A stretch of DNA of 64,000 nt from Tetraselmis striata (taxonomy: Eukaryota; Chlorophyta; Chlorodendrophyceae; Chlorodendrales; Chlorodendraceae), in the NCBI GenBank assembly GCA_006384855.1, contig VCJN01002026.1:1-64000 (forward strand). The letters are read 5' to 3'. Each line of letters opens with the position of its first letter. Position 1 is the stretch's first letter. Below are positions 1 through 64,000 of this stretch, piece by piece. Below the pieces are notes generated by a model. That model had not been told where the DNA came from, did not search any database, and was given only the letters and a program-made list of their open reading frames with translations. Both the position numbers and the translations under genes were made by a program.

Positions 1-104
1 AGCGCCCTGCCTGCTGCAGGTTTGCCGCCACATGAATATGTAACACACGTGTAAACCCTAAAGCCCTAAGTCGCGCCTGGTGATGTGTCGATGGCTGCGC
101 GCAG

Positions 105-379
105 GCGACGTGGAGGACTCCTTCTCGCTCGAGCCCCGTCCATACCTGTGCGACATTGACGTCGCCAACGGCCCGGAGCCCGACGACTATGAAGACGACG
201 ACGAGGAGTGGTTGCATGGGCAGTGGGATTGGTACTTTGGCGAAGAGGAGGGGGAGGAGGAGGACAATTACGAGGAGGATTGCGGGGATGGGGATGGGGA
301 GGACTGCACGGTGCAGTCGGGGAGTCAGATTCAGAGCACAGCAGCGCCGCGAACCGAAAGTGCCACCGCAGTGATGTAG
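105..379 (+). CDS. Acidic 3' terminal exon of a gene entering from the left (partial)
   Basis: The segment opens after a good acceptor (ends gcgcgcag at 104) and stays open to TGA at 377-379, giving about 91 residues. The protein is extremely acidic: runs of Asp and Glu (for example DDYEDDDEEW and GEEEGEEEDNYEED) surround a short aromatic patch, HGQWDWYFG. There is no signal peptide or membrane segment. An in-frame ATG at 83 lies before the acceptor, so a short self-contained ORF is possible, but the acceptor and lack of a proper leader favour the last exon of a longer gene. Acidic tails of this kind occur in histone-binding and nucleolar proteins; that is only a compositional remark. No family is recognised. 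Confidence 0.4.
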
Positions 380-3300
380 CTTCTTTCCACTGTGGTGATG
401 GCTCGGAGAAGATTCGCTGGCGCGGCATCTGAAGAGACTGCGGCATTGTCTGCCGACAAGTGGCGCCAACCATGGCTGGCTGCAGTAGGTCTCTGCTGAC
501 ACTTAAGCTGAAGGCATTTGTCGATATTGGTATCGACCGAGGCAGAGCTGTGACAAGCCATGCAGTTCAACACGACAGCGCTAGCTACATGCAGTGTATT
601 ATCGCGCCCTGGCGCGGCTGTTCTCTGCCGAGCAGCCGCTAGTGCAACCGTGCGTACAGAAGAGGGAGTAGATATTTAGCCATAGCAGCAGTAGCAGCAG
701 CGACAAGCACCCAACTAAGCCGAGAGTTTTTGCCGCTCGCCCATCAGATTGAGTTTACATACCTGAGTTTTAACCATACATATTGCCCGAACCCCCACTT
801 TGTGCATCAAGGTGCTGGGCCACTACGGATGCGCATCCGCTGATTGCCGCCGGACACATGCACGCAGCACGGCCAGGCTATCCCGGTTGATTAGATACGG
901 GTGCACGATTGAAAGTGAATAACGATGATTGAGCTACCATGATGACCATTATGTATGCGTTGATACTTTTGTCATGCTGCTGCACCGCCATACCACATTG
1001 TTATTGTTGTTGTCATGGTGGAGGGGGCTCTTGCTGTATACGGTAACAAGAGCCCCGTCTTGTTACCGATGGATTGGCGGGTTTGACAGTCGCAAAATAG
1101 TGAATGGTTTTGTAGCAACGAGTCGGACGATCTCGTCAATCATCGTGATTCAATCTGTTGTTTCAACAGAACTACTTTCCTATTCGCGGGGGCGGTTCAA
1201 TTAAACGATAAGGTTAATATTACCTATTGAAGCTGAATCAGGATTGAAGCTGAAGATGAACATGTGACCCCCTCCTACCGAATTTTCGAACATATATTAA
1301 AGCGCACATCAAGTATCCACTGGACTTGCAAATCATGCACTTCCCGCACAATTCCGCCATCTGTGCATGGTTGATACCCCAAGTGAGCCCGGCTGTCCCA
1401 TGCTGCTGAGTGATGGACGACAACAACCGCCCCCAAAGTTAATTTTCTGGGTTTGTCAAACACTGACGCCGCAACAGGTCACATGTAGCCTGTGCTCATT
1501 TGGCACTTGATTCGCAAGCCCCCTACTCCCTACGTTTGTGTATTTTACCACTGGCACCTTTTCCAAGCAACATGTGAGGTACCATCGTTTCCAGTCCATC
1601 CAGATGGAGTACCAAATAAAGTCACAATAGCCAAAAACGCCGGCGACTTGCAAACATGGCGTCAAAAACTACGGCCGACCTCCAAGTGTTTTTTGCCCCA
1701 CATTCTCGAATTTGATCTACGTCGTGGTCGACTATTTTTCCCTATTGCCCGAGACACCATGAGCCATCTTCCTTAGCCACTTTTCAATTGTGCGCTCTAA
1801 ACAAAAGGCTCAATATGCGAGGAGATCACATTTGACCTATTGCACATGCAAACGTTCACATGCGACCTGTAGCTTCAATAGACATTATACCGCGAACCGG
1901 AAATAGCATGCGCACGGCAGTGTCAAACCCTCGAAGGGCCAATTGGGCGGAACTGCGCAAGAACTCGAGTATCGTATTGTCGATCGAAACTTCGACCATG
2001 GGATTTCGGGCGAAGCCGCCGCCAAGCCCGTAAAATTCCGACTTTCATTAGCAGTGTAGTACATTATCAGTAAAACGAATTCTTACTGCGGCGCATCAGC
2101 GATGACGATAATAGCCTCGTACATGCTGCCGGCGGTGGTACTGTTTTGGCAAACGGCCGCTTCATACTTATCACATCTCGTCCTCATTACATACATTACC
2201 ATTCATCATCGCCAACTCCGCTTACCCTTTCTAAATTCGATGCAAATAGTCGTCGCCATTTGGTATTCTCTTAGTGAACCACTGATCATATAAGGACGAC
2301 GAAAATCAACTACATATACTCATCCGCATGTTACATATTGCGCCGTTGCTTGCCTGCCCCAGCCTGCTGCAGCGCTGCAACCTGTCCACAGCGAGCATCA
2401 TGTTGGCAAGCATGATAACGCTCGCTCACCCAGCGGCTGCTTTGATGCACGACACCACCATCATGCTCCGTAGCCTCGCACAGCTGCCGCTCCGAATCGC
2501 CCTCCGAATTCCACCTATTGCCCCTACTATTCTCACATCGCTGCATCACATCACACTGCACTTTGCGGCTTTGTGAATACATCAATCGTAGTATGCCTGC
2601 ACACACACACACACACACCTACACATATAGAAGGAGTACCTGCAGCCCTTCGCAGCGGCTGCTTTGCATATACAGGACCACACGGTCACAACAGCTCACC
2701 CTGACCCCACCTCATGCAAAGACCGCTCCGAATAGCAGTGCACTTGACAATCCGCACTCCGGCCCGCACAGGGGACGCTCAAGCACATATATCAGCATGC
2801 CCAGCAAGACGTCTGTAGTCTACATCGCAGCGGCTTGCATTTTAAAGGCACACCAACCGTCTCCCAGCAGCTCCATGCGGCTGGAATGTGCGCAGCGACT
2901 TGCATCATCGGCACAACGTACCCATCATAGGCGGGCCCATAGCCATGCGATGTAGCATCCCCTCCTCAAAGCGATCACCGGCAATAGTATAGCACTCTTG
3001 TTGTTGACATCAGTGTTAGTACACTACTGCTTATGTACAATGTAGCTAGGGTATACGTTGGTACTTTAGTACATATCCTCACTGATTGTCCGCACTAGCA
3101 CTGCGCGCGCGCACCAGGCACCGCAACGCCTGCCTAGATGCGTGCGGCGCCCAGGCGGGCCTGGTCACTCCTCTGTAACCAGCCACTCTCCGTGCTTCAC
3201 GCTCCCTCCCACAGTGCCCGGCTCGCGCCGGGACCCGCACATGGCGGGTTTGCAGGGACGCTGCGCACAATACTTGCAGAGCCTGACGCTCTCCTGTAGC

Positions 3301-5268
3301 AGCTGTGGCAATTGCGATGTCTATATACAATGCCTCAGTCAATTGTTACATCGCCCTCCGAGCCCTCGAGCAGCGGCGCTGCTGGGCTCCAAGCATGCCT
3401 ACATGCGTAAACGCCGCAAGCAGTATCTGAAACCCAACGCAGGCACGCACACGACGTGGGCATATTCCTCACTCGCCCTCACGCGTCCCTGAGAGGCTGT
3501 ATCATATCTCGGCGATGTCTAATTTCTTGCACCTCATAAAAAGGGCCCTTATTTAATGCTACTGCCAGGCTATTATTCTTGATGAACCAACATTTACTGA
3601 CCTGCCCCCCGCCGTGTGCGCAAGTTTTACCATCTGAACTGTGGTATACATTCATATGAACGTATATCTACGCATCATATTATATCAAGTGACTGCACTG
3701 CCGTGCAAGCGTAGTGCTGGTGCCAATGCGCTGCTACGATACTCATATACAGGTGGTCGAGCGTGCTGCGCTTGCTGGCAACTGAAATGTATGTGCGAAA
3801 CGACCTTTACTTATGTGGAAAGGTATACTGGAGGTTGTGGTCTCATGATAATATGCTATACTTGCCGTTGCTTGCCCGCAGTGCGCACGGAATCACGTCA
3901 ACTCTATCATTAATAGTACACCGATAACATATACACGATACTCAGGTGGTCGAGCGTGCTGCGCTTGCTGGCGACTGAAACACATGCGCATAACGACCCT
4001 TACTAATTATGTGGAGAGGTATAAGTGAGGTTGTTGTCTGCGCTGATGATGCTGCCGATGCAACGCGCGCGGATTCATGTCAATAACTCTATCATAGCAT
4101 AAATTTTGATGCCGCCGACGCCCAAACGGGTAGGGCGGACCTTTCGTGGTCAGTGCCGGGTATTTTGATGGCAGTGTTTTAGACGGTGATCCAACAGTGT
4201 TGGAAATTCCGTCACTGGCCTCCAATTAGTCTTGCGAAATGCTTCGGCAATTTGCTTGATGACTATAACGGAGCGTCGCCTACCCAGGGCTTTCCGTAAC
4301 TGGATTGCTGCCTAAACGGCCGTCGTAGAGACGCTGCAAGGGTTTCACTGGTGCCAGTCCTGTCCCGGGGGCGGAAAAAAAAGCATAAATTTTAGAATCT
4401 ACGTAGAACTATTCGTAACTATCTCCATGTAAAATATATGTAAGTCCGAGCAGCAGCATCAGCGCGCGCTCGTAAGTACAGCATCAGCGCGCGCGCGCTC
4501 ATTCTCACCGCGCCCAGCCTCGGCACCTCCCCCCTCCTCCCCTCCCCCGCCGTCCCTCGCCTGGCGGGCCCTGAGGAGGCCGCTGCGAAGAACGAAAAGC
4601 ACACTCTTCTTCGCGCCAGTCGCGCTGCGGCACAAACAGTCTCAGCTCAACGCGCGTGCTTCTGAACCCTGAGGTGGCTTGACTACGATGAAGCTTGGAA
4701 GGTGATCACACCAGTCACCAGGCACAAAAACGCAGCAGGGCACGTATCCGGTATTTGCTTGGTTCGATATCGGATATTGCGGCCTCCGGCTCAGTAATGC
4801 ATGCGCGCTGCTGTCAGCAGCCTACAGCAACCTGCTCTCCTGCATCATCCGACCTGTCTTGCAAAACTCCGCCTGTCTCCTTGGGTTTGGAACTTGTTCT
4901 AGATCCGCCCCCTAACAGCCAACCCGCCGAGGTGTGCCAGCAGCCAGCACAGCACTATCAGTACGCGCGCGTACCGGGTGCCGTACATATACGCGCTCGC
5001 GCACATTTGGGCGCGCGTCTCTCATATCTGTAACAGGGTGCACTCTTACGAGTTAAGGTCGATGTTGAGCCGAACCTCGACGCGCCTGATGGGAGTGGCA
5101 ACTCGTCGAGCACTTATCCCGCGCGCCGTTGGTTGCAGTTGTGCGTCGTCGCCGTTGGACTACATCAATGCGCGCTTTCATATAGTGGGTATTCTGACAT
5201 CTTTTGACTCTGAATTGGCGGCGCTGCTCTTCCCCCCTGCTCTTCCGCTGTGCCCCTGAAGCTGGGTC
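380..5268. other. Intergenic stretch, no supported gene
   Basis: All long open frames here lack family motifs, codon bias or splice context. The stretch holds a short CA repeat (about 2599-2618), a diverged tandem duplication (3741-4100) and a GC-rich segment with many GCGC steps just before the membrane-protein gene (4440-5180). Nothing else is seen. Confidence 0.5.
3741..4100. repeat. Diverged tandem duplication, period about 200 bp
   Basis: The block starting near 3746 recurs near 3941. Both contain gtggtcgagcgtgctgcgct followed by tgctggc, then aacgacc, then a 'tatgtgga.aggtat' segment and finally a 'tcaa..actctatcat' end. The two units differ by substitutions and indels, so the duplication is old. 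No coding potential is shared. Confidence 0.6.
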
Positions 5269-6083
5269 ATGGCGGTGTTGTTGGCCGTGCTGGCGGCAAG
5301 TGTATCCACCAGCGCGCAGGCCATGTCCGAAACCTCCTTGGACGTATCCCACGACGGAGGGGCCTCTGCGCTACTCGGTGAGTGCGGCTTCGGCCTCGAA
5401 ATTTAAGCGGCCCCGCCGACACGAGTTTCGTCTTAGCGCCGATGTGTGTCAGTTGCCATACCAAAGATTTATGCTCAGCAGGGCGCAACCTGCCTCACCC
5501 GGACCTCTGAGGCCTGTGTCTTTTCCCTCTGCCAGCTGCCGTTATCTGGTTTGCCCTGCTGCTGGCCATCCCGGTGTGGGCGTGCGGCTTGACCTACGGC
5601 ATCATCGGCATCGACGTCGGCAGGCAGTGGCCCGACCCAAGCTGCTGCTGCTACCGCGCCCACAAGTCCGGCGGCGACCGAGGCTCGTCGTACGGCTGCG
5701 CGCCGCTGCTGCGCAGCTGCGTGGTGCTGCTGGTGCTGCAGGCGGTGTACGTTGTCCTGCACGTCGCACTGATGATCGTGGACGGCGGCATGTGGGTCCT
5801 GAGCTTTGTCGGCCTGATCTTCGACGCCGGCAGCCTGAGCGTGCTCATCGCGGCGGTGGCGCTGCTGCGGAAGGGGTACCACCTGCACGGCGGGCCGAGC
5901 CCCCCGGGGTCGACGGAGCGGCCACCGCTCACGGCCCACGTGTTGCAGATGGTTCCGGTGCACCACCCCGGCGCCCACGTGCCCACCCAAGTGGGGGTCG
6001 CCACCGTCGCGTATGGCACCCCGGCGCACTACTCGTACCCGCCGGCTATGCAAACAGCCACCGTCACGATGAACCACTGCTGA
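5269..6083 (+). CDS. Cys-rich four-helix membrane protein, copy A (2 exons)
   Basis: Exons 5269-5377 and 5536-6083 join (phase 1, G|CT = Ala) to a 218-residue protein. Residues 1-18 form a signal peptide (MAVLLAVLAASVSTSAQA). About four hydrophobic helices follow. Between the first two is a cysteine cluster, WPDPSCCCY, preceded by YGIIGI and followed by a GGD turn. After the last helix comes LLRKGYHLHG and a Pro/His-rich tail of about 55 residues. Copy B at 16.6-17.2 kb shares this order and has its intron at the same place and phase, so the two are paralogues and the model is well supported. TGTAA at 6129-6133 is a plausible polyadenylation signal. I do not recognise the family; function is unknown. 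A tetraspan-like topology is inference from hydrophobicity alone. Confidence 0.85.
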
Positions 6084-6128
6084 CGCAGGCCATCGCTCCG
6101 ACGGCCATTTTTCCCACGACTCGTCCTT

Positions 6129-6133
6129 TGTAA
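6129..6133 (+). terminator. Putative polyadenylation signal TGTAA
   Basis: TGTAA lies 46 bases after the stop codon of membrane protein copy A. TGTAA is the standard green-algal signal. The motif is short, so only its position supports it. Confidence 0.4.
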
Positions 6134-6895
6134 CCCTAGCCACCCAATCCAGCCGACCAATACTACCCAGCTTTCAATCCATCCGCGGGATATGGACGGG
6201 AGCATGGATGGGAGGGATTCGCAAACAAAGCCATGCCCGCACAGCACATTCCGCGATGCTTGGGGGCGTTGGCCGTGCTGCACGGGGTCAAGCCATGGCG
6301 TGCCATGCTCGCTACTCCGCGCCGGCTTACCTTGTTGATGGCGGTGCCGTGGAGCGGCAGGTTTCAGTCTTCACCCCCTCATATCTCGTTGATAACAGCG
6401 GCGGCATGAAGGGGCTCTCAGTTTTTCGCCCGTTCTACCCCGTTGATGACTCACAAAGAAAGTCAAGCACGCACAACATATTTTCCGATGCCCTGGGCTG
6501 TTGGCCATTTCTCGCTAAACCCGTGTTCCCGGCTGCAGATTCAGGCAGGTGTCCAGTCACAACCGTGGGTGGCCACGTTGACTTGCCACGTTGACAACCC
6601 GTAAAACCTTAAACCCTAAACCCATGTTTAGATGCCTCTCATCATCTATGGCCAGTCTGGTGGCTGCAGTTCCGATTCCTCTCAACTTTCATGGCACAAC
6701 AAGGACCATGGCAGCGGAATGCACCCCCCCCCCCCCCCCCCCCCCCCATCCCGATCTCACCTGCATTCATGCCTTGCTATACAGCGGCAGAGAATGTGTT
6801 GTGGCTGCACCCGCCTTATCGTGCGGTGTGCGCAGTGGCAAAGCATGCTCTTTATCACCGAGCAAGCACGCACCTTGGTGAGTAAATAATTGGAC

Positions 6896-6930
<35 letters not shown>

Positions 6931-7645
6931 TCCTTATCCGTAACATTTAGTTGTGTTCGCCGGTAAAAAACAATAATTGTTTCGCAGCAAATAGCCAGAA
7001 TATTCGTGCCACGTTCTGATGTATTTCAAAGTGACATAGTTTTCCCTATTTGCTGGGGGGGGGGGGGGGGGGGGTCGTCATCGATAATATACTGCCAACC
7101 CAAAGTGTCGGTAAGTGCGTCAATGTATACGGTAAGCGCGATAACATACGCGGCAACATACGGCGAGGAGTGTCAGTTGAGTTATGCGCTCGTCAGCGGC
7201 AATACGAGCTGCAGCCTCGGTACGAGTCCCGTACTGCGGCGGGATGTCGGGGCTCAGTGTCCACTTTTTGAAGGGATTGGCAGGTTTGAATCAGGGGTTG
7301 TAGTAGGAGAGGGGGATGGGGCAGTGGGGATGGCCGCAGGGGCACGATGGCTTCACATGGGCAAGGTGGACACCGCGAGGGGAAGGGGGGGAGGGGGGGA
7401 TTACGCACTGGAATACTGCGTGAGATCCGGTGAACTGATGAGCAGTTGCGCAATGGGTCAGATTGTAGTATCGCATTTCGGCAGCCAAACCCACCGACAC
7501 AAAATTGATGTCATGAGGATGAAAATGTGTCAACAGCGACAGTATGGATACCTACATCTTAAGTTTTATACGTCCATAGCTGAACATCAAACTGTATAAT
7601 TAGCTACCTAGTGTTAAATAGAGCTACTGATCAGGGCTGGCCCGC
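6134..7645. other. Intergenic stretch with homopolymer and TA tracts
   Basis: No gene is supported. It contains a plant-type telomere-like fragment (aaaccctaaaccc near 6610-6624), a poly-C run (6724-6747), a TA-rich run (6895-6931) and a poly-G run (7058-7073). The 7006-7600 open frame depends on the poly-G run and has no motifs. Confidence 0.5.
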
Positions 7646-10588
7646 TCAAAACCATGCGGAAAGGGCTTCCTCCATGTCCTCGCCAGGCACCCAGGTGCCG
7701 TGCAGGCCCGACGGCACTGGCTGCGGGGTCTGCAGGGTGGCCACCGGCCCCTTGCTGAGGTCGGCAGCGTCCAGGATGGCCACAAAGGAGTGGCCCTCCT
7801 TCAGGTCGGCGCCAAACGTCACCAGGTAGCCGCCATCCTCGTGGCTGCGGGGGGCCCCTTGAGTCGGCTTGTGCCTGCTGCCCACCTTGGGCACAAACTC
7901 CACCTCCCCGAAGACGCTGCCTGCAGCGCGCAGCGCCGGGCACGTCATTGCCTGGCCGAGCGCCGCGGCAATTGCACCGCCCCTTATACATGGCAACGCT
8001 TCCCGCACCCTGGACTACGACGCGCCCAGGGAGGAGCGCACCGTCCGCCGGCCTCCACGCATCGACGACGCCCCCGCTCCGCATGTCGTACTTGAGAATG
8101 TTGCCGAAGGCGATGCCCTCCGACGGTGCGGACCAGTCCCGCAGCTTGCCCAGGGACGTGGGCTCCACGGCGTAGGCGTACTTGTACTCCATGCCGGTGT
8201 AGTCGTCGTTGATCTTGGGGTACTCCACCGGCACGTCGCTCAGCAGGGCCTCCGCCTTCCCCCGGCCCTTGCTCCCAGGCGTCAGCCGCCACTCGTACAT
8301 GTACGCCGGGTTGTACTCAAAGTAGGAGTTGTTCTCGCACTCGTAGCGCCCGCCGTGCAGCACCACCTCCCCCGTCGCGCTGTCCTCGTACGCGTTCACG
8401 GTGTGGAACACATTGCAGGACTCCACCGGAAACCACTCGACGCTGCCGCCCTGGCGCGGCAGAAGGCCGATGCGGGCCGGGTGACCGGGGTCGTATCCAA
8501 ACGGAAACTTGTTCTCTGCATCAGGAGGCGGAAAATAGAAAAAACAATTCAGTGCATTTCATCCACCGTGCAAACATCGTAAGAAATCAACACGCCTTTT
8601 CAACCTGACGCATACACGTGCGTGTAAATGAAAGCTTCTCATTCGTTTAATAAAGAGTTCTTTCTTTATAATTAAGAGTCTTTTTTATGATGGAATCCTC
8701 CATATATAACAGTTTCTTAAAGTTCAAAAAAGTTAACTGTTTCAAGCTTCAGTAAAAAGCTGATAATTCATAATTAAAGGAAAGAATTCCATTTTGTCTT
8801 TTATCTTATGAATGATAGTAGTTCTTAGCGTTCATTCGCAAGGCTACCAAAGTCATTTCTCACAGCTGAACTTTTCTCAGGCTTGAGAAAGGAAACCTTC
8901 CCTTTACAGTTTGTAAACAAAATGTAAACAGTTATTAATTAAGGTTGTCTCTGGCCTACAGGAAAGCTAATGGCGCGTTCCTACGTATTTCTGAGTCTAG
9001 GGTTTTATTAAGTTTTATCAGGAAAGATATACTCGGGTTGTCTCTGACCTACAGGAAAGCTAATGGCGCGCATTTTAGAGTTGTAGGTTTTGTTGAGTTT
9101 AACAAGGAAATTGTAGTATTATTAGCTTTAAGATAAAATACGGACAGGAGCGTAGGGGGCAGCCGGGGCCGCCGCACGCACGCATGATGTTGCGCACGTC
9201 AAAGACGAGCGGCAGGTCGAGCAGGATGCTGTAGTTCTCCGTGATGGCCATGTCGTGCGTCATCACGGGCTTCTCCAGGTCGATGCCTTGCGTGAGGAGC
9301 TTCCGTCCGTCGGGGGCAAACACGCTGTATAACATGTGCGGCTCGCTGTCCGCCACGTAGGCAAAGGTCATCACCTCGCCAGTCAGCGGGCAGATCTGCC
9401 GCCCATCAGCGAAGGTGCACATGGCATCAGGCTACCGATGCTCCTTGAGGATGGCGCCATGACGGCAGGCGGTGAGCGTGCATGTGTGCGACACTGCAGT
9501 GTAAGTCTACCTTGGGGTGGGCGGTCATCGGGTGCGTCAGCTGCCCGTCAAAATCGTAGTAGCCTGGGATGGTCTGCAGCCGCGCATCGGTGCCAAACCT
9601 CTGTGTGGCAGGGGGCGGAGCGGAATGCGTGGGAGGTGCATAATATCGGCGGCGCATTGCATGCTGAGGACGGCGGCACGGCTGTGGCCGCAGCGAGGAA
9701 GGGGGCGCACCATCTCATAGGGCTTGCTCGCCTCCATGAGCGCCATGAGGCGGCCGTTGAAGTATAGCAGGCCGGTGTTGGCGGTGTCCTTGAACGTGCG
9801 CCCGGCGGTAAGCGTGTTCCCCAGCATGTTGCCGAGCATCTGCAGCCCGCTGCGGCACATGACGCCGCCAAAGAGCTTCCTCCCTGCCCTCTGCTCTTGG
9901 ACATGCGTATCGGTGTTCACCTGCCGGGCCCGCCATACGAGCACCATTAGTCGGTGCATCGTCTGCGGGTGCCGCAGCCACTGTGCGGGTCATGGGATGA
10001 TGGCATGGGAGGTGGCATGCTGGATGCCTCACATATCTGTTGAAGTACTGCGCCTCTCCGTCACCGTTGAAAACCGCGGCGTGCACCATGCCGTCGGCAT
10101 CCTGTCGCGCCCAGCAGCACGCCGTGGGCGTCAGAGTCGTACAGGTGCATTGGGAGGCAGGGCAAAAGAGGGGGATTGTCGGTCGCGGCGAGGTGGTTGA
10201 AGGTTCTGCGCACGAATATGTGGTCGTCGCCGCGCTGATCGGGGAAGGGATGGTTGGGGCCGTTGCGCAGGTAAGCGCCGCTGGGGAAGTCGTCCGGCAC
10301 CGAGCCCGACAGCAGCCTCAGCGGCCCCTGCACCTCGTTCCGAGCCGGGGCGTACAGCGCATCGTGCGCACCCTCGCCCCACTGGGCCACCTCCGCCCGC
10401 CGCGCGCGGCGCAGGCGGCAGAGGACGTCGGTCGAGGGCGGCGCGGTGACGCCCCGCTCGGCGGGGGCCACCTCCGAGGCCGCCGCGCGGACCGTGTGGG
10501 GGCGCCGAATGCTGTGCTGGCGCTGCGCGCGCTGTGGGAGCAGCGCCGGCGGACGCCGTCCGGCCGTGGTGGCAGCTACAGCGACCAT
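7646..10588 (-). CDS. Carotenoid cleavage dioxygenase (7 exons, plastid-targeted)
   Basis: Exons on the minus strand: 10588-10214, 10101-10033, 9920-9711, 9600-9511, 9395-9182, 8515-8042, 7920-7646, giving 568 residues. It belongs to the RPE65/NCED family, non-haem iron enzymes that split carotenoid double bases oxidatively at a chosen double bond. The four iron-binding histidines are present in family context: H246 (MTAHPK), H295 (MTHDMAITEN), H357 (VFHTVNAYED) and H551 (GLHGTWVPGE); the spacing of the first two (49) matches maize VP14. The family entry motif is seen as VPDDFPSGAYLRNGPN and, across intron 1, HIFDADGMVHA. The first 50 residues are rich in Ala, Arg, Thr and Pro and end HTVRAAASE, a plastid transit peptide. 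Donors are mostly GTGCGC. The substrate and cleavage site cannot be told from sequence; NCED, CCD1 and apocarotenoid-type activities all remain possible. Confidence 0.93.
8516..9181 (-). other. AT-rich intron 5 of the carotenoid dioxygenase gene
   Basis: This 666-base intron is about six times longer than the gene's other introns (110-121 bases) and much richer in A and T from about 8580 to 9150. A direct repeat of about 33 bases (core acaggaaagctaatggcgcg) occurs near 8943-8976 and again near 9038-9070. The splice phase across it (C|AG = Gln) is good. Confidence 0.75.
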
Positions 10589-10837
10589 CGGGCTGTGCTT
10601 TGGCGTCGGTGCCAGGTGCGGCACGAGGGCCGGGGGGGGAGGGGGGCTTTCCGGGGCAGGTGACGGGGCACGCCGCGAGCAATCGGACGTGAATTGCAGC
10701 CCGACGACCCCAAAGTAGCCAGGGAGACGACGAGGCAGCGCAGCATCTATTGCGGCCGTCGCAACATCAATTGCGTGCCAGCAATTGCACGCGCGCCACT
10801 ACCTGTAGGGTCGTCGTCGTCGTACTCCGGTTGAATG

Positions 10838-10910
10838 GGGTAGTCGCTACTCGCTAGGTAATCCTTTAATTAAAAGGATTACAGGGTGTCGCAAGGTAGC
10901 GGCTACCCGT
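10838..10910. repeat. Foldback (nested inverted repeat)
   Basis: Outer arms gggtagtcgct and agcggctaccc pair with one mismatch; inside lies a second palindrome, gtaatcc...ggattac (about 10859-10883). It lies between the divergently transcribed carotenoid dioxygenase and PhyH-type genes. It may be a small MITE-like element or an RNA hairpin; no target duplication was identified. Confidence 0.55.
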
Positions 10911-11387
10911 ACGCGATTTATGAAGGATCATTGTCGTCGTCCGCGCGGGGTAAGGATTTATGTACATATTTACCATCTTAATTTCCATACGGCCAATAAT
11001 GTAGTGGTGACCTACGGGTTTCATCGTCGTCATCCGCCTGCGACTACAGACCGTGTACGTACATGTCAGTATGTCAGCGCTGCACGTACGCATGCGCTTA
11101 CCAGCTACGAATACATCACGACATTAAACCGAGTAATCATCAGGTCTGAGGTGGAATACCTAGGAAGGAGGCTAGGAGGCTGAAGAACTCTGACTTCCAG
11201 AGGCAGTGGCGCCGGACGCCGGCGCAACCGCGCTGTGGTGACGACGACGCGGAAGGGACTGTGTGGGCGGCGGCGCCTGCCCCTCACACCGCAACGGACG
11301 AACAGGAACAGCGCGCCGGAGCGCCTCGCTGTCAGCCAGCTGCCGGGTGAGAGGGGCCTCCAAGCGCGGCGCCGTAAGGGTGCATAC

Positions 11388-12356
11388 ATGGAGGCCGGCT
11401 CTCCGGAGCCTTTCACGGACGATGCAGGAGTGCCGTCGGAGGAGCCTCTGCGCTCGGCGTCCGGCAGGCTGCCACGCCAGGGGAGAGGCGCCCTCCAGGA
11501 GCTTCCTGCCTCCGCAGCCAGGGAGGACCCTGAGGATGCTGCTGCCCTGCTTGCGCACGAGGGGGCGGTGGTGGTGCGTGGAGCTGTGACCTCACAGGCG
11601 ACTCTGCGGGCGGCACGGCAGCATGTGGAGGGGGCGCTGAGCGCTGCGCTGGGGGACGCGGGGGAGGCCGGCACTGCCGGCGGGGAGGGCTCGGGGCAGG
11701 CTGCAACCGCTGAGCAGCTGGAGGCAGAGAGCCGGTGGTTCGGCAACGTGCAGGCCCGTGCGCACCGCCGGGACCTCAAGCTGCAGCTGGCCGCCCCGGT
11801 CCTGGCGGCCCTGCGCGAGCTCCTTGCGGCGGTTGGGGGGTGCCTCGGAGGGATTGTCACGCCGGACGCGGAGCTGTGTGAGCTGTCGGCACTGGTGGCG
11901 GACCCGGGGGCCGCCGCACAGGCGCTGCACCCCGACACGCAGATTGCCCCCGGCAACGACCACGCCGGGCTATGCACGGCGTTCCTCGCGCTGCAGGACG
12001 TGGACCCGTCGATGGGCCCCACCGAGGTTTGCCCACGCAGCCACGGGGCCGCGGCGCACGCGGCGCTGTCCGCGGACCCTCGCCTGGGCGACGCCCCGCG
12101 CGCGGCGGACGACTGGGGGCCGGCGCAGCCAGCGCTGCTGAGCGCCGGGGATGTGCTGCTGATGGATAGCCGGGCCTGGCACCGCGGCGGCGCCAACACC
12201 TCGCAAGCGCGGCGGGTGCTGCTCTACCTCACGCTCCGTGTGCCCGGCAACGCGCCGCTTGGCAGCACCTACTCTCTGCTGGACGAGTACCAAGGGAGGT
12301 TCCGATTGAGCCGCGTTGAGCGCTGGGCCGACTCCACCGCAGTCGCACATGCCTGA
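11388..12356 (+). CDS. Phytanoyl-CoA dioxygenase (PhyH) family protein, intronless
   Basis: A single open frame of 322 residues from ATG 11388. It is an Fe(II)/2-oxoglutarate dioxygenase of the PhyH type. The iron triad is visible: H181 and D183 in ALHPDTQ, and H265 in RAWHRGGANTS; the 2-oxoglutarate arginine follows in SQARRVLLYLTL. Between them is the family segment FLALQDVDPSMGPTEVCPRS and the strand LSAGDVLLMDS. The frame is open upstream of 11388, so an earlier non-ATG or spliced start cannot be excluded, but the upstream part has no motif. Start chosen as the first ATG in frame. Unlike most genes here it has no intron. The substrate is unknown; PhyH homologues hydroxylate lipids, small metabolites and amino acids. 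Confidence 0.88.
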   Translation: MEAGSPEPFTDDAGVPSEEPLRSASGRLPRQGRGALQELPASAAREDPEDAAALLAHEGAVVVRGAVTSQATLRAARQHVEGALSAALGDAGEAGTAGGEGSGQAATAEQLEAESRWFGNVQARAHRRDLKLQLAAPVLAALRELLAAVGGCLGGIVTPDAELCELSALVADPGAAAQALHPDTQIAPGNDHAGLCTAFLALQDVDPSMGPTEVCPRSHGAAAHAALSADPRLGDAPRAADDWGPAQPALLSAGDVLLMDSRAWHRGGANTSQARRVLLYLTLRVPGNAPLGSTYSLLDEYQGRFRLSRVERWADSTAVAHA

Positions 12357-14197
12357 CCTGCCACCGTGGCCCCAATGACCACCATGGGGGACTCCTCATG
12401 AGGAGCACCACACCTCGGAGGGGGGAGCGGTGGACGGTATTCAGGGCGAGCTGTCTGCTTGTATGCACCGACAGGTTGGCATTGTCACATGACGGGGTGC
12501 ACCTTGCCATAAGACCGCTGCCGCCAGCCCAGCGAACAACGGCAAATCGCATGTAGTGGTGGAGGCAGGTGCCGCCTCGCTGGACAAGGCGCTGGGCGTT
12601 TTGGGGCAAAGGGAATACCTTGGAACTGATGCACATGCGGGCGAACAGTGTGGCTACTGTCGCGCCATGGATGTTGCTGCTCTTTGTTGTGGGCAGTGTT
12701 GCCCCTGGTGGTGAGTCACGGTGCTTGGGTACGTATCGAGGGTCCCGGTGCGCAAGGTGGCCTAGAAAACCTGTATTAATCCAACCTATACCTGGTGTTT
12801 TATACCTCTGACTAGGTTGTTGCCGGTTGGCCGCAAGCGCTTGTTATATCGCCGGCGACAATGTAGGTACCGCGTGGTATATACTGTCCCTATTCATTGT
12901 CGTTTTTACCCCCTCCCCGTCCTCCCTCCCCCTGGACATTTGCTGCTGACTGTAGAACATGCCCAAACTACCACTGGCTTGACTTTTGTTTAGGGTTCCA
13001 ATGCATGGCTGTCTGCAGAAGGAGGGTGTTCCCCGCCATATGCAAGCATAAAGTGGAGAGGGGGTGGGGCACTTTTTGGAACCATCGCCATATTACAGTC
13101 AGCATCAAGGCAGCAACCCAACCATACGGTGGCACCTGATAGCACGCTCACATATTTTGCACAACGGCAAAACAATTCTGTAGACAGTATGTAGCTAACC
13201 ACTGACCTCATCTATGAGTCCTCCGTCTTCATCCCCTGAACGTCCAAAGATATGCCTGGCCTGGATATTAACGGCGTCAGCGGTGCGGGGCTGAGCCCCC
13301 AGCCGCTCAGGCACCGCTCACCTCCCAGCCGCCGAGTACTGCTTAAGTACGTGAACATAAAGTTGAGGCCACCTACAAAGTGACCCTCCCCCCCCCCCCT
13401 CCCTCTGTTTCTCCGGAAAGTACAGGACAAAAAAAGAACAGTAAATCGGACCCGCCTAATCCAGTAGCAGGATTAAGATTAAGGCCATGACAACTAGATT
13501 TGTTGGTTTAGCTGCCTATTTCTCCCTCAGAAAAAGGGGGTTTACCGGATATGTCCGCAAAACAAGATGCTGGATCCCAAACAGTACTTAGTTCTGAACT
13601 GGAGAACCAGTAGCGAGTGTACGGCCGCGCTCAGCCTTGGCGGCGCCACTTCGGTTTATGGGCTCCATTCGACACCCTCCGTCGCAGAACCTTGTTGGCC
13701 GCCGGTCGAGATTGGGCATCACACCACCCACTGTCACAACAACCACCCCCACCATGCCCGTGAGGCTGATTGGCCGTGCATCGGAGAACTGTTTTGCATG
13801 TCAAAGCAGTTAAGACGCAAAAGCAGCACATGCCTGAGGCGAAAGCTATCATACGGGTGCGCAGCATTATCGGGGCATAACGGCAGGTTCTCCGTGCTTT
13901 TGGTCCTCGATCGTTTGGGTGCACGACAATATCGGGGCAGAACGGCAGGCGCGGCAAAGCGGGACGGGCACGCGCGCGGAAAGGGCAGCAGCCGCTGCTC
14001 AACAGCAGCCAGCAGGCAAACATGCGCGGCGCACCAGGGCAGCCTTTAGGTGCAACACAGCCAAGCGCAGTGTCCAAGAGGTTATGCGATAATAATCACA
14101 TCGTGGCATTCAAGAGATCCGACCATCATTACAGTCATCATTGTATGGTAGCCTTTGCGGCCCGGGAGGCGATAAATTGGGGGGAATAGCCCTTTGG
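12357..14197. other. Intergenic stretch, no supported gene
   Basis: Short open frames only, none with motifs or plausible starts. A C-rich run is at 13386-13401. Nothing else is seen. Confidence 0.5.
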
Positions 14198-14330
14198 GGT
14201 TCGAATGAGGCAAAGGTCGAAGGGCTATGCCGGACCTACGACTGCAGTGGGCGCAAGAGATCAAGTGATGGGTCGGCTTCCGCCGATGTCCCGGGGCGAA
14301 CTTTACTTTTGCTTTTAACACTTTCAGACT
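14198..14330 (+). mobile_element. SINE-like element copy, 5'-truncated
   Basis: It matches the 3' half of the short repeat described at 58131-58420: agccctttggggttcgaatg, the paired gtcgaagggctatgcc, then gccgatgtcccggggcgaac and a T-rich tail (tttacttttgctttt). The copy abuts the retroelement fragment starting near 14350. Confidence 0.7.
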
Positions 14331-14349
14331 ATAAGGATTAATATTATGT

Positions 14350-15025
14350 GTTAAAGTGAGCTGCGCCCAGCGGACCGCTCGCGGCCGTCGGACTTGACGC
14401 TGGCGGGGTGGGGGGGCCGGCGTGCGAGTACATGATCGACTTTGCGTGCGTGTCCTCCACGGCCCCCACTTGGAGCAACGACCCCCGCTGGTGCACCCCG
14501 GGAATCGCGGCGACCGAGGCAGAGCAGGGTAAGTTGGCAGCGGACCGGGCGTCTTCCGCCCCAGTGCAGGGTGTTCACCGGCACTACCCTTTTGTGGTTG
14601 AGGACCGCGGCCGTCTCGGGAAGTCCGCTTTGACGGTGGTCTACATCTTCGCGGTGTTGCTGGCTGTGCGCAACTTCCCTGGCGGTCCTTCCGCCCCGAC
14701 CTCATGCTTCCTTCGTGGTCAGTCCGTCGAGGCTCTTCGAAACTTTGTTGCCAGCCAGCCCGCTGAGTTCCGCCTTCACTTGTCGCACACACAGCGGGGG
14801 CTGTTACGGCGGGTCTATGCTTGCGTGCATGGTACCCTGGGCGGCATTCTCTCTGCCGGTGTGCTGATGGCCAAGTCCGATGCGTGGGCTCGTGCCCATT
14901 CTGCATCTTCTCCTGCTACTGCTTCCACCTCGCAGTTGATGTAGGGGACCTTAATTTCCGATTGTCCTTTTCTGGTTATTTTCTGATATCGCCTTCTGCA
15001 GCAAACTCATGTAATTATAAAATGC
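14350..15025 (+). mobile_element. Retrotransposon 3' end, copy 1 (C-terminal ORF fragment)
   Basis: The open frame running to TAG at 14942 encodes about 190 residues that recur in two other places (31.0-31.8 kb minus, 32.4-33.2 kb plus). Shared motifs include GIAATEAE, YPFVVEDRGRLGKSALTVVY and CVHGTLGGILSAGV. Conserved sequence continues past the stop for about 70 bases and ends near catgtaattata in all three copies. The 'PFVV..RGRLG' block resembles the region after the reverse transcriptase in many algal and oomycete retroelements. The common 3' end with differing 5' ends suggests 5'-truncated non-LTR insertions. The class assignment is inference because no reverse transcriptase core is present. 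Confidence 0.6.
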
Positions 15026-16537
15026 GTTTTTCCTTCAGCATCATTGTCCTTTGCGCTTGTGCATGAACTTTCTTGTTATGGCAACGCAGTAGCATCGATG
15101 CCAATGACTACTTAATAGTATTTGCGGGACATCACTAGCATTTATATAATAGCATATCTATAGCATCGTTTGCAGTGCTTTTAACAGTACTTTGTAGTAC
15201 TTGTGGATGAAACCGGAGGAAAAAGGGCGCTCCAAAAAGGGAGGGCGCCGCCTAAAAGGACTAAAGATCCTTAAAGATCAACTTGCCATGGCCTGACAAG
15301 GATTCATCCCCCAAAGGCAGGATCCAGTGGGCGCCAATGCGGATAAATTATTTTAAAATATACTCCTAGCGGCAGTAGTAATGCTAGTAATAAGAGTACG
15401 AATAGCGGCTTAATCCGTCCTCCGTCCATCGTCCCATGCCGCCTCGTCAGCATCCCAACGCCAGCTGTTTATATTGAGGCCGCCCTATTGCGCTGTAGCG
15501 ATGCGCATGCCCTCTTCCCGGCATGCCGTACGGTCTGGCGACCATGTCACAGCTTAGCTAGCAGACGAGCGCTGGCCCGCTCGCCGTTCCCCATTACAGC
15601 CTCAAAACCAGTCGCAGCACGTGTTATATAGAGACAACAGAAAGATCTCACTACTCTGCTGAGTGGTCCTGAGCGCGATCCGCTGTCGCCGCTTCCAGAG
15701 GGTCTCATACCTATAGCGAAGGCGCGCGGAAGCGATAGACGCCATGACGCGCGTGTCCCACCGGTGCGCCGCCCCCAGTCCGACATGCTCTTTTAAATAC
15801 AGACAACCACCCCCTGTTCCGCGCGGCACTTCCAACAGCGCCCGTAGTAGCACAGGACGGTATCGCCAGTGACGCGTAGAGCCTGGGTGGCGGTACTGCC
15901 GTAGCGCTGGCTGCTTGTTCAGTATGGCGAAAATGAAGACGAAGTCTCTACATTACTACGTAAGGGGGGACGAGTCGGGACAGCGTGGTATGGACCCAGG
16001 TGGCCCGCTTGAACCGTCGCGGCTGTAAAAGCACACCACGACATCAACACTCGCGGGATGATCGGAAGGATCCTTGCTGCAAACCCTCTGGCGCAGGCAC
16101 CGGGTCGCCCTTGGAACTTCGTAGTACCGGAATCACCATTCACCAACGACTTTCAGGCGGCACACGGTGGGCCGCGCTTATGCGCGTGGCGATGCGTGTT
16201 TCGCAGCGTTTCCGGGTTTTGGTACTTGGGTGCTTGTGTCGCCAGCATGGTGTTGTGCTGCAGTTGAAAGCGGATGAGGTCATAGAGGCTCCCGTGCATG
16301 CACACGCAACCACCCATGCAAAGCCACTCGCAAACACAAACATGCACGCATTAGGGCGCTCGCGCTCACACACACACACACACACACACACAGTTTCACA
16401 ATATTGTCCACTATTACACCTGCCTGCACCGCCATGTTTTTTTCAGAATGAAGTACCGTTTTAAATCGGCCTTGGGGCGCTGAGCAAGATCTGGACAGCC
16501 TGCGTAGAACATCAAGTAGCCTGATGTGCGAAGGTAG
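15026..16537. other. Intergenic stretch, no supported gene
   Basis: No gene is supported. A CA repeat lies at 16370-16392. The first exon of membrane protein copy B, including its start codon, may lie somewhere in the right part. Confidence 0.4.
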
Positions 16538-16564
16538 AAGGCACTGTGCTCAGCCGCTTTTGCT

Positions 16565-17220
16565 GTGCCTTTCCGTTGCATACCCAGGGCCATTGCCGTA
16601 GCGCTGCTGCTGCTGCTGTCGAGTGCCACCGCGGTGCAAGCCCAATTCGCGGAGTCCGCGGCGGTAGGGGCTGCACGTGAGTGCCACGCCCCAGCTGCGT
16701 ACACCTGTGGCCGCACCCTTTTGATGCGCTTGGGATTGGATGGCACTAAACCGAGTGTGTCCTGCTGTGTGCAGTTGTGGTACTTTGGATCGTCTCCCTG
16801 GGCTCCGTTCCAGTGTTTGCCTGCAGCCTCAGCTATGGCATCATCGGGATCGTGGTCGGTCAGAGCTGGCCAAACCCCAACTGCTGCTGCTACAAGAGCC
16901 CGTTCTCCGGCGGGGATGCTGGCGCTAACTGCGTGGGCTGCCTGCCCCTCTTCAACACCTGCGTCACGCTGCTGGTCCTGCAGTCCATCTACACGCTGAT
17001 TGACGTCATTATCATGGCCGTGTTTTATGTCTGGTGGTTCAACATCATCAGTCTTCTCTGTGAGCTGGCTGCTTTGGGGGTGCTCATCACTGCCATTGTG
17101 CTACTGAGAAAGGGCTACCAAAACCACGGCCAGCCCAAGCCAATAGGAACTGCTCTCGTTCATGTGGTCCAGGCGGCTCCAGTCGCAGGTTTACCCCCGG
17201 TTACCACAGTGGCCTTCTAA
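16565..17220 (+). CDS. Cys-rich four-helix membrane protein, copy B (start unresolved)
   Basis: Exons ...16676 and 16775-17220 join in phase 1 (C|TT = Leu), at the same position as in copy A. The exon before the intron encodes a hydrophobic leader (AIAVALLLLLSSATAVQA) but has no in-frame ATG after the stop at 16535. The methionine must therefore come from a further upstream exon or a non-ATG start; 16565 (GTG) is only a placeholder. The second exon keeps YGIIGI, WPNPNCCCY, GGD, a CVGCLPLF pair of cysteines, three further helices and LLRKGYQNHG. Its tail is shorter than that of copy A. It is about 60% similar to copy A across the helices by eye. Function unknown. Confidence 0.75.
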
Positions 17221-18783
17221 AGAGCTTGCCAGCTGCTTACAGCCCCCTATTATGTACAAATATCCCAACGTCTGCACGTTGTTCAGCATACGAGCGGCGC
17301 TTTTCTTTCCGCGCTGTGCAATCAAGGCACGCGTACCCTCACAACCCTATCAGCACCTGTGTGGAGCGTCATGGAACAGTCACCAAGCACTTGCTGCGGC
17401 ATGCCTCTGAGCACGTGACGTGAACACCGCCGTCAGGCTCAGATACGGTGCATCATTCATGGCTCCAATCATGCATGGCTCCAATCGCAACCTGCATGCA
17501 TTCCTTGGGCTTGTACTCACGTGTCCTACGGTCCATGCATATCTGCGCCCACCACCCGGAGCGCCAGTGTGCATAGGCACTGATGTATGGTTATCTTTAC
17601 CGCCAACGCACTGCCGTGTTCCCTCGGTATCACGCAATTCTGTACTTGTGGGTCGAGTACGCAGTAAATTGCGGCGCTGAAAACTTGACCACCAGTGCGG
17701 GGATGATCCATGATCGCCTGGAAGGGACGGCCGCCTTCTTGGCGTCCGGGGGCTGCATGTTCTTTTACAATTCAGCCCCCATGGCCATAAAGCGCCATTG
17801 CCTTGGCGTCCACGGAATCAAGGCGAAGACACAAGTAACAGCGGTTCGAAACACGTGTTTGGTTGTTCACTTGTGAAGGTATCTTGTCCATTGGAAAATT
17901 GTGCAAGAAATCCGTAGAATGCTGGTTTTGCAGTGAGAATTGCATTCATTCCCAGTGTGCGCTTATTTGTCCGCTCAAAACGTGCAAAATTGGGCATGCA
18001 TTGCTCGGATGCAAGAAATGGTCGTTTTTCAAACACGCCAATCCCCTTGTTTTCATGGCGGTGCTGGCGCGCAAGGAAGAATGGAAGTGTCTAATAATTA
18101 CTAACATTTAAGCATGCGCTCAAATCGCATTGTCTAAACGCCACGAGTGGCAAGTAGTTGCACTTGTACCCTCCCCAGCCTCTACAAATTAATGCGTACT
18201 GCACCACTATATCATATTGCACAACCACACCACATGTCCAAGACGCGCTTGATTCTTCTTGTTTGCGTTGAAGCGGTGGTTGTTGGGCGAAGTCAGTGGC
18301 ACACACGCTGCATTTGGTGAAACACTTAGTCTTCACATGCAGACAAAACTGAAGCCACGCTCGACAGAAGGAGGCAATTGATGTAGGCTTCCGTAAATCA
18401 GATCGGTGACACAGTGAAACGTTACAGTATGTTGCCGATTGAAAGAAAATGCCGATTGCTAGGGCATGGCCGAGGAAAGGAAGCACTTCAGTACTGGATA
18501 TTTATGTGCAAGGAGTTTTGTGGAAAACTGTAGGACCAAAATAGCAACAATAATGAATAAAACAGCATATAAGTAGGATCGTTTCTACGGAGTAGTTAGT
18601 CATTCGCTGCACAGTAGGTTTAGGAGTAGATGCAAGACTCGGCATTTTATCGTGGAGCCATGATTATTATTTAAATGAAAATGGGGGTTATTGGTGTAAA
18701 CTCGGGCAACGCCGTTTTATTGGTACTAACCTCCAATTTACCCACACGTGTTTCAACCGTAGATAAGCGTTGCATACGCTACT
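17221..18783. other. Intergenic stretch, no supported gene
   Basis: Only short open frames on both strands without motifs. The part from about 18500 to 18780 is AT-rich. No repeat shared with the rest of the window was noticed. Confidence 0.5.
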
Positions 18784-19055
18784 AAAAGTAAAGTAAAGTT
18801 CGCCCCGGGACGTCGGCCGAAGCCGCCCCAGCACCTGACCTCTTGGCGACAACTGCAGTCGTATAGGTACGGTAGGTCTGGCATAGCCCGTAGACCATTA
18901 ATTGCCTCATTCGAACCCCGAAGGGCTAATGCATCAACCGGGGAAACCTAGGACACGTCGGGACGAAATTGCCGAAAATGCATCGGCCCGGATACCGACG
19001 ATACCCGGACCTCTCGCGTACGAGACGACCGCTCAAGCGAGCGGACAAGGCATGC
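18784..19055 (-). mobile_element. SINE-like element, near full length
   Basis: Read on the minus strand it runs from the tRNA-like head (perfect hairpin ccgctc-4 nt-gagcgg at 19029-19044, then a tctcg/cgaga hairpin) through the agcccttcgg/gggct body to gacgtcccggggcgaac and a (tttac) tail. It is the best match to the copy at 58131-58420. Point differences keep the hairpin arms paired. Confidence 0.7.
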
Positions 19056-19439
19056 ATACGCTACTGTATTGCATGTAGCGTAGTTCCAATGTAGAGAAAT
19101 ATCGGACGAATTATTTTGCCGGCCCCCAAATATGGGCCGCGCCTTGTCACATCAGCACCATGTTTGCGGGTATAATCCTTATCTTATGGCGAGCTCATCA
19201 CCACATGATCTAGATATATTCTTGTAGCATCACGCAAACCCCGAGCAAAACTAAGCGTTCAACTGTGCGCTATGTGGTATACGTGGACTCAATGATTCTC
19301 CTAGCCTGAAAGTACTCTATATCCCGCACAGACTCACGGACCCATCGGTGTTTTTTTCTCTTCCGAAAGGCAGCCACGGCCGGCCGGCCGATGTTGGGCT
19401 TTTTGGGTATGGTGGTATCCGTGGGAACACGGTTGCTGT

Positions 19440-19860
19440 CGATACCACCATTGCCCCTATCCTCGGCGTGTCAAGCTCAGTCGGATCCAACGACTGCATT
19501 GCGGGCTGCAGATAGAGCGCCACAAAATCCAGAAGTATGACGAGGGTGTCCGAAACGCCGCCGGCATGCTTCGCTTTGTTCCTTTCGCCGTTTCCGAGTT
19601 TGGCTCGCTAGCCCCGCACGCTAAGGCCTTCTTGGTGGAGCTCGCGATAGCTAGCCACACACACACACTGGCCAAAAAATCGGCCAGCTCTTGTCTGCGT
19701 GGCGCCGCCGTTTCTCCTTGATCATCAACATGGCACATGCAGACAACATTCTTGGCGGGGTCGTGGCCGCGCGCGCGGCACGTGATGGTGCTCTTGCGCA
19801 TGCGTCGGGTCGCTCGTCGGCCTGTGTTGCCATGACCCGGGTCATTGGCTGCAAGCGTCC
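19440..19860 (+). mobile_element. Decayed retroelement fragment (region C-terminal to RT)
   Basis: Plus-strand frames give HKIQKYDEGV, then LRFVPFAVSEFGSLAPHAKA and, after a frameshift near 19705, RRFSLIINMAHADNILGGV. The order 'K..KY, F.PF.V..FG.LA..A, final helix with L..G.A' is the usual C-terminal pattern of algal reverse-transcriptase ORFs. It differs from the three copies at 14, 31 and 32 kb, so it is another family. Stops and a frame change show it is dead. Confidence 0.5.
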
Positions 19861-20216
19861 TCGCCGCGGCTCATGGCCTACCCCGGGGCGGTGGTCCCTT
19901 TGGTTCCTGGCAGCTTGGCGACTTCGTGGTTCCCTTGGCTCCCCCTTGGTTCTTGGCTCCCTGGCCTCCTACTCAACCTTGGTTTCAGGCTTATGCCTCT
20001 CTTTTGTTGGCAACCTTCCATCGTTGCTGTTAGTTGTGTTTGTAGTGCACATTAGTTAAAGCCATGAATGATGTAAAAAACAGATGTAAAAAACCACTCT
20101 ATATCCCGCCATACATGCCCAGGGAGAATTGCACCGCATGCTCCAACCGCAGTTGGGTGCGAGGCGTTTCCGGGCGGGCTTCACCGTCGATACAAGCCTC
20201 CAGGTCGGTGTTTCCG

Positions 20217-20298
20217 CCGGGCGCATACAAGCCTTCGTTCGGCGATGACTCGGCCGCGCTTCGCGCGCCCTCTCACGGGGCGGCTTGTATGCGCCCGG
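20217..20298. repeat. 17-bp perfect inverted repeat
   Basis: ccgggcgcatacaagcc at 20217-20233 pairs exactly with ggcttgtatgcgcccgg at 20282-20298, loop 48 bases. It lies upstream of the 20.8-22.3 kb gene. It may be a foldback element end or an RNA hairpin. Confidence 0.65.
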
Positions 20299-20839
20299 AA
20301 GCATCATTCACCTCCCGGCCGGCCGGCCGGTCGGCTAGCACCTACCACGTATATCTCACGATGGCAGTCGCTATCTCAGTGTACATGTACACGGCTGCTG
20401 ATTCAATTCTGTTCTGCCCCAGAATCGTGGGTGATGTAGTCAACACCCTAGGGTACCCAAAACCCTATTTAGGTTTGGCGTCCACTTCGTTGGCTCTCCG
20501 AGTACGGCTGCCCTCCCCGAGCTAGGGTCTGTCAATAATTTTGAAGTGTAGTGTAGTGCACAACCCCCTCAGTACCCTACCTGGTACGTACCTCTTGCGC
20601 CGCGCGCTATCGAGCCGGCGCTTCTCGTCCGCCGCGCGCCCCTCGCTCCGTCAGCCTGCCAGCCAATCTACCCCGCAAAGCCTGCTGGTGCTGTTATCAG
20701 CCGTGCCCACATCATTCTTTGCATTCACAGAGACGGTGTGCGCAAGTTCGCCGCTCAAGCCGGCTAGTGTTACGTCAGGTCTCGGCGCCTGAAGCACGCG
20801 CAAGTGGATACATCAGAAACTGTCACAAAGGTGGCAAGC

Positions 20840-22257
20840 ATGGACTCAGTACGTAAACCTTTCGGGGGGGCTTTGAGCGAAGCCCTTAGCCGGGCAGCTG
20901 AGCGCAAGGAGGCCCTAAACGACAGGAACCTTGGGGCTGCAGGCGCCGAGCGGCGGCGTGCGGCAAAGACTATGCGGCAGCAGCAGGTGGTCGACCGCCT
21001 CCTCCAGCGGCTGGAGCGTTGCCACAAGAGTACAGCGTCGGCGCGAGCGGTCGATGCACTCGCCTCGGAGCCACCGCCGAAGCACGTATGTGAGGCCGAG
21101 GATGACAAGCTGCAGGAAGAAAAGCAGCTTTTACCGCCGCCGCCGCAGCCTTCTCCACTGGAAACGGTGCGCACTATGGCTTTCAAACGTTGTCCCAACA
21201 GATTTACACGCCCTGATGTTGAAGCATTACATGAGCATAATCGCAATTAAGGCAGTAGTAGGTGACGGGACACACACGCTGCTGGATTCCGAGTCGGCGG
21301 GAGGGGCAAGGGGCAGGGGTGCGTCCCCAGCGCAGCATGCCCGACAGCCTGAACTGTGTACCAGGGGTACTGTAGATGAACTCCTGCCGCGAGTACTCCT
21401 GTATCCGTACTGGTACGACGTAAAATACAATATATCGCTGCCGCGCGCGGGTACCCCAGGGGGACTGTCTCTGTCACGTGGTACACCGGTACGGTACCCG
21501 CTGGCCTTGTCAACCCTGGCCGGCCGGCGCCGGTCAGAGATCCTGTGGTCGCTTGCAGCAGTCTTGATGCAACATCACCGTGTTGTTGAGAACGTAACCT
21601 GCTGTGCTGATTGTGCAGTGTCGCAAAGTGGTAACACGCCTGGCACCAGAGCTGGGTGTATATGGCATCGAGGTACTTTCGCGTCGACTTGTTTCCAAGT
21701 ACGGCCTCGGCCTGGACGCAGCGGCTCTGGAGTCGTGCAGCGAGAGCTTCTTACTCTTCCTAGCGTTTGGGCAGCAGCGCGCGGAAATACAGGCAATTAA
21801 GCTGGATGCACTTCGTCGCGCGACGCCCGGTGGGCACACGACGACGTCTCTGCCCCAAACCCCCGGCTTCCTGGCCGGGCGGCGGATATACAGTGCTGGC
21901 GATGCACCGAGTCACCCAGACGCCGTCTATGGCCTCCTTGACAGCCTTGACACCGGCAGCTTCACGACGTGGACTCCCCTGTCATCGGCCATGAAAAGCA
22001 GGAAGGCCCCCTCTCGAAAAGTCGCAGACGCCATCGTGAGACAGTCTTCACCTCAAACGCCCATGGCGTTACCTGAAGAGGCGGCAAAGCAAGCAGCGAC
22101 AAAACGACGAACGCATTGGGGAAGTAACAGGAAGCAGCTGCAGGAGGAAGGGACGGAGAGTACCACGAGATTGCGGGCTGCCAACTCGGAAGTTGGCCAC
22201 GTGAACCAGGCCCACCTGCCAGCAATCCATACTATTCAACGAGCAACAGCCCACTGA
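20840..22257 (+). CDS. Unrecognised two-exon gene, basic, coiled-coil start
   Basis: Proposed exons 20840-21166 and 21619-22257 join in phase 0 at a GTGCGC donor and a TTGTGCAG acceptor, giving 321 residues. The first part is charged and helical (ALSEALSRAAERKEALNDRN, then KTMRQQQVVDRLLQRLERC) and ends in a Pro-rich linker. The second part begins CRKVVTRLAPELGVYGIEVL and contains a predicted helical block to about FLLFLAFGQQRAEIQAIKL; the last 130 residues look disordered and basic. The donor choice rests on its match to the window's preferred motif. Further exons in the 452-base intron are possible. No family recognised, so no function is proposed. Confidence 0.45.
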
Positions 22258-24950
22258 GCAAGCTACTTCTACTCGTCTATCTTCCTACTCGCCACGCGGT
22301 AGCTGGTGTTGTTGTTAGGGCCAACCCTGAGGCGATTACACATCAATTGTCTACCTGCTATACCTTTCATACATCATTGCTGCTGGTAAACCATATGCGG
22401 TCTATGCGTATCATGTGCAATGGTTGCCCGCCCTCAGCGTAATATGGATAGCGTCAGCGTGGTGAGTAGGTAGGTACCTGAGACTAGCGTAGTTATACTG
22501 CCATCAGCAAATGAACAGTCTTACTTATTCCACTCCAGCTAAAAAGACCACATACTCATCGCCTGAATTCTTAATAGTACATGTAATTAACCAGAGACAG
22601 CATCGTCCTTCTATGGTTTGGCATATCTATATGTGTTTCTACCAACATGTTGAGAGCTCGCATGCATGCATATTTTTGCATTACATGTTCTGCGCTGCCT
22701 TGTAGTATGCTATGCACAATGCGAAAATATCTGCTCAAACAGGCAGCGCGGCATCCGCTCATCCGGGAATATTTCTGCAGAGCGCTAGGACCCACTTACT
22801 ATCTCGTCATCTCCATTGCGTCGGTGTGCAAGAGAAGCCATGTGATTTGACTTTGAAACGCTCCTTTGTTTGATGCTTGAGCGTGAACGTTTTGGTGATC
22901 ATGATGTTTTTCCTCCCTGATGCAGATGATCAGGTGAAAGCACTGCCTGCACTAGATACTACTAGCAGCATTTACCTTTATAGTCTTCACTGCACGGCAT
23001 GGCTTTACATACCAGCAGCATTCCGCTGCTGGACTCGCACGGCCGCACAGGCTTCGATTCAGCGCGCATTAGGGCTGTATGGGAACATGGCGTTTAGCCC
23101 AGTTACTGCACTGCCCTATGTAGTTAGAATTATACAAGTACCGCCAGCGGCAGCACTGCTCGCTCAGTACTCAGCAATACCTCATGTCCGGCGCTACATT
23201 ACTGCTGCTGCTGCTAACATGCTCACTCGGCTGCGATGATATGGCTGACAGCATGTTACACTCATGATATTAGAATATCTAATCAGATTGGAGGGAGAAT
23301 CAATATGACGACGTGCCCTTTACTTCGCCAGCTTGCTGGGTTGCATGTTTCTTAGCCGAGCGCCCATTAGCGGCACATCATGATATCCTCCGGGGTGTGG
23401 CCTGCTTGCTCCTTTCATGGCCAGGAGGCTCCGGCCCCACTACACTCCGAAATGGTTGCATGGTAGACAAACTTCAGTAAAGCCGTGTGTGCGGGCATGA
23501 CACGTTGGGCAGATTTTCCTTTCCTTTCATTATGCTATGATGCTTTTTTGTGTTTCCATGCCACACTCAATCAGCTCCTTCTGGCGCTCTTGCCTGGGCA
23601 TGTAGTCTGGTGCCATGCAAGAGAAGCGGGCTTGCGGGGTAATACGCGGGAGGGGGGCGTCCTAAATCTGGGTTCCTTAAACCAAAAAAACGCGTGGTGA
23701 GTAGATATGCGAATATAAATACGTACGACTATGTTTCCGAGCATATACCTGTGTGAGGATATATCCTATACACTCACTAACCCTAATCAACAATAGCACA
23801 CATTAAGGCGCGTAGCGCGCGCACCACTCGTAGCGGCTGCGCCTGCGCCCTGTCGTCCGCACTGCGCCTGCTGATATATCAGCACGGCGCCCTGCCGGAC
23901 TGTAATCAGATCATCATACACCATCACCCAGTGGAATAGCCCTCACCTTCTCCACCAGGCACGCGCACCTTTCCTCACAACCTGTGACGACAACTATTAT
24001 GTTTTCTTCTAGTAGTCGGGTTTCCTCTCCCCTCGTCTACTTAGCAGGCATGGTACGGCACCATTTCGGTGCTAGTACGCCCACGTGGCATGCCCGTGCC
24101 GCCCGAGGAGCTGCATCGACCCAGCAGCAACTCGGCATTTTCATCGCCCGGCGGAAGTTGTCGTACGCCCGTACGTCACCACCCGTTACCCGACGCAGCC
24201 ATACCGGGAAGCGCTGCTCCCGCATGCTCCTCCGTCGTGTGCTTAAAAGGAAATGCACCAATCTTCCATAGTCGCGGCGCACCCACCATGGGGTCGCGCC
24301 GCAACAAAGCTCGTGTCTTCGTGACATGCAAGTTCTTTGGTATATCAGCCACTCAAAGGTGACGCCCCGCACGGACCCAGCTCGAGGACATGTCTCGCTG
24401 GCCGGAAAGCGGTCGACTATCGACCTCAGGGCACCGTGCGACGGCTCATCGAGCCGACAACCAGTGTTCCGCACGGATAACGTTTGACTAATTCGGACGG
24501 CGGGGGGGGGGGGGGGGGGGGGGGGGGGGTCTCTTCACGCCTCGCGACACAAGAGCCTCCCATACCGCCGGCCTTCGGCTCACCGGCGAACAAGACCGCC
24601 ATCTCACGGTAGCACCTGCGGCTTCAACGGGCACGGGCAACCCTACGCCGGTAGCACCTGCGGCCTCAACGCGCTCCGCGCCACAATCGGGCTGCCCCTA
24701 TAGTAGCCCCGTACACGTAGCTCGTCGGCGGCTACCGGCCACCGTTGTGTGCCGCCACCGGCCTCCCACGCAATCAACTGCCACCGCTACTACATGCAGA
24801 TCTGGGTTTTGATGCCCGGCCTCGTTAAGCCGCCGCTGCATCGTGTTCTATGGTTGCTTCCGCGGTCTAGGCACGGAGCTGTTTGACGACATCGGGCCGC
24901 TACAATATAACACCCTAACTTATTGTGCTCCGGCCGCTTTCAAGGCCCAA
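22258..24950. other. Intergenic stretch, no supported gene
   Basis: AT-richer to about 23800, then GC-rich. A poly-G run is at 24502-24530. Frames at 24000-24480 are open on both strands for about 140 codons but show no recognisable domain; they may be the 5' part of the decayed retroelement that follows. Confidence 0.45.
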
Positions 24951-24959
24951 GCACGCAAC

Positions 24960-25840
24960 TAGTCGGCGGAAACGGGCCTACCCGGCGGACCTAGACGGCG
25001 ATTGGGAGTTGCACATCACCTACAAGGAGCTAAACGTTGTCCGGTGCACCGTGCTCACCTTCCTCTCGAAGTTGCAAGGACGGTCGAGATGTGTTGCTCC
25101 ACGAGGACAACATGGGGAGTGGTCCGCATCCTCGTCAACCTCAGCTCCCGCTCCCCTTTGCTCATTACCGCCGAGCTACGGAAGCTATATGGTTCACCCG
25201 CGATACCAACGACATCTCCATCCGTGGGAGCTAATACATCAAGACCACAGCGAATGTCTGGGCTGGCCGCCTTGGCCTCGAGATCGACTACGACGACTGG
25301 GCGTTCAACCTACGCGACTTCAACCACCTTGACGGTATTTGGGGGCGTCACACCAGATGTCACCTTTCAAGACCACCTTGGGCTTGGAGCCGGCTAAACC
25401 TTTGATGGCGCAGCTCGATGACGCGGAGCCTACCCGTACACTGCCGGAACACCATCGGCCGCTTCGCTGCCATGGAAAACGCACGGCTATCGCGCTACAA
25501 CTCCCGCTGGTGCGACCCCTACAATGAGGCTACCATCAGCCTGCGCTTTTCCGACGGCGCGTGGCGTCGCAAGCGCAACTGGTGTAACACTCCCTAGGAC
25601 CTCGTCGATGACCTCGTCATCAAACTCCACACCTCCGGAGCGGCGGCCACCGTCTTGGCGCCTTATACTGGTTGGACAAAAGCTGGCACCATCGCCTCTC
25701 GGAAATGGCATCCAAGGTGGTTGGCTTTCCGCCCTCTCAGGACCTTCGCGCCCGGCCGACTCGGCGTGCGCGGTGATGGTGTCGGTCCTCCCAAGTGGCG
25801 TCTCCTTTCGGCTCTCCCTCCGGGCCCGGTAGGTGCCCAT
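24960..25840 (+). mobile_element. Decayed DIRS-like retrotransposon, RNase H region
   Basis: Reading across several frame changes gives WELHITYKELNVVRCTVLTF, VLLHEDNMG, VVRILVNLSSRSPLLITAEL, SRYNSRWCDPYNEATISLRF, then NWCNTP and AAATVLAPY. The Glu in 'H....KEL' and Asp in 'LLHEDN' are the RNase H metal ligands. The last two motifs (Asn-Trp before a proline, then 'VLAPY') typify DIRS and related tyrosine-recombinase retroelements. At least four frame changes and a stop near 25597 show it is inactive. No reverse transcriptase core or recombinase was recognised. Confidence 0.6.
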
Positions 25841-26992
25841 TCCCGGCCTCTTGACCGCCCCTCATCGTCATCTGCCCGTCGGCCCGGCCGGCGCCCTCTT
25901 GCATCGTGCCCCAAGATCAAGCTCGGCAAATCACACATCCCCCTCCCTTTGAAATGTTCACTACAAGTAGTTGTGCGGGTTTCCTCCGCCTGGCGCGCGC
26001 TGCGTGCGCTCTCCTGCGACACGCTACACAAATGTAGTGGCGCGCATGCAAACGCGCGCAGCAACACGTGGTACTAAGACCGCCGCGGTTGTACGGATGT
26101 GATGCTTCAAATATCTAACTACCGTACAAACGAGAACGGACAACTCCAGCAAGACGTTGTGAGTCGGCCCCCACTCGACGTATAATTTTATGAAAAACCA
26201 GCGGAATATCTGCTGTCCCCATCTACCACCTTCGTGCCCCGCCTACCAGGTGGCGGCCCGCGTACGTCTCCCCCCCCCCCCCCCCCCCCCACTTCGTGCT
26301 TTCTGTTCTTGAGGGTTGCCGATAGGCTCCTGCCACCGGGAAAGCACTGTAACACAAGCCAAGGCGCATTGTCGGCAAACCACATAGCCCCCTTTCTCTG
26401 ACGAAATGACATCTATCTCCGCCGTAGTAGGTTCTGAATCTCGCTTATGAATCCTTACGGTACTCGCGACAGTAGCCGTTAGATGTACTCGTTGCAGGAT
26501 CTAACAGTTGCGATGTTACTGAAGTAATGTCAGCAGTAGTTGTAGTCGTAAGACGTAATCAGACCGATGTAAGAAATGTCGAATACATGGCTGTCACTAT
26601 CATCCTTACCACTACGTATTCAATGTTTGTGTTCTGAATAACAGCTATGTATCGGCACCGACCAATTTTAACGCTCGGTCGGCATCCTAGTAGTGCACAG
26701 CAAGTCAGGAATACGGGTACATGGACGTCTGCCTGTAATTTGCTGTTATATCTTGGCAATGCTGTGGGACCACACAGTATCTGCGAGGGTACGGGTGATG
26801 ACGCACCCACAGGAACGAATACTCTACGCCTCGACCTGGGCTTGCGCGTAACGTGTGAGAACATTCCCTATAGTTCTGTCTACATGTGACCGCTGGCTGG
26901 CAGGTCGGGTTCTTTTTTGCAGTGTCCTTAATACCGCGTCGGCATCAACACGTCCCCAAGATAATGGGCGATTGGCTAAAATGACAGGTGAA
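25841..26992. other. Intergenic stretch, no supported gene
   Basis: No gene is supported. A poly-C run is at 26271-26290. Nothing else is seen. Confidence 0.45.
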
Positions 26993-28302
26993 TCAATGCT
27001 TTACATCGGCGCTATCACGTGAAGCAGCATAGACCTTGGAGTCACACAGGAGAACCACATTCTCCCGCTGTTCAACACGCCGCACGCGCGCAAAGAACAC
27101 TTGGGTGGCCCATGCGTAGAGCTCTGCATCCACTTTATTGATCTCCTTCGCCTGCCGCACAAGAGACATGTCCAGTTTCGCAGACACCATTTCTTTGTTT
27201 TCCGTCGTCCCAACGTGCACATCAATCAGTGGTGTGCGACCATCGGTGCACAGGTTCGCGCACTTGGATCGATCGAAGCGACCAAGCTGATAGTACAGCA
27301 AGCATACGGAGGCGTCCCAATACTCCAGAATGCCAAAGAAGAATATGCTCGAAACCAGTGCCTTCGCTTCCAGCATAGATGTGACACCTAGTCGGCAGAT
27401 CTGAAAATTGCCCACAATGCCTCTGCATCCACGAGAACCGTACCCAACACCACCACGCAGGTACGTTGCGAAAGTGTCGACGCGGTGATATCTTTGGTCA
27501 TGGAGATACTGGGCCATAAAGTGCGAGATCGGGTCCCGGAACATCGTCATGGCCTTCACATCTGGCATGTTGAGTTGGTTTTGGAGCGCAGACGTCAGAT
27601 TCTTCGTTTCAAACGTCAGGAAGTTGCAGGATGTGTACCTTCCGTGCTCTTCATAATCCTCCCGAAGTGATGCAAAGCGGCTTGGGCAGAAAGTGGCGCC
27701 GCGCCTTGGACAAGGACTCACTGCATTCAATGCAGGGTCGATATCTTGATGACAAGGCACAATGCCTGGGACGCGCGTCCGGATGAAGATACTGCCGTAC
27801 ACACGCACAATTTTTGTTATGCATGCAGAGAACAGTTTGCCATGTTTGACTACGGGTTCCAATGCAGTAATAAGAATATTGTAATTAAGTATCAGCCATG
27901 CCAGTCAAAGGTTAAACATATGTAACACTGCAGCAAGGTTGAGATAGATATGGTAGCATGCAAGCTCACTGTGGGTATTACTTTACGCGGTCTTTATACG
28001 TGCATCCGTATCAATAGTACGCATATCTGCACTGGCGCTTGTTAGCACTCTCCAGCCCGTGCAGATCCTTTCAGTTCGCGAACAGTCTCGCACCTGAAGA
28101 AGCTCCGCCCGCCGGCCTTGGGGATGTGCGAGTGATAGAAGAAGTATTTACCGTTACTCCTCAGAGTCTCAAAGGTGGCAGGCATGTCGTAGTTTGCCGC
28201 AGCCGTGTAGAACGTCCGGATGTGCATGCCAGGATGGGGGGAAGCGGTGGCAACGCCACACACGACCACCAGAGCAAAGCAGAGGAGCAATCCGGTCCTC
28301 AT
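26993..28302 (-). CDS. Secretory-pathway sulfotransferase (2 exons)
   Basis: Exons 28302-28094 and 27791-26993 join in phase 2 (AG|T = Ser) to 335 residues. Residues 1-20 are a signal peptide or signal anchor (MRTGLLLCFALVVVCGVATA). The 5'-phosphosulfate loop of PAPS-dependent sulfotransferases is seen as HSHIPKAGGRSFF (59-69) and the 3'-phosphate motif as MFRDPISHF (R155, S159). The lysine and spacing fit the Golgi group that includes heparan-sulfate, chondroitin and galactose-3-O sulfotransferases rather than cytosolic enzymes. It probably transfers sulfate from PAPS to glycans in the Golgi lumen. Several cysteines (C83, C97, C105, C125) could form disulfides. Start chosen at the ATG opening the hydrophobic leader. 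The exact acceptor glycan cannot be predicted. Confidence 0.88.
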
Positions 28303-29380
28303 GCTACGCCTGATTGATCTGCAGCAGTGCAGCCAACACAAACTTGTTAGCCAGCAGGCATCAGGTCATGAGTGTTGTCATTACGAATTGCCAGTCCTTA
28401 TGGTTTCTCCCACTGGGATCCATGATTTTCTTTCTGCGGTGTCATGTGACATTACTTACGAGGTGTCGGGGGACGCCGTCATCGTATTTAGAACACACGC
28501 TGACATAGCGGTTCCCCAGGCTTTCTCACGGCGACAGCGCTGAAGTACTTAACAGTGACTGTTCACCGGGGGCACAACGAGTACCAGACGATTTAATATG
28601 ATATCATATCCATCAATATTTATACAATGTGCCGCGAATGCCGTTTTTTTGTCAGCGGGACAGCGTAACATATTACGTGTATTTGATACAATCACGCGGA
28701 TATGACGTGGTATACTTGCACCACTCCTGGATTATGCTCACGCCCACACGGTCTTTAGGATTACCTGCCCCCAGGATTCGCTGTGGAAAGCGGCAGTGCA
28801 AAAAGCAAGGCTAGGGGCTGCAGGGCAGCATGCCATGTGTAGACTGCGGCGCATGTGTACATTTCAGCACAAGTTTGCAAGTGGCAGGTCGCAGAGGCAG
28901 TTTAGGCTTTACCTTAATGGCCCAATCGGCCCCAACCCCTAAAAACCCTCGCCCATGACTGTGGGCGGGGGTGTGGGCGGATCTGTGCTAATTTCGCCCA
29001 GTGGAGCTGATTTTACCACTGTGTTGTATCCACCGCGGCAACCGTTTCCCCGACCTCCTGCCACTGCGGCAGGTATCCCGCACGACACTGATCAATCCTC
29101 AAAGCGGAAACATGATAGATGCATACCATAGCTAGGCTGTGTGGGAAGTTACGTCGATTTTTGTAACGCGTTTGCTCGCGAGCTGGTGTAGGATGCCGAT
29201 GCCGATAGATTTTTTTTCCGGACCGCCTCGCCATATCAAGTCAAGGCAATCACGGTCTCTATCGCACCATCTCGACTGACGGTCAACGGTTGCCCGGCTA
29301 AGATATAGACTCGCACCGCCCCGATCCGGGGATCGGTAAGACTGTTAGAGAGACCCCTTGTCAGCGCCACTTCGCCATTT
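28303..29380. other. Intergenic stretch, no supported gene
   Basis: Short open frames only, none supported. The first part should hold the promoter of the minus-strand sulfotransferase gene. No motif could be picked out. Confidence 0.45.
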
Positions 29381-29386
29381 GAAATT

Positions 29387-29826
29387 CTGTAGTGCCATAC
29401 AAAGGCCACCCGACCGACCACGGCTGGCTAGCAGCATAGGCGGCAAGAGGCTCACTGACTGAGCTACGTTTAGAGTTTCCGGGTCTAGTCTGTTATGGGA
29501 TACCAATCTTGCACCAATCTGGCTCGGAGAGCGGGCGCAGAGACGGGAGTGGGCTCGGGTGGGCACCATCGGGTCGCGCCAGCAGACACGCATCGCGTCT
29601 CGCAGTACTTTCCGCAATAATATCGTAAACGAGAGCAAACGAGGCCAACCGACCGCCAACCCGCTATGAGCCCGTCTGGCTAGCAGTAGAGGAGGCACGA
29701 GACCCACCGAAAAGGTCAAGGGTATTGCTCTCGGATTTACGATGTGCTGTTACACCATTCACGCACGGGGCTGGCTCAGGGAGCGGGGAAGGGGACAGAG
29801 GTGGGCTCGAGGTTGCACCATCACGG
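29387..29826. repeat. Diverged tandem duplication, period about 245 bp
   Basis: Unit 1 (about 29390-29575) and unit 2 (about 29635-29826) share 'aggcca.ccgaccg', 'tggctagcag', 'ggctc.g.gagcggg' and 'gtgggctcg.g.t.gcaccatc' in the same order. They are old copies with many substitutions. The second unit is followed directly by a SINE-like 3' end. Confidence 0.5.
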
Positions 29827-29827
29827 G

Positions 29828-29870
29828 GCGGCTTCGGCCGATGTCCCGGGGCGAACTTTACTTTACTTTA
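29828..29870 (+). mobile_element. SINE-like element, 3' end only
   Basis: About 40 bases match the last part of the family: ggcttcggccgatgtcccgg followed by ggcgaac and tttactttactttat. The 5' part is missing, as expected for a 5'-truncated insertion. A poly-G run follows at 29879. Confidence 0.65.
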
Positions 29871-30858
29871 TCATCACGGGGGGGGGGGGGGGGGTGGGTA
29901 AGCGATAGACGCGCGAGAGCGCCCCGCAGTACATCCGTATGAATATAGCACACCGTATACATGTGTTTTTTAAATAATGATCCGACCCCTCGTTTGCGAT
30001 CCCGTCTCCTGACTGACCCACGGATGAAAACCGCCGGGACTGCCACCTTCAGAAGTTGCGATCACAATGTGCCTAGGTAAAAGCCGTAAAGCACGGTTGT
30101 CGCGTCGAGCGTGCGTGTTGCTGAGGCTGATTGGGGCTGGATCGTTTTAAAATAGCCCAATACTTGTGTTATTATCGCTGGTGCCCAACCCGCCTGTTTG
30201 ACCCAGCTGAGGGCAAGTAGTCACACAGGAACCAGTATCAGGCGAGGATCCGCCCGCTGTGCTGCGGGGCGCCAACCAATACCAATGGTGCTTGGTATAC
30301 AGTAACAACATAGAGCACCCCCATGCCCTACGCGCCCCCACATTGCCCCAGTCTCCCTCCTGCCCTCGCTCTCGCTTTCAATCTCTCCCACAGAAAGCTG
30401 CGCACTTCGTGTTCGAACGCTCTCAACAACTCTCAAATTGCCTTCACTGAATCGCATATCCAATGCGACCAGCATTTTCTGTGCGGGTACATACCGGTAT
30501 TAAACCAATACGCCGCAGGATATGACACTGGCCCTGAGACATCCGCGGCACTGCATGAACGTGCTGCGTAAGCTGCGTTGGGGTCGGGTGAGTATGTTTT
30601 CAGGTCGTACCTGGACCGCGGTCACGCAGAGAGCCCAGCCTGGGACGAGCGCACGTCGGACCGCTGACTTGATGCAGCGGCAGATTGAGGTTGGAGGTGA
30701 AGACAGTGCCGTCCAGAGGATCGCCGAGTACGGGGGAACCGTACATGAACGGGCAGCTGATCCTGGCAAGCTGCTGCTTGCGTCGGCGTGTCGGTAGATG
30801 AGCGGTGGACCACTCCCCAGCAGCACTGCATATCAAGGCATCCCGTTGATCCCCCTCC

Positions 30859-30889
<31 letters not shown>

Positions 30890-30999
30890 GCCTCCTCGTC
30901 AAATTATTAATCCTTAGTGGGCGGCTCGCGACGACACTACAAGTACAGGTACCGCTACCGTACTGGCCTGGGGTTGAACAAAAGGGCCAGTAAGAAATA
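29871..30999. other. Intergenic stretch, no supported gene
   Basis: No gene is supported. Poly-G at 29879-29894 and poly-C at 30859-30889. The 30500-30800 frames are open on both strands without motifs. Confidence 0.45.
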
Positions 31000-31791
31000 T
31001 ATAATTACATGAGCTAGCAGCAGAAGGCGATATCGGAAATCACCAAAATAAAAGGCAATCAGAAAGGTCCTCTACAGCGACTGCGGGGTGGAAGCAGTAA
31101 CATGAGAAGACGCAGAGTGGGCACGAGCACACGCATCAGACTTGGCCATCTGCACACCGGCAGAGAGAATGCCGCCCAGGGTACCATGCACGCAAGCCGA
31201 GACCCGCTGCAACAGCCCCCGCCGTGTGCGCGACAGGTGACGGCGGAACTCAGCAGGTTGGCCGGCGACAAAGTTTCGAAGTGCCTGAACGGATTGACCA
31301 CGAAGAAAGCAAGAGGTCGGGGCGGAAGGACCGCCAGGGAAGTTGCGCACAGCCAACAGCACCGCAAAGATGTAGACCACAGTCAAAGCGGACTTCGCGA
31401 GTCGGCCGCGGTCCTCAACCACAAAAGGGTAGTACCGGTGAGCACCCTGCACTGGGGCGGAAGACGCCCGGTCCGCTGCCAACTTAGCATGCTCCGCCTC
31501 GGTCGCCGCGATTCCCGGGATGCACCAGCGGGGGTCGTTGCTCCAAGTGGGGGTCGTGGAGGACACGCACGCGAAGTCGATCATGTAATCGCACGCTGCC
31601 CCTCCCCACCCCGCCAGCGTCAGGTCCGACGGCCGCGAGCGGTCCGCTGGGCGCAGCCCACTCGTCTCAAGGGTCAAGTCGCCGGCTCCCGAGCGGTCCT
31701 GGTCAAGCACCGCCCCCGCATCAATTGCCACAGATGCCCACAGATTCTTCAAAGCGGTATGCATGCGGTAAGAGGCCAGTAAGAAATCCAC
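31000..31791 (-). mobile_element. Retrotransposon 3' end, copy 2
   Basis: On the minus strand an uninterrupted frame of about 230 codons ends at TAG 31072-31074. It begins before RMHTALKNLWASVAIDAGAV and continues through the same blocks as copy 1 (YYPFVVEDRGRLAKSALTVV, CVHGTLGGILSAGV). The 3' sequence ends at catgtaattatata. This is the most intact of the three copies, but it still lacks any reverse transcriptase core, so it is 5'-truncated. Confidence 0.6.
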
Positions 31792-31839
31792 CGAGAGGAT
31801 TGAGAGAGGCGTTGACTACAGTGTTGGTCTTCGAGTTAC

Positions 31840-32050
31840 TTACGGTCTGCCGCTGCCCAGCAATTGCTTCCTATCGGTGGTACGAGTACTGCCATTACCG
31901 TTACTACATGCGCGTTTGTAGCTCTGAAGATACATGTACCGTCGCCTGGCGATTTAGTGGCACACCCTCCGTCAGCAGCGACTGTTTCCCTCCCAGAATC
32001 GCTGCCAGGTTCTACTGCTCCACCCTCGGGTACGGGTTCGGGTGCGACCT
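31840..32050 (+). repeat. Dispersed repeat, copy 1
   Basis: ttcctatcggtggtacgagt, then 'tacatgcgc', 'gctctgaagata', 'gccaggttctactgctccaccctcgggta' recur with changes at 33432-33610. It sits between two retroelement 3' ends of opposite orientation and is probably part of another element. No function is evident. Confidence 0.6.
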
Positions 32051-32394
32051 CCGATGATATCAACCCACGACCATGGTTGTCCAACGCCACCTCAGCCGTG
32101 CGATTCGCTTGCGTGACTTTATTTGTGGCCCTCGATCTCAGCTTCCAGCGTACGAGTGCCGCGGCCTCGCGACTTGATACATACCCTGCTCATGTACATA
32201 CAGCGCGTGCGGGCCGGGCTCCCTATCGCTTTTCCAGTCGGATCACGAGTCAGCCCGCAAGATTCCCCATGCTGCTTATTCGGCCGCCGTTGCGCGGGTA
32301 CGGGGCCTTTGCCCGCGCGGAGGTTCCGCGCTTGTCACTTGCCCTTGCCCCACGTGTGGTATTGATCCCTTATGGCTTCGCTCTACGGATGGCT

Positions 32395-33240
32395 CGAACC
32401 GGAGCGCTATGGATGTCATCATGGATCATCTACCCATATGCCCTGTGGCGAACTACAAGCATCGCATGCATACCGCTTTGAAGAATATGTGGGCATCTGT
32501 GGCAATTGATGCGGGGGCGGTGCTTGACCGGGACCGCTCGGGAGCCGGCGACTTGACCCTTGAATGAGACGAGTGGGCTGCGCCCAGCGGACCGCTCGCG
32601 CGCGGCCGTCGGACTTGACGCTGGCGGGGTGGGGGGGGGGGGGGGGGGGGCGGCGTGCGATTACATTATCGACTTCGCGTGCGTGTCCTACTCCACCACC
32701 CCCACTTGGAGCAACCACCCCCGCTGGTGCACCCCGCCGGGAATCGCGGCAACCGAGGCGGAGCACGGTAAGTTGGTAGCGGACCGAGCGTCTTCCGCCC
32801 CAGTGCGGGGTGTTCACCGGTACTGCCCTTTTGTGGTTGAGGACCGCGGCCGTCTCGGGGAGTCCGCTTTGACGGTGGTCTACATCTTCGCGGTGATGTT
32901 GTCTGTGCGCAACTTCCTGGCGGTCCTTCTGCCCCGACCTCATGCTTCCTTCGTGGTCAATCCGTTCAGGCACTTCGGAACTTTGTCGCTAGCCAACCTG
33001 CTGAGTTCCGCCGTCACCTGTCGGGGGCTGTTGCAGCGGGTCTCAGCTTGCGTGCATGGTACCCTGGGCGGCATTCTCTCTGCCGGTGTGCAGATGGCCA
33101 AGTCTGATGCGTGGGCTCGTGCCCATTCTGCGTCTTCTCATGTTACTGCTTCCACCTCGCAGTTGTTTGTAGAGGACCTTTCTTATTGTCCCTTTTTGGT
33201 GATTTCCTGATATCGCCTTCAGCTGCTAGCTCATGTAATT
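32395..33240 (+). mobile_element. Retrotransposon 3' end, copy 3, with poly-G expansion and frameshifts
   Basis: It starts further upstream than the other copies (YKHRMHTALKNMWASVAIDA near 32455-32515), then has a stop at 32566, a poly-G run (32630-32650) in place of the 4-7 G present in the other copies, and a frame change after SVRNF near 32915. The 3' end again is catgtaattatata. It is inactive. Confidence 0.65.
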
Positions 33241-33431
33241 ATATAGTTACTTACGGTCGGTAAGGATTAATGCTAAGACCACCGCTGCACCGGATATCCA
33301 TTAGTTGGTACTACGGCCCGTACGGGTACCAGCACTAGCGGAGGACTGCTGCGCGTCACCACATCTATCTACTTTACGGCCACTCCCCAGCCATGGAGTT
33401 GGTAGCGACCAGTGAGGTCGCGTCTGCTGCT

Positions 33432-33874
33432 TAGCGATGGCTTCCTATCGGTGGTACGAGTACTGCCAATACCGTTACTACATTCGCTTCTGTTGCTCTG
33501 AAGATACCGTCGCCCGGCGAATTAGTGGCACCCCTCCGTCAGAAATGGCAACTCCTACCCTACTAGAACCGCAGGCAGGCGGTACTAATGCTCCGCCCTC
33601 GGGTATAGAAGGGCATTTCCTTGGTCACCTCTACCCAAGTCCCCTCGGAAGGCGTCCAACCCTCCTTGCCCTAAGGAATACGGCGCTTGGAGTTGCGACG
33701 CCCCAGCATGGCACACCACTGCTCGGCGCCGGCGGCTCGCAGCACCGGGGGTTGGTAGGAGTTAGTTGCCGGCGCTCCGGCGTTGCTGCGATGCATGGTA
33801 GTGTCAATTCAGCCGGTTTGAGACCTAGGGTACCTTTGGCCGTTGCGTCGTCACGGAGCTTGTTAGGTGTTTAA
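33432..33874 (+). repeat. Dispersed repeat, copy 2, with short open frame
   Basis: The first 180 bases match 31840-32050. Here the frame from ATG 33437 stays open for 145 codons (MASYRWYEYCQYRYYIRFCC at the start), while the same frame is broken in the other copy. It could be the 5' part of an element ORF. No domain is recognised, and I do not call it a gene. Confidence 0.4.
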
Positions 33875-35342
33875 GTACATTGTGGCAAAAGTCCCAATAA
33901 CGATTCCGGGTAGCCGCGCGATGCGCGATGTGGGTCCAATGTACTATGGGGATGGCACAACATGCTACTGGTAGCAAGGCGCCACGGGCGGCCGGTCAAG
34001 CGGCAAGTAAAGTGTGTCCTCTGTCTCAACCCACCCGATCTCGCCCCTTAGTCGTTTGAATCATACCTGCCCCCTTGGCATGTTCGCATCCGGAAGGCTA
34101 CTGCCCGTTTGCCCGCAGACAATGATGCGCCTTGGCAATGGCGCCAACTCGGCGTTACTACGGGTGGCGGGCGCCGTGCCGTTTTCCCAGCGGCACGTCT
34201 CGCCATGCATCCGGTAGTGCGCCAAGCGGAGCGCTGCCTGCTCCTAGCGTGTTTCGACCGGAAGGGCATCGCCCCGCTGGCCTCGCTCACGTGTCTCCCG
34301 CTGGATCTTATGTCGCGGACGGGCGCCCTTCGACCGACCTTGAACATCATTATTGACGTTCTTGGCCTACTTTAGGGTCGCATGCGATTGTAGCTCGGTG
34401 CCCGCCACAGTGCCGTCATGCATCATACGCAGCGGCACTGCTGTCCCCCCATCGGCGATTTGCATGTTCCTATACGGTCTTGCCGCTTCATGAACGATGG
34501 TTGGTGCTCCATGGTGTATGCCAACTTGGCATTCTCGAGGAATGGTAGGTAGTGATGGCCACCGGAATTGTCGAAATTACCAAGTAAGATGGGCAGAGGG
34601 ACATCGATAGATCGAAATGTTGTACTATCTATGTATGTGTATGCAACAAGTGCCTTGCATGACTAGCAGCTTCAATCCACTAACTTGTCATCCTGATATC
34701 CTCGACAGTTGCAGGGACTGACCAAAGGTAGCTTGATGAACAGTAGTTGCGTCGCTGCGATATGGATAGCTGGAGAACGTACGGTATCCTCGCCGTGACG
34801 TGTACAGTACTTTAAGCAGTGTTTAACTGAAACGGAGACACGGAAACTTTTGATGGAATAAAAGGAAGGACTCCCCCCCCCCCCCCCCCCCCCCCCCCAA
34901 CCCCGCGCGCCCTTTTTGGGGGGAGAACCGCTCTCTAAAACAACTACTATTAAATCTGACTCGCCGTGAAACGTTGCGTAATTCGCATCCCGGAGGGCTA
35001 ATGCATCAACCGGGTAAACCCAGGACGAACACGTGCCCGGTCGATATCGCCCCCGAATGACAGACTTGTGAATTATTAGTGGGTATGGTTCCAGAGCCGG
35101 GAATCCTGGGATAACAGCTCGTCTGAGGATTATTCCGTACCGGTATCGGCGTACTGCCCACATACATCGTCGCTGCAATCAGCGGCCGGTGCAGCGCAAG
35201 CCCGCGACCCTTTGCGCGTGTATACGCCACAACCCCAGGTCCAAGCGCAGCCCCTCTTCCCAGCTGTAGGAGGGAGCGGCCTCCACGGGGATACGGCTCC
35301 GTGGGATAGACCAGGCGAACGGTGACAGGGGGACGCGACCCG
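33875..35342. other. Intergenic stretch with SINE-like internal fragment
   Basis: No gene is supported. A piece of the SINE-like family in minus orientation lies at about 34987-35065 (cggagggctaatgcatcaac, then ggtaaacccaggac). A poly-C run lies at 34874-34898. Frames at 34048-34375 are open on both strands without motifs. Confidence 0.45.
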
Positions 35343-38308
35343 ATGGGGGAGGAGGGCGACGAGGGGGCGGCGACCGCCAAGCGGCACCTCGTTATCCTGG
35401 ACGTGAACGGCATGCTGGTGCACCGATGGCGGCCCGCCTCCAACGACCCTAAGCCTGACCAGTCGCCAGATGGCACTACCAGCAGGTGGCTTGTCCCGGC
35501 ACGGGCGTGGGCACGCCGCACCACGCGGCGCAGTCCGATTCCCCACTGTGTGGGAGGGGAAACGTGCTTCATTAAACAAATCAGACAAGAATCGGCAGTA
35601 GGGCGGGGCATGGTGGGCGACCCTAGGCGGCCAGTCCGACTAGCGGCACCTCCTCGTCTACTTTCTGCCCCAGCAGAGACTCACATCTTTTCATTGAATG
35701 TCAACTAGCACCGGCACCGCCCGTGACGTTGCTGCCAGTTGCAAAGCTTAAAATTTAATAGCACCTGAGCGCCATCCCCCTCCGATCCACGCAGAGGGCA
35801 GCAGCTGTTCAACCGGCCCTACATGCACGAGGCGGTGGATCTGCTGTGTAAGAGCTTCAGCGTGCTGGTGGGTAGCGCCGCGGGGGGAGGGCGGCTAGTT
35901 TTTGCGCGCCATGCCATGCCACCCTGCCCTGAGGCGCGGGGCGGTGGGCGCATGCGCAGGTGTGGAGCAGCATGCAGGGGCACAACCTGCAGGAGGTCGT
36001 GGCGCACTGCTTCAAGGGCCAGGAGGATAGCCTGCTGGGGGTCTGGGACCAGGAGCACTGCACCGAGGTGCCCCCCCCCCCCCCCCCCCCCCACGCGTAA
36101 CGGTGCACCGGCTGCCCCCATTCCGCTCCGAGAGGGATCGGCCTCAGCCATCCCGCGTGCTCGCGCTGGCTACGTAGGTGGCGGACCGGGACCTGGAGGA
36201 GGGCTTCCGGGAGCGACACGACATCCGCGCCAGCAAACCCATCTTCCTCAAGGAGCTGCGAAAGCTGGAGGTGAGCGCGATACCGCCAGGCCGGCCGCAC
36301 CATCACCATCCATTATGCCCTCTGATGCTTCGAACGGCCCCCCATGCCCCCCCCCCCTTTCCAACCACCTCCATCCCAGGAGCACCCCACCCTGGCCAAG
36401 TTCTACCCCAACAACGTGCTGCTCATCGACGACTCGGAGTACAAGGCGCGGCTCCCTCCCCCCCTGGCCCCCCAAATTGGGTGCAGGCCTACCGATGGGC
36501 ACACGATGCGACTGACAGGGAAGGGGGTGCTGGTCTGGCGTGCAGGCGGTGCGCAACCCAGAGCACACGGCCATACACCCGGAGGCCTGGGAGCCGGGCA
36601 AGCTTGGGTGGCCGGACGACGAGCTGGGGCTGGTGTGCAAGTACCTCAAGGTGTGCCCAGCCCCCCCCCCCCCCCCCCCCCCCCCCTCCCCCCCCGGGCC
36701 AAGGGGAGGGGGCTGATGGGCCGGTGCCGCTCCCCGCCTTCCCCTGCAGCGGCTCCTACGGGCGGACACGGTGACCTCCTTTGTGCAGGCGAACCCCTTT
36801 TGGCTGTGGAAATCGTTCCAGGTGAAGGTGCTGCGGGAAAAAGAGGTGCGCTGGTTGCGAGGGAGGTGGGGAAAAAGTTTGCGTGTGGTGGTGATGGTGG
36901 GGGGGGAGGGGGGGGCGGGCGTCCTGCCATCCCTTGGCGATTACTGAAGGGAGGCAAGCTTGCTGTACCTGGGTACACGAGCCATAAGGGAGAGCGAATG
37001 CCCCTCTGCCCCTCATGTTGCCGCGGCTGACCTCGTTGAGCGTGGTGACTGCGCCTCTGCCCCCCTCTGGGCGCAGATCCAGCGGGCGTCGGGCTGGTGC
37101 GTGCGGCGCGCTGCCCAGGCGGAGGCGCTCGTCAACATCTGGGAGCAGGAGCTGCTCAAGGTGCCCCCCCCCCCCCCCCCCCCCCGCCCCCACCCCCCCA
37201 CACGCCCTCACCCCTACGCCTCTGCACCAGGATCCTGTTGCCACGCTTTGGGTCCGCTGTATCTCACAGTTGTTGACTCACGCTATATGTTATAAACCTG
37301 TATTTACAGTACCTGTATAGTCTGATATAAAACCAGAAATAATTTATGTTTTTATATCCGTCCATACAAAGCTACAGCTACATGTTTCTAGCAGAATATA
37401 AAACAGTGGCTATTCAGTTAAAAGTATAGTCTGATATAGCTAATACATACATTCTGAAGTAGTTTAGAATGTGACACGCATACGTTGCGGCCATCCCGGC
37501 TCGATGCTGCAAAGCATTGCCCCGCGGACCCAATGAAACGGCACAGTAACGCCGGGAGGTGTGCGTTTACTGTCCGGACAGGTGCGATGCAACCAGTCGC
37601 TGCCCAGTATGCCCTGCCCTGTGCAGCCGTGTGGCCTGCATGCCGTGGGTTCAGGCGCGCCACCGAGGGCATCGATGCCGGCTCTGACGCGGGCTGCCCT
37701 CCCGGCGCCTGACCCCGCAGGCGCACGACTCCAAGAAGGAGAGGCTGCTGTCCGTGGCCACGATGGCCGCCAAGACCGCGCGCTCCGTGGCGCAGCGCGC
37801 CGACGACGCCGCCAGCACGAGCGCGCCGGCCGAGTCCGTCATGCCGCTGGTGGAGGCCATGTGGCCGTGCTTCCCCCGGGCGGTGCGGCACACCTTCCGG
37901 CACTGCAAGCCCGCCTTAGGCGAGCCCCCCAGCCTCGCCCCCCCCCCCCTCCCCCCCCCCTAAGGCCCACCCCCACTCCCCCGACACAGTGATGGCATAC
38001 ACCACAAGCATTTGAGAGCTTAATGTCGTTTTACTAGGCAGAGGAATGTATGCCGTTTGTTTATCAACCGTGGCTGTACTTTGTGCGCTCTGCTGCTTGC
38101 TGCACCGCCTTTCCGTGCCCGGGCGCGCTATGTTGGGTGTTGTTGCTGCGCTCGGCACCCAGCCGGGTATGGGCTTGAGCTCGTGGATGGGGTGGCGGCG
38201 TCCGCTTGCAATCGCAGAAGAGGGCAATCGCAATCAAGGCGTTCATGTTCGCGGTGTTCTCACCGGCTGTTCTGGCTCCAGGCAACGCATGCACACACAT
38301 GTATATAC

Positions 38309-38367
<59 letters not shown>

Positions 38368-39232
38368 ATAAGTACATATATGATATGTCTTCATGTATAT
38401 GGTATGAAGGGCTTAGCTGCTTACCCAACTGAGATGCCTTGATGCCCTCCAACCATCTACAGCCCCGTGTAATGTTGTCCCCCCCCCCCCCCCCTCCCCC
38501 CCCTCTCTCTCTCTATTTCTATATATATATACATATATATGTGTATGTATATATATGCATATATACACATACATATATATGTAAAATATATAACATTTGT
38601 GTTTATGATTGTGTCGTGGTTGTGCGCATGCATGTATGTATTGGTAGTGTAATGTTTTGAGCCACCGCTGGCTGCAGATTTGCGGAGTCAGACGGTTGGC
38701 GCTCACCCCCCCCCCCCCCCCTCCCGGCCCCTGCTCTCTCGCGGCTGCCTGGCGCGCAGATGGCGGCGACCTGATGAAGTGCGTAGTGGACACGTTCAAC
38801 CACACGTTCGACCCGCGGTGCGTCCGTGGCTCGGCAAGGAGCGCCGCCTTGCAGGCGGAGTTTGCCTACCAGATTGCCCGCGCCAGCTGCAGTCGCCTGT
38901 ATACATATGCGCTCTCATGCGTACATATATGTATGACATGCTATAGGTGTCTGTAGGGTCTGCTGGGGCAAGCGCGCCGCTTTGGGGCGGATGGGCGGTG
39001 ATGCAGCGGTGGCCGTGTTGTGCCCCGCAGGCGGATGCTGCGGGTGCGGTCGGGGGAGTCGCTGGGCCCGCTGTGGCGGGAGGTGGAGTACGCGGCCAAG
39101 AACAACTGCCTGCTGCCCGGCCTGCCGGAGATGCGGGCGGTGATGGAGGAGTGCCGCGGGGATGCGGGCGCGATCCGGGAGAAGATGGCGCAGGCGCGCA
39201 AGCGGCAGAGGGTGGGGGACGCGGCTGCGTGA
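35343..39232 (+). CDS. FCP1/NIF-like HAD phosphatase domain protein (11 exons)
   Basis: Exons: 35343-35485, 35795-35867, 35960-36067, 36178-36270, 36380-36445, 36546-36650, 36750-36845, 37077-37160, 37721-37919, 38760-38817, 39031-39232; 408 residues. HAD motifs of the FCP1/SCP group are seen: motif I HLVILDVNGMLVHR (D20), RPYMHEAV, motif II VWSSM (S75/S76), FLKELRKL, and the metal-site NNVLLIDDSEYK (D156, D157), followed by NPEHTAIHPEAW. These proteins dephosphorylate serine in targets such as the RNA polymerase II tail. The second Asp of the usual DxD is Asn (N22), as in some plant homologues, which may alter catalysis. The C-terminal 180 residues are helical and not recognised. Introns after exons 5 and 9 appear to start with GC. 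Many introns carry poly-C runs just after the donor. Confidence 0.88.
38311..38366 (+). repeat. (TG)n microsatellite in an intron
   Basis: Twenty-eight TG units in intron 9 of the HAD phosphatase gene, followed at 38515-38590 by TA-rich sequence. It can form Z-DNA in principle. No more can be said. Confidence 0.95.
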
Positions 39233-41049
39233 GGGCGCGGCGGGCGGTGTTGAGCGGCGCGGCGCTGGGGCGAGGTGGGCAGGGGCACTGGGGAGGTGGC
39301 GGATGGCGGCCGCGGGGCCATCCGGGGGTTGCAGGTGGCACCGCGCAGGCGGCTCGGCGTTGCTGAAGGGGGCGGCACAGCTCCCTTGGCAACCACAAAA
39401 GCAGTAGGACCCCTCTCCACATCTTCTTTAAGAACAAATCATGGCGCTTATCTTTAACCGACAAAGGCTTGCCATCCTTGCGGAGGTGCTTATCGTTCTT
39501 GGTGGTGAAATGTGTGCGATGGCAGCGCGCCATGGGGCACTGGGGTTGTCGTCGGATGCGCGGTGCTCACGCCCCTGAGGAGAGGCGTCGCAGTGCGGCA
39601 GTTGAGTTGAATTTCTACATTTGAATGGCGGATGTGTGAGAGTGGGGAAGGGAGGGTGGGGGGGGGGGGGGGGGGGGGGGATGGGAGTGCCCGGTTGGAT
39701 GATGGTGCCATCCGTTCCCAAGCAATGTCGCACTGAAAGACTGCAGCTGAAAAGCACATTTGGATGTATAATTCGAGTCTGGGTTCTCGAGGCCATCCAT
39801 CAAAAAATGATGGGCCAGATCTGCCAGACATCAGGATGGCCCGGGGGCGGGAATAAATCAGGATGCCTGGGCGGGGCTCCATGCACGTGGTGGACGGCTT
39901 CAAGTGTGTACCTTGGCAGCATCCTGGCCTGTGATTTCAACGACCACCGTGATGTTGCCAACAACGTGTCCGGTAGGCAAGGCATTCGAGGCCTTCCGCT
40001 AGTGTTTGTTCGCATGCAACAGCACCTCCCCGCGTGGCAAGCGACAGGCGTACATTAGCACCGTCATTCTGTTGCGTACGGCTTTGTTTATTCTCATCAA
40101 CGGAGGCCTGGTACTCCCGCCTACAAAAGTCCCCGAGGCACATACCCTGTACAAAAGTCCCCGAGGCAGACTTTTCCAAGCGCGAATAATGCGGGTCGTG
40201 TCTCGAGTCACAGTACGAGTAGTCGACTGCTCTAGTAGCGTCATGGGCTCATGGCTGGCCGGGGTTTGGTGGCTATATGGATTTTGTTCAGGATTAAAGA
40301 ACGACTCTAAATTACGATTATATGACGATCACATCAAGGATACTATGTTCTTGAAATGCGGTCGTAGTTATTTTGCCATTTATCATTTGTTGTCCGGCTA
40401 GAGGGGAGGAGAATTTCAGGTATAGAAGAGGATTTCCATGTGCCTTCATACAGCTCTATCATTTAATACCGCATAAAACAAGTGATAATAGTAAATTGCC
40501 TCCATAAACGGTAATCCTTACCTCGAGAACGAACGCACTACTGGACTGCCCGCTGGCGCGCGCGGCACGCGCATGCAAACCTCGATAACCTCGTATCACT
40601 GGCCTAGCTTCGCCACCCCCGGCCCCCTCCGGCCTCGCGGCGGGCCGGCCCTGCCCCACCACGTTGCCACGCGTGAGGGGTATAATAAGGGCTAGGTCTG
40701 CTACAGGCGGAAACAGTAGCGACTACCCGCAGTACACCAGGCGACACTGCAACCTCTCTGTCCAAGCAAGACTTCCAAGCGGCACTGCGGATCACCTTGC
40801 AAGGTGAGGGTCGTTTGTATCGTTACGTTCTCGCCTCTCGCCCGGTTTCCCCAGCCCCCGCTAGCGGGCCCTGGCAAGTCCGAGGAGCCCACGACGGCAG
40901 CAGGACCACCGCCCACCCGGCCCCGTTCTCGCGCCCACAGTAGTTTACACTGCTATGCACAGTACTTTGTCCTGAAATTGTCAATACATTGATGCCGTTT
41001 TTCCTACTGGCTGCAGTGAGCTGCCACTCTCGTCACTCTGCGGACCCCG

Positions 41050-41081
<32 letters not shown>

Positions 41082-41798
41082 ACACGCGCTGCCACCTCCT
41101 TTGCGCCCCTTCCCACACGCTAAACTGGTTGTTTTGCGGCCAAGCCAAGTGAGCGACGCTGCTCTGTGTCCGCCTCTTACGCCCACCCTTCTCCTCCTGT
41201 CACTGCCGGCCGCCACCGCCTCACTGGATACCGGTGCTGATACTGTACATACTGACGCGCTTTTGCCCATATTCGGCGCCGCGCAGATCTGAGCGCCGTT
41301 AAAAAGACACACAGCATCCTTTCAAAACGGCCCGACACAACTAGCGGCGAGGAAGGCCTGTCCATTCTCTGAAGCGGCGCGATATCAGCTCTCAAGTGGG
41401 TCGAGACTCCGGCCAAGCCGCGCTGCTCGCCGCTCTGACCGGCGCGTCGCCTTCCAGGACGCCAACTCTCCGGTCGATTAGGCCCCATTGGAACTCTGTA
41501 AACACCGCGGTTGCCGGAAAGGGACCCCTCACCGGACCCCTTCACTGCTAGCCCTGCCACCTCCAGTACTCTGCGTGCTCTTGTCGCCCCTGTTGCCGTA
41601 CCTGCTCGCCCGGCGCCGGTGTATGGCGCTCTAGGGTTGTCCGAGGGTGCGTTCCCTGTCCTTGAGCTGTCGAGGGCACTACGATTGGCAGATATTGGTC
41701 CGAGGGCGTGGAACCCCATAGCCCCCCCACCCTCTTACCATCTCCTAGCCACCGAGGGGCAGGCGCACGCAGCTCTAGCGGACCGCTGCCCCAGCCTG
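39233..41798. other. Intergenic stretch, no confirmed gene
   Basis: Poly-G at 39659-39680 and poly-C at 41048-41081. A frame open from 41511 to 41798 in phase with the PCF11-like gene could be an extension of its first exon, but it has no ATG and no domain. A TATA-like ataataagg motif is at 40680-40690. Nothing else is seen. Confidence 0.4.
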
Positions 41799-43571
41799 AT
41801 GCACGCCTACGAGCGCGCGCCCCCAGGCTACCGAGCAGCTCTGCAGCAGCCAGGACCCAGCTTCGCGTACCCTGCGGGGCCCCCGCGCCTCCCTGCCCGC
41901 CCTGCCGGGCGCACCCCGCCCGGCAGCATGAGGAGCAGCGAGGATCTGTTTTTTGCCAACTACCTAGACAACCTTAGGTCCGACCTCACGCAGAACTCTA
42001 AGCCCGTCATCAACTTCCTCACCGACATGGCCGCCGATAACCGGCAGTTTGCGCCCGCCGTGGTGGATGCCCTGCGTGTGCACATCCTGGAGGTGGGCAG
42101 GGTGCCTCCGCCCCCGCTGACCCCCCCTCCTCCCCATTGCCGTCACCTCCGACAGCCAAGACCCCCTCCCCATCACCTCCGTCACATGTTGCCTCCATTT
42201 CGGCAGTCTTGAGCCCCCTGTTTCTCCGTCATCCAGCTGAGATTGCCACGAATCTTTTCTCCGACACTGCGTCCCGATCGGCTGTCCCATCAGGACCTCC
42301 GCTTCTCCCCTGTGGCAGTTATTACTTTAGGTTCTCTTTGTTTGACTGTCTGTGCTTATCGGCCGTCTCGTGATTTGCACCACCTCCGCAGACGCCCCCA
42401 TTTGTGTCACAGTGCCGCCCTGTTCTTTGTGCCATTCATTCATCATCGCAGTTGCCGCGCGTTGCGCCTCGCCGTCTCGGGCCGCTCCTGACCCGGCGCC
42501 GCCCACCGCGCAGTGCCGCAACTCCATCAAGCTGTGCGCGCTGTACCTGTGCGACAGCATCGCCAAGAACGTGGGAGCGCCCTACCCGGACCTGTTCGCG
42601 AAGGATATCGACACGGTGCGTCCGGCGGCCTGCGCAGCCCCTCCCCCTGCCCCCCGCCGGCCTCGCTGCTGACGGCCGCAGCCACCGCGCTAGTCATAGT
42701 CTGCTGCCGGTTGGCGCATTTCCGCCTCCACCTGTACCATTGCCGCCAAGCCCCGCCCTGCATGCACACATGCATGTTTCGATCATGCTGCGGCGTTGCC
42801 AGTGACTCTGGCGGGGCGTGGCTCGGGCGCGAGGGGGCATGGCATGACATGTGCGATGATTTAAATTCGTTAGAGCTTTTTATCCCTGGGCAGCACCGCA
42901 GGCAAGCTGTGGCATGGCCTGACTTGCATGAGCCGGCACGGGATTGGGTAGGCCTGTTGGATGTTGCCCTCTGATGGCCAACAAGAGTGCGTGTGTGTGT
43001 GAGCGAGGGAAGAGGTGTGGTTGATCTGACCAGTGCCGTTGTCTGTCTACGGATGACGGCAATGTCGCTGTACTCGTGTTCAACCCCAAGTGCACATTCC
43101 ACGGAAGTACGGAAGAGATGGAAGGCGCGAGGAGGGCTGTGTCACCTTGGGGGAAGAGGGGCGGGGCAAGGGGGGTAGCGGTGGTTCTGATTTTGCGTCT
43201 GCTGCCGGTGCTGCTACTTTGTCGAATGTCCATTTCGGAAGGCTTTCTTTATGCCCCCGCATAGGAGCCGTCATGATTGTCTGTTTTTGGCACCCGACCA
43301 TGCGCCTCGTCACATGCCGCCGTGTCCCGTCCTGGGCTGCGGCGTTGCGACCGCCATCGGCATCTCCCAGGCAGCAGCTGAGTCACGCAGTTTGGCTCGT
43401 GGCACCCCATTGAAGACCGTGCGGTTTCGTGGCATGCCACCACATTCAAGCATTGCACCAGATCCGGTGCCCAATATATATTATATACATGCATACAAAT
43501 ATACATATATATATATATATATATTTGTGTATATATATGTATGTGTATATATATATATGTATGTGTATATG

Positions 43572-43615
<44 letters not shown>

Positions 43616-45994
43616 GCACCGATGCCGTTTATAGAGAGAGAACACTGATGTCGTTTTTCTATGCTGTTATAGCGGGCGGCAGCCGCTATGTGCCCCTTTG
43701 TACTTTAACTTGCAGCACTCCTTACTGCCGTGAGTCCAATAGCGCACGCTGTCCTGCTCCTGCTCCATCCAGTAGGGACTCACGTTTCTCTGTTGCCCCC
43801 CTCCCTAGATGTTCATGGAGATATGGCGCAATGTGCCGGAGAATCGGGCGAGCCTGGCCCGTCTGCTGGGCACCTGGGAGGGGGTGTTCCCGCCGCACCT
43901 CATCCGCCACCTGATCGCCCAGACGGAGCGCAGCGGGCCGGCGGCGCCACTGCGGGACGCGGGGCGCGGCGCCGCGGACCCGCGCCGGCCAGCAGTGGAG
44001 CCGCCCGCGACGGACCCGCGCCGCGCCCGGGGGCCGCCAGTGGAGCGGGTGAGGACGCCCCCGCTGTCTGGGGGGGCGCCGCCGCCTGGACCCCCGCCTG
44101 CCCCCAGCATGCCGGCCCCGCCGCCGCCCTTCCAGCCGCCGCTTCGCGGGGACAACTTCGCGCCTCCGCCGCGCGGAGACAGCTTTGGGTCGCCGCCGGT
44201 CGCGATGCCGCCGCGGGCACACATGCGGTCGCCGCCGTTTGACATGGACGGCTCCGGCCGACCCGGCCTGCCTCCGCCCCCAAGCCAGCAGCGGCCGATG
44301 GCAATGCCCATGATGCCGCTGCCGCCGCAGGGGCAGCAGCAGCAGCACCTGCCGTACGGCTTCCCGCCGCAGCCCAACATGACGGCCGCGCCGCCGCCAC
44401 CTCAGCAGCAGCAGCCCCCGCAAGGCATGCGCCCGCCGCCGCCACTGCAGCAGCGGCAGCCGCACGGCATGGGCGCGCCACCGCCACTGCAGCAGCGGCA
44501 GGTGCACGGCATGGGCGCGCCGCCGCCACTGCAGCAGCAGCAGCAGCAGCAGCAGCGGCAGCCTCCGCAAGGCATGGGCGCGCCGCCGCCACTGCAGCAG
44601 CAGCAGCAGCGGCAGCCTCCGCAAGGCATGGGCGCGCCGCCGCCACTGCAGCAGCAGCAGCGGCAGCCCCAGCCTCCTGCGCCGCCCGCCACCGCGGACC
44701 TGCTCAACCAGCTGCTCAGCGGAGGGCTGCTGTCAGTGCTGCCCAACTTGGCGGCGCCCCCAAGCGGCAGCAATGGCACACCCCCACCGGTGCAGCCGCC
44801 AAAGAGGCTCACGTTTGACAGCCCCGCGTTCCAGGTACTCATCCTCCCTCTCCATCTCCTCGCACGTCCCACCACAACCAATTGCGGCTGTCCAATGCAC
44901 CGCAACCACTTGTTGGGTTTGCTGTGTATCGTTGCGTCTGCCCGCCTCGAAAACATGAAAGAACCTAATTTACAGTATATAGATTAAGTGGAATACAAAC
45001 CACAAGAAGCGCTCCAGAAAAGCGAGGCCCGATGTTGCAAGACAAGCCAGATGTGTGTTCTCTGGAGCCGCAAGCCCCATTGAATGCTCCGAAACCATGC
45101 CTGCGTGCGCGATGACTGTGTCTCAGCAGCAACTTGAAACGACAGAAGCAATAGTGAGGATGTGTCGTGATGCCCGTCTCACTTACTCCCTGAGTCTGTT
45201 CCCATGAGATTGCGCACCCAAATCGACGGCCCATTAGCGCACTTTATCCACACCCCATCATTTACGCGGTTTCCACCTACATACTGAGATCGTATGATTG
45301 ATTGCTCAGGTGTCGCCGGCAATCGTTTACTGCACCATGTTAAGCTAGCCGCGCTGTCTAACCCCCCACTCTTACCCCCTTCCCCTTCTTTCGTGCGACT
45401 GCCCGACAGGAGGCGGTGCCAGGTGCGGTGGAGGAGCTGCTGGCCAGTAGCCAGGAGCTGCGCGGGAAGCACCTGGACTGGAAGTTTGCGCGCAAGAAGC
45501 GGCAGCGCGCGAGCCACACCGCCTCGCGGCCCTGGTACCTGCCGTCGGCGCTCTGGGTGACGGGCTGCCAGAAGGAGCCCAACGACGCGACGCCCATCTT
45601 CTTCACCAACGACGACATGGAGGCGCCGGTCGTGCAGGCGGTCAGCGTGCCGGCGGACGACGCGCAGACGACGTGCGCCATCTCGGGCGAGAAGTTCGAG
45701 GAGTTTTTCGACGAGGGGCGCCAGGAGTGGCGCTACCGCGACGCGCAGAAGCTGAGTGGCGCCGAGGCGCGCAGGTACCACGTGCCGGAGGGCTCGATCG
45801 TGCTGGTGTCGTGCCTGGCGACGGCCACGGTGCTGGACTCGGCGCGCGGCGCCGTCGTCGCGGAGGACGTGGCGGAGGCCGAGGCCGAGCTGGCGGGCGT
45901 GACGGACGACGCCGCGGAGGCCGGCAAGCGCAAGTCGGCCGGCGAGGGCGGCGGCTCGGAGGGGAAGAAGCTCAAGATGGAGCCCAGCGCGTGA
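41799..45994 (+). CDS. PCF11: PCF11-like cleavage/polyadenylation factor (4 exons)
   Basis: Exons 41799-42092, 42514-42615, 43809-44834, 45410-45994, all phase 0; 668 residues from the chosen ATG. The N-terminal RNA polymerase II CTD-interacting domain is clear: ANYLDNLRSDLTQNSKPVIN, CALYLCDSIAKNVGAPYPDL and LLGTWEGVFPPHLI. It binds the phosphorylated polymerase tail. The middle (about 150-480) is Pro/Gln-rich with a repeated GMGAPPPLQQ unit. The C-terminal part has HLDWKFARKKRQ, RPWYLPSALWVTG, PADDAQTTCAISGEKFEEFF and EWRYRDAQ, matching the PCF11 region that binds CLP1 and a zinc finger; the second Cys of that finger is Ser here. The last 60 residues are acidic, then lysine-rich. The start is uncertain because the frame is open upstream. 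TGTAA follows at 46117-46121. Confidence 0.87.
43495..43612. repeat. TA-rich and (GA)n microsatellites in an intron
   Basis: Alternating TA/TATG runs followed by about 26 bases of AG repeats, inside intron 2 (42616-43808) of the PCF11-like gene. Confidence 0.9.
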
Positions 45995-46116
45995 TGGGGG
46001 GAAAACCCTAGCTAGGGCTAGTGTGGTCTGTGCCGTGCGGCGCTACGTTGTATGCAACCGGGGCGTGCGTGCCAGGATAGGGCACCCTGCCCGGATGAAT
46101 GCAAGTGCGGAGACTT

Positions 46117-46121
46117 TGTAA
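46117..46121 (+). terminator. Putative polyadenylation signal TGTAA
   Basis: TGTAA lies about 120 bases after the stop of the PCF11-like gene, a usual 3'-UTR distance for green algae. Confidence 0.4.
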
Positions 46122-47144
46122 ACTTGGTAAACAATAAATCACAAGAGGGATGGCGTAAGCTCCAGCCGTGACCGCACGGAGAGCAGCGCAGAGTCCGGGT
46201 TTCGCATTTAAAAGGGTTAAGGGCTGGTGTTGGTGGCGAGTGGCAGACGGCATTCGCGAGGAGGGGTGCTGAGCAACTTGTGTCATGCTGCCAATTTCAG
46301 ACCGAATGTAGCAGTCTCTAAAACCTAGGCTCCCAGGTAATTTATTATGGGTCATAGGGAAAGCGTCCAGGAATGCATAGAAAGTCAGAAGGGAAAATGC
46401 CTTCATTTAGCAGAACTCACTTCCACCTAGGTAATACTACAGAGGCACAGTATCAAACCAGGTGGCTGCTCCCTTGAAATTTGAAGTTTCTTGTAACTCT
46501 ATTTCCTGCTAGTTTTTGTTTTTGATGCTACACTTGCCGCCTGCACCGAAGAAACCCGCATCGGGCCGACCGTAGTGGCCCGTAGCATGCAGCCCTCTGA
46601 AAACCAATGCTCCCTGGAACTCTGAGGAGATAGATTGGTGATATGGGCACCCGTTTCGATCTGTTCTCACTACACGGTGCAGTTCTGCGGCGGCGCAGCC
46701 ACCCATCGCAGCGACGGTCGTGTTCCAAACTCGCATCCCAGGACGCAGCTCCTGCTCGCGCGCCAGCTGATGTCGCGGAGTCGCATACTATAAACTTATC
46801 CTAATTATATTAGTAGTAGTACAATGTAGAAGTACAAAACTACCTCGCGCCGCCTCCATCGTGGTCGCTAGTAGTGCGCTCAGGTGTCACTGACACTAAT
46901 AACATCATACCCGTGCCTATAATATCGTCTTAGTAGGCACCGGTACCGTGACGATACGCGAAATAGCTCCGATGCATACCGAATACTACACAATATATTC
47001 GAATTCCAAACGAACCATATACTGTAAGCGATTTCCCCCCAATTTCCCGCGAATACCACTATATAAAATCAGGACTCAGGAGCCACATTATTTTCAGTTC
47101 ATATTTCCGTCTCTTTGCTGCATTTGAATTCAAACTTGCCCAGC

Positions 47145-47149
<5 letters not shown>

Positions 47150-47210
<61 letters not shown>
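47150..47210. repeat. (AC)n microsatellite
   Basis: About thirty AC units. Intergenic. Confidence 0.95.
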
Positions 47211-47212
<2 letters not shown>

Positions 47213-47705
47213 ACATCATAAACCAATCTCCGCTGAGTTAGGATCGCCAACCACAACTTGGCGATCACACAATGATGGATTGCACTGCAGTTAGCCAGTG
47301 CGGATTGTTTGACCCCACATTCCGGCGTATTCGTGCGCGGTAGTATGCAAATAGACCCGTTTGCAGAGCCGCGAAGCCCCCTCCCCCCCCCCCCCCCTCT
47401 CCAGTCCGTCCGCATGTCATTACGCGGTGCCGTGTGGCTCTGTGCGCTCACTATGAATTGCTCGCTGTATGGCCGTTATTTCAGCGAAAAATCTGCGGTG
47501 TGTGATGGCAATGCACATGTAGAAGTACGCTACATAAGTGTGTATGCATGTACCATGAAGAGGATACACTGTCATCTTCATGGCGTGAGGCACCATCAAT
47601 GAAACCAACAGCGCCGGAGGCTGGCGAGGGCATACACAGAGCATGCTATATACCCGCCGGGCATACAGTACTAGCCAATCAGTAGCCGAGCACCTACTTA
47701 TCATT

Positions 47706-47792
47706 TACTCGACGGCATAACTTATGTACGCCGTCGAGTACATAAGTTATGCCGTACACTTTACCAAGTGTTACGAGAGATACACTTGGTAA
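47706..47792. repeat. Interlocking inverted repeats plus second hairpin
   Basis: tactcgacggc (47706-47716) pairs with gccgtcgagta (47730-47740), while cggcataacttatgtac (47713-47729) pairs with gtacataagttatgccg (47738-47754). The two stems overlap, so they are mutually exclusive or form a pseudoknot-like arrangement. A third stem, ttaccaagtgt (47761-47771) with acacttggtaa (47782-47792), follows directly. Confidence 0.75.
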
Positions 47793-50700
47793 CCGTCCAA
47801 CATAGCGGGTAGTGATGACATCCACAAATAAAATCAGAGCAAGTTAAAAAATGCGGCCTACTGAAACACTTCAATAATAAACCTTAGTTTCTTGATTATG
47901 TGTATTATCGTTCTTTGTTTGCATGCTTGTTAATTTGTTATCCACAGCCAAGCACAGCCGACTTGATACTGTCGCTTGTGGTCCCTGAAGATATAGCGCT
48001 AGTGCACCACCTGAACCTTCATGTTATTGAGATAGCAGCCATGCAACCTTAGTTTGCACTCCAATCAATGCCATACATGGAGGACAGGTTGGGGGCACAA
48101 CGTTAATCATTGTTACTGGGGCCCCCGATATGAGGCCTCGGGTTGGCGCCTGCCCTGCTGGGGGCCACTTCCAGGGTTCTAGATTCTTGCCGCGTACATT
48201 GCCGCCATCAGCGTATCCATTGTCGCCGTCATCATTACTGATGCATACCACTGACCTATAAGTTGTGTTTTAGGGTTAATATTGACATTATTGGGGCACG
48301 AGATGCGTGTTCATGTGTTACAGAGGGTGTGGAACACAAACGCCTACATGAAGTCGGAAATGTTTAAAATAGGTTTTTTTGGGGGGGGGGGGGGGGGGGG
48401 GGGTTGATGCTGTAGCCTGTGCTGGGCGGCACACTATAGCGGCAAGCAAGCAATTAAAGCACCTGCCAGCTACTAAACCTAAAAGATCACTCTGCGCACT
48501 GCCATCTTGCCCTGTATGCTGCCTGTATGTGCCTTTTCACGCTCCACCGTCCGCGGCGGTTATGGTTTCCGGTTATGCGCCACCGGCACTACACACTACG
48601 CCCACCCTTGCTGCCTCACACTACTCATCACCAAAGCCGGCTTGCGACCACCTAAGACCACGCCCGGCATCGAAAAAGGTTGCCCGTACCAAGACTTCAC
48701 AGCCACGGGCCAAGGGACGATGGTCGGGCATGGCTGGAGCCGGTGCGCAGAAACACGCAAACAGCTTGTACAATCGGCACGAGGCGACAACGAATGTAAA
48801 CTTTACTTGCTCTTGCACTGGGACCGCCACGACACTCACCACTGGAACCCGCGTTTTTCCCGAGTCCCTGTGGGTGTCAGGGTGGCCAGGCTGGCGTGGG
48901 ATGTCATATGTAGGATGATATTGGATGTGGTACGGGCGGGTAGATCACAACCCAGTATTTGTAGTCGTTCGTGCGCACGACCAACTACAAAAAGTCGGAT
49001 GGGAGTAAAATATCGTTATCTGCTCACGGTGTGCAGATACACATTTACACCGAAAAATAACCAAGCACGGAAACCCCTGTCGATATGATTCCAGAAAGAT
49101 ATGTGCTGGATGCCAATTCAAAATAATACTCCGGAATGTCGAAACAGTTTCCATTACAGAAACAGAGCTGGCTTCCGCAGGTTGGGGAGAAACCAATCCC
49201 TGAGTAGAAATATCACAACTTGCCACCTCACGGTAGTCCCGCACTTGCGAATAAGCAATGGTTCGTAGTAGTAGTAGTCGGTAGTTGCAATAATCCATAG
49301 TCAGTGCGAGTGACCTGCACCAATTTTGGCATACGACTACCATAGTACAGTACAAATAGTGAAAGACCCGACACAGAGTGAACAAAAAGCTGCAAAACTC
49401 GACACGCTTCTCGTAGTGCTGGTCGAAGAACCCGCCCGACGGTCCGTTTTCCGCAGCTAGTACGATAAATAATATTCTATGAACGGCGAGCAAACGATGC
49501 ACTGACGAGCTCAGACATGGAGAGATACCCAGTCTAGAGGATTCGTCCCGAGAGATGACATTCTACCACGGAGACTTGGTTGCGTAGGGTCGTCGTCGTC
49601 GCCGCTGCTCGTTGTAGCCTCAACGAGGGAATAAATCTCTATACAAAATATAGGTATATATACATACATGTATATATATCATATATGTATATATGTTTAC
49701 ATATGTGTGTAATGTATATATATGCGTATATTCTTATACACAGATATATATTCTATGTTATATAAATATATTAGCGCCCAATATGCAAACTGCAGCTGTT
49801 ATGCATCACTATGGGTGCTGCATCCTATTGATGTCAATGTCGGCCTTCAAAGACCGAAATGCAACTCGCCTCCGACTTAATCAACCCTACGCGGGTCCCA
49901 TGAAGTCGGGTTATGAGTGTGACCGCCACATGATGAACAAGTAATCATATAATAGCCAATGTTAATTCTGAAGATGATGCCGCCACGGCATTAGTGCTGC
50001 AGCGGCGTAGTTACATTTTCATGATTGTGAGCTAATCGCAACATATTTCTGGCTGGGCGGCTCGTACCGCTCAATGTTAATCTGCCGGTGCACTGCTGTT
50101 CGTGTATCTACAAGTTCTCAGTGCCCGCCAAACACTCTGCACGGAACACCTCAGGCCAAGTGACACCCTATAAATCATCCCCAAATCATGTCCTAAATAT
50201 GCTGCATATTCAATTTACTACTGACAGACAGATCTTATCCGGGCGCACGCTATCTCGATTCGCTATATAATAGCAGCACCAGGATGATGCACTCTTGATC
50301 ATATCTGGCGAACCCATCCTACCCGGCCAGCTCGACTCCGCGACGTGCATGTGGACTCTAGCGGTGCCCGGGTTTCCCACTCATGGGCCTGGCATACATA
50401 CACGCCCTCCCGTACGGCGGACCACCCCCATTGCCGCCGGTGCTCACAGACCAGCTGATGGCTTACACACCGCCCGGCTCGCCACTGATGGCGGTCGTCA
50501 GTCATGGAGGATAGGAGGCATGCCTCTCCCGCCTCTCCTCCCACTACTGACAGACAGATCATATTACAATGCTACTGGTATTATTCGCTGCGACACCAGC
50601 CCACATGGACCACCCATTTATCTACATTTATGGCTAATGTCGTTGAGAGGTGAAGAGTGCCAAGTGCCGATATTCAATCTATGCAGCACATGTCGCTCCA

Positions 50701-50858
50701 GACATGCTGGTGCGGTTTAGAAGCTCTCTATTCACTACGCTAAAGCAGAAAGGAAAAATGTTATACAGGAATAGACTTTGGGGAGACTTTGCCAGCATGT
50801 GATTCTGCTGCCAGCAGTATCTTTGTGGGACAAGCCACCAGCCTGCACAATAGCACGG

Positions 50859-52364
50859 TCAAAAGTTCAAGGGAACGTCTGAGTGTCTCTTGCAAAAGTG
50901 GACCCAGGGCGATCCGCACCCAGTGTCCAAGGTTTTGCGGTCAGGCCTGCCATGTGCGATCCTCTGCTTCCACTGCAGGTACGTCTCACCGGGGCTGTAG
51001 GTCGTCGCATTGATCTTCTTTACCAGCATCTCCGCCAGCACAGCTTTGCAGAGTCGGGACGATGCATGCCCTTCTCTAGCCTGATTGCTGAGGTTGGCAC
51101 GTCGACCTTTCCTTGCATGGGTGATCTCAGTCCCAGGCGATTCTCCCTGGACCCAGTTTATACATAGTACGCTTCTGGCGTTTGAAAACCGAGCAGCCGG
51201 TTTTGGAACTAGGGCGATTTTCAATCCCAGGCACCCGCCCGGGGCTCTGCAGCAGAGGTCGCGCACCAAGTGGCGCTTGTCGAAAGAATCCGAGCCGCCG
51301 ATTACAACCGAGCTCAGCTTGACGGGTTGCTTGAGCGCGCTGAAAAGAGCGCTACCCTGGAGGCCGCAGACGGCCCACTTGAGTACTTTGTCGGAGCATG
51401 TCATCGAGGCGCGTCTGGTTGCGAGATGGGAACAGATTACGGCTGGGTATCCCTCGCCTGCGGTGATCTTGGTGCTCAGCTGCCCGGCATTTCGATGTTT
51501 TATCGACGCCAGGTCCGGGCAGTGATTGTCATCCGAAAGGGCAGAGACGAGCTTCCGTTTTGATCCTGAAACTGGGATAAAGCGCCGGGAATCGCCGCAG
51601 GGTGCAGTGCTGACATACAGATGGAACTCAACACCGTCACGGAGACGACCACCGCGGAAGATTGAATCTTGTCCTTCCACATCCTTGGCGATCATGGCCA
51701 CTACAAGGTACCGGAACAGGGCCCGCCGAGCTAGCACCTCCGCGTGGGAGTCGATCAATCGACGACCGTCAGCCGGCCCATCACGATGCTCTTGGGATAG
51801 AGTTTTGGTGCCGGTGGCCAATGAAATGACGGACAGGTTCGACCCGTCGCTTTGGATGAAGGCGGCTACGACTGCAGTTTCAGGGCACAAGGCTCGCAAG
51901 TCGGCGGATGGCACCTCTCCATAGATAGCACGAACGCGCTCCTGCACCATGACCACCATCCTTTGCTCGCGCAGCATGCCACTCTGACCTGTAGTTTGCT
52001 CCAGCTCTACAAGTGATGGGTACAGTACGCAAGGCCGGGCATTCTGCTTGACAGGTAGAGCTTCAATGATCAACGCGGCCGCGGCCGCCTTGGCCCGCTT
52101 CCTCTTGCGCCCTACTCCTTCGCGCTCCAACGTCACGATGTCCCCGACGACGCCGCGGGCGGAATCGCTGACGCACTGGTAGCTCAATATGCATCGCACT
52201 GTGTGTACATGGTGAGTCGATTGCCTTGAGGGGCAGATGATACTCACGTCTTCGTATGAGTGGCTGAGAATGCTGGCTACGCTGGAGTCGAGCGATAAGC
52301 GCCGCCGCTGCTTAAGAGACCCCTGCGCCGACTGGGATAGGGTGGTCACGCTGTTCGACGCCAT
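50859..52364 (-). CDS. ADAR/ADAT1-type adenosine deaminase, intronless
   Basis: A single 501-residue frame from ATG 52364. The deaminase (editase) domain is complete: zinc ligands H207 with catalytic E209 (LIDSHAEVLARRALFRYL), C256 (LYVSTAPCGDSRRF) and C323 (MTCSDKVLKWAVCGLQGSAL); also ATGTKTL, GQLSTKITAGEG and SSVVIGG. Such enzymes turn adenosine into inosine in RNA. Before the domain, about residues 55-105 read like the second half of a double-stranded-RNA-binding domain, ending EGVGRKRKRAKAAAAALIIE. ADAT1, which edits tRNA-Ala, normally lacks that domain, while ADARs have it but are thought to be animal-specific. The first 50 residues are unassigned. A candidate 49-base intron near 52250-52200 would break the frame and was not used. 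Lys/Arg-rich stretch at 95-105 could be a nuclear signal. Confidence 0.9.
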   Translation of the reverse strand: MASNSVTTLSQSAQGSLKQRRRLSLDSSVASILSHSYEDVSIICPSRQSTHHVHTVRCILSYQCVSDSARGVVGDIVTLEREGVGRKRKRAKAAAAALIIEALPVKQNARPCVLYPSLVELEQTTGQSGMLREQRMVVMVQERVRAIYGEVPSADLRALCPETAVVAAFIQSDGSNLSVISLATGTKTLSQEHRDGPADGRRLIDSHAEVLARRALFRYLVVAMIAKDVEGQDSIFRGGRLRDGVEFHLYVSTAPCGDSRRFIPVSGSKRKLVSALSDDNHCPDLASIKHRNAGQLSTKITAGEGYPAVICSHLATRRASMTCSDKVLKWAVCGLQGSALFSALKQPVKLSSVVIGGSDSFDKRHLVRDLCCRAPGGCLGLKIALVPKPAARFSNARSVLCINWVQGESPGTEITHARKGRRANLSNQAREGHASSRLCKAVLAEMLVKKINATTYSPGETYLQWKQRIAHGRPDRKTLDTGCGSPWVHFCKRHSDVPLNF

Positions 52365-52819
52365 GTGCACGGCGACCGGAGCTGGACTGCCCCCCTTGGT
52401 AACCTTGCGTGTGTAGACGCACGCTATTGTGTGTTCACATTGCTTTCCGCCACTACCTTCCAAGACATCCGTGGCTTCCGGGTACACTCATGCCAAGACC
52501 GTGATGCGGCTTATGATTGCGCTGTGGGTCCGCCGTCGTTTCGACTTTTGCGAATCGTCGCGGGCCAATATTGGAGCGAGGTACAGGGAGTCGCCAGGAC
52601 TACTCCATATTATTACCCCGCATAAACCTAGTAAAAACCTAATACATGGCGGCGTGTGGGCGCGAGGAGCCCGTCACCTGCTCTGATGCTGCAGAGTCGC
52701 GCTACTTTACTGACGTCGGGCTGTTTCGTCCCATCACCTTGCTCCAACTCCCCCTCCACATAGACAATTTCTCTTCAGACACCCCTTTAGCGCCGGGAAT
52801 TTCGCCGGGCGCCACCACC
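52365..52819. promoter_or_regulatory. Divergent intergenic region (probable shared promoter)
   Basis: Only 455 bases separate the start codons of the deaminase (minus) and the prolyl-4-hydroxylase-like gene (plus). Both promoters must lie here or overlap the 5' UTRs. No TATA box or clear operator could be picked out. Confidence 0.5.
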
Positions 52820-52970
52820 ATGACAACTGCCAGCCGCCGCCTCCTGGCGCTGGCGCTTCTAGCCGCGTGTCTGCCGAGCACGGGCGCACTCACCAAGCGC
52901 TACGAGGTGCGCCGAATGCCCAAACCCTGCAACCCTAAACAACACGCCGGGCAGCCAGCGGACGATAACT

Positions 52971-53002
<32 letters not shown>

Positions 53003-56000
53003 CTGCACCGTGGCGCAATGAGCGGAGAACTGACCGCATGAACTGCCCCTGTTCTCGGCCCGCTCTCGACCCCCCTGCGTACGACTGCTGGCCTCAGGTG
53101 GACGATCGCTTCCCGGGGTGGAAGGGTGAGGTTGCGGACGTACGCGTGGGCGGCGAGGGCGCGCGCGTCGCGGCGGCGACCGGAGGCCGCCACGGCTCCG
53201 CCCCAGACTGGGGCTTCGGCGCGCTCAAGGTGCCGCCTTCCGCTACTGGTGGCGTTTCTGGCTGGTGGGCTTGCGCGCAGAGGCGAGCAGATGGCGCTCC
53301 ATGGGGCTGCCCAGAGCCGCGGTCGCACTGTTGTTCATTATTTTTTTCTTCATTTTTAAATTGATTATTTAAAAAAAGATGCTCCATCACGTCTGAGGTG
53401 TGATCATCCAGACAAGCGCAGCCCTGTTGCTAATCTTCGAGCCGACTCCCCCTCCCTCTGTGGCAGGAATCCTGGCGTGGGGAGGTGGACGTGGTCAACT
53501 GGGAGCCGCGCGTCGTGTCGTACAAGGGCTTCCTCAGCGTGGCGGAGTGCGAGGCGCTGCTGGAGCTGGTCCGCCCCCCCTTTCCCGCCCCTTGCCACCC
53601 CCTCCCCCCTCCCACCGCTCCCCTCTTCCCGGCCCGCGTGTGCCGTATTCCACAAGCACCACACTGCCTCCAAAACACACGGTTTGCGCAGTGCTGTACG
53701 CAATGTGGAAGTTGGAGTGTGTGCCGGCCATCCTCCGGGGAATCCTATGCCCCGGGGCCGTTTGTCGCCCCGTGCGAACACATCGGACTGCGAAATGGCG
53801 CCTTTACTCCCTAATTGGAGTCCAGTCGGGTCCCCATTGGTATGCCCCCCCCTGACGCCCAAGACCCCGGGCGCGCTGTGGGCGCGCAGGGCCGCGACTC
53901 GGACATGCCGAGCACGCTGGCGCTGCCGGACGACGCGGGCGTGACGGTGGCGGCCGTGAACAAGCGCATCGGGGAGACCACCATGTTCCGCCGAGGTGCC
54001 CCCCCCCACTTTGTCTTCCCCCTATATTATTTCCGTCGACATGAATGACTAACCGCCATGACTAAGTATTTGAGTGTATTTGAGTGAGTTTTATTTATTT
54101 GAGTGAGTATGACTGAGTATTTGGACTAAGGCTCAGACTCGGCGCTGTTTACATACAGTTAACCGCGCCGGTGCCTTAGGTGCAGGTCCACGTGGCGTGA
54201 AGTTTGACGATTTCCTGAATAGTGCCGTCATGCGAAACACTGAAGAGCGATGCCCCCCCTCCCCCTAATCACCTGATGCGAGATCTTCAGTCAGTCAGTC
54301 TGTGTTGCGCGGGTCCTATAGATCGCGCTATCAAACCTCGTCATATCAAACCTCGTAATTACCTCTAATCAAGAACCTTCTATGATACCCTAGTCTGTCT
54401 AGATACCCTAGTCCGTCTGTATATACGCAGGCACGTATCTACCACATTGCCACGTGCACCATTTGCTGTGCCCATCCTGCGTGAGGTCCCGGGAGGAGTT
54501 GGGGCAGTGGCGCTGACTCTTTCCTGGCGGTGGGGGGGCCCGCCGTCCGCATCTGCGCGCAGCCGGCATGGCGGACCTCACGCTTCACCTCGACGAGGCC
54601 GCCGCCGCGTCGCCCGTGGCCTCGCTGGAGCACGCGCCCACGGCGAACGACCAACGCCTGGCCACGCTCTACATCAAGCTGTGCGCGACTCCCCCCCCCC
54701 CCCCATCGCCTTCCCTCCGGCATCTCCGTGCCCCTTCTCGCACCACTATATATACACTATATGCATTTATATACACAGACACACACATATACATATACAT
54801 ATGTATTTATGCATGTATGTGCACATATATATACCATATATACGAATGTATGCATAATACATATGAATATATATTAACAAATACGTATACACACATATAT
54901 ACATGTGTACAAATATACATATATACATGTATACGAATGTACACACATATATACGTATAAGTGTACACACGTATACATATATGTATATACATATGTATAT
55001 GCAGATATACACACATATATGCGAACGATACATATATAGTTCACAGACATACTCTCGCCATACATATACTGCAGATATTTTCATTGTTGCATCAGACGGT
55101 ATTGCCACCCTCCAACTCCATCCTCTATTCCCCCAGTGCCGCCTCATGGGTAGGATGGGGGGCAACGGGGATGACACAATCGAGCACCGATGATCAGCGA
55201 CGACTGCCTCTTGGTATTACTAACAATCACCAGCCGTCACGCTGGGAGGCTCTAGCCCACCTGCCACCGCTTTGGAGATGTGCCAGGGCCGGCTAGGCCG
55301 GCTGGCGACCTAGGCCCAGATAGCGTTTATGCTATTTTGCCATGGAGTTGGGGGCACTAGCTAGGTGAGGGGTGGAAGGAAGGGGTGACACCCGGTGCTG
55401 AATGAGAGACCCAGTATCCACACGCAACACCGTATGTTTAAATGCGGAATACCAACCGTTGCAACTCGGTTGACGGCAGGCAGCATGAGGCATGACGGCG
55501 GCAGCGCTGTTGCGGGCACGGACGGCGCAACCGGAGCTGGGTCGGTGGTAGGCCGTAGTTTGTGGGTCTCCGTGAATGTTGTCGGATGTGGTGGCGTGGC
55601 TCGTGGCGAAGTTCGCAGCAAGGATGAGTGACGCCTTGCGATGCGTGCCCGTCACCATGTCAGGAGTTGAAGGAAGGGGTGTCGTTGGGGGACACCCGGT
55701 GCTGAATGAGAGACCCAGTATCCACACGCAACACCGTATGTTCAAATGCGGAATACCAACCGCTGCAACTCGGTTGACGGCAGGCAGCATGAGGCATGAC
55801 GGCGGCAGCGCTGTTGCGGGCACAAAGGGTGCAACCGGCGCTGGTTTTGGAGGTGGTAGGCCGTAGTTTGTGGGTCTCTGTGAATGTTGTCGGATGTGGT
55901 GGCGTGGCGAAGTTTGCAGCGGGGATGAGTGACGCCTTGCGATGCGTGCCCGTCACCATGTCGCTGTGGTGCCCTCCTGCACAACCCCCCCCCCCGCCCC

Positions 56001-57147
56001 AATATTGATTCTGTAGGTGACACGTACGTCAGCAGAGGTACCTTTTTTCCTACTTGGTTGGCTCGCTTGGCCCCAACGGCTCGGCAGAGTGAGCGTCTCC
56101 AACCAGCGCGCCGCCTGCTTCCCAACTAGTCACACCCCCATTTTTAGTGCTCGTAATACCAAGAGGCACCAGGCGCGTTAGTTCGAAAGCCCACACGACC
56201 AGTATGACCCGGCATGCGAGGGAGACAGAGTGGAAACCGAACGAACACAAGGGAAAGGGATAGGGGGCGAAGGAGGACACGCAAGAAACATTGGAAGCAC
56301 GCAGCTATGGGTGTCCTCGATGGCCTTCCAAGCGGGCAGTGCTGGGCTGGATCGGGTGGAACGAGGCTTCTGGGGTTGACGTGGTAGATCGTCGGTCATA
56401 GCGGATCAAACACTATTGGTTCACATGACCACACACTCAAGATGGGCGGGGGTTACAAACTGGGGAAAACGGACACAAGAGGGTGTGGAGAGGGGAACGG
56501 GGGGGAAAGACCGCGCAAAGGAAGCGTCTGGGGGGGGGGGGGGGGGGGGGAGGAGGGGATAGAATTCGGGGGGGCTAGCCCCCCATGGCCTTCCAAGGGG
56601 CCAGTGCTTGGCAGAATCTAGTGGATTTGCCGACTCGCTATCCCTCCGTGGGGATGGGGCCGCTGAGACTGACGCGGAAGAGCTGGGCGCCCCCTCCCAG
56701 GTCGCCGCACTCGTCGCTGGGCGGCGAGATCGTGCTCCCGCAGGCGCCGCTCCCCAGCGACTGGCAGCCCAGCGGGCCGCGCTCGCCGTGCGCGGGGCAC
56801 ATCATGGCCTACCCGCTGGTAAGCCCCCCCCCCCCCGCACCCCCCCTTCTTTCCAACACTACCCGCATCCGCTTCATACCGGGCCCAAAAGTCAACATTG
56901 TTATTCATGATGAAACACATCTAGCGATGAAGACCGTAATGCGGTCAGGTGCGATAGGTTAAAGAGAAGACATCATTAATAGACATTAATATCCTTAGGA
57001 CGTTTTACTACTTGGGGTCTACTGCTAATGATTGATGCACACAATGCACTGGATGTTACAGATTATCAGGGTCATGATGTGGTGGGCAGTCGACTGATCA
57101 ATAGATTAATCCAGGCTAAACGCACGACGCATTGGGTGAAACTAGCG

Positions 57148-57182
<35 letters not shown>

Positions 57183-57784
57183 TGCTCTTCCATTTGAAAC
57201 CCCCTTTTCCCAGATACGAATAATAATTCAGTTGCCATTAAATTACAGTTAAATCGGGGGGCGTATAGTTTATTCACAATAACGTTTCGCAGTGATTTCG
57301 TCCTGTCTACTCAACAAAAAGGATATTTGGTAGCGAAGTACCCGTCTAAGTACTGCCTACGGGATGCGTTTCCGAATTAATACTTCTGGCGAGTACACTA
57401 ACATGAAGAAAGTTATTGCAGCGGATCACTATTGTGGGAGAACTCTATTGGTGATAGGTGGCGCGAGTGGCCAAGCGCTGGGGCGGCTTCGGCCGATGTC
57501 CCGGGGCGAACTTTTACTTTTACTTTCTATTGGTGATGTGGCGATGCTTTGGTATTAATTTGCGCGTGTCGCCGTCGCCGGTGCTGCAGTCTGACGTAGT
57601 GCGCCTCCTGTGTGTGTGTGTGTGGCCCGGTGGGCTGGTCCCGCAGAGGCAGGGCGACGCGGTGCTGGTGTACCACCGCCGCGTGAACAACGAGGTGGAG
57701 CCCGCGGGCACCGTGAGCGTGTGCGGCGTGCCGGGGGAGGAGGTGATGTGGGCAACGCAGACGCTGATGACATGGCGGGTGTGA
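52820..57784 (+). CDS. Secreted prolyl-4-hydroxylase-like protein, active site incomplete (7 exons)
   Basis: Exons 52820-52906, 53098-53229, 53467-53568, 53890-53995, 54563-54680, 56701-56818, 57647-57784; 266 residues, with phases agreeing at every junction. Residues 1-23 are a signal peptide. Family landmarks of prolyl 4-hydroxylase alpha-type enzymes are NWEPRVVSYKGFLSVAECEA, LHLDE (H151, D153, the HxD iron pair), QRLATLYIKL, LGGEIVLPQ and RQGDAVLVYH. The enzyme family hydroxylates proline in collagen or hydroxyproline-rich wall proteins in the ER. The C-terminus (EPAGTVSVCGVPGEEVMWAT) lacks the distal iron His ('LHG.CPV' in relatives) and the 2-oxoglutarate Lys ('ATKW'). The loop before HxD is also unusual. 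It may be a non-catalytic homologue or use other ligands. Intron 5 is 2,020 bases. TGTAA at 57879. Confidence 0.83.
54730..55060. repeat. AT/ACATAT-rich low-complexity run in intron 5
   Basis: Alternating purine-pyrimidine sequence of TA, CATA and ACACATATAT units, 330 bases long, inside the longest intron of the prolyl-4-hydroxylase-like gene. Confidence 0.9.
55373..55967 (+). repeat. Tandem duplication, unit about 295 bp, in intron 5
   Basis: gaaggaaggggtg...cacccggtgctgaatgagag at 55376 recurs at 55669. The copies are about 90% identical by eye through gcgtgcccgtcaccatgtc (ends about 55662 and 55963). The second copy lost a few bases (for example 'gctcgtggcg' reduced). This is recent compared with the other duplications in the window. 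Confidence 0.85.
57149..57180 (+). repeat. Poly-C tract in intron 6
   Basis: A run of about 32 C in intron 6 of the prolyl-4-hydroxylase-like gene, one of the longest in the window. See the findings for the pattern of such tracts. Confidence 0.95.
57471..57530 (+). mobile_element. SINE-like element, 3' end only
   Basis: ggcttcggccgatgtcccgg, then ggcgaac and ttttacttttactttct, in intron 6 of the prolyl-4-hydroxylase-like gene. It is truncated at its 5' side. Confidence 0.65.
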
Positions 57785-57878
57785 CCTCCGCGCGCCCGCC
57801 GCCTTCCGACTATCTTATCTGCTGTAGCCACACCACCCTGGGTGTCATTACCAGGGTGAAACGGCGTGGTCGATCAAT

Positions 57879-57883
57879 TGTAA
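57879..57883 (+). terminator. Putative polyadenylation signal TGTAA
   Basis: TGTAA lies about 95 bases after the stop codon of the prolyl-4-hydroxylase-like gene. Supported by position only. Confidence 0.4.
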
Positions 57884-58008
57884 CACTGTGGTTTCCACCG
57901 TACCTGGTAGGCTGCCTTTGGGTAGGCTTGCACCCCGTAATAATTATGTTTGAATTTGATCCAAATTCACTAAATTTGATCTAATTTGATCTAAATATCA
58001 CTTTATTT

Positions 58009-58157
58009 ACTTTTACTTTCACTTTTATCTATCCGCTAGGATTATAAAGGATTACATTGAACTAGGCCAGCAGTCGATATGACAACCTGTGCGACATAGC
58101 TTTCATGCATCCTTTATAATCCTAGCGGACGATAGATAAAAGTGAAAGTAAAAGTAA
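58009..58157. repeat. Long inverted repeat overlapping a SINE-like tail
   Basis: tttacttttactttcacttt...ggattataaaggat (58009-58054) pairs with atcctttataatcc...aaagtgaaagtaaaagtaaa (58110-58157), arms about 47 bases, spacer about 55. The right arm includes the T-rich tail of the SINE-like copy at 58131-58420. Confidence 0.8.
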
Positions 58158-58420
58158 ATAAAGTGATAAATAAAAGTAAAGTTCGCCCCGGGACATCGGC
58201 CAAAGCTGCCCCAGCACTTGACCTCTTGCGCCAACTGCAGTCGTAGGTCTGGCATAGCCCTTCGACCTTTGCCTCAATCGAACCCCGAAGGGCTAATTCA
58301 CCAGCCAAGTAAACCCAGGACACGCCGGGCCGATATTGCCGATAATGCATCAACCTGGAATCGAGCACGGCGGGACCTCTTGCGTAAGAGACCACCGCTC
58401 GACCGAGCGGACAAGGAATG
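58131..58420 (-). mobile_element. SINE-like element, full-length reference copy
   Basis: Read on the minus strand: head with hairpin ccgctc/gagcgg (58395-58410), a ctctt/aagag hairpin around tacgc, tgctcgattcc resembling a tRNA B box (9 of 11 positions), then a body hairpin tagcccttcg/cgaagggcta (58286-58295 with 58255-58264), gactgcagttg, gccgatgtcccggggcgaac, and a (ttta)-rich tail. The tRNA-like head, structured body and simple tail fit a SINE. It lies between the convergent prolyl-4-hydroxylase-like and golgin genes. Confidence 0.65.
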
Positions 58421-58660
58421 TACCTTGGATGTTCCCGTCGGTCCCAGGCGACCTCAATTCGATACTTTGAGATCCCCCGGCAGCATCGTATAGCGACCTG
58501 TCAATTTTCGGACACAAAGTAACAACACAGTCAGGAGCGGTGGACCATTAACCTTGTTGCCGACTCGCCGACACGCCGCCCCCTGCCAGTTGCCCCCTGG
58601 CGGTTTGACTGGCGAGCGCATGGCACGCGTGGTGGGCGGATCGAGGCACATAATTTATCC

Positions 58661-58665
58661 TTACA
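58661..58665 (-). terminator. Putative polyadenylation signal TGTAA
   Basis: TGTAA on the minus strand, about 125 bases after the stop of the golgin gene. Confidence 0.4.
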
Positions 58666-58789
58666 ATACTCGTAGCGACAAATCTAGATGTATTTACTAT
58701 TATGACTAATTGCTCAGCTGCTCGTCCGTCGGCACTCGGAGCGCGTGCTAGCCATCCGCCGAGCCCCGGCGGCGTGAGCTCGCGGGGTC

Positions 58790-60013
58790 TCAGGCGCCCA
58801 GCCAGGCCGGCGGCTTGGTGGGCGACTCGAGGCTGAGACTAGTGAACTGCCCACCCGGCTCGGCCGCACCCTGGCCTGCCTCGCCGAGCCCGAGCGACTG
58901 CGGCTGCGGCTGCCACACCTCTTGGTCGCCGGTCGCCGGACCGGCCGACGAAGCTGGCTGCAGCTGCTGTCCGCCGCTAGGAGCCTGCCCGCGCTGCTCC
59001 TGATACTGCCCCAGGCTGGCCACGAGCCCCGGCCCGTCCGATGAGCTGTCCACTACTGCGGTCTCCCGGGGAGCGCCGTTCTCGGCGGAGCCGACGGCTG
59101 GCGCCGCGCCGTTGCCGCCGCTTCGGGCGTCCTCGGCCGCCATGCCCTCCGCCTGCTTGATGAGAAACTCCACCCACGCCTCCGCCAGGTCGCCCTGGTT
59201 TGCCGCGGCTGCCGGAGCGCCGTCCCCGCCCCCGCCGCCGCCGCCGGGCGCCAGCGCGCTGAGCACCGAGAACGGAACCTTGGCCACTCGACTCAGCACG
59301 CCCCCGCGCCGGCTCGCCGCGATGCGGCTGCGCTCCTCCTCGGTGAACCCAAGCATGCGAACCATCACTGACAGCACCTGGGCAAAGTCGATCAGAAGGG
59401 GGGGGGGGGGGGGGGGGGGAACTGTCGGCCAGTCGCCAAAAATATCGAGTAACAACCAAACGTACGATCGAAAGCATTCCGACAACTATGTAGGCCGCAC
59501 CTCGTCCGCATAGTTGCGCTCGAAGTAGGACACGAGCAGCTGCACCACGATGCGGCGGTCGATGAGCGTGCTGTTGTCGCTGCTAAGCTGCGCCATGCGC
59601 TTGGCACTCTCCTCCAGCGCGCGCCGCAGCGCCGCCGCGCCCTCTTGCAGCCGTACTTGCACGCGCTGCTGCTCCGCCAAGCTTGCCTCCGCGGCGGCGG
59701 CCGCCGTCTCGGCCGCCGCCTGTCGGCTTGCGGCGGCGGAAACCGCGCCCTGCTGCGCCTCCAGCTCCGCCTGCAGCCGCTCCGCCTGTGCCTGCGCCGA
59801 GCGAAGCTCCTGCCGAAGCTTGTCGCCCGCTGTAGAAAAAAATATCAAAATATTATCATGCCAGTGATATATGAATAATTTAAACAAATGATGCCACTAT
59901 GGCAGTGGTGGGAAATGACGATAGCGCTACTCGTCAACAAAATGAAGCCGACTGCGTCATTGACTCCGATGAACTCCGGCGAGTCGGAAGCTTTACCTAA
60001 ATCGACGCGCACT

Positions 60014-60047
<34 letters not shown>

Positions 60048-63000
60048 ACTCGCCTTCGCTCTCGTACGCCAGCTCCCCAAGGGCGAGCTGGAGGTTGGCC
60101 AGCTCGGCGTCCTTGGCCTCCAGGGCGGCGGCCCACTCCCCGACGTCAGCCTCCAAGCGCCGCCGCGCGTTTCGCTCCGCCTCCGCCTCCGCCATCGCCG
60201 CGCGCAACTCCTCCGCTGCCGGAGCGACCGCCGCAGCCGCCGACGTCTTGTAATCCTCGAGCGCGAGCCGGACCTCTGCGTCGACGCGCCACGCCAGCTT
60301 CTCCTCTTCCTCCATCTCGCTTTCCTCTATCTGCCGCTTCAGCGCCGACAGCATCTTCAGCGCGCGGCCCTTCTCGGCGCTCGCTTTCTCTGCCGCCTGG
60401 GTCGCCTCCTCCAGCTGCGCGCGCAGCGCGTCAGCGGCTTCCTGGCTGAGCCCCGCGCCCGCGGCGCCCTCGCTCGCTGCTGTCGCAGCGGCTGCCGCCG
60501 CCGTCTCCATCGCCGCCTCAGCCTCGGCGGCGCGCCGCTCGGCGCTCTCCGCGCGCCGGGAGGCAGCCCCCAGCGCCGCCTTGAGCCCAGCCAGCTCGTT
60601 GGACAGCTCCTACTCGGCAACAAACACACAAATAGAACCAGTCACGAGGAACGCCATGTCGATGGGCACGCGGTGGCCCATACCCATATCATACACATAT
60701 GAGCGGGAGTGCCTTCCGAGTTCATCGACGCTGATGCTCCGCAAAACAGCAACAGCTTGAAATTTCAAAGCACGACAATGATAAAGAATGCCAAGGATAT
60801 AAATATCAGTATCTTATAAAAGAATTCCCGCGCGTTGGTATTATAATTAAACGTAGATAGACACGCAACCCATTTTGCCCTGTACGCATTTTGCAAACGC
60901 CATTAGTTTGACAGAGTGTAACACAAACTTTACACACAATTACGGGTACTGTAGCATGAACAAGAACACCGCGAGTACAGCCCTGCCGTGCCCACCAGAG
61001 GCCACGCCTCATCAGATAAACTACAGCGGCGCCACAGCGAACGTTCTGCGGGCGGGATGCAGGTCGCATTTTAGGCTTGTCACATTGCGGCTTCTTATCA
61101 TACGCGCCTTGGCCCCCGTGGACCAAGAGCTTCGGAAACAGCATTATGTGCACGTTCCGCCCTCCCTGGCACGGTTTGTTTTACACGGGTGGCGGCGCGG
61201 TTGTAATACTCGTTGGGACACTGCGAACTATAACCAGCCCTTCATGCCAGGGGTCAAATCCAGACGAAAACTATAGCTTGGGGGGTTATATCGCATGTTC
61301 TCATATATTGGTGGCATGCGCGCCCCATTGGAGGCTTACAATAAGATGTATTCGAGTCGATCCCCGCACGGCATGTCGACATCCATCGCCATGGGGGGGG
61401 GGGGGGGGTAGTGTCGTTCCCCCGGCGCACCTCCACATGCGCGGCCGCCGCGGCCGCCGCCTCGCGCCTCGCGGCGCCCTCCGCCGCCAGGCCCTCCGCC
61501 AGCGACACCCGCGCCGCCTCCTTCTCCCCCAGCCGCACCTCCAGCTCCTCCGCCCGGCGCCGCAGCCCGCGCGCGTCCGCCCGCGCCGCGCTGAGCTCCG
61601 CCTCCACCGCCGCCCCCGCGCCCGCGCGGCCCTCCGCTGCCTCGAGCTCCGCCTGCAGCTGCCGAGCCCGCCCCTCCAGCGACGCCGCCCTCTCCTGCGC
61701 CGCCGCCACCTCCCGGCGGCGCTCCTCCTCCGCGGCCGCCTGGGGACGCAGCGAATCCACCTCCTCAGCGTCAACCACACAGGAGCGCGAAGATCACACA
61801 TTGGGGAGAGGTGCACTGCATTGGCGGCGCCAAAGCTCTACACCGAATGCAGGTACCGAGACGCGCACAGAGACCGACACTCGATCCCCCCCCCCCCCCC
61901 CCCCCCCCCCCCGAATTCACCCCGAAAAAGAGAATCTTCAAGCTTGAAACATGTCAGCATAACGCACGGATCTTCCGACTCGTTGCTGCCCAAACCGTTC
62001 ATGTTTATGGCCCGCGAGCCTGATTGCAAAATGGTGCGGCATTCCACGCCTAGAGGACGCGACCTCTCGAGGAGGGGGGGCACCTGCTGCTCCAGGGCGG
62101 CCTCCCGCTCGCGCTGCATCGCCAGCAGCCGCCCCTCCAGCGCCGCCACCGCCTCCGCGCGCTGCCCCGCGGCCGCGTCCAGCGCGGCGGCCGCCCGCTC
62201 CCGCTCGGCCCCCGCGCCCGCCTGCGCCGCCGCCAGCGCCTGCCCCATCTCCTCCAGCCGGCGCCCCGCCTGCGCGGCCGCGGCCTCCAGCTCCGCCCGC
62301 TCCCGCCCCCACTGCGCCTCCGCCTCGCTGGCCGCCGCGCAGACCTGGGCCACGGGCGGCGCGCACGCAGCCCAAGCACGGCAGCTTAAACAGGCGGCGG
62401 ATGAACTGTCGCTGAGCAGCGGTGGGCATGACCGGATTTCCAGGAAATTCGAAACTAAATTATGAAATCCTGCTTTGGAATTCTGGAATTCTGGAATTCC
62501 AATCGGTGGAAAACAGTTATTGGATAGCGCAGATGTGTAGCACGCGATGGGTCGAATGTCTCTGGAGAATCGTACATCATTGGATTTCCAGGAAATTCGG
62601 AACTGAATTCTGGAATTATGCTAACAAATTCTAGAATTTCAATTTCGTCGGCTCCTCTTTGCTCCCAGCCTTCAACTCAAAGCCCCCCCCCCCCCCCCCC
62701 CCAAGGGTCGCTGCGCACCTGGTCCAGCCGCTCCCGCAGCTCCGCCTCCCGCTGCCCCGCCGCCGCCGCCACCTGGCTCAGCTCCCTCGCCTGCGCGTGC
62801 GCCGCCTCCAGCTGGCCCGCCGCCTCCTCCAGCTGCCGGCGCGCCGCCGCCTCGCGCGCCGCCGCCGCCTCCGCCGCGCCGCCCTCCGCGGCCGCCGCCG
62901 CAAGCTGCTCCTCCAGACCCGCCGCGCGCGCCAGCGCGCCCGCCAGCTTCCCCTCCAGCGCCGCCCGCTCCTCCGCGCCGGCGCCGTCAGCGGCCGCCGG

Positions 63001-63942
63001 CGCGGCGCGCAGCTCGTCCACCTCCCGGCGCAGGCTCTCCGTCGCCGCAGCACCCTCCTCCGCGCGCCGCTTGGCCGCCGCCGCCGCCCGCCGCGCCGCC
63101 TCCAGGTCCGCCGTCACCGAGCCCAGCTCCATCCTGTGCGCGTGCGCCAGCCGCTCCAGCTCCGCGCGGTGCTCACCGCCCTGCCGCTCCAGCTCCTCCT
63201 CGTTGGACTGCCAGCGCCGACAAAGGGGGCAGGGGTGTGGCCGAGGAGCCCGGGGGGGTGTCATCCTCCGCAGGTGTAGCATGTGGGCATTAAAGCAGTG
63301 CCAGGGATGGGACAGGGGAGGAGAGCACGGTGGGCGGAGGGGTAGCTTGCGAGCCCCACCTGCATGACCTGCAGGATCTCCTGCTTGAGGTGCCGCACGT
63401 GCGCCTGCAGCTTGGCGACCTCCACGGCGGCGCCCCCGGGGGCGGCCTCGCCTCCCGCCGCCCCGCCCGCGCCGCCCCCGTTGGCCAGCGCGCCGTGCGG
63501 CTTCGGCAGCGCGTCCGTGCTCTCCGCGGTGGTGCGGCGGCTGCTGGTGGCGGAGGGTGCGCGCTCGGCGGCGTCGCGCAGGCTGCGATGGGCGCCCCCC
63601 TCCTGCCCGCTGGAGTGCAGGTACCTGTTGGCATCGAGCCGCCACTGTGACCTTGGTACACGCTGAGAGGTGGCAAAGAGGGTTTGCAGGGGAAAAGAGG
63701 GGGGGGGGGGGGGGGGGGGAGGCAGGGAGGCGTTACTTGTTCAGGTCGACGTGCTGCCCCTGCGCGCGGCTCTTCTCCGCCTGCAGCCGCGCCTTGAGCT
63801 GCGACAAGTGGCTGTCGCCGCGGCCCCGCACAACCTCCGTCCTCTGCGGCGGCGTGGGTGACTCATCACGGTGGGCGCTGGCAGGCGGCAGGGCGCTGCT
63901 GGCCCGCATGTACTCGCTGTGTCCATCTGCCTGAGGGTGCCC
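58790..63942 (-). CDS. Golgin with C-terminal GRAB-type domain (8 exons in window, 5' end missing)
   Basis: Minus-strand exons: 63942-63737, 63624-63360, 63207-62719, 62344-62084, 61763-61431, 60609-60054, 59829-59501, 59377-58790; 1,008 residues, N-terminus beyond the window. Most of it is an Ala/Glu/Arg-rich coiled coil starting at LSQLKARLQAEKSRAQ and running through KLQAHVRHLKQEILQVMQ, with hundreds of heptad-compatible residues. Near the C-terminus IDRRIVVQLLVSYFERNYAD joins VLSVMVRMLGFTEEERSRIA, the pattern of the GRIP-related Arf-binding (GRAB) domain of GMAP-210, yeast Rud3 and plant GC3 golgins. Such proteins tether vesicles to the cis-Golgi through Arf-family GTPases. A 170-residue Gly/Gln/Pro-rich tail follows. 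The exon ending at 60054 uses a GC donor (GCGAGT); phase is kept only with that choice. Assignment to Golgi is by homology. Confidence 0.85.
61394..61408 (+). repeat. Homopolymer tracts in golgin introns (example)
   Basis: This G run (C in the transcript) sits about 22 bases inside the intron after donor 61430. Other tracts in the same gene are at 59397-59419, 60013-60046, 61887-61912, 62685-62702 and 63701-63718. Confidence 0.9.
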
Positions 63943-64000
63943 CTGCGCGGCCGAGCCTCAGCTTCAGCCCCCCCCCCCCCCCCCCTTCCGCCCCCATCCC

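Follow-up and report, generated by a model that had tools for sequence, protein, structure and literature searches.

Can the domain layout of an animal ADAR, i.e., double-stranded-RNA-binding domains (dsRBDs) followed by an adenosine-deaminase (editase) domain, occur in a green alga? The question is raised by an intronless gene on the minus strand of the window, namely the whole stretch of 64,000 nucleotides of Tetraselmis striata analysed here. In the widely cited account of Grice and Degnan (PMC4323055, available portion), ADAR is a metazoan innovation with a single origin in the animal stem, where a duplicate of an ADAT gene was combined with a dsRBD, the two domains being first united in the lineage leading to animals; the sequence-only reading of the locus also regarded ADARs as an animal innovation. 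A study of Holozoa covering 22 species, in its available portion, agrees with a metazoan origin. Outside animals, ADAR-like candidates have been described in Symbiodinium (Liew and others, available portion), and a survey of 24 species published in 2025 (PMC11946409) reported protist ADAR-like proteins without a dsRBD, as judged by Pfam in the 13 sequences that it retained; the main text of this survey, as available, contains neither Tetraselmis nor a word beginning with chlorophy or alga. In the literature on ADAR outside animals, covered mostly through titles and the beginnings of abstracts, no dsRBD-bearing ADAR-like gene of a green alga was found, and the available portions of PMC9989829, PMC11120146, PMC11293857, PMC10120064, and PMC5357065 yielded no dsRBD-bearing ADAR outside animals.

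We propose, with a probability of roughly 70% and from sequence, that the product of the window gene is an ADAR-like RNA adenosine deaminase belonging to the green alga. It looks like the animal ADAR architecture on account of the editase domain, the homology of its N-terminal segment to a dsRBD, a paralogue with three dsRBDs, a separate ADAT1-type gene, and the green-alga host.

Editase domain and N-terminal segment

The features of the gene are as follows (window positions):
50859..52364, minus strand, ADAR-like gene, a single uninterrupted reading frame (501 codons and a stop) beginning MASNSV
52056..52364, minus strand, N-terminal segment (residues 1-103), homologue of a dsRBD exon in the paralogue on contig C1814
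52056..52283, minus strand, predicted dsRBD core (residues 28-103), with three strands followed by helix 2
52056..52121, minus strand, putative strand 3/helix 2 stretch EGVGRKRKRAKAAAAALIIEAL (residues 82-103), Pfam dsrm 12 bits, E 0.34
50961..51824, minus strand, adenosine-deaminase (editase) domain (residues 181-468), PF02137 A_deamin, 158.5 bits, E 3.8e-46
51738..51746, minus strand, H207-A208-E209, by alignment and residue check
51597..51599, minus strand, C256 in PCGD, by alignment and residue check
51450..51461, minus strand, AGEG (residues 302-305), E304 aligned to the glutamate that human ADAR1 and ADAR2 have in GEG
51396..51398, minus strand, C323 in TCSDK, by alignment and residue check

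Coordinates and frame were as first read, translation giving 501 amino acids and a stop in a single open frame, and the deaminase domain is likewise as complete as had been claimed, with H207/E209, C256, C323, GQLSTK (residues 294-299) ahead of AGEG, and GLQG (residues 334-337) all present; A_deamin is the sole Pfam domain in a scan of the full protein. We take H207-A208-E209 to supply a zinc ligand and the proton-shuttle glutamate, C256 and C323 to be zinc ligands, all with the roles they have in ADAR2, and E304 presumably to be the base-flipping glutamate. The gene accordingly displays the A_deamin domain with the zinc and catalytic residues of HAE, PCG, and SCSDK type that characterise an ADAR, together with the GEG-loop glutamate (AGEG), which the C1814 paralogue lacks (AGMG). 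All nine solved sequences matching the window protein are ADARs or bear an ADAR deaminase (ADAR1, ADAR2, worm adr-2, and others). Against solved ADAR2, the ADAT1-type gene of the alga scores 93.5 bits and the window gene 91 bits, so that similarity to ADAR structures is by itself no evidence for an ADAR.

The segment preceding the editase domain had been read as half a dsRBD. The stretch on which this was founded, ending EGVGRKRKRAKAAAAALIIE (residues 82-101), does lie inside the dsRBD-homologous segment, but the domain is more than a half, since residues 1-103 align to a recognised dsRBD exon and the model comprises three strands and helix 2. The local alignment of residues 1-103 with the C1814 exon scores 98, against a shuffle mean of 26.1 (sd 4.6), with none of 2000 shuffles reaching 98, and that first exon of C1814 is itself a recognised dsRBD (dsrm 33.4 bits, Pfam cut-off 23). 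Within the segment, EGVGRKRKRAKAAAAALIIEAL covers positions 45-66 of the 66 of the dsrm profile and includes the basic start of helix 2. While the full-length predicted model is unusable (pLDDT 33), the model of the segment alone presents strands at residues 28-43, 53-66, and 73-85, then a helix at 88-102, helix 1 being absent from it. In VIA-align, 26 of the 28 top rows for this model are titled dsRBD proteins or RNase III, ADAR1 and ADAR2 chains figure among the 50 matches listed, and Z stays below 8 among the matches listed. Structure prediction, one of the checks suggested from the letters alone, is thus in favour of a dsRBD fold within residues 28-102.

Another check, by profile, went the opposite way: Pfam dsrm makes no call in the full protein and reaches only the values given above for residues 82-103 when the segment is scanned alone, and a profile built on five dsRBD segments found elsewhere in the genome does not separate the window segment from shuffles (3 of 1000 higher). 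Foldseek yielded no hit reaching E 0.001. In a search of the whole genome, the window matches the dsRBD modestly, at E 0.00165, and the next-ranked place stands at 0.0425. Compared with C1814, the dsRBD segment has a dN/dS of 0.66/1.27, above the ratio of the deaminase. From the failure of Pfam and of the genome profile, the window dsRBD may be losing RNA binding. Residues 1-103 are nonetheless supported, by homology and modelling, as a divergent but nearly whole dsRBD. An N-terminal dsRBD, of which an ADAR has at least one, is hence recognisable in the window gene through exon homology and fold, not by Pfam directly, whereas Pfam finds it directly in the C1814 paralogue; neither gene consists of a deaminase alone without dsRBD, as ADAT1 does.

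Relatives in the genome and identity of the host

Searched with A_deamin, the genome yielded 7 matches, distributed over 5 contigs, namely C1814, the window contig (C1640) with C1604, and C666 with C1114. Three further stretches of interest are:
L016:5639-6262 and 3520-5334 (C1814), minus strand, complete ADAR-like paralogue, three dsRBDs and deaminase
L018:4048-4937 (C2671), apparently decayed ADAR-like copy, stops and broken frames
L019:3846-4824 (C164), apparently decayed ADAR-like copy, stops and broken frames

With one predicted intron, the C1814 paralogue has 744 residues, dsrm matching at 69.7 bits in 3 stretches and A_deamin at 166.8 bits. The splice model, drawn from simple GT..AG patterns with the donor near 5824 and the acceptor near 5316 of L016, joins the exons in frame and keeps the dsRBDs whole; with a second possible acceptor, part of the second dsRBD would be lost. 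The MASNSV start of the window gene is matched by MASDSV in the paralogue exon, i.e., the start codon and following residues are common to both. Between the two deaminases, dN is 0.36 and dS 1.25, the latter near saturation, for a dN/dS of about 0.28, silent change thus exceeding replacement change. As methionine stands for the GEG-loop glutamate in C1814 (GMG), the editing activity of this paralogue may differ. The window gene looks like the C1814 layout reduced to its first dsRBD and the deaminase and free of introns, the earlier statement that it is intronless being borne out, and retroposition could be the source of the missing introns. A PhyH domain near the window gene also sits within one open frame.

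The C666 and C1114 matches, like those on the window contig and C1604, are a pair and correspond to an ADAT1-type gene with a frame split by introns, a TYQSLPKTGKP stretch at the start and GRG ahead of SMSCSDK. We take the LPKxGKP start and the GRG before SMSCSDK as the marks of ADAT1; both are in this C666 gene and absent from the window gene. What the window gene has in common with ADAT1/Tad1 is the A_deamin domain and, with the ADAT1 of the alga, the DSHAE.ARRAL stretch, whereas it differs by its dsRBD and uninterrupted deaminase frame. A dsrm search of the genome produced 6 matches, two of them on C1814, with none on C666 or C1114 and none on the window segment. A separate ADAT1-type gene, the search for which had been suggested, is therefore present, and the window gene is not the sole A_deamin gene of the genome; by its sequence, it is a shorter member of a small family distinct from the ADAT1-type gene of the species.

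Using the C1814 protein as query adds C2671 and C164, with pieces like its first open-frame dsRBD and deaminase, in stretches 87.7% identical to each other across 6.2 kb. A Pfam dsRBD was not found in the single piece tested; judged from their stops and broken frames, these pieces are decayed ADAR-like relatives. Weak matches to the C1814 dsRBD exon (E 0.04-0.06) also appear at C2380:293865-294071 and C655:60562-60759, possibly further remote copies or chance.

C1604 and the window contig are two haplotype copies, 96% identical across 7.7 kb. The frame of the window gene is open in both, with 0 silent and 2 replacement differences. From about 49000 to 53500, identity is 99.6-100% per 250-base bin. 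This near-identical block of about 4.5 kb around the gene, with flanking bins at 89-98%, possibly reflects gene conversion or a homozygous block.

Decay among its relatives raises another reading of the window gene, i.e., an ADAD-like or decaying copy which binds dsRNA or nothing and has lost useful editing. One dsRBD plus A_deamin is indeed the ADAD layout of Grice and Degnan (PMC4323055, available portion), the window dsRBD is divergent, the copies on C2671 and C164 are broken, and the two haplotype copies differ by replacement changes alone. However, ADAD is described as catalytically inactivated, whereas H207, E209, C256, and C323 are intact in the window gene, the frame is open in both haplotypes, and the dN/dS of the deaminase against C1814 is low (about 0.28). 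We consider this reading improbable, and an ADAR-like enzyme remains the preferred one.

The host is, on marker genes, a green alga. RbcL on C1177 has 1gk8, which we take to be Chlamydomonas, as its best match, and the assembly contains 63 light-harvesting (PF00504) matches. Tetranucleotide correlation to the mean of four light-harvesting contigs is 0.878 for the window and 0.714 for C1814, against 0.719-0.862 for the four contigs, which are themselves part of that mean, 0.413 for a virus-like contig and 0.285 for a plastid stretch. Repeats are common to the window and the light-harvesting contigs C2685 and C1767, and a short repeat is common to C1814 and the window. These marker genes, the host-like composition and the common repeats indicate that the window gene and its C1814 paralogue are the alga's own. 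In pattern-based scans, no relatives were confirmed in viral and prokaryote contigs. The window includes 31 runs of at least 12 G or C in its 64 kb, such runs occurring in most, not all, sampled nuclear stretches.

An origin as an animal contaminant or by recent transfer from animals, which the animal-like architecture and the uninterrupted deaminase might evoke, is most improbable given this composition and these repeats, the gene on two haplotype contigs, the diverged and decaying relatives at several genomic loci, and an identity of at most 40% to the two human ADARs compared; the suggestion of transfer made in the sequence-only reading is, in its recent form, not supported. Its idea of an ADAR-like enzyme outside animals keeps its dsRBD-plus-deaminase layout, now accompanied by a three-dsRBD paralogue and a separate ADAT1-type gene, while the half domain is abandoned.

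Possible descent from ADAR or ADAT1 stock

With metazoan ADAR1 and ADAR2, the algal genes share the order of N-terminal dsRBDs (PF00035 repeats) then A_deamin (PF02137), the HAE, PCG, and SCSDK-type motifs, the GEG loop in the window copy, and, for the window gene, a deaminase 37-40% identical to the human ones; they differ by their green-alga host, their divergent dsRBDs, the GMG of C1814, and the lack of a Z-alpha domain among those listed by Pfam in C1814. With the protist ADAR-like proteins of Symbiodinium and paradinids (PMC11946409, PMC5357065, available portions), they share an ADAR-like deaminase outside animals, but the algal genes carry one (window) and three (C1814) dsRBDs where the 13 protist sequences scanned by Pfam are reported without any.

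The window deaminase is 35% identical to the ADAT1 of the alga and 26% to a provisional human ADAT1 sequence. The likeness to ADAR could then be by convergence and not by descent, the gene being a lineage-specific ADAT1 duplicate of green algae that gained dsRBDs independently. We hold this tentatively, at somewhat less than even odds; it concerns descent and is compatible with the proposed dsRNA-editing function. In the only six strict columns where the two ADARs agree and both ADAT1s, the alga's and the provisional human one, stand against them, the window gene has the ADAT1 residue in 5, the ADAR residue in 0, and neither in 1. The best six-row deaminase tree, with a support of 54/49 that is not starred, joins it to the ADAT1 of the alga, and a clade of ADAR, window, and C1814 genes is not rejected (p-AU 0.291); the reported lack of dsRBD in protist ADAR-like proteins (PMC11946409, available portion) also speaks for such a duplicate. 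Conversely, identity is lower to the ADAT1 of the alga than to human ADAR1/2, albeit by a small gap, and in columns set against the alga's ADAT1 alone, the window gene has the ADAR residue in 14, the ADAT1 residue in 7, and another residue in 21. The ADAR-like TK..AGEG moreover sits where this ADAT1 has GRG, and introns interrupt the ADAT1 frame whereas the window deaminase is uninterrupted. We make no claim of a common ancestry with animal ADARs.

On a broader scale, it appears evenly balanced whether (some) green algae operate an ADAR-type system for editing dsRNA, with genuine dsRBD-deaminase enzymes and at least two intact paralogues. The ADAR architecture would then be no animal invention, having either arisen in early eukaryotes and been mostly lost, or been assembled on two occasions out of ADAT1-like material. 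With its one-dsRBD and three-dsRBD versions, the alga opens the single animal-stem origin to testing, the alternatives being a pre-animal ADAR or a second, independent fusion; should the species prove culturable, the role of ADAR-type editing outside animals could be tested directly in it.

Proposed function and other dsRNA-related loci

The most likely mechanism, as far as domain content can tell, would be the deamination of adenosines in dsRNA under the guidance of the dsRBD: docked onto double-stranded RNA by its N-terminal dsRBD, the enzyme would flip out adenosines and deaminate them to inosine with the zinc-dependent editase domain at its C-terminus. The likeliest substrates would be long, self-complementary transcripts derived from repeats or from integrated viruses. 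Argonaute (Piwi) exons, with 9 matches on two contigs of the assembly, make dsRNA biology plausible in this cell. Alternatively, the enzyme could act in an organelle, in A-to-I repair of mitochondrial or plastid transcripts, as proposed for paradinid ADAR-like proteins. Residues 1-25 are rich in S and R and without acidic residue, and some other protists that have ADAR-like genes do edit A to I in their mitochondria (PMC11946409, available portion), but the start of the C1814 paralogue, MASDSVSILNEL, is of another kind and reads like helix 1 of a dsRBD; an organellar role is considered unlikely.

Two further loci were encountered. On the minus strand of L026 (C1905:56500-66400), a Helicase_C exon has upstream of it a row of similar dsRBD exons, three matching Pfam dsrm and a fourth by reading, a layout suggestive of a helicase of the dsRNA-sensing or Dicer type that carries dsRBD repeats. 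L027 (C2385:322000-331500, on a contig of 654,753 bases) is dense in long frames, one of them RNase III-like with a dsRBD, has no poly-G runs and is outlying in composition; it reads like a giant-virus-like contig or insertion in the same assembly.
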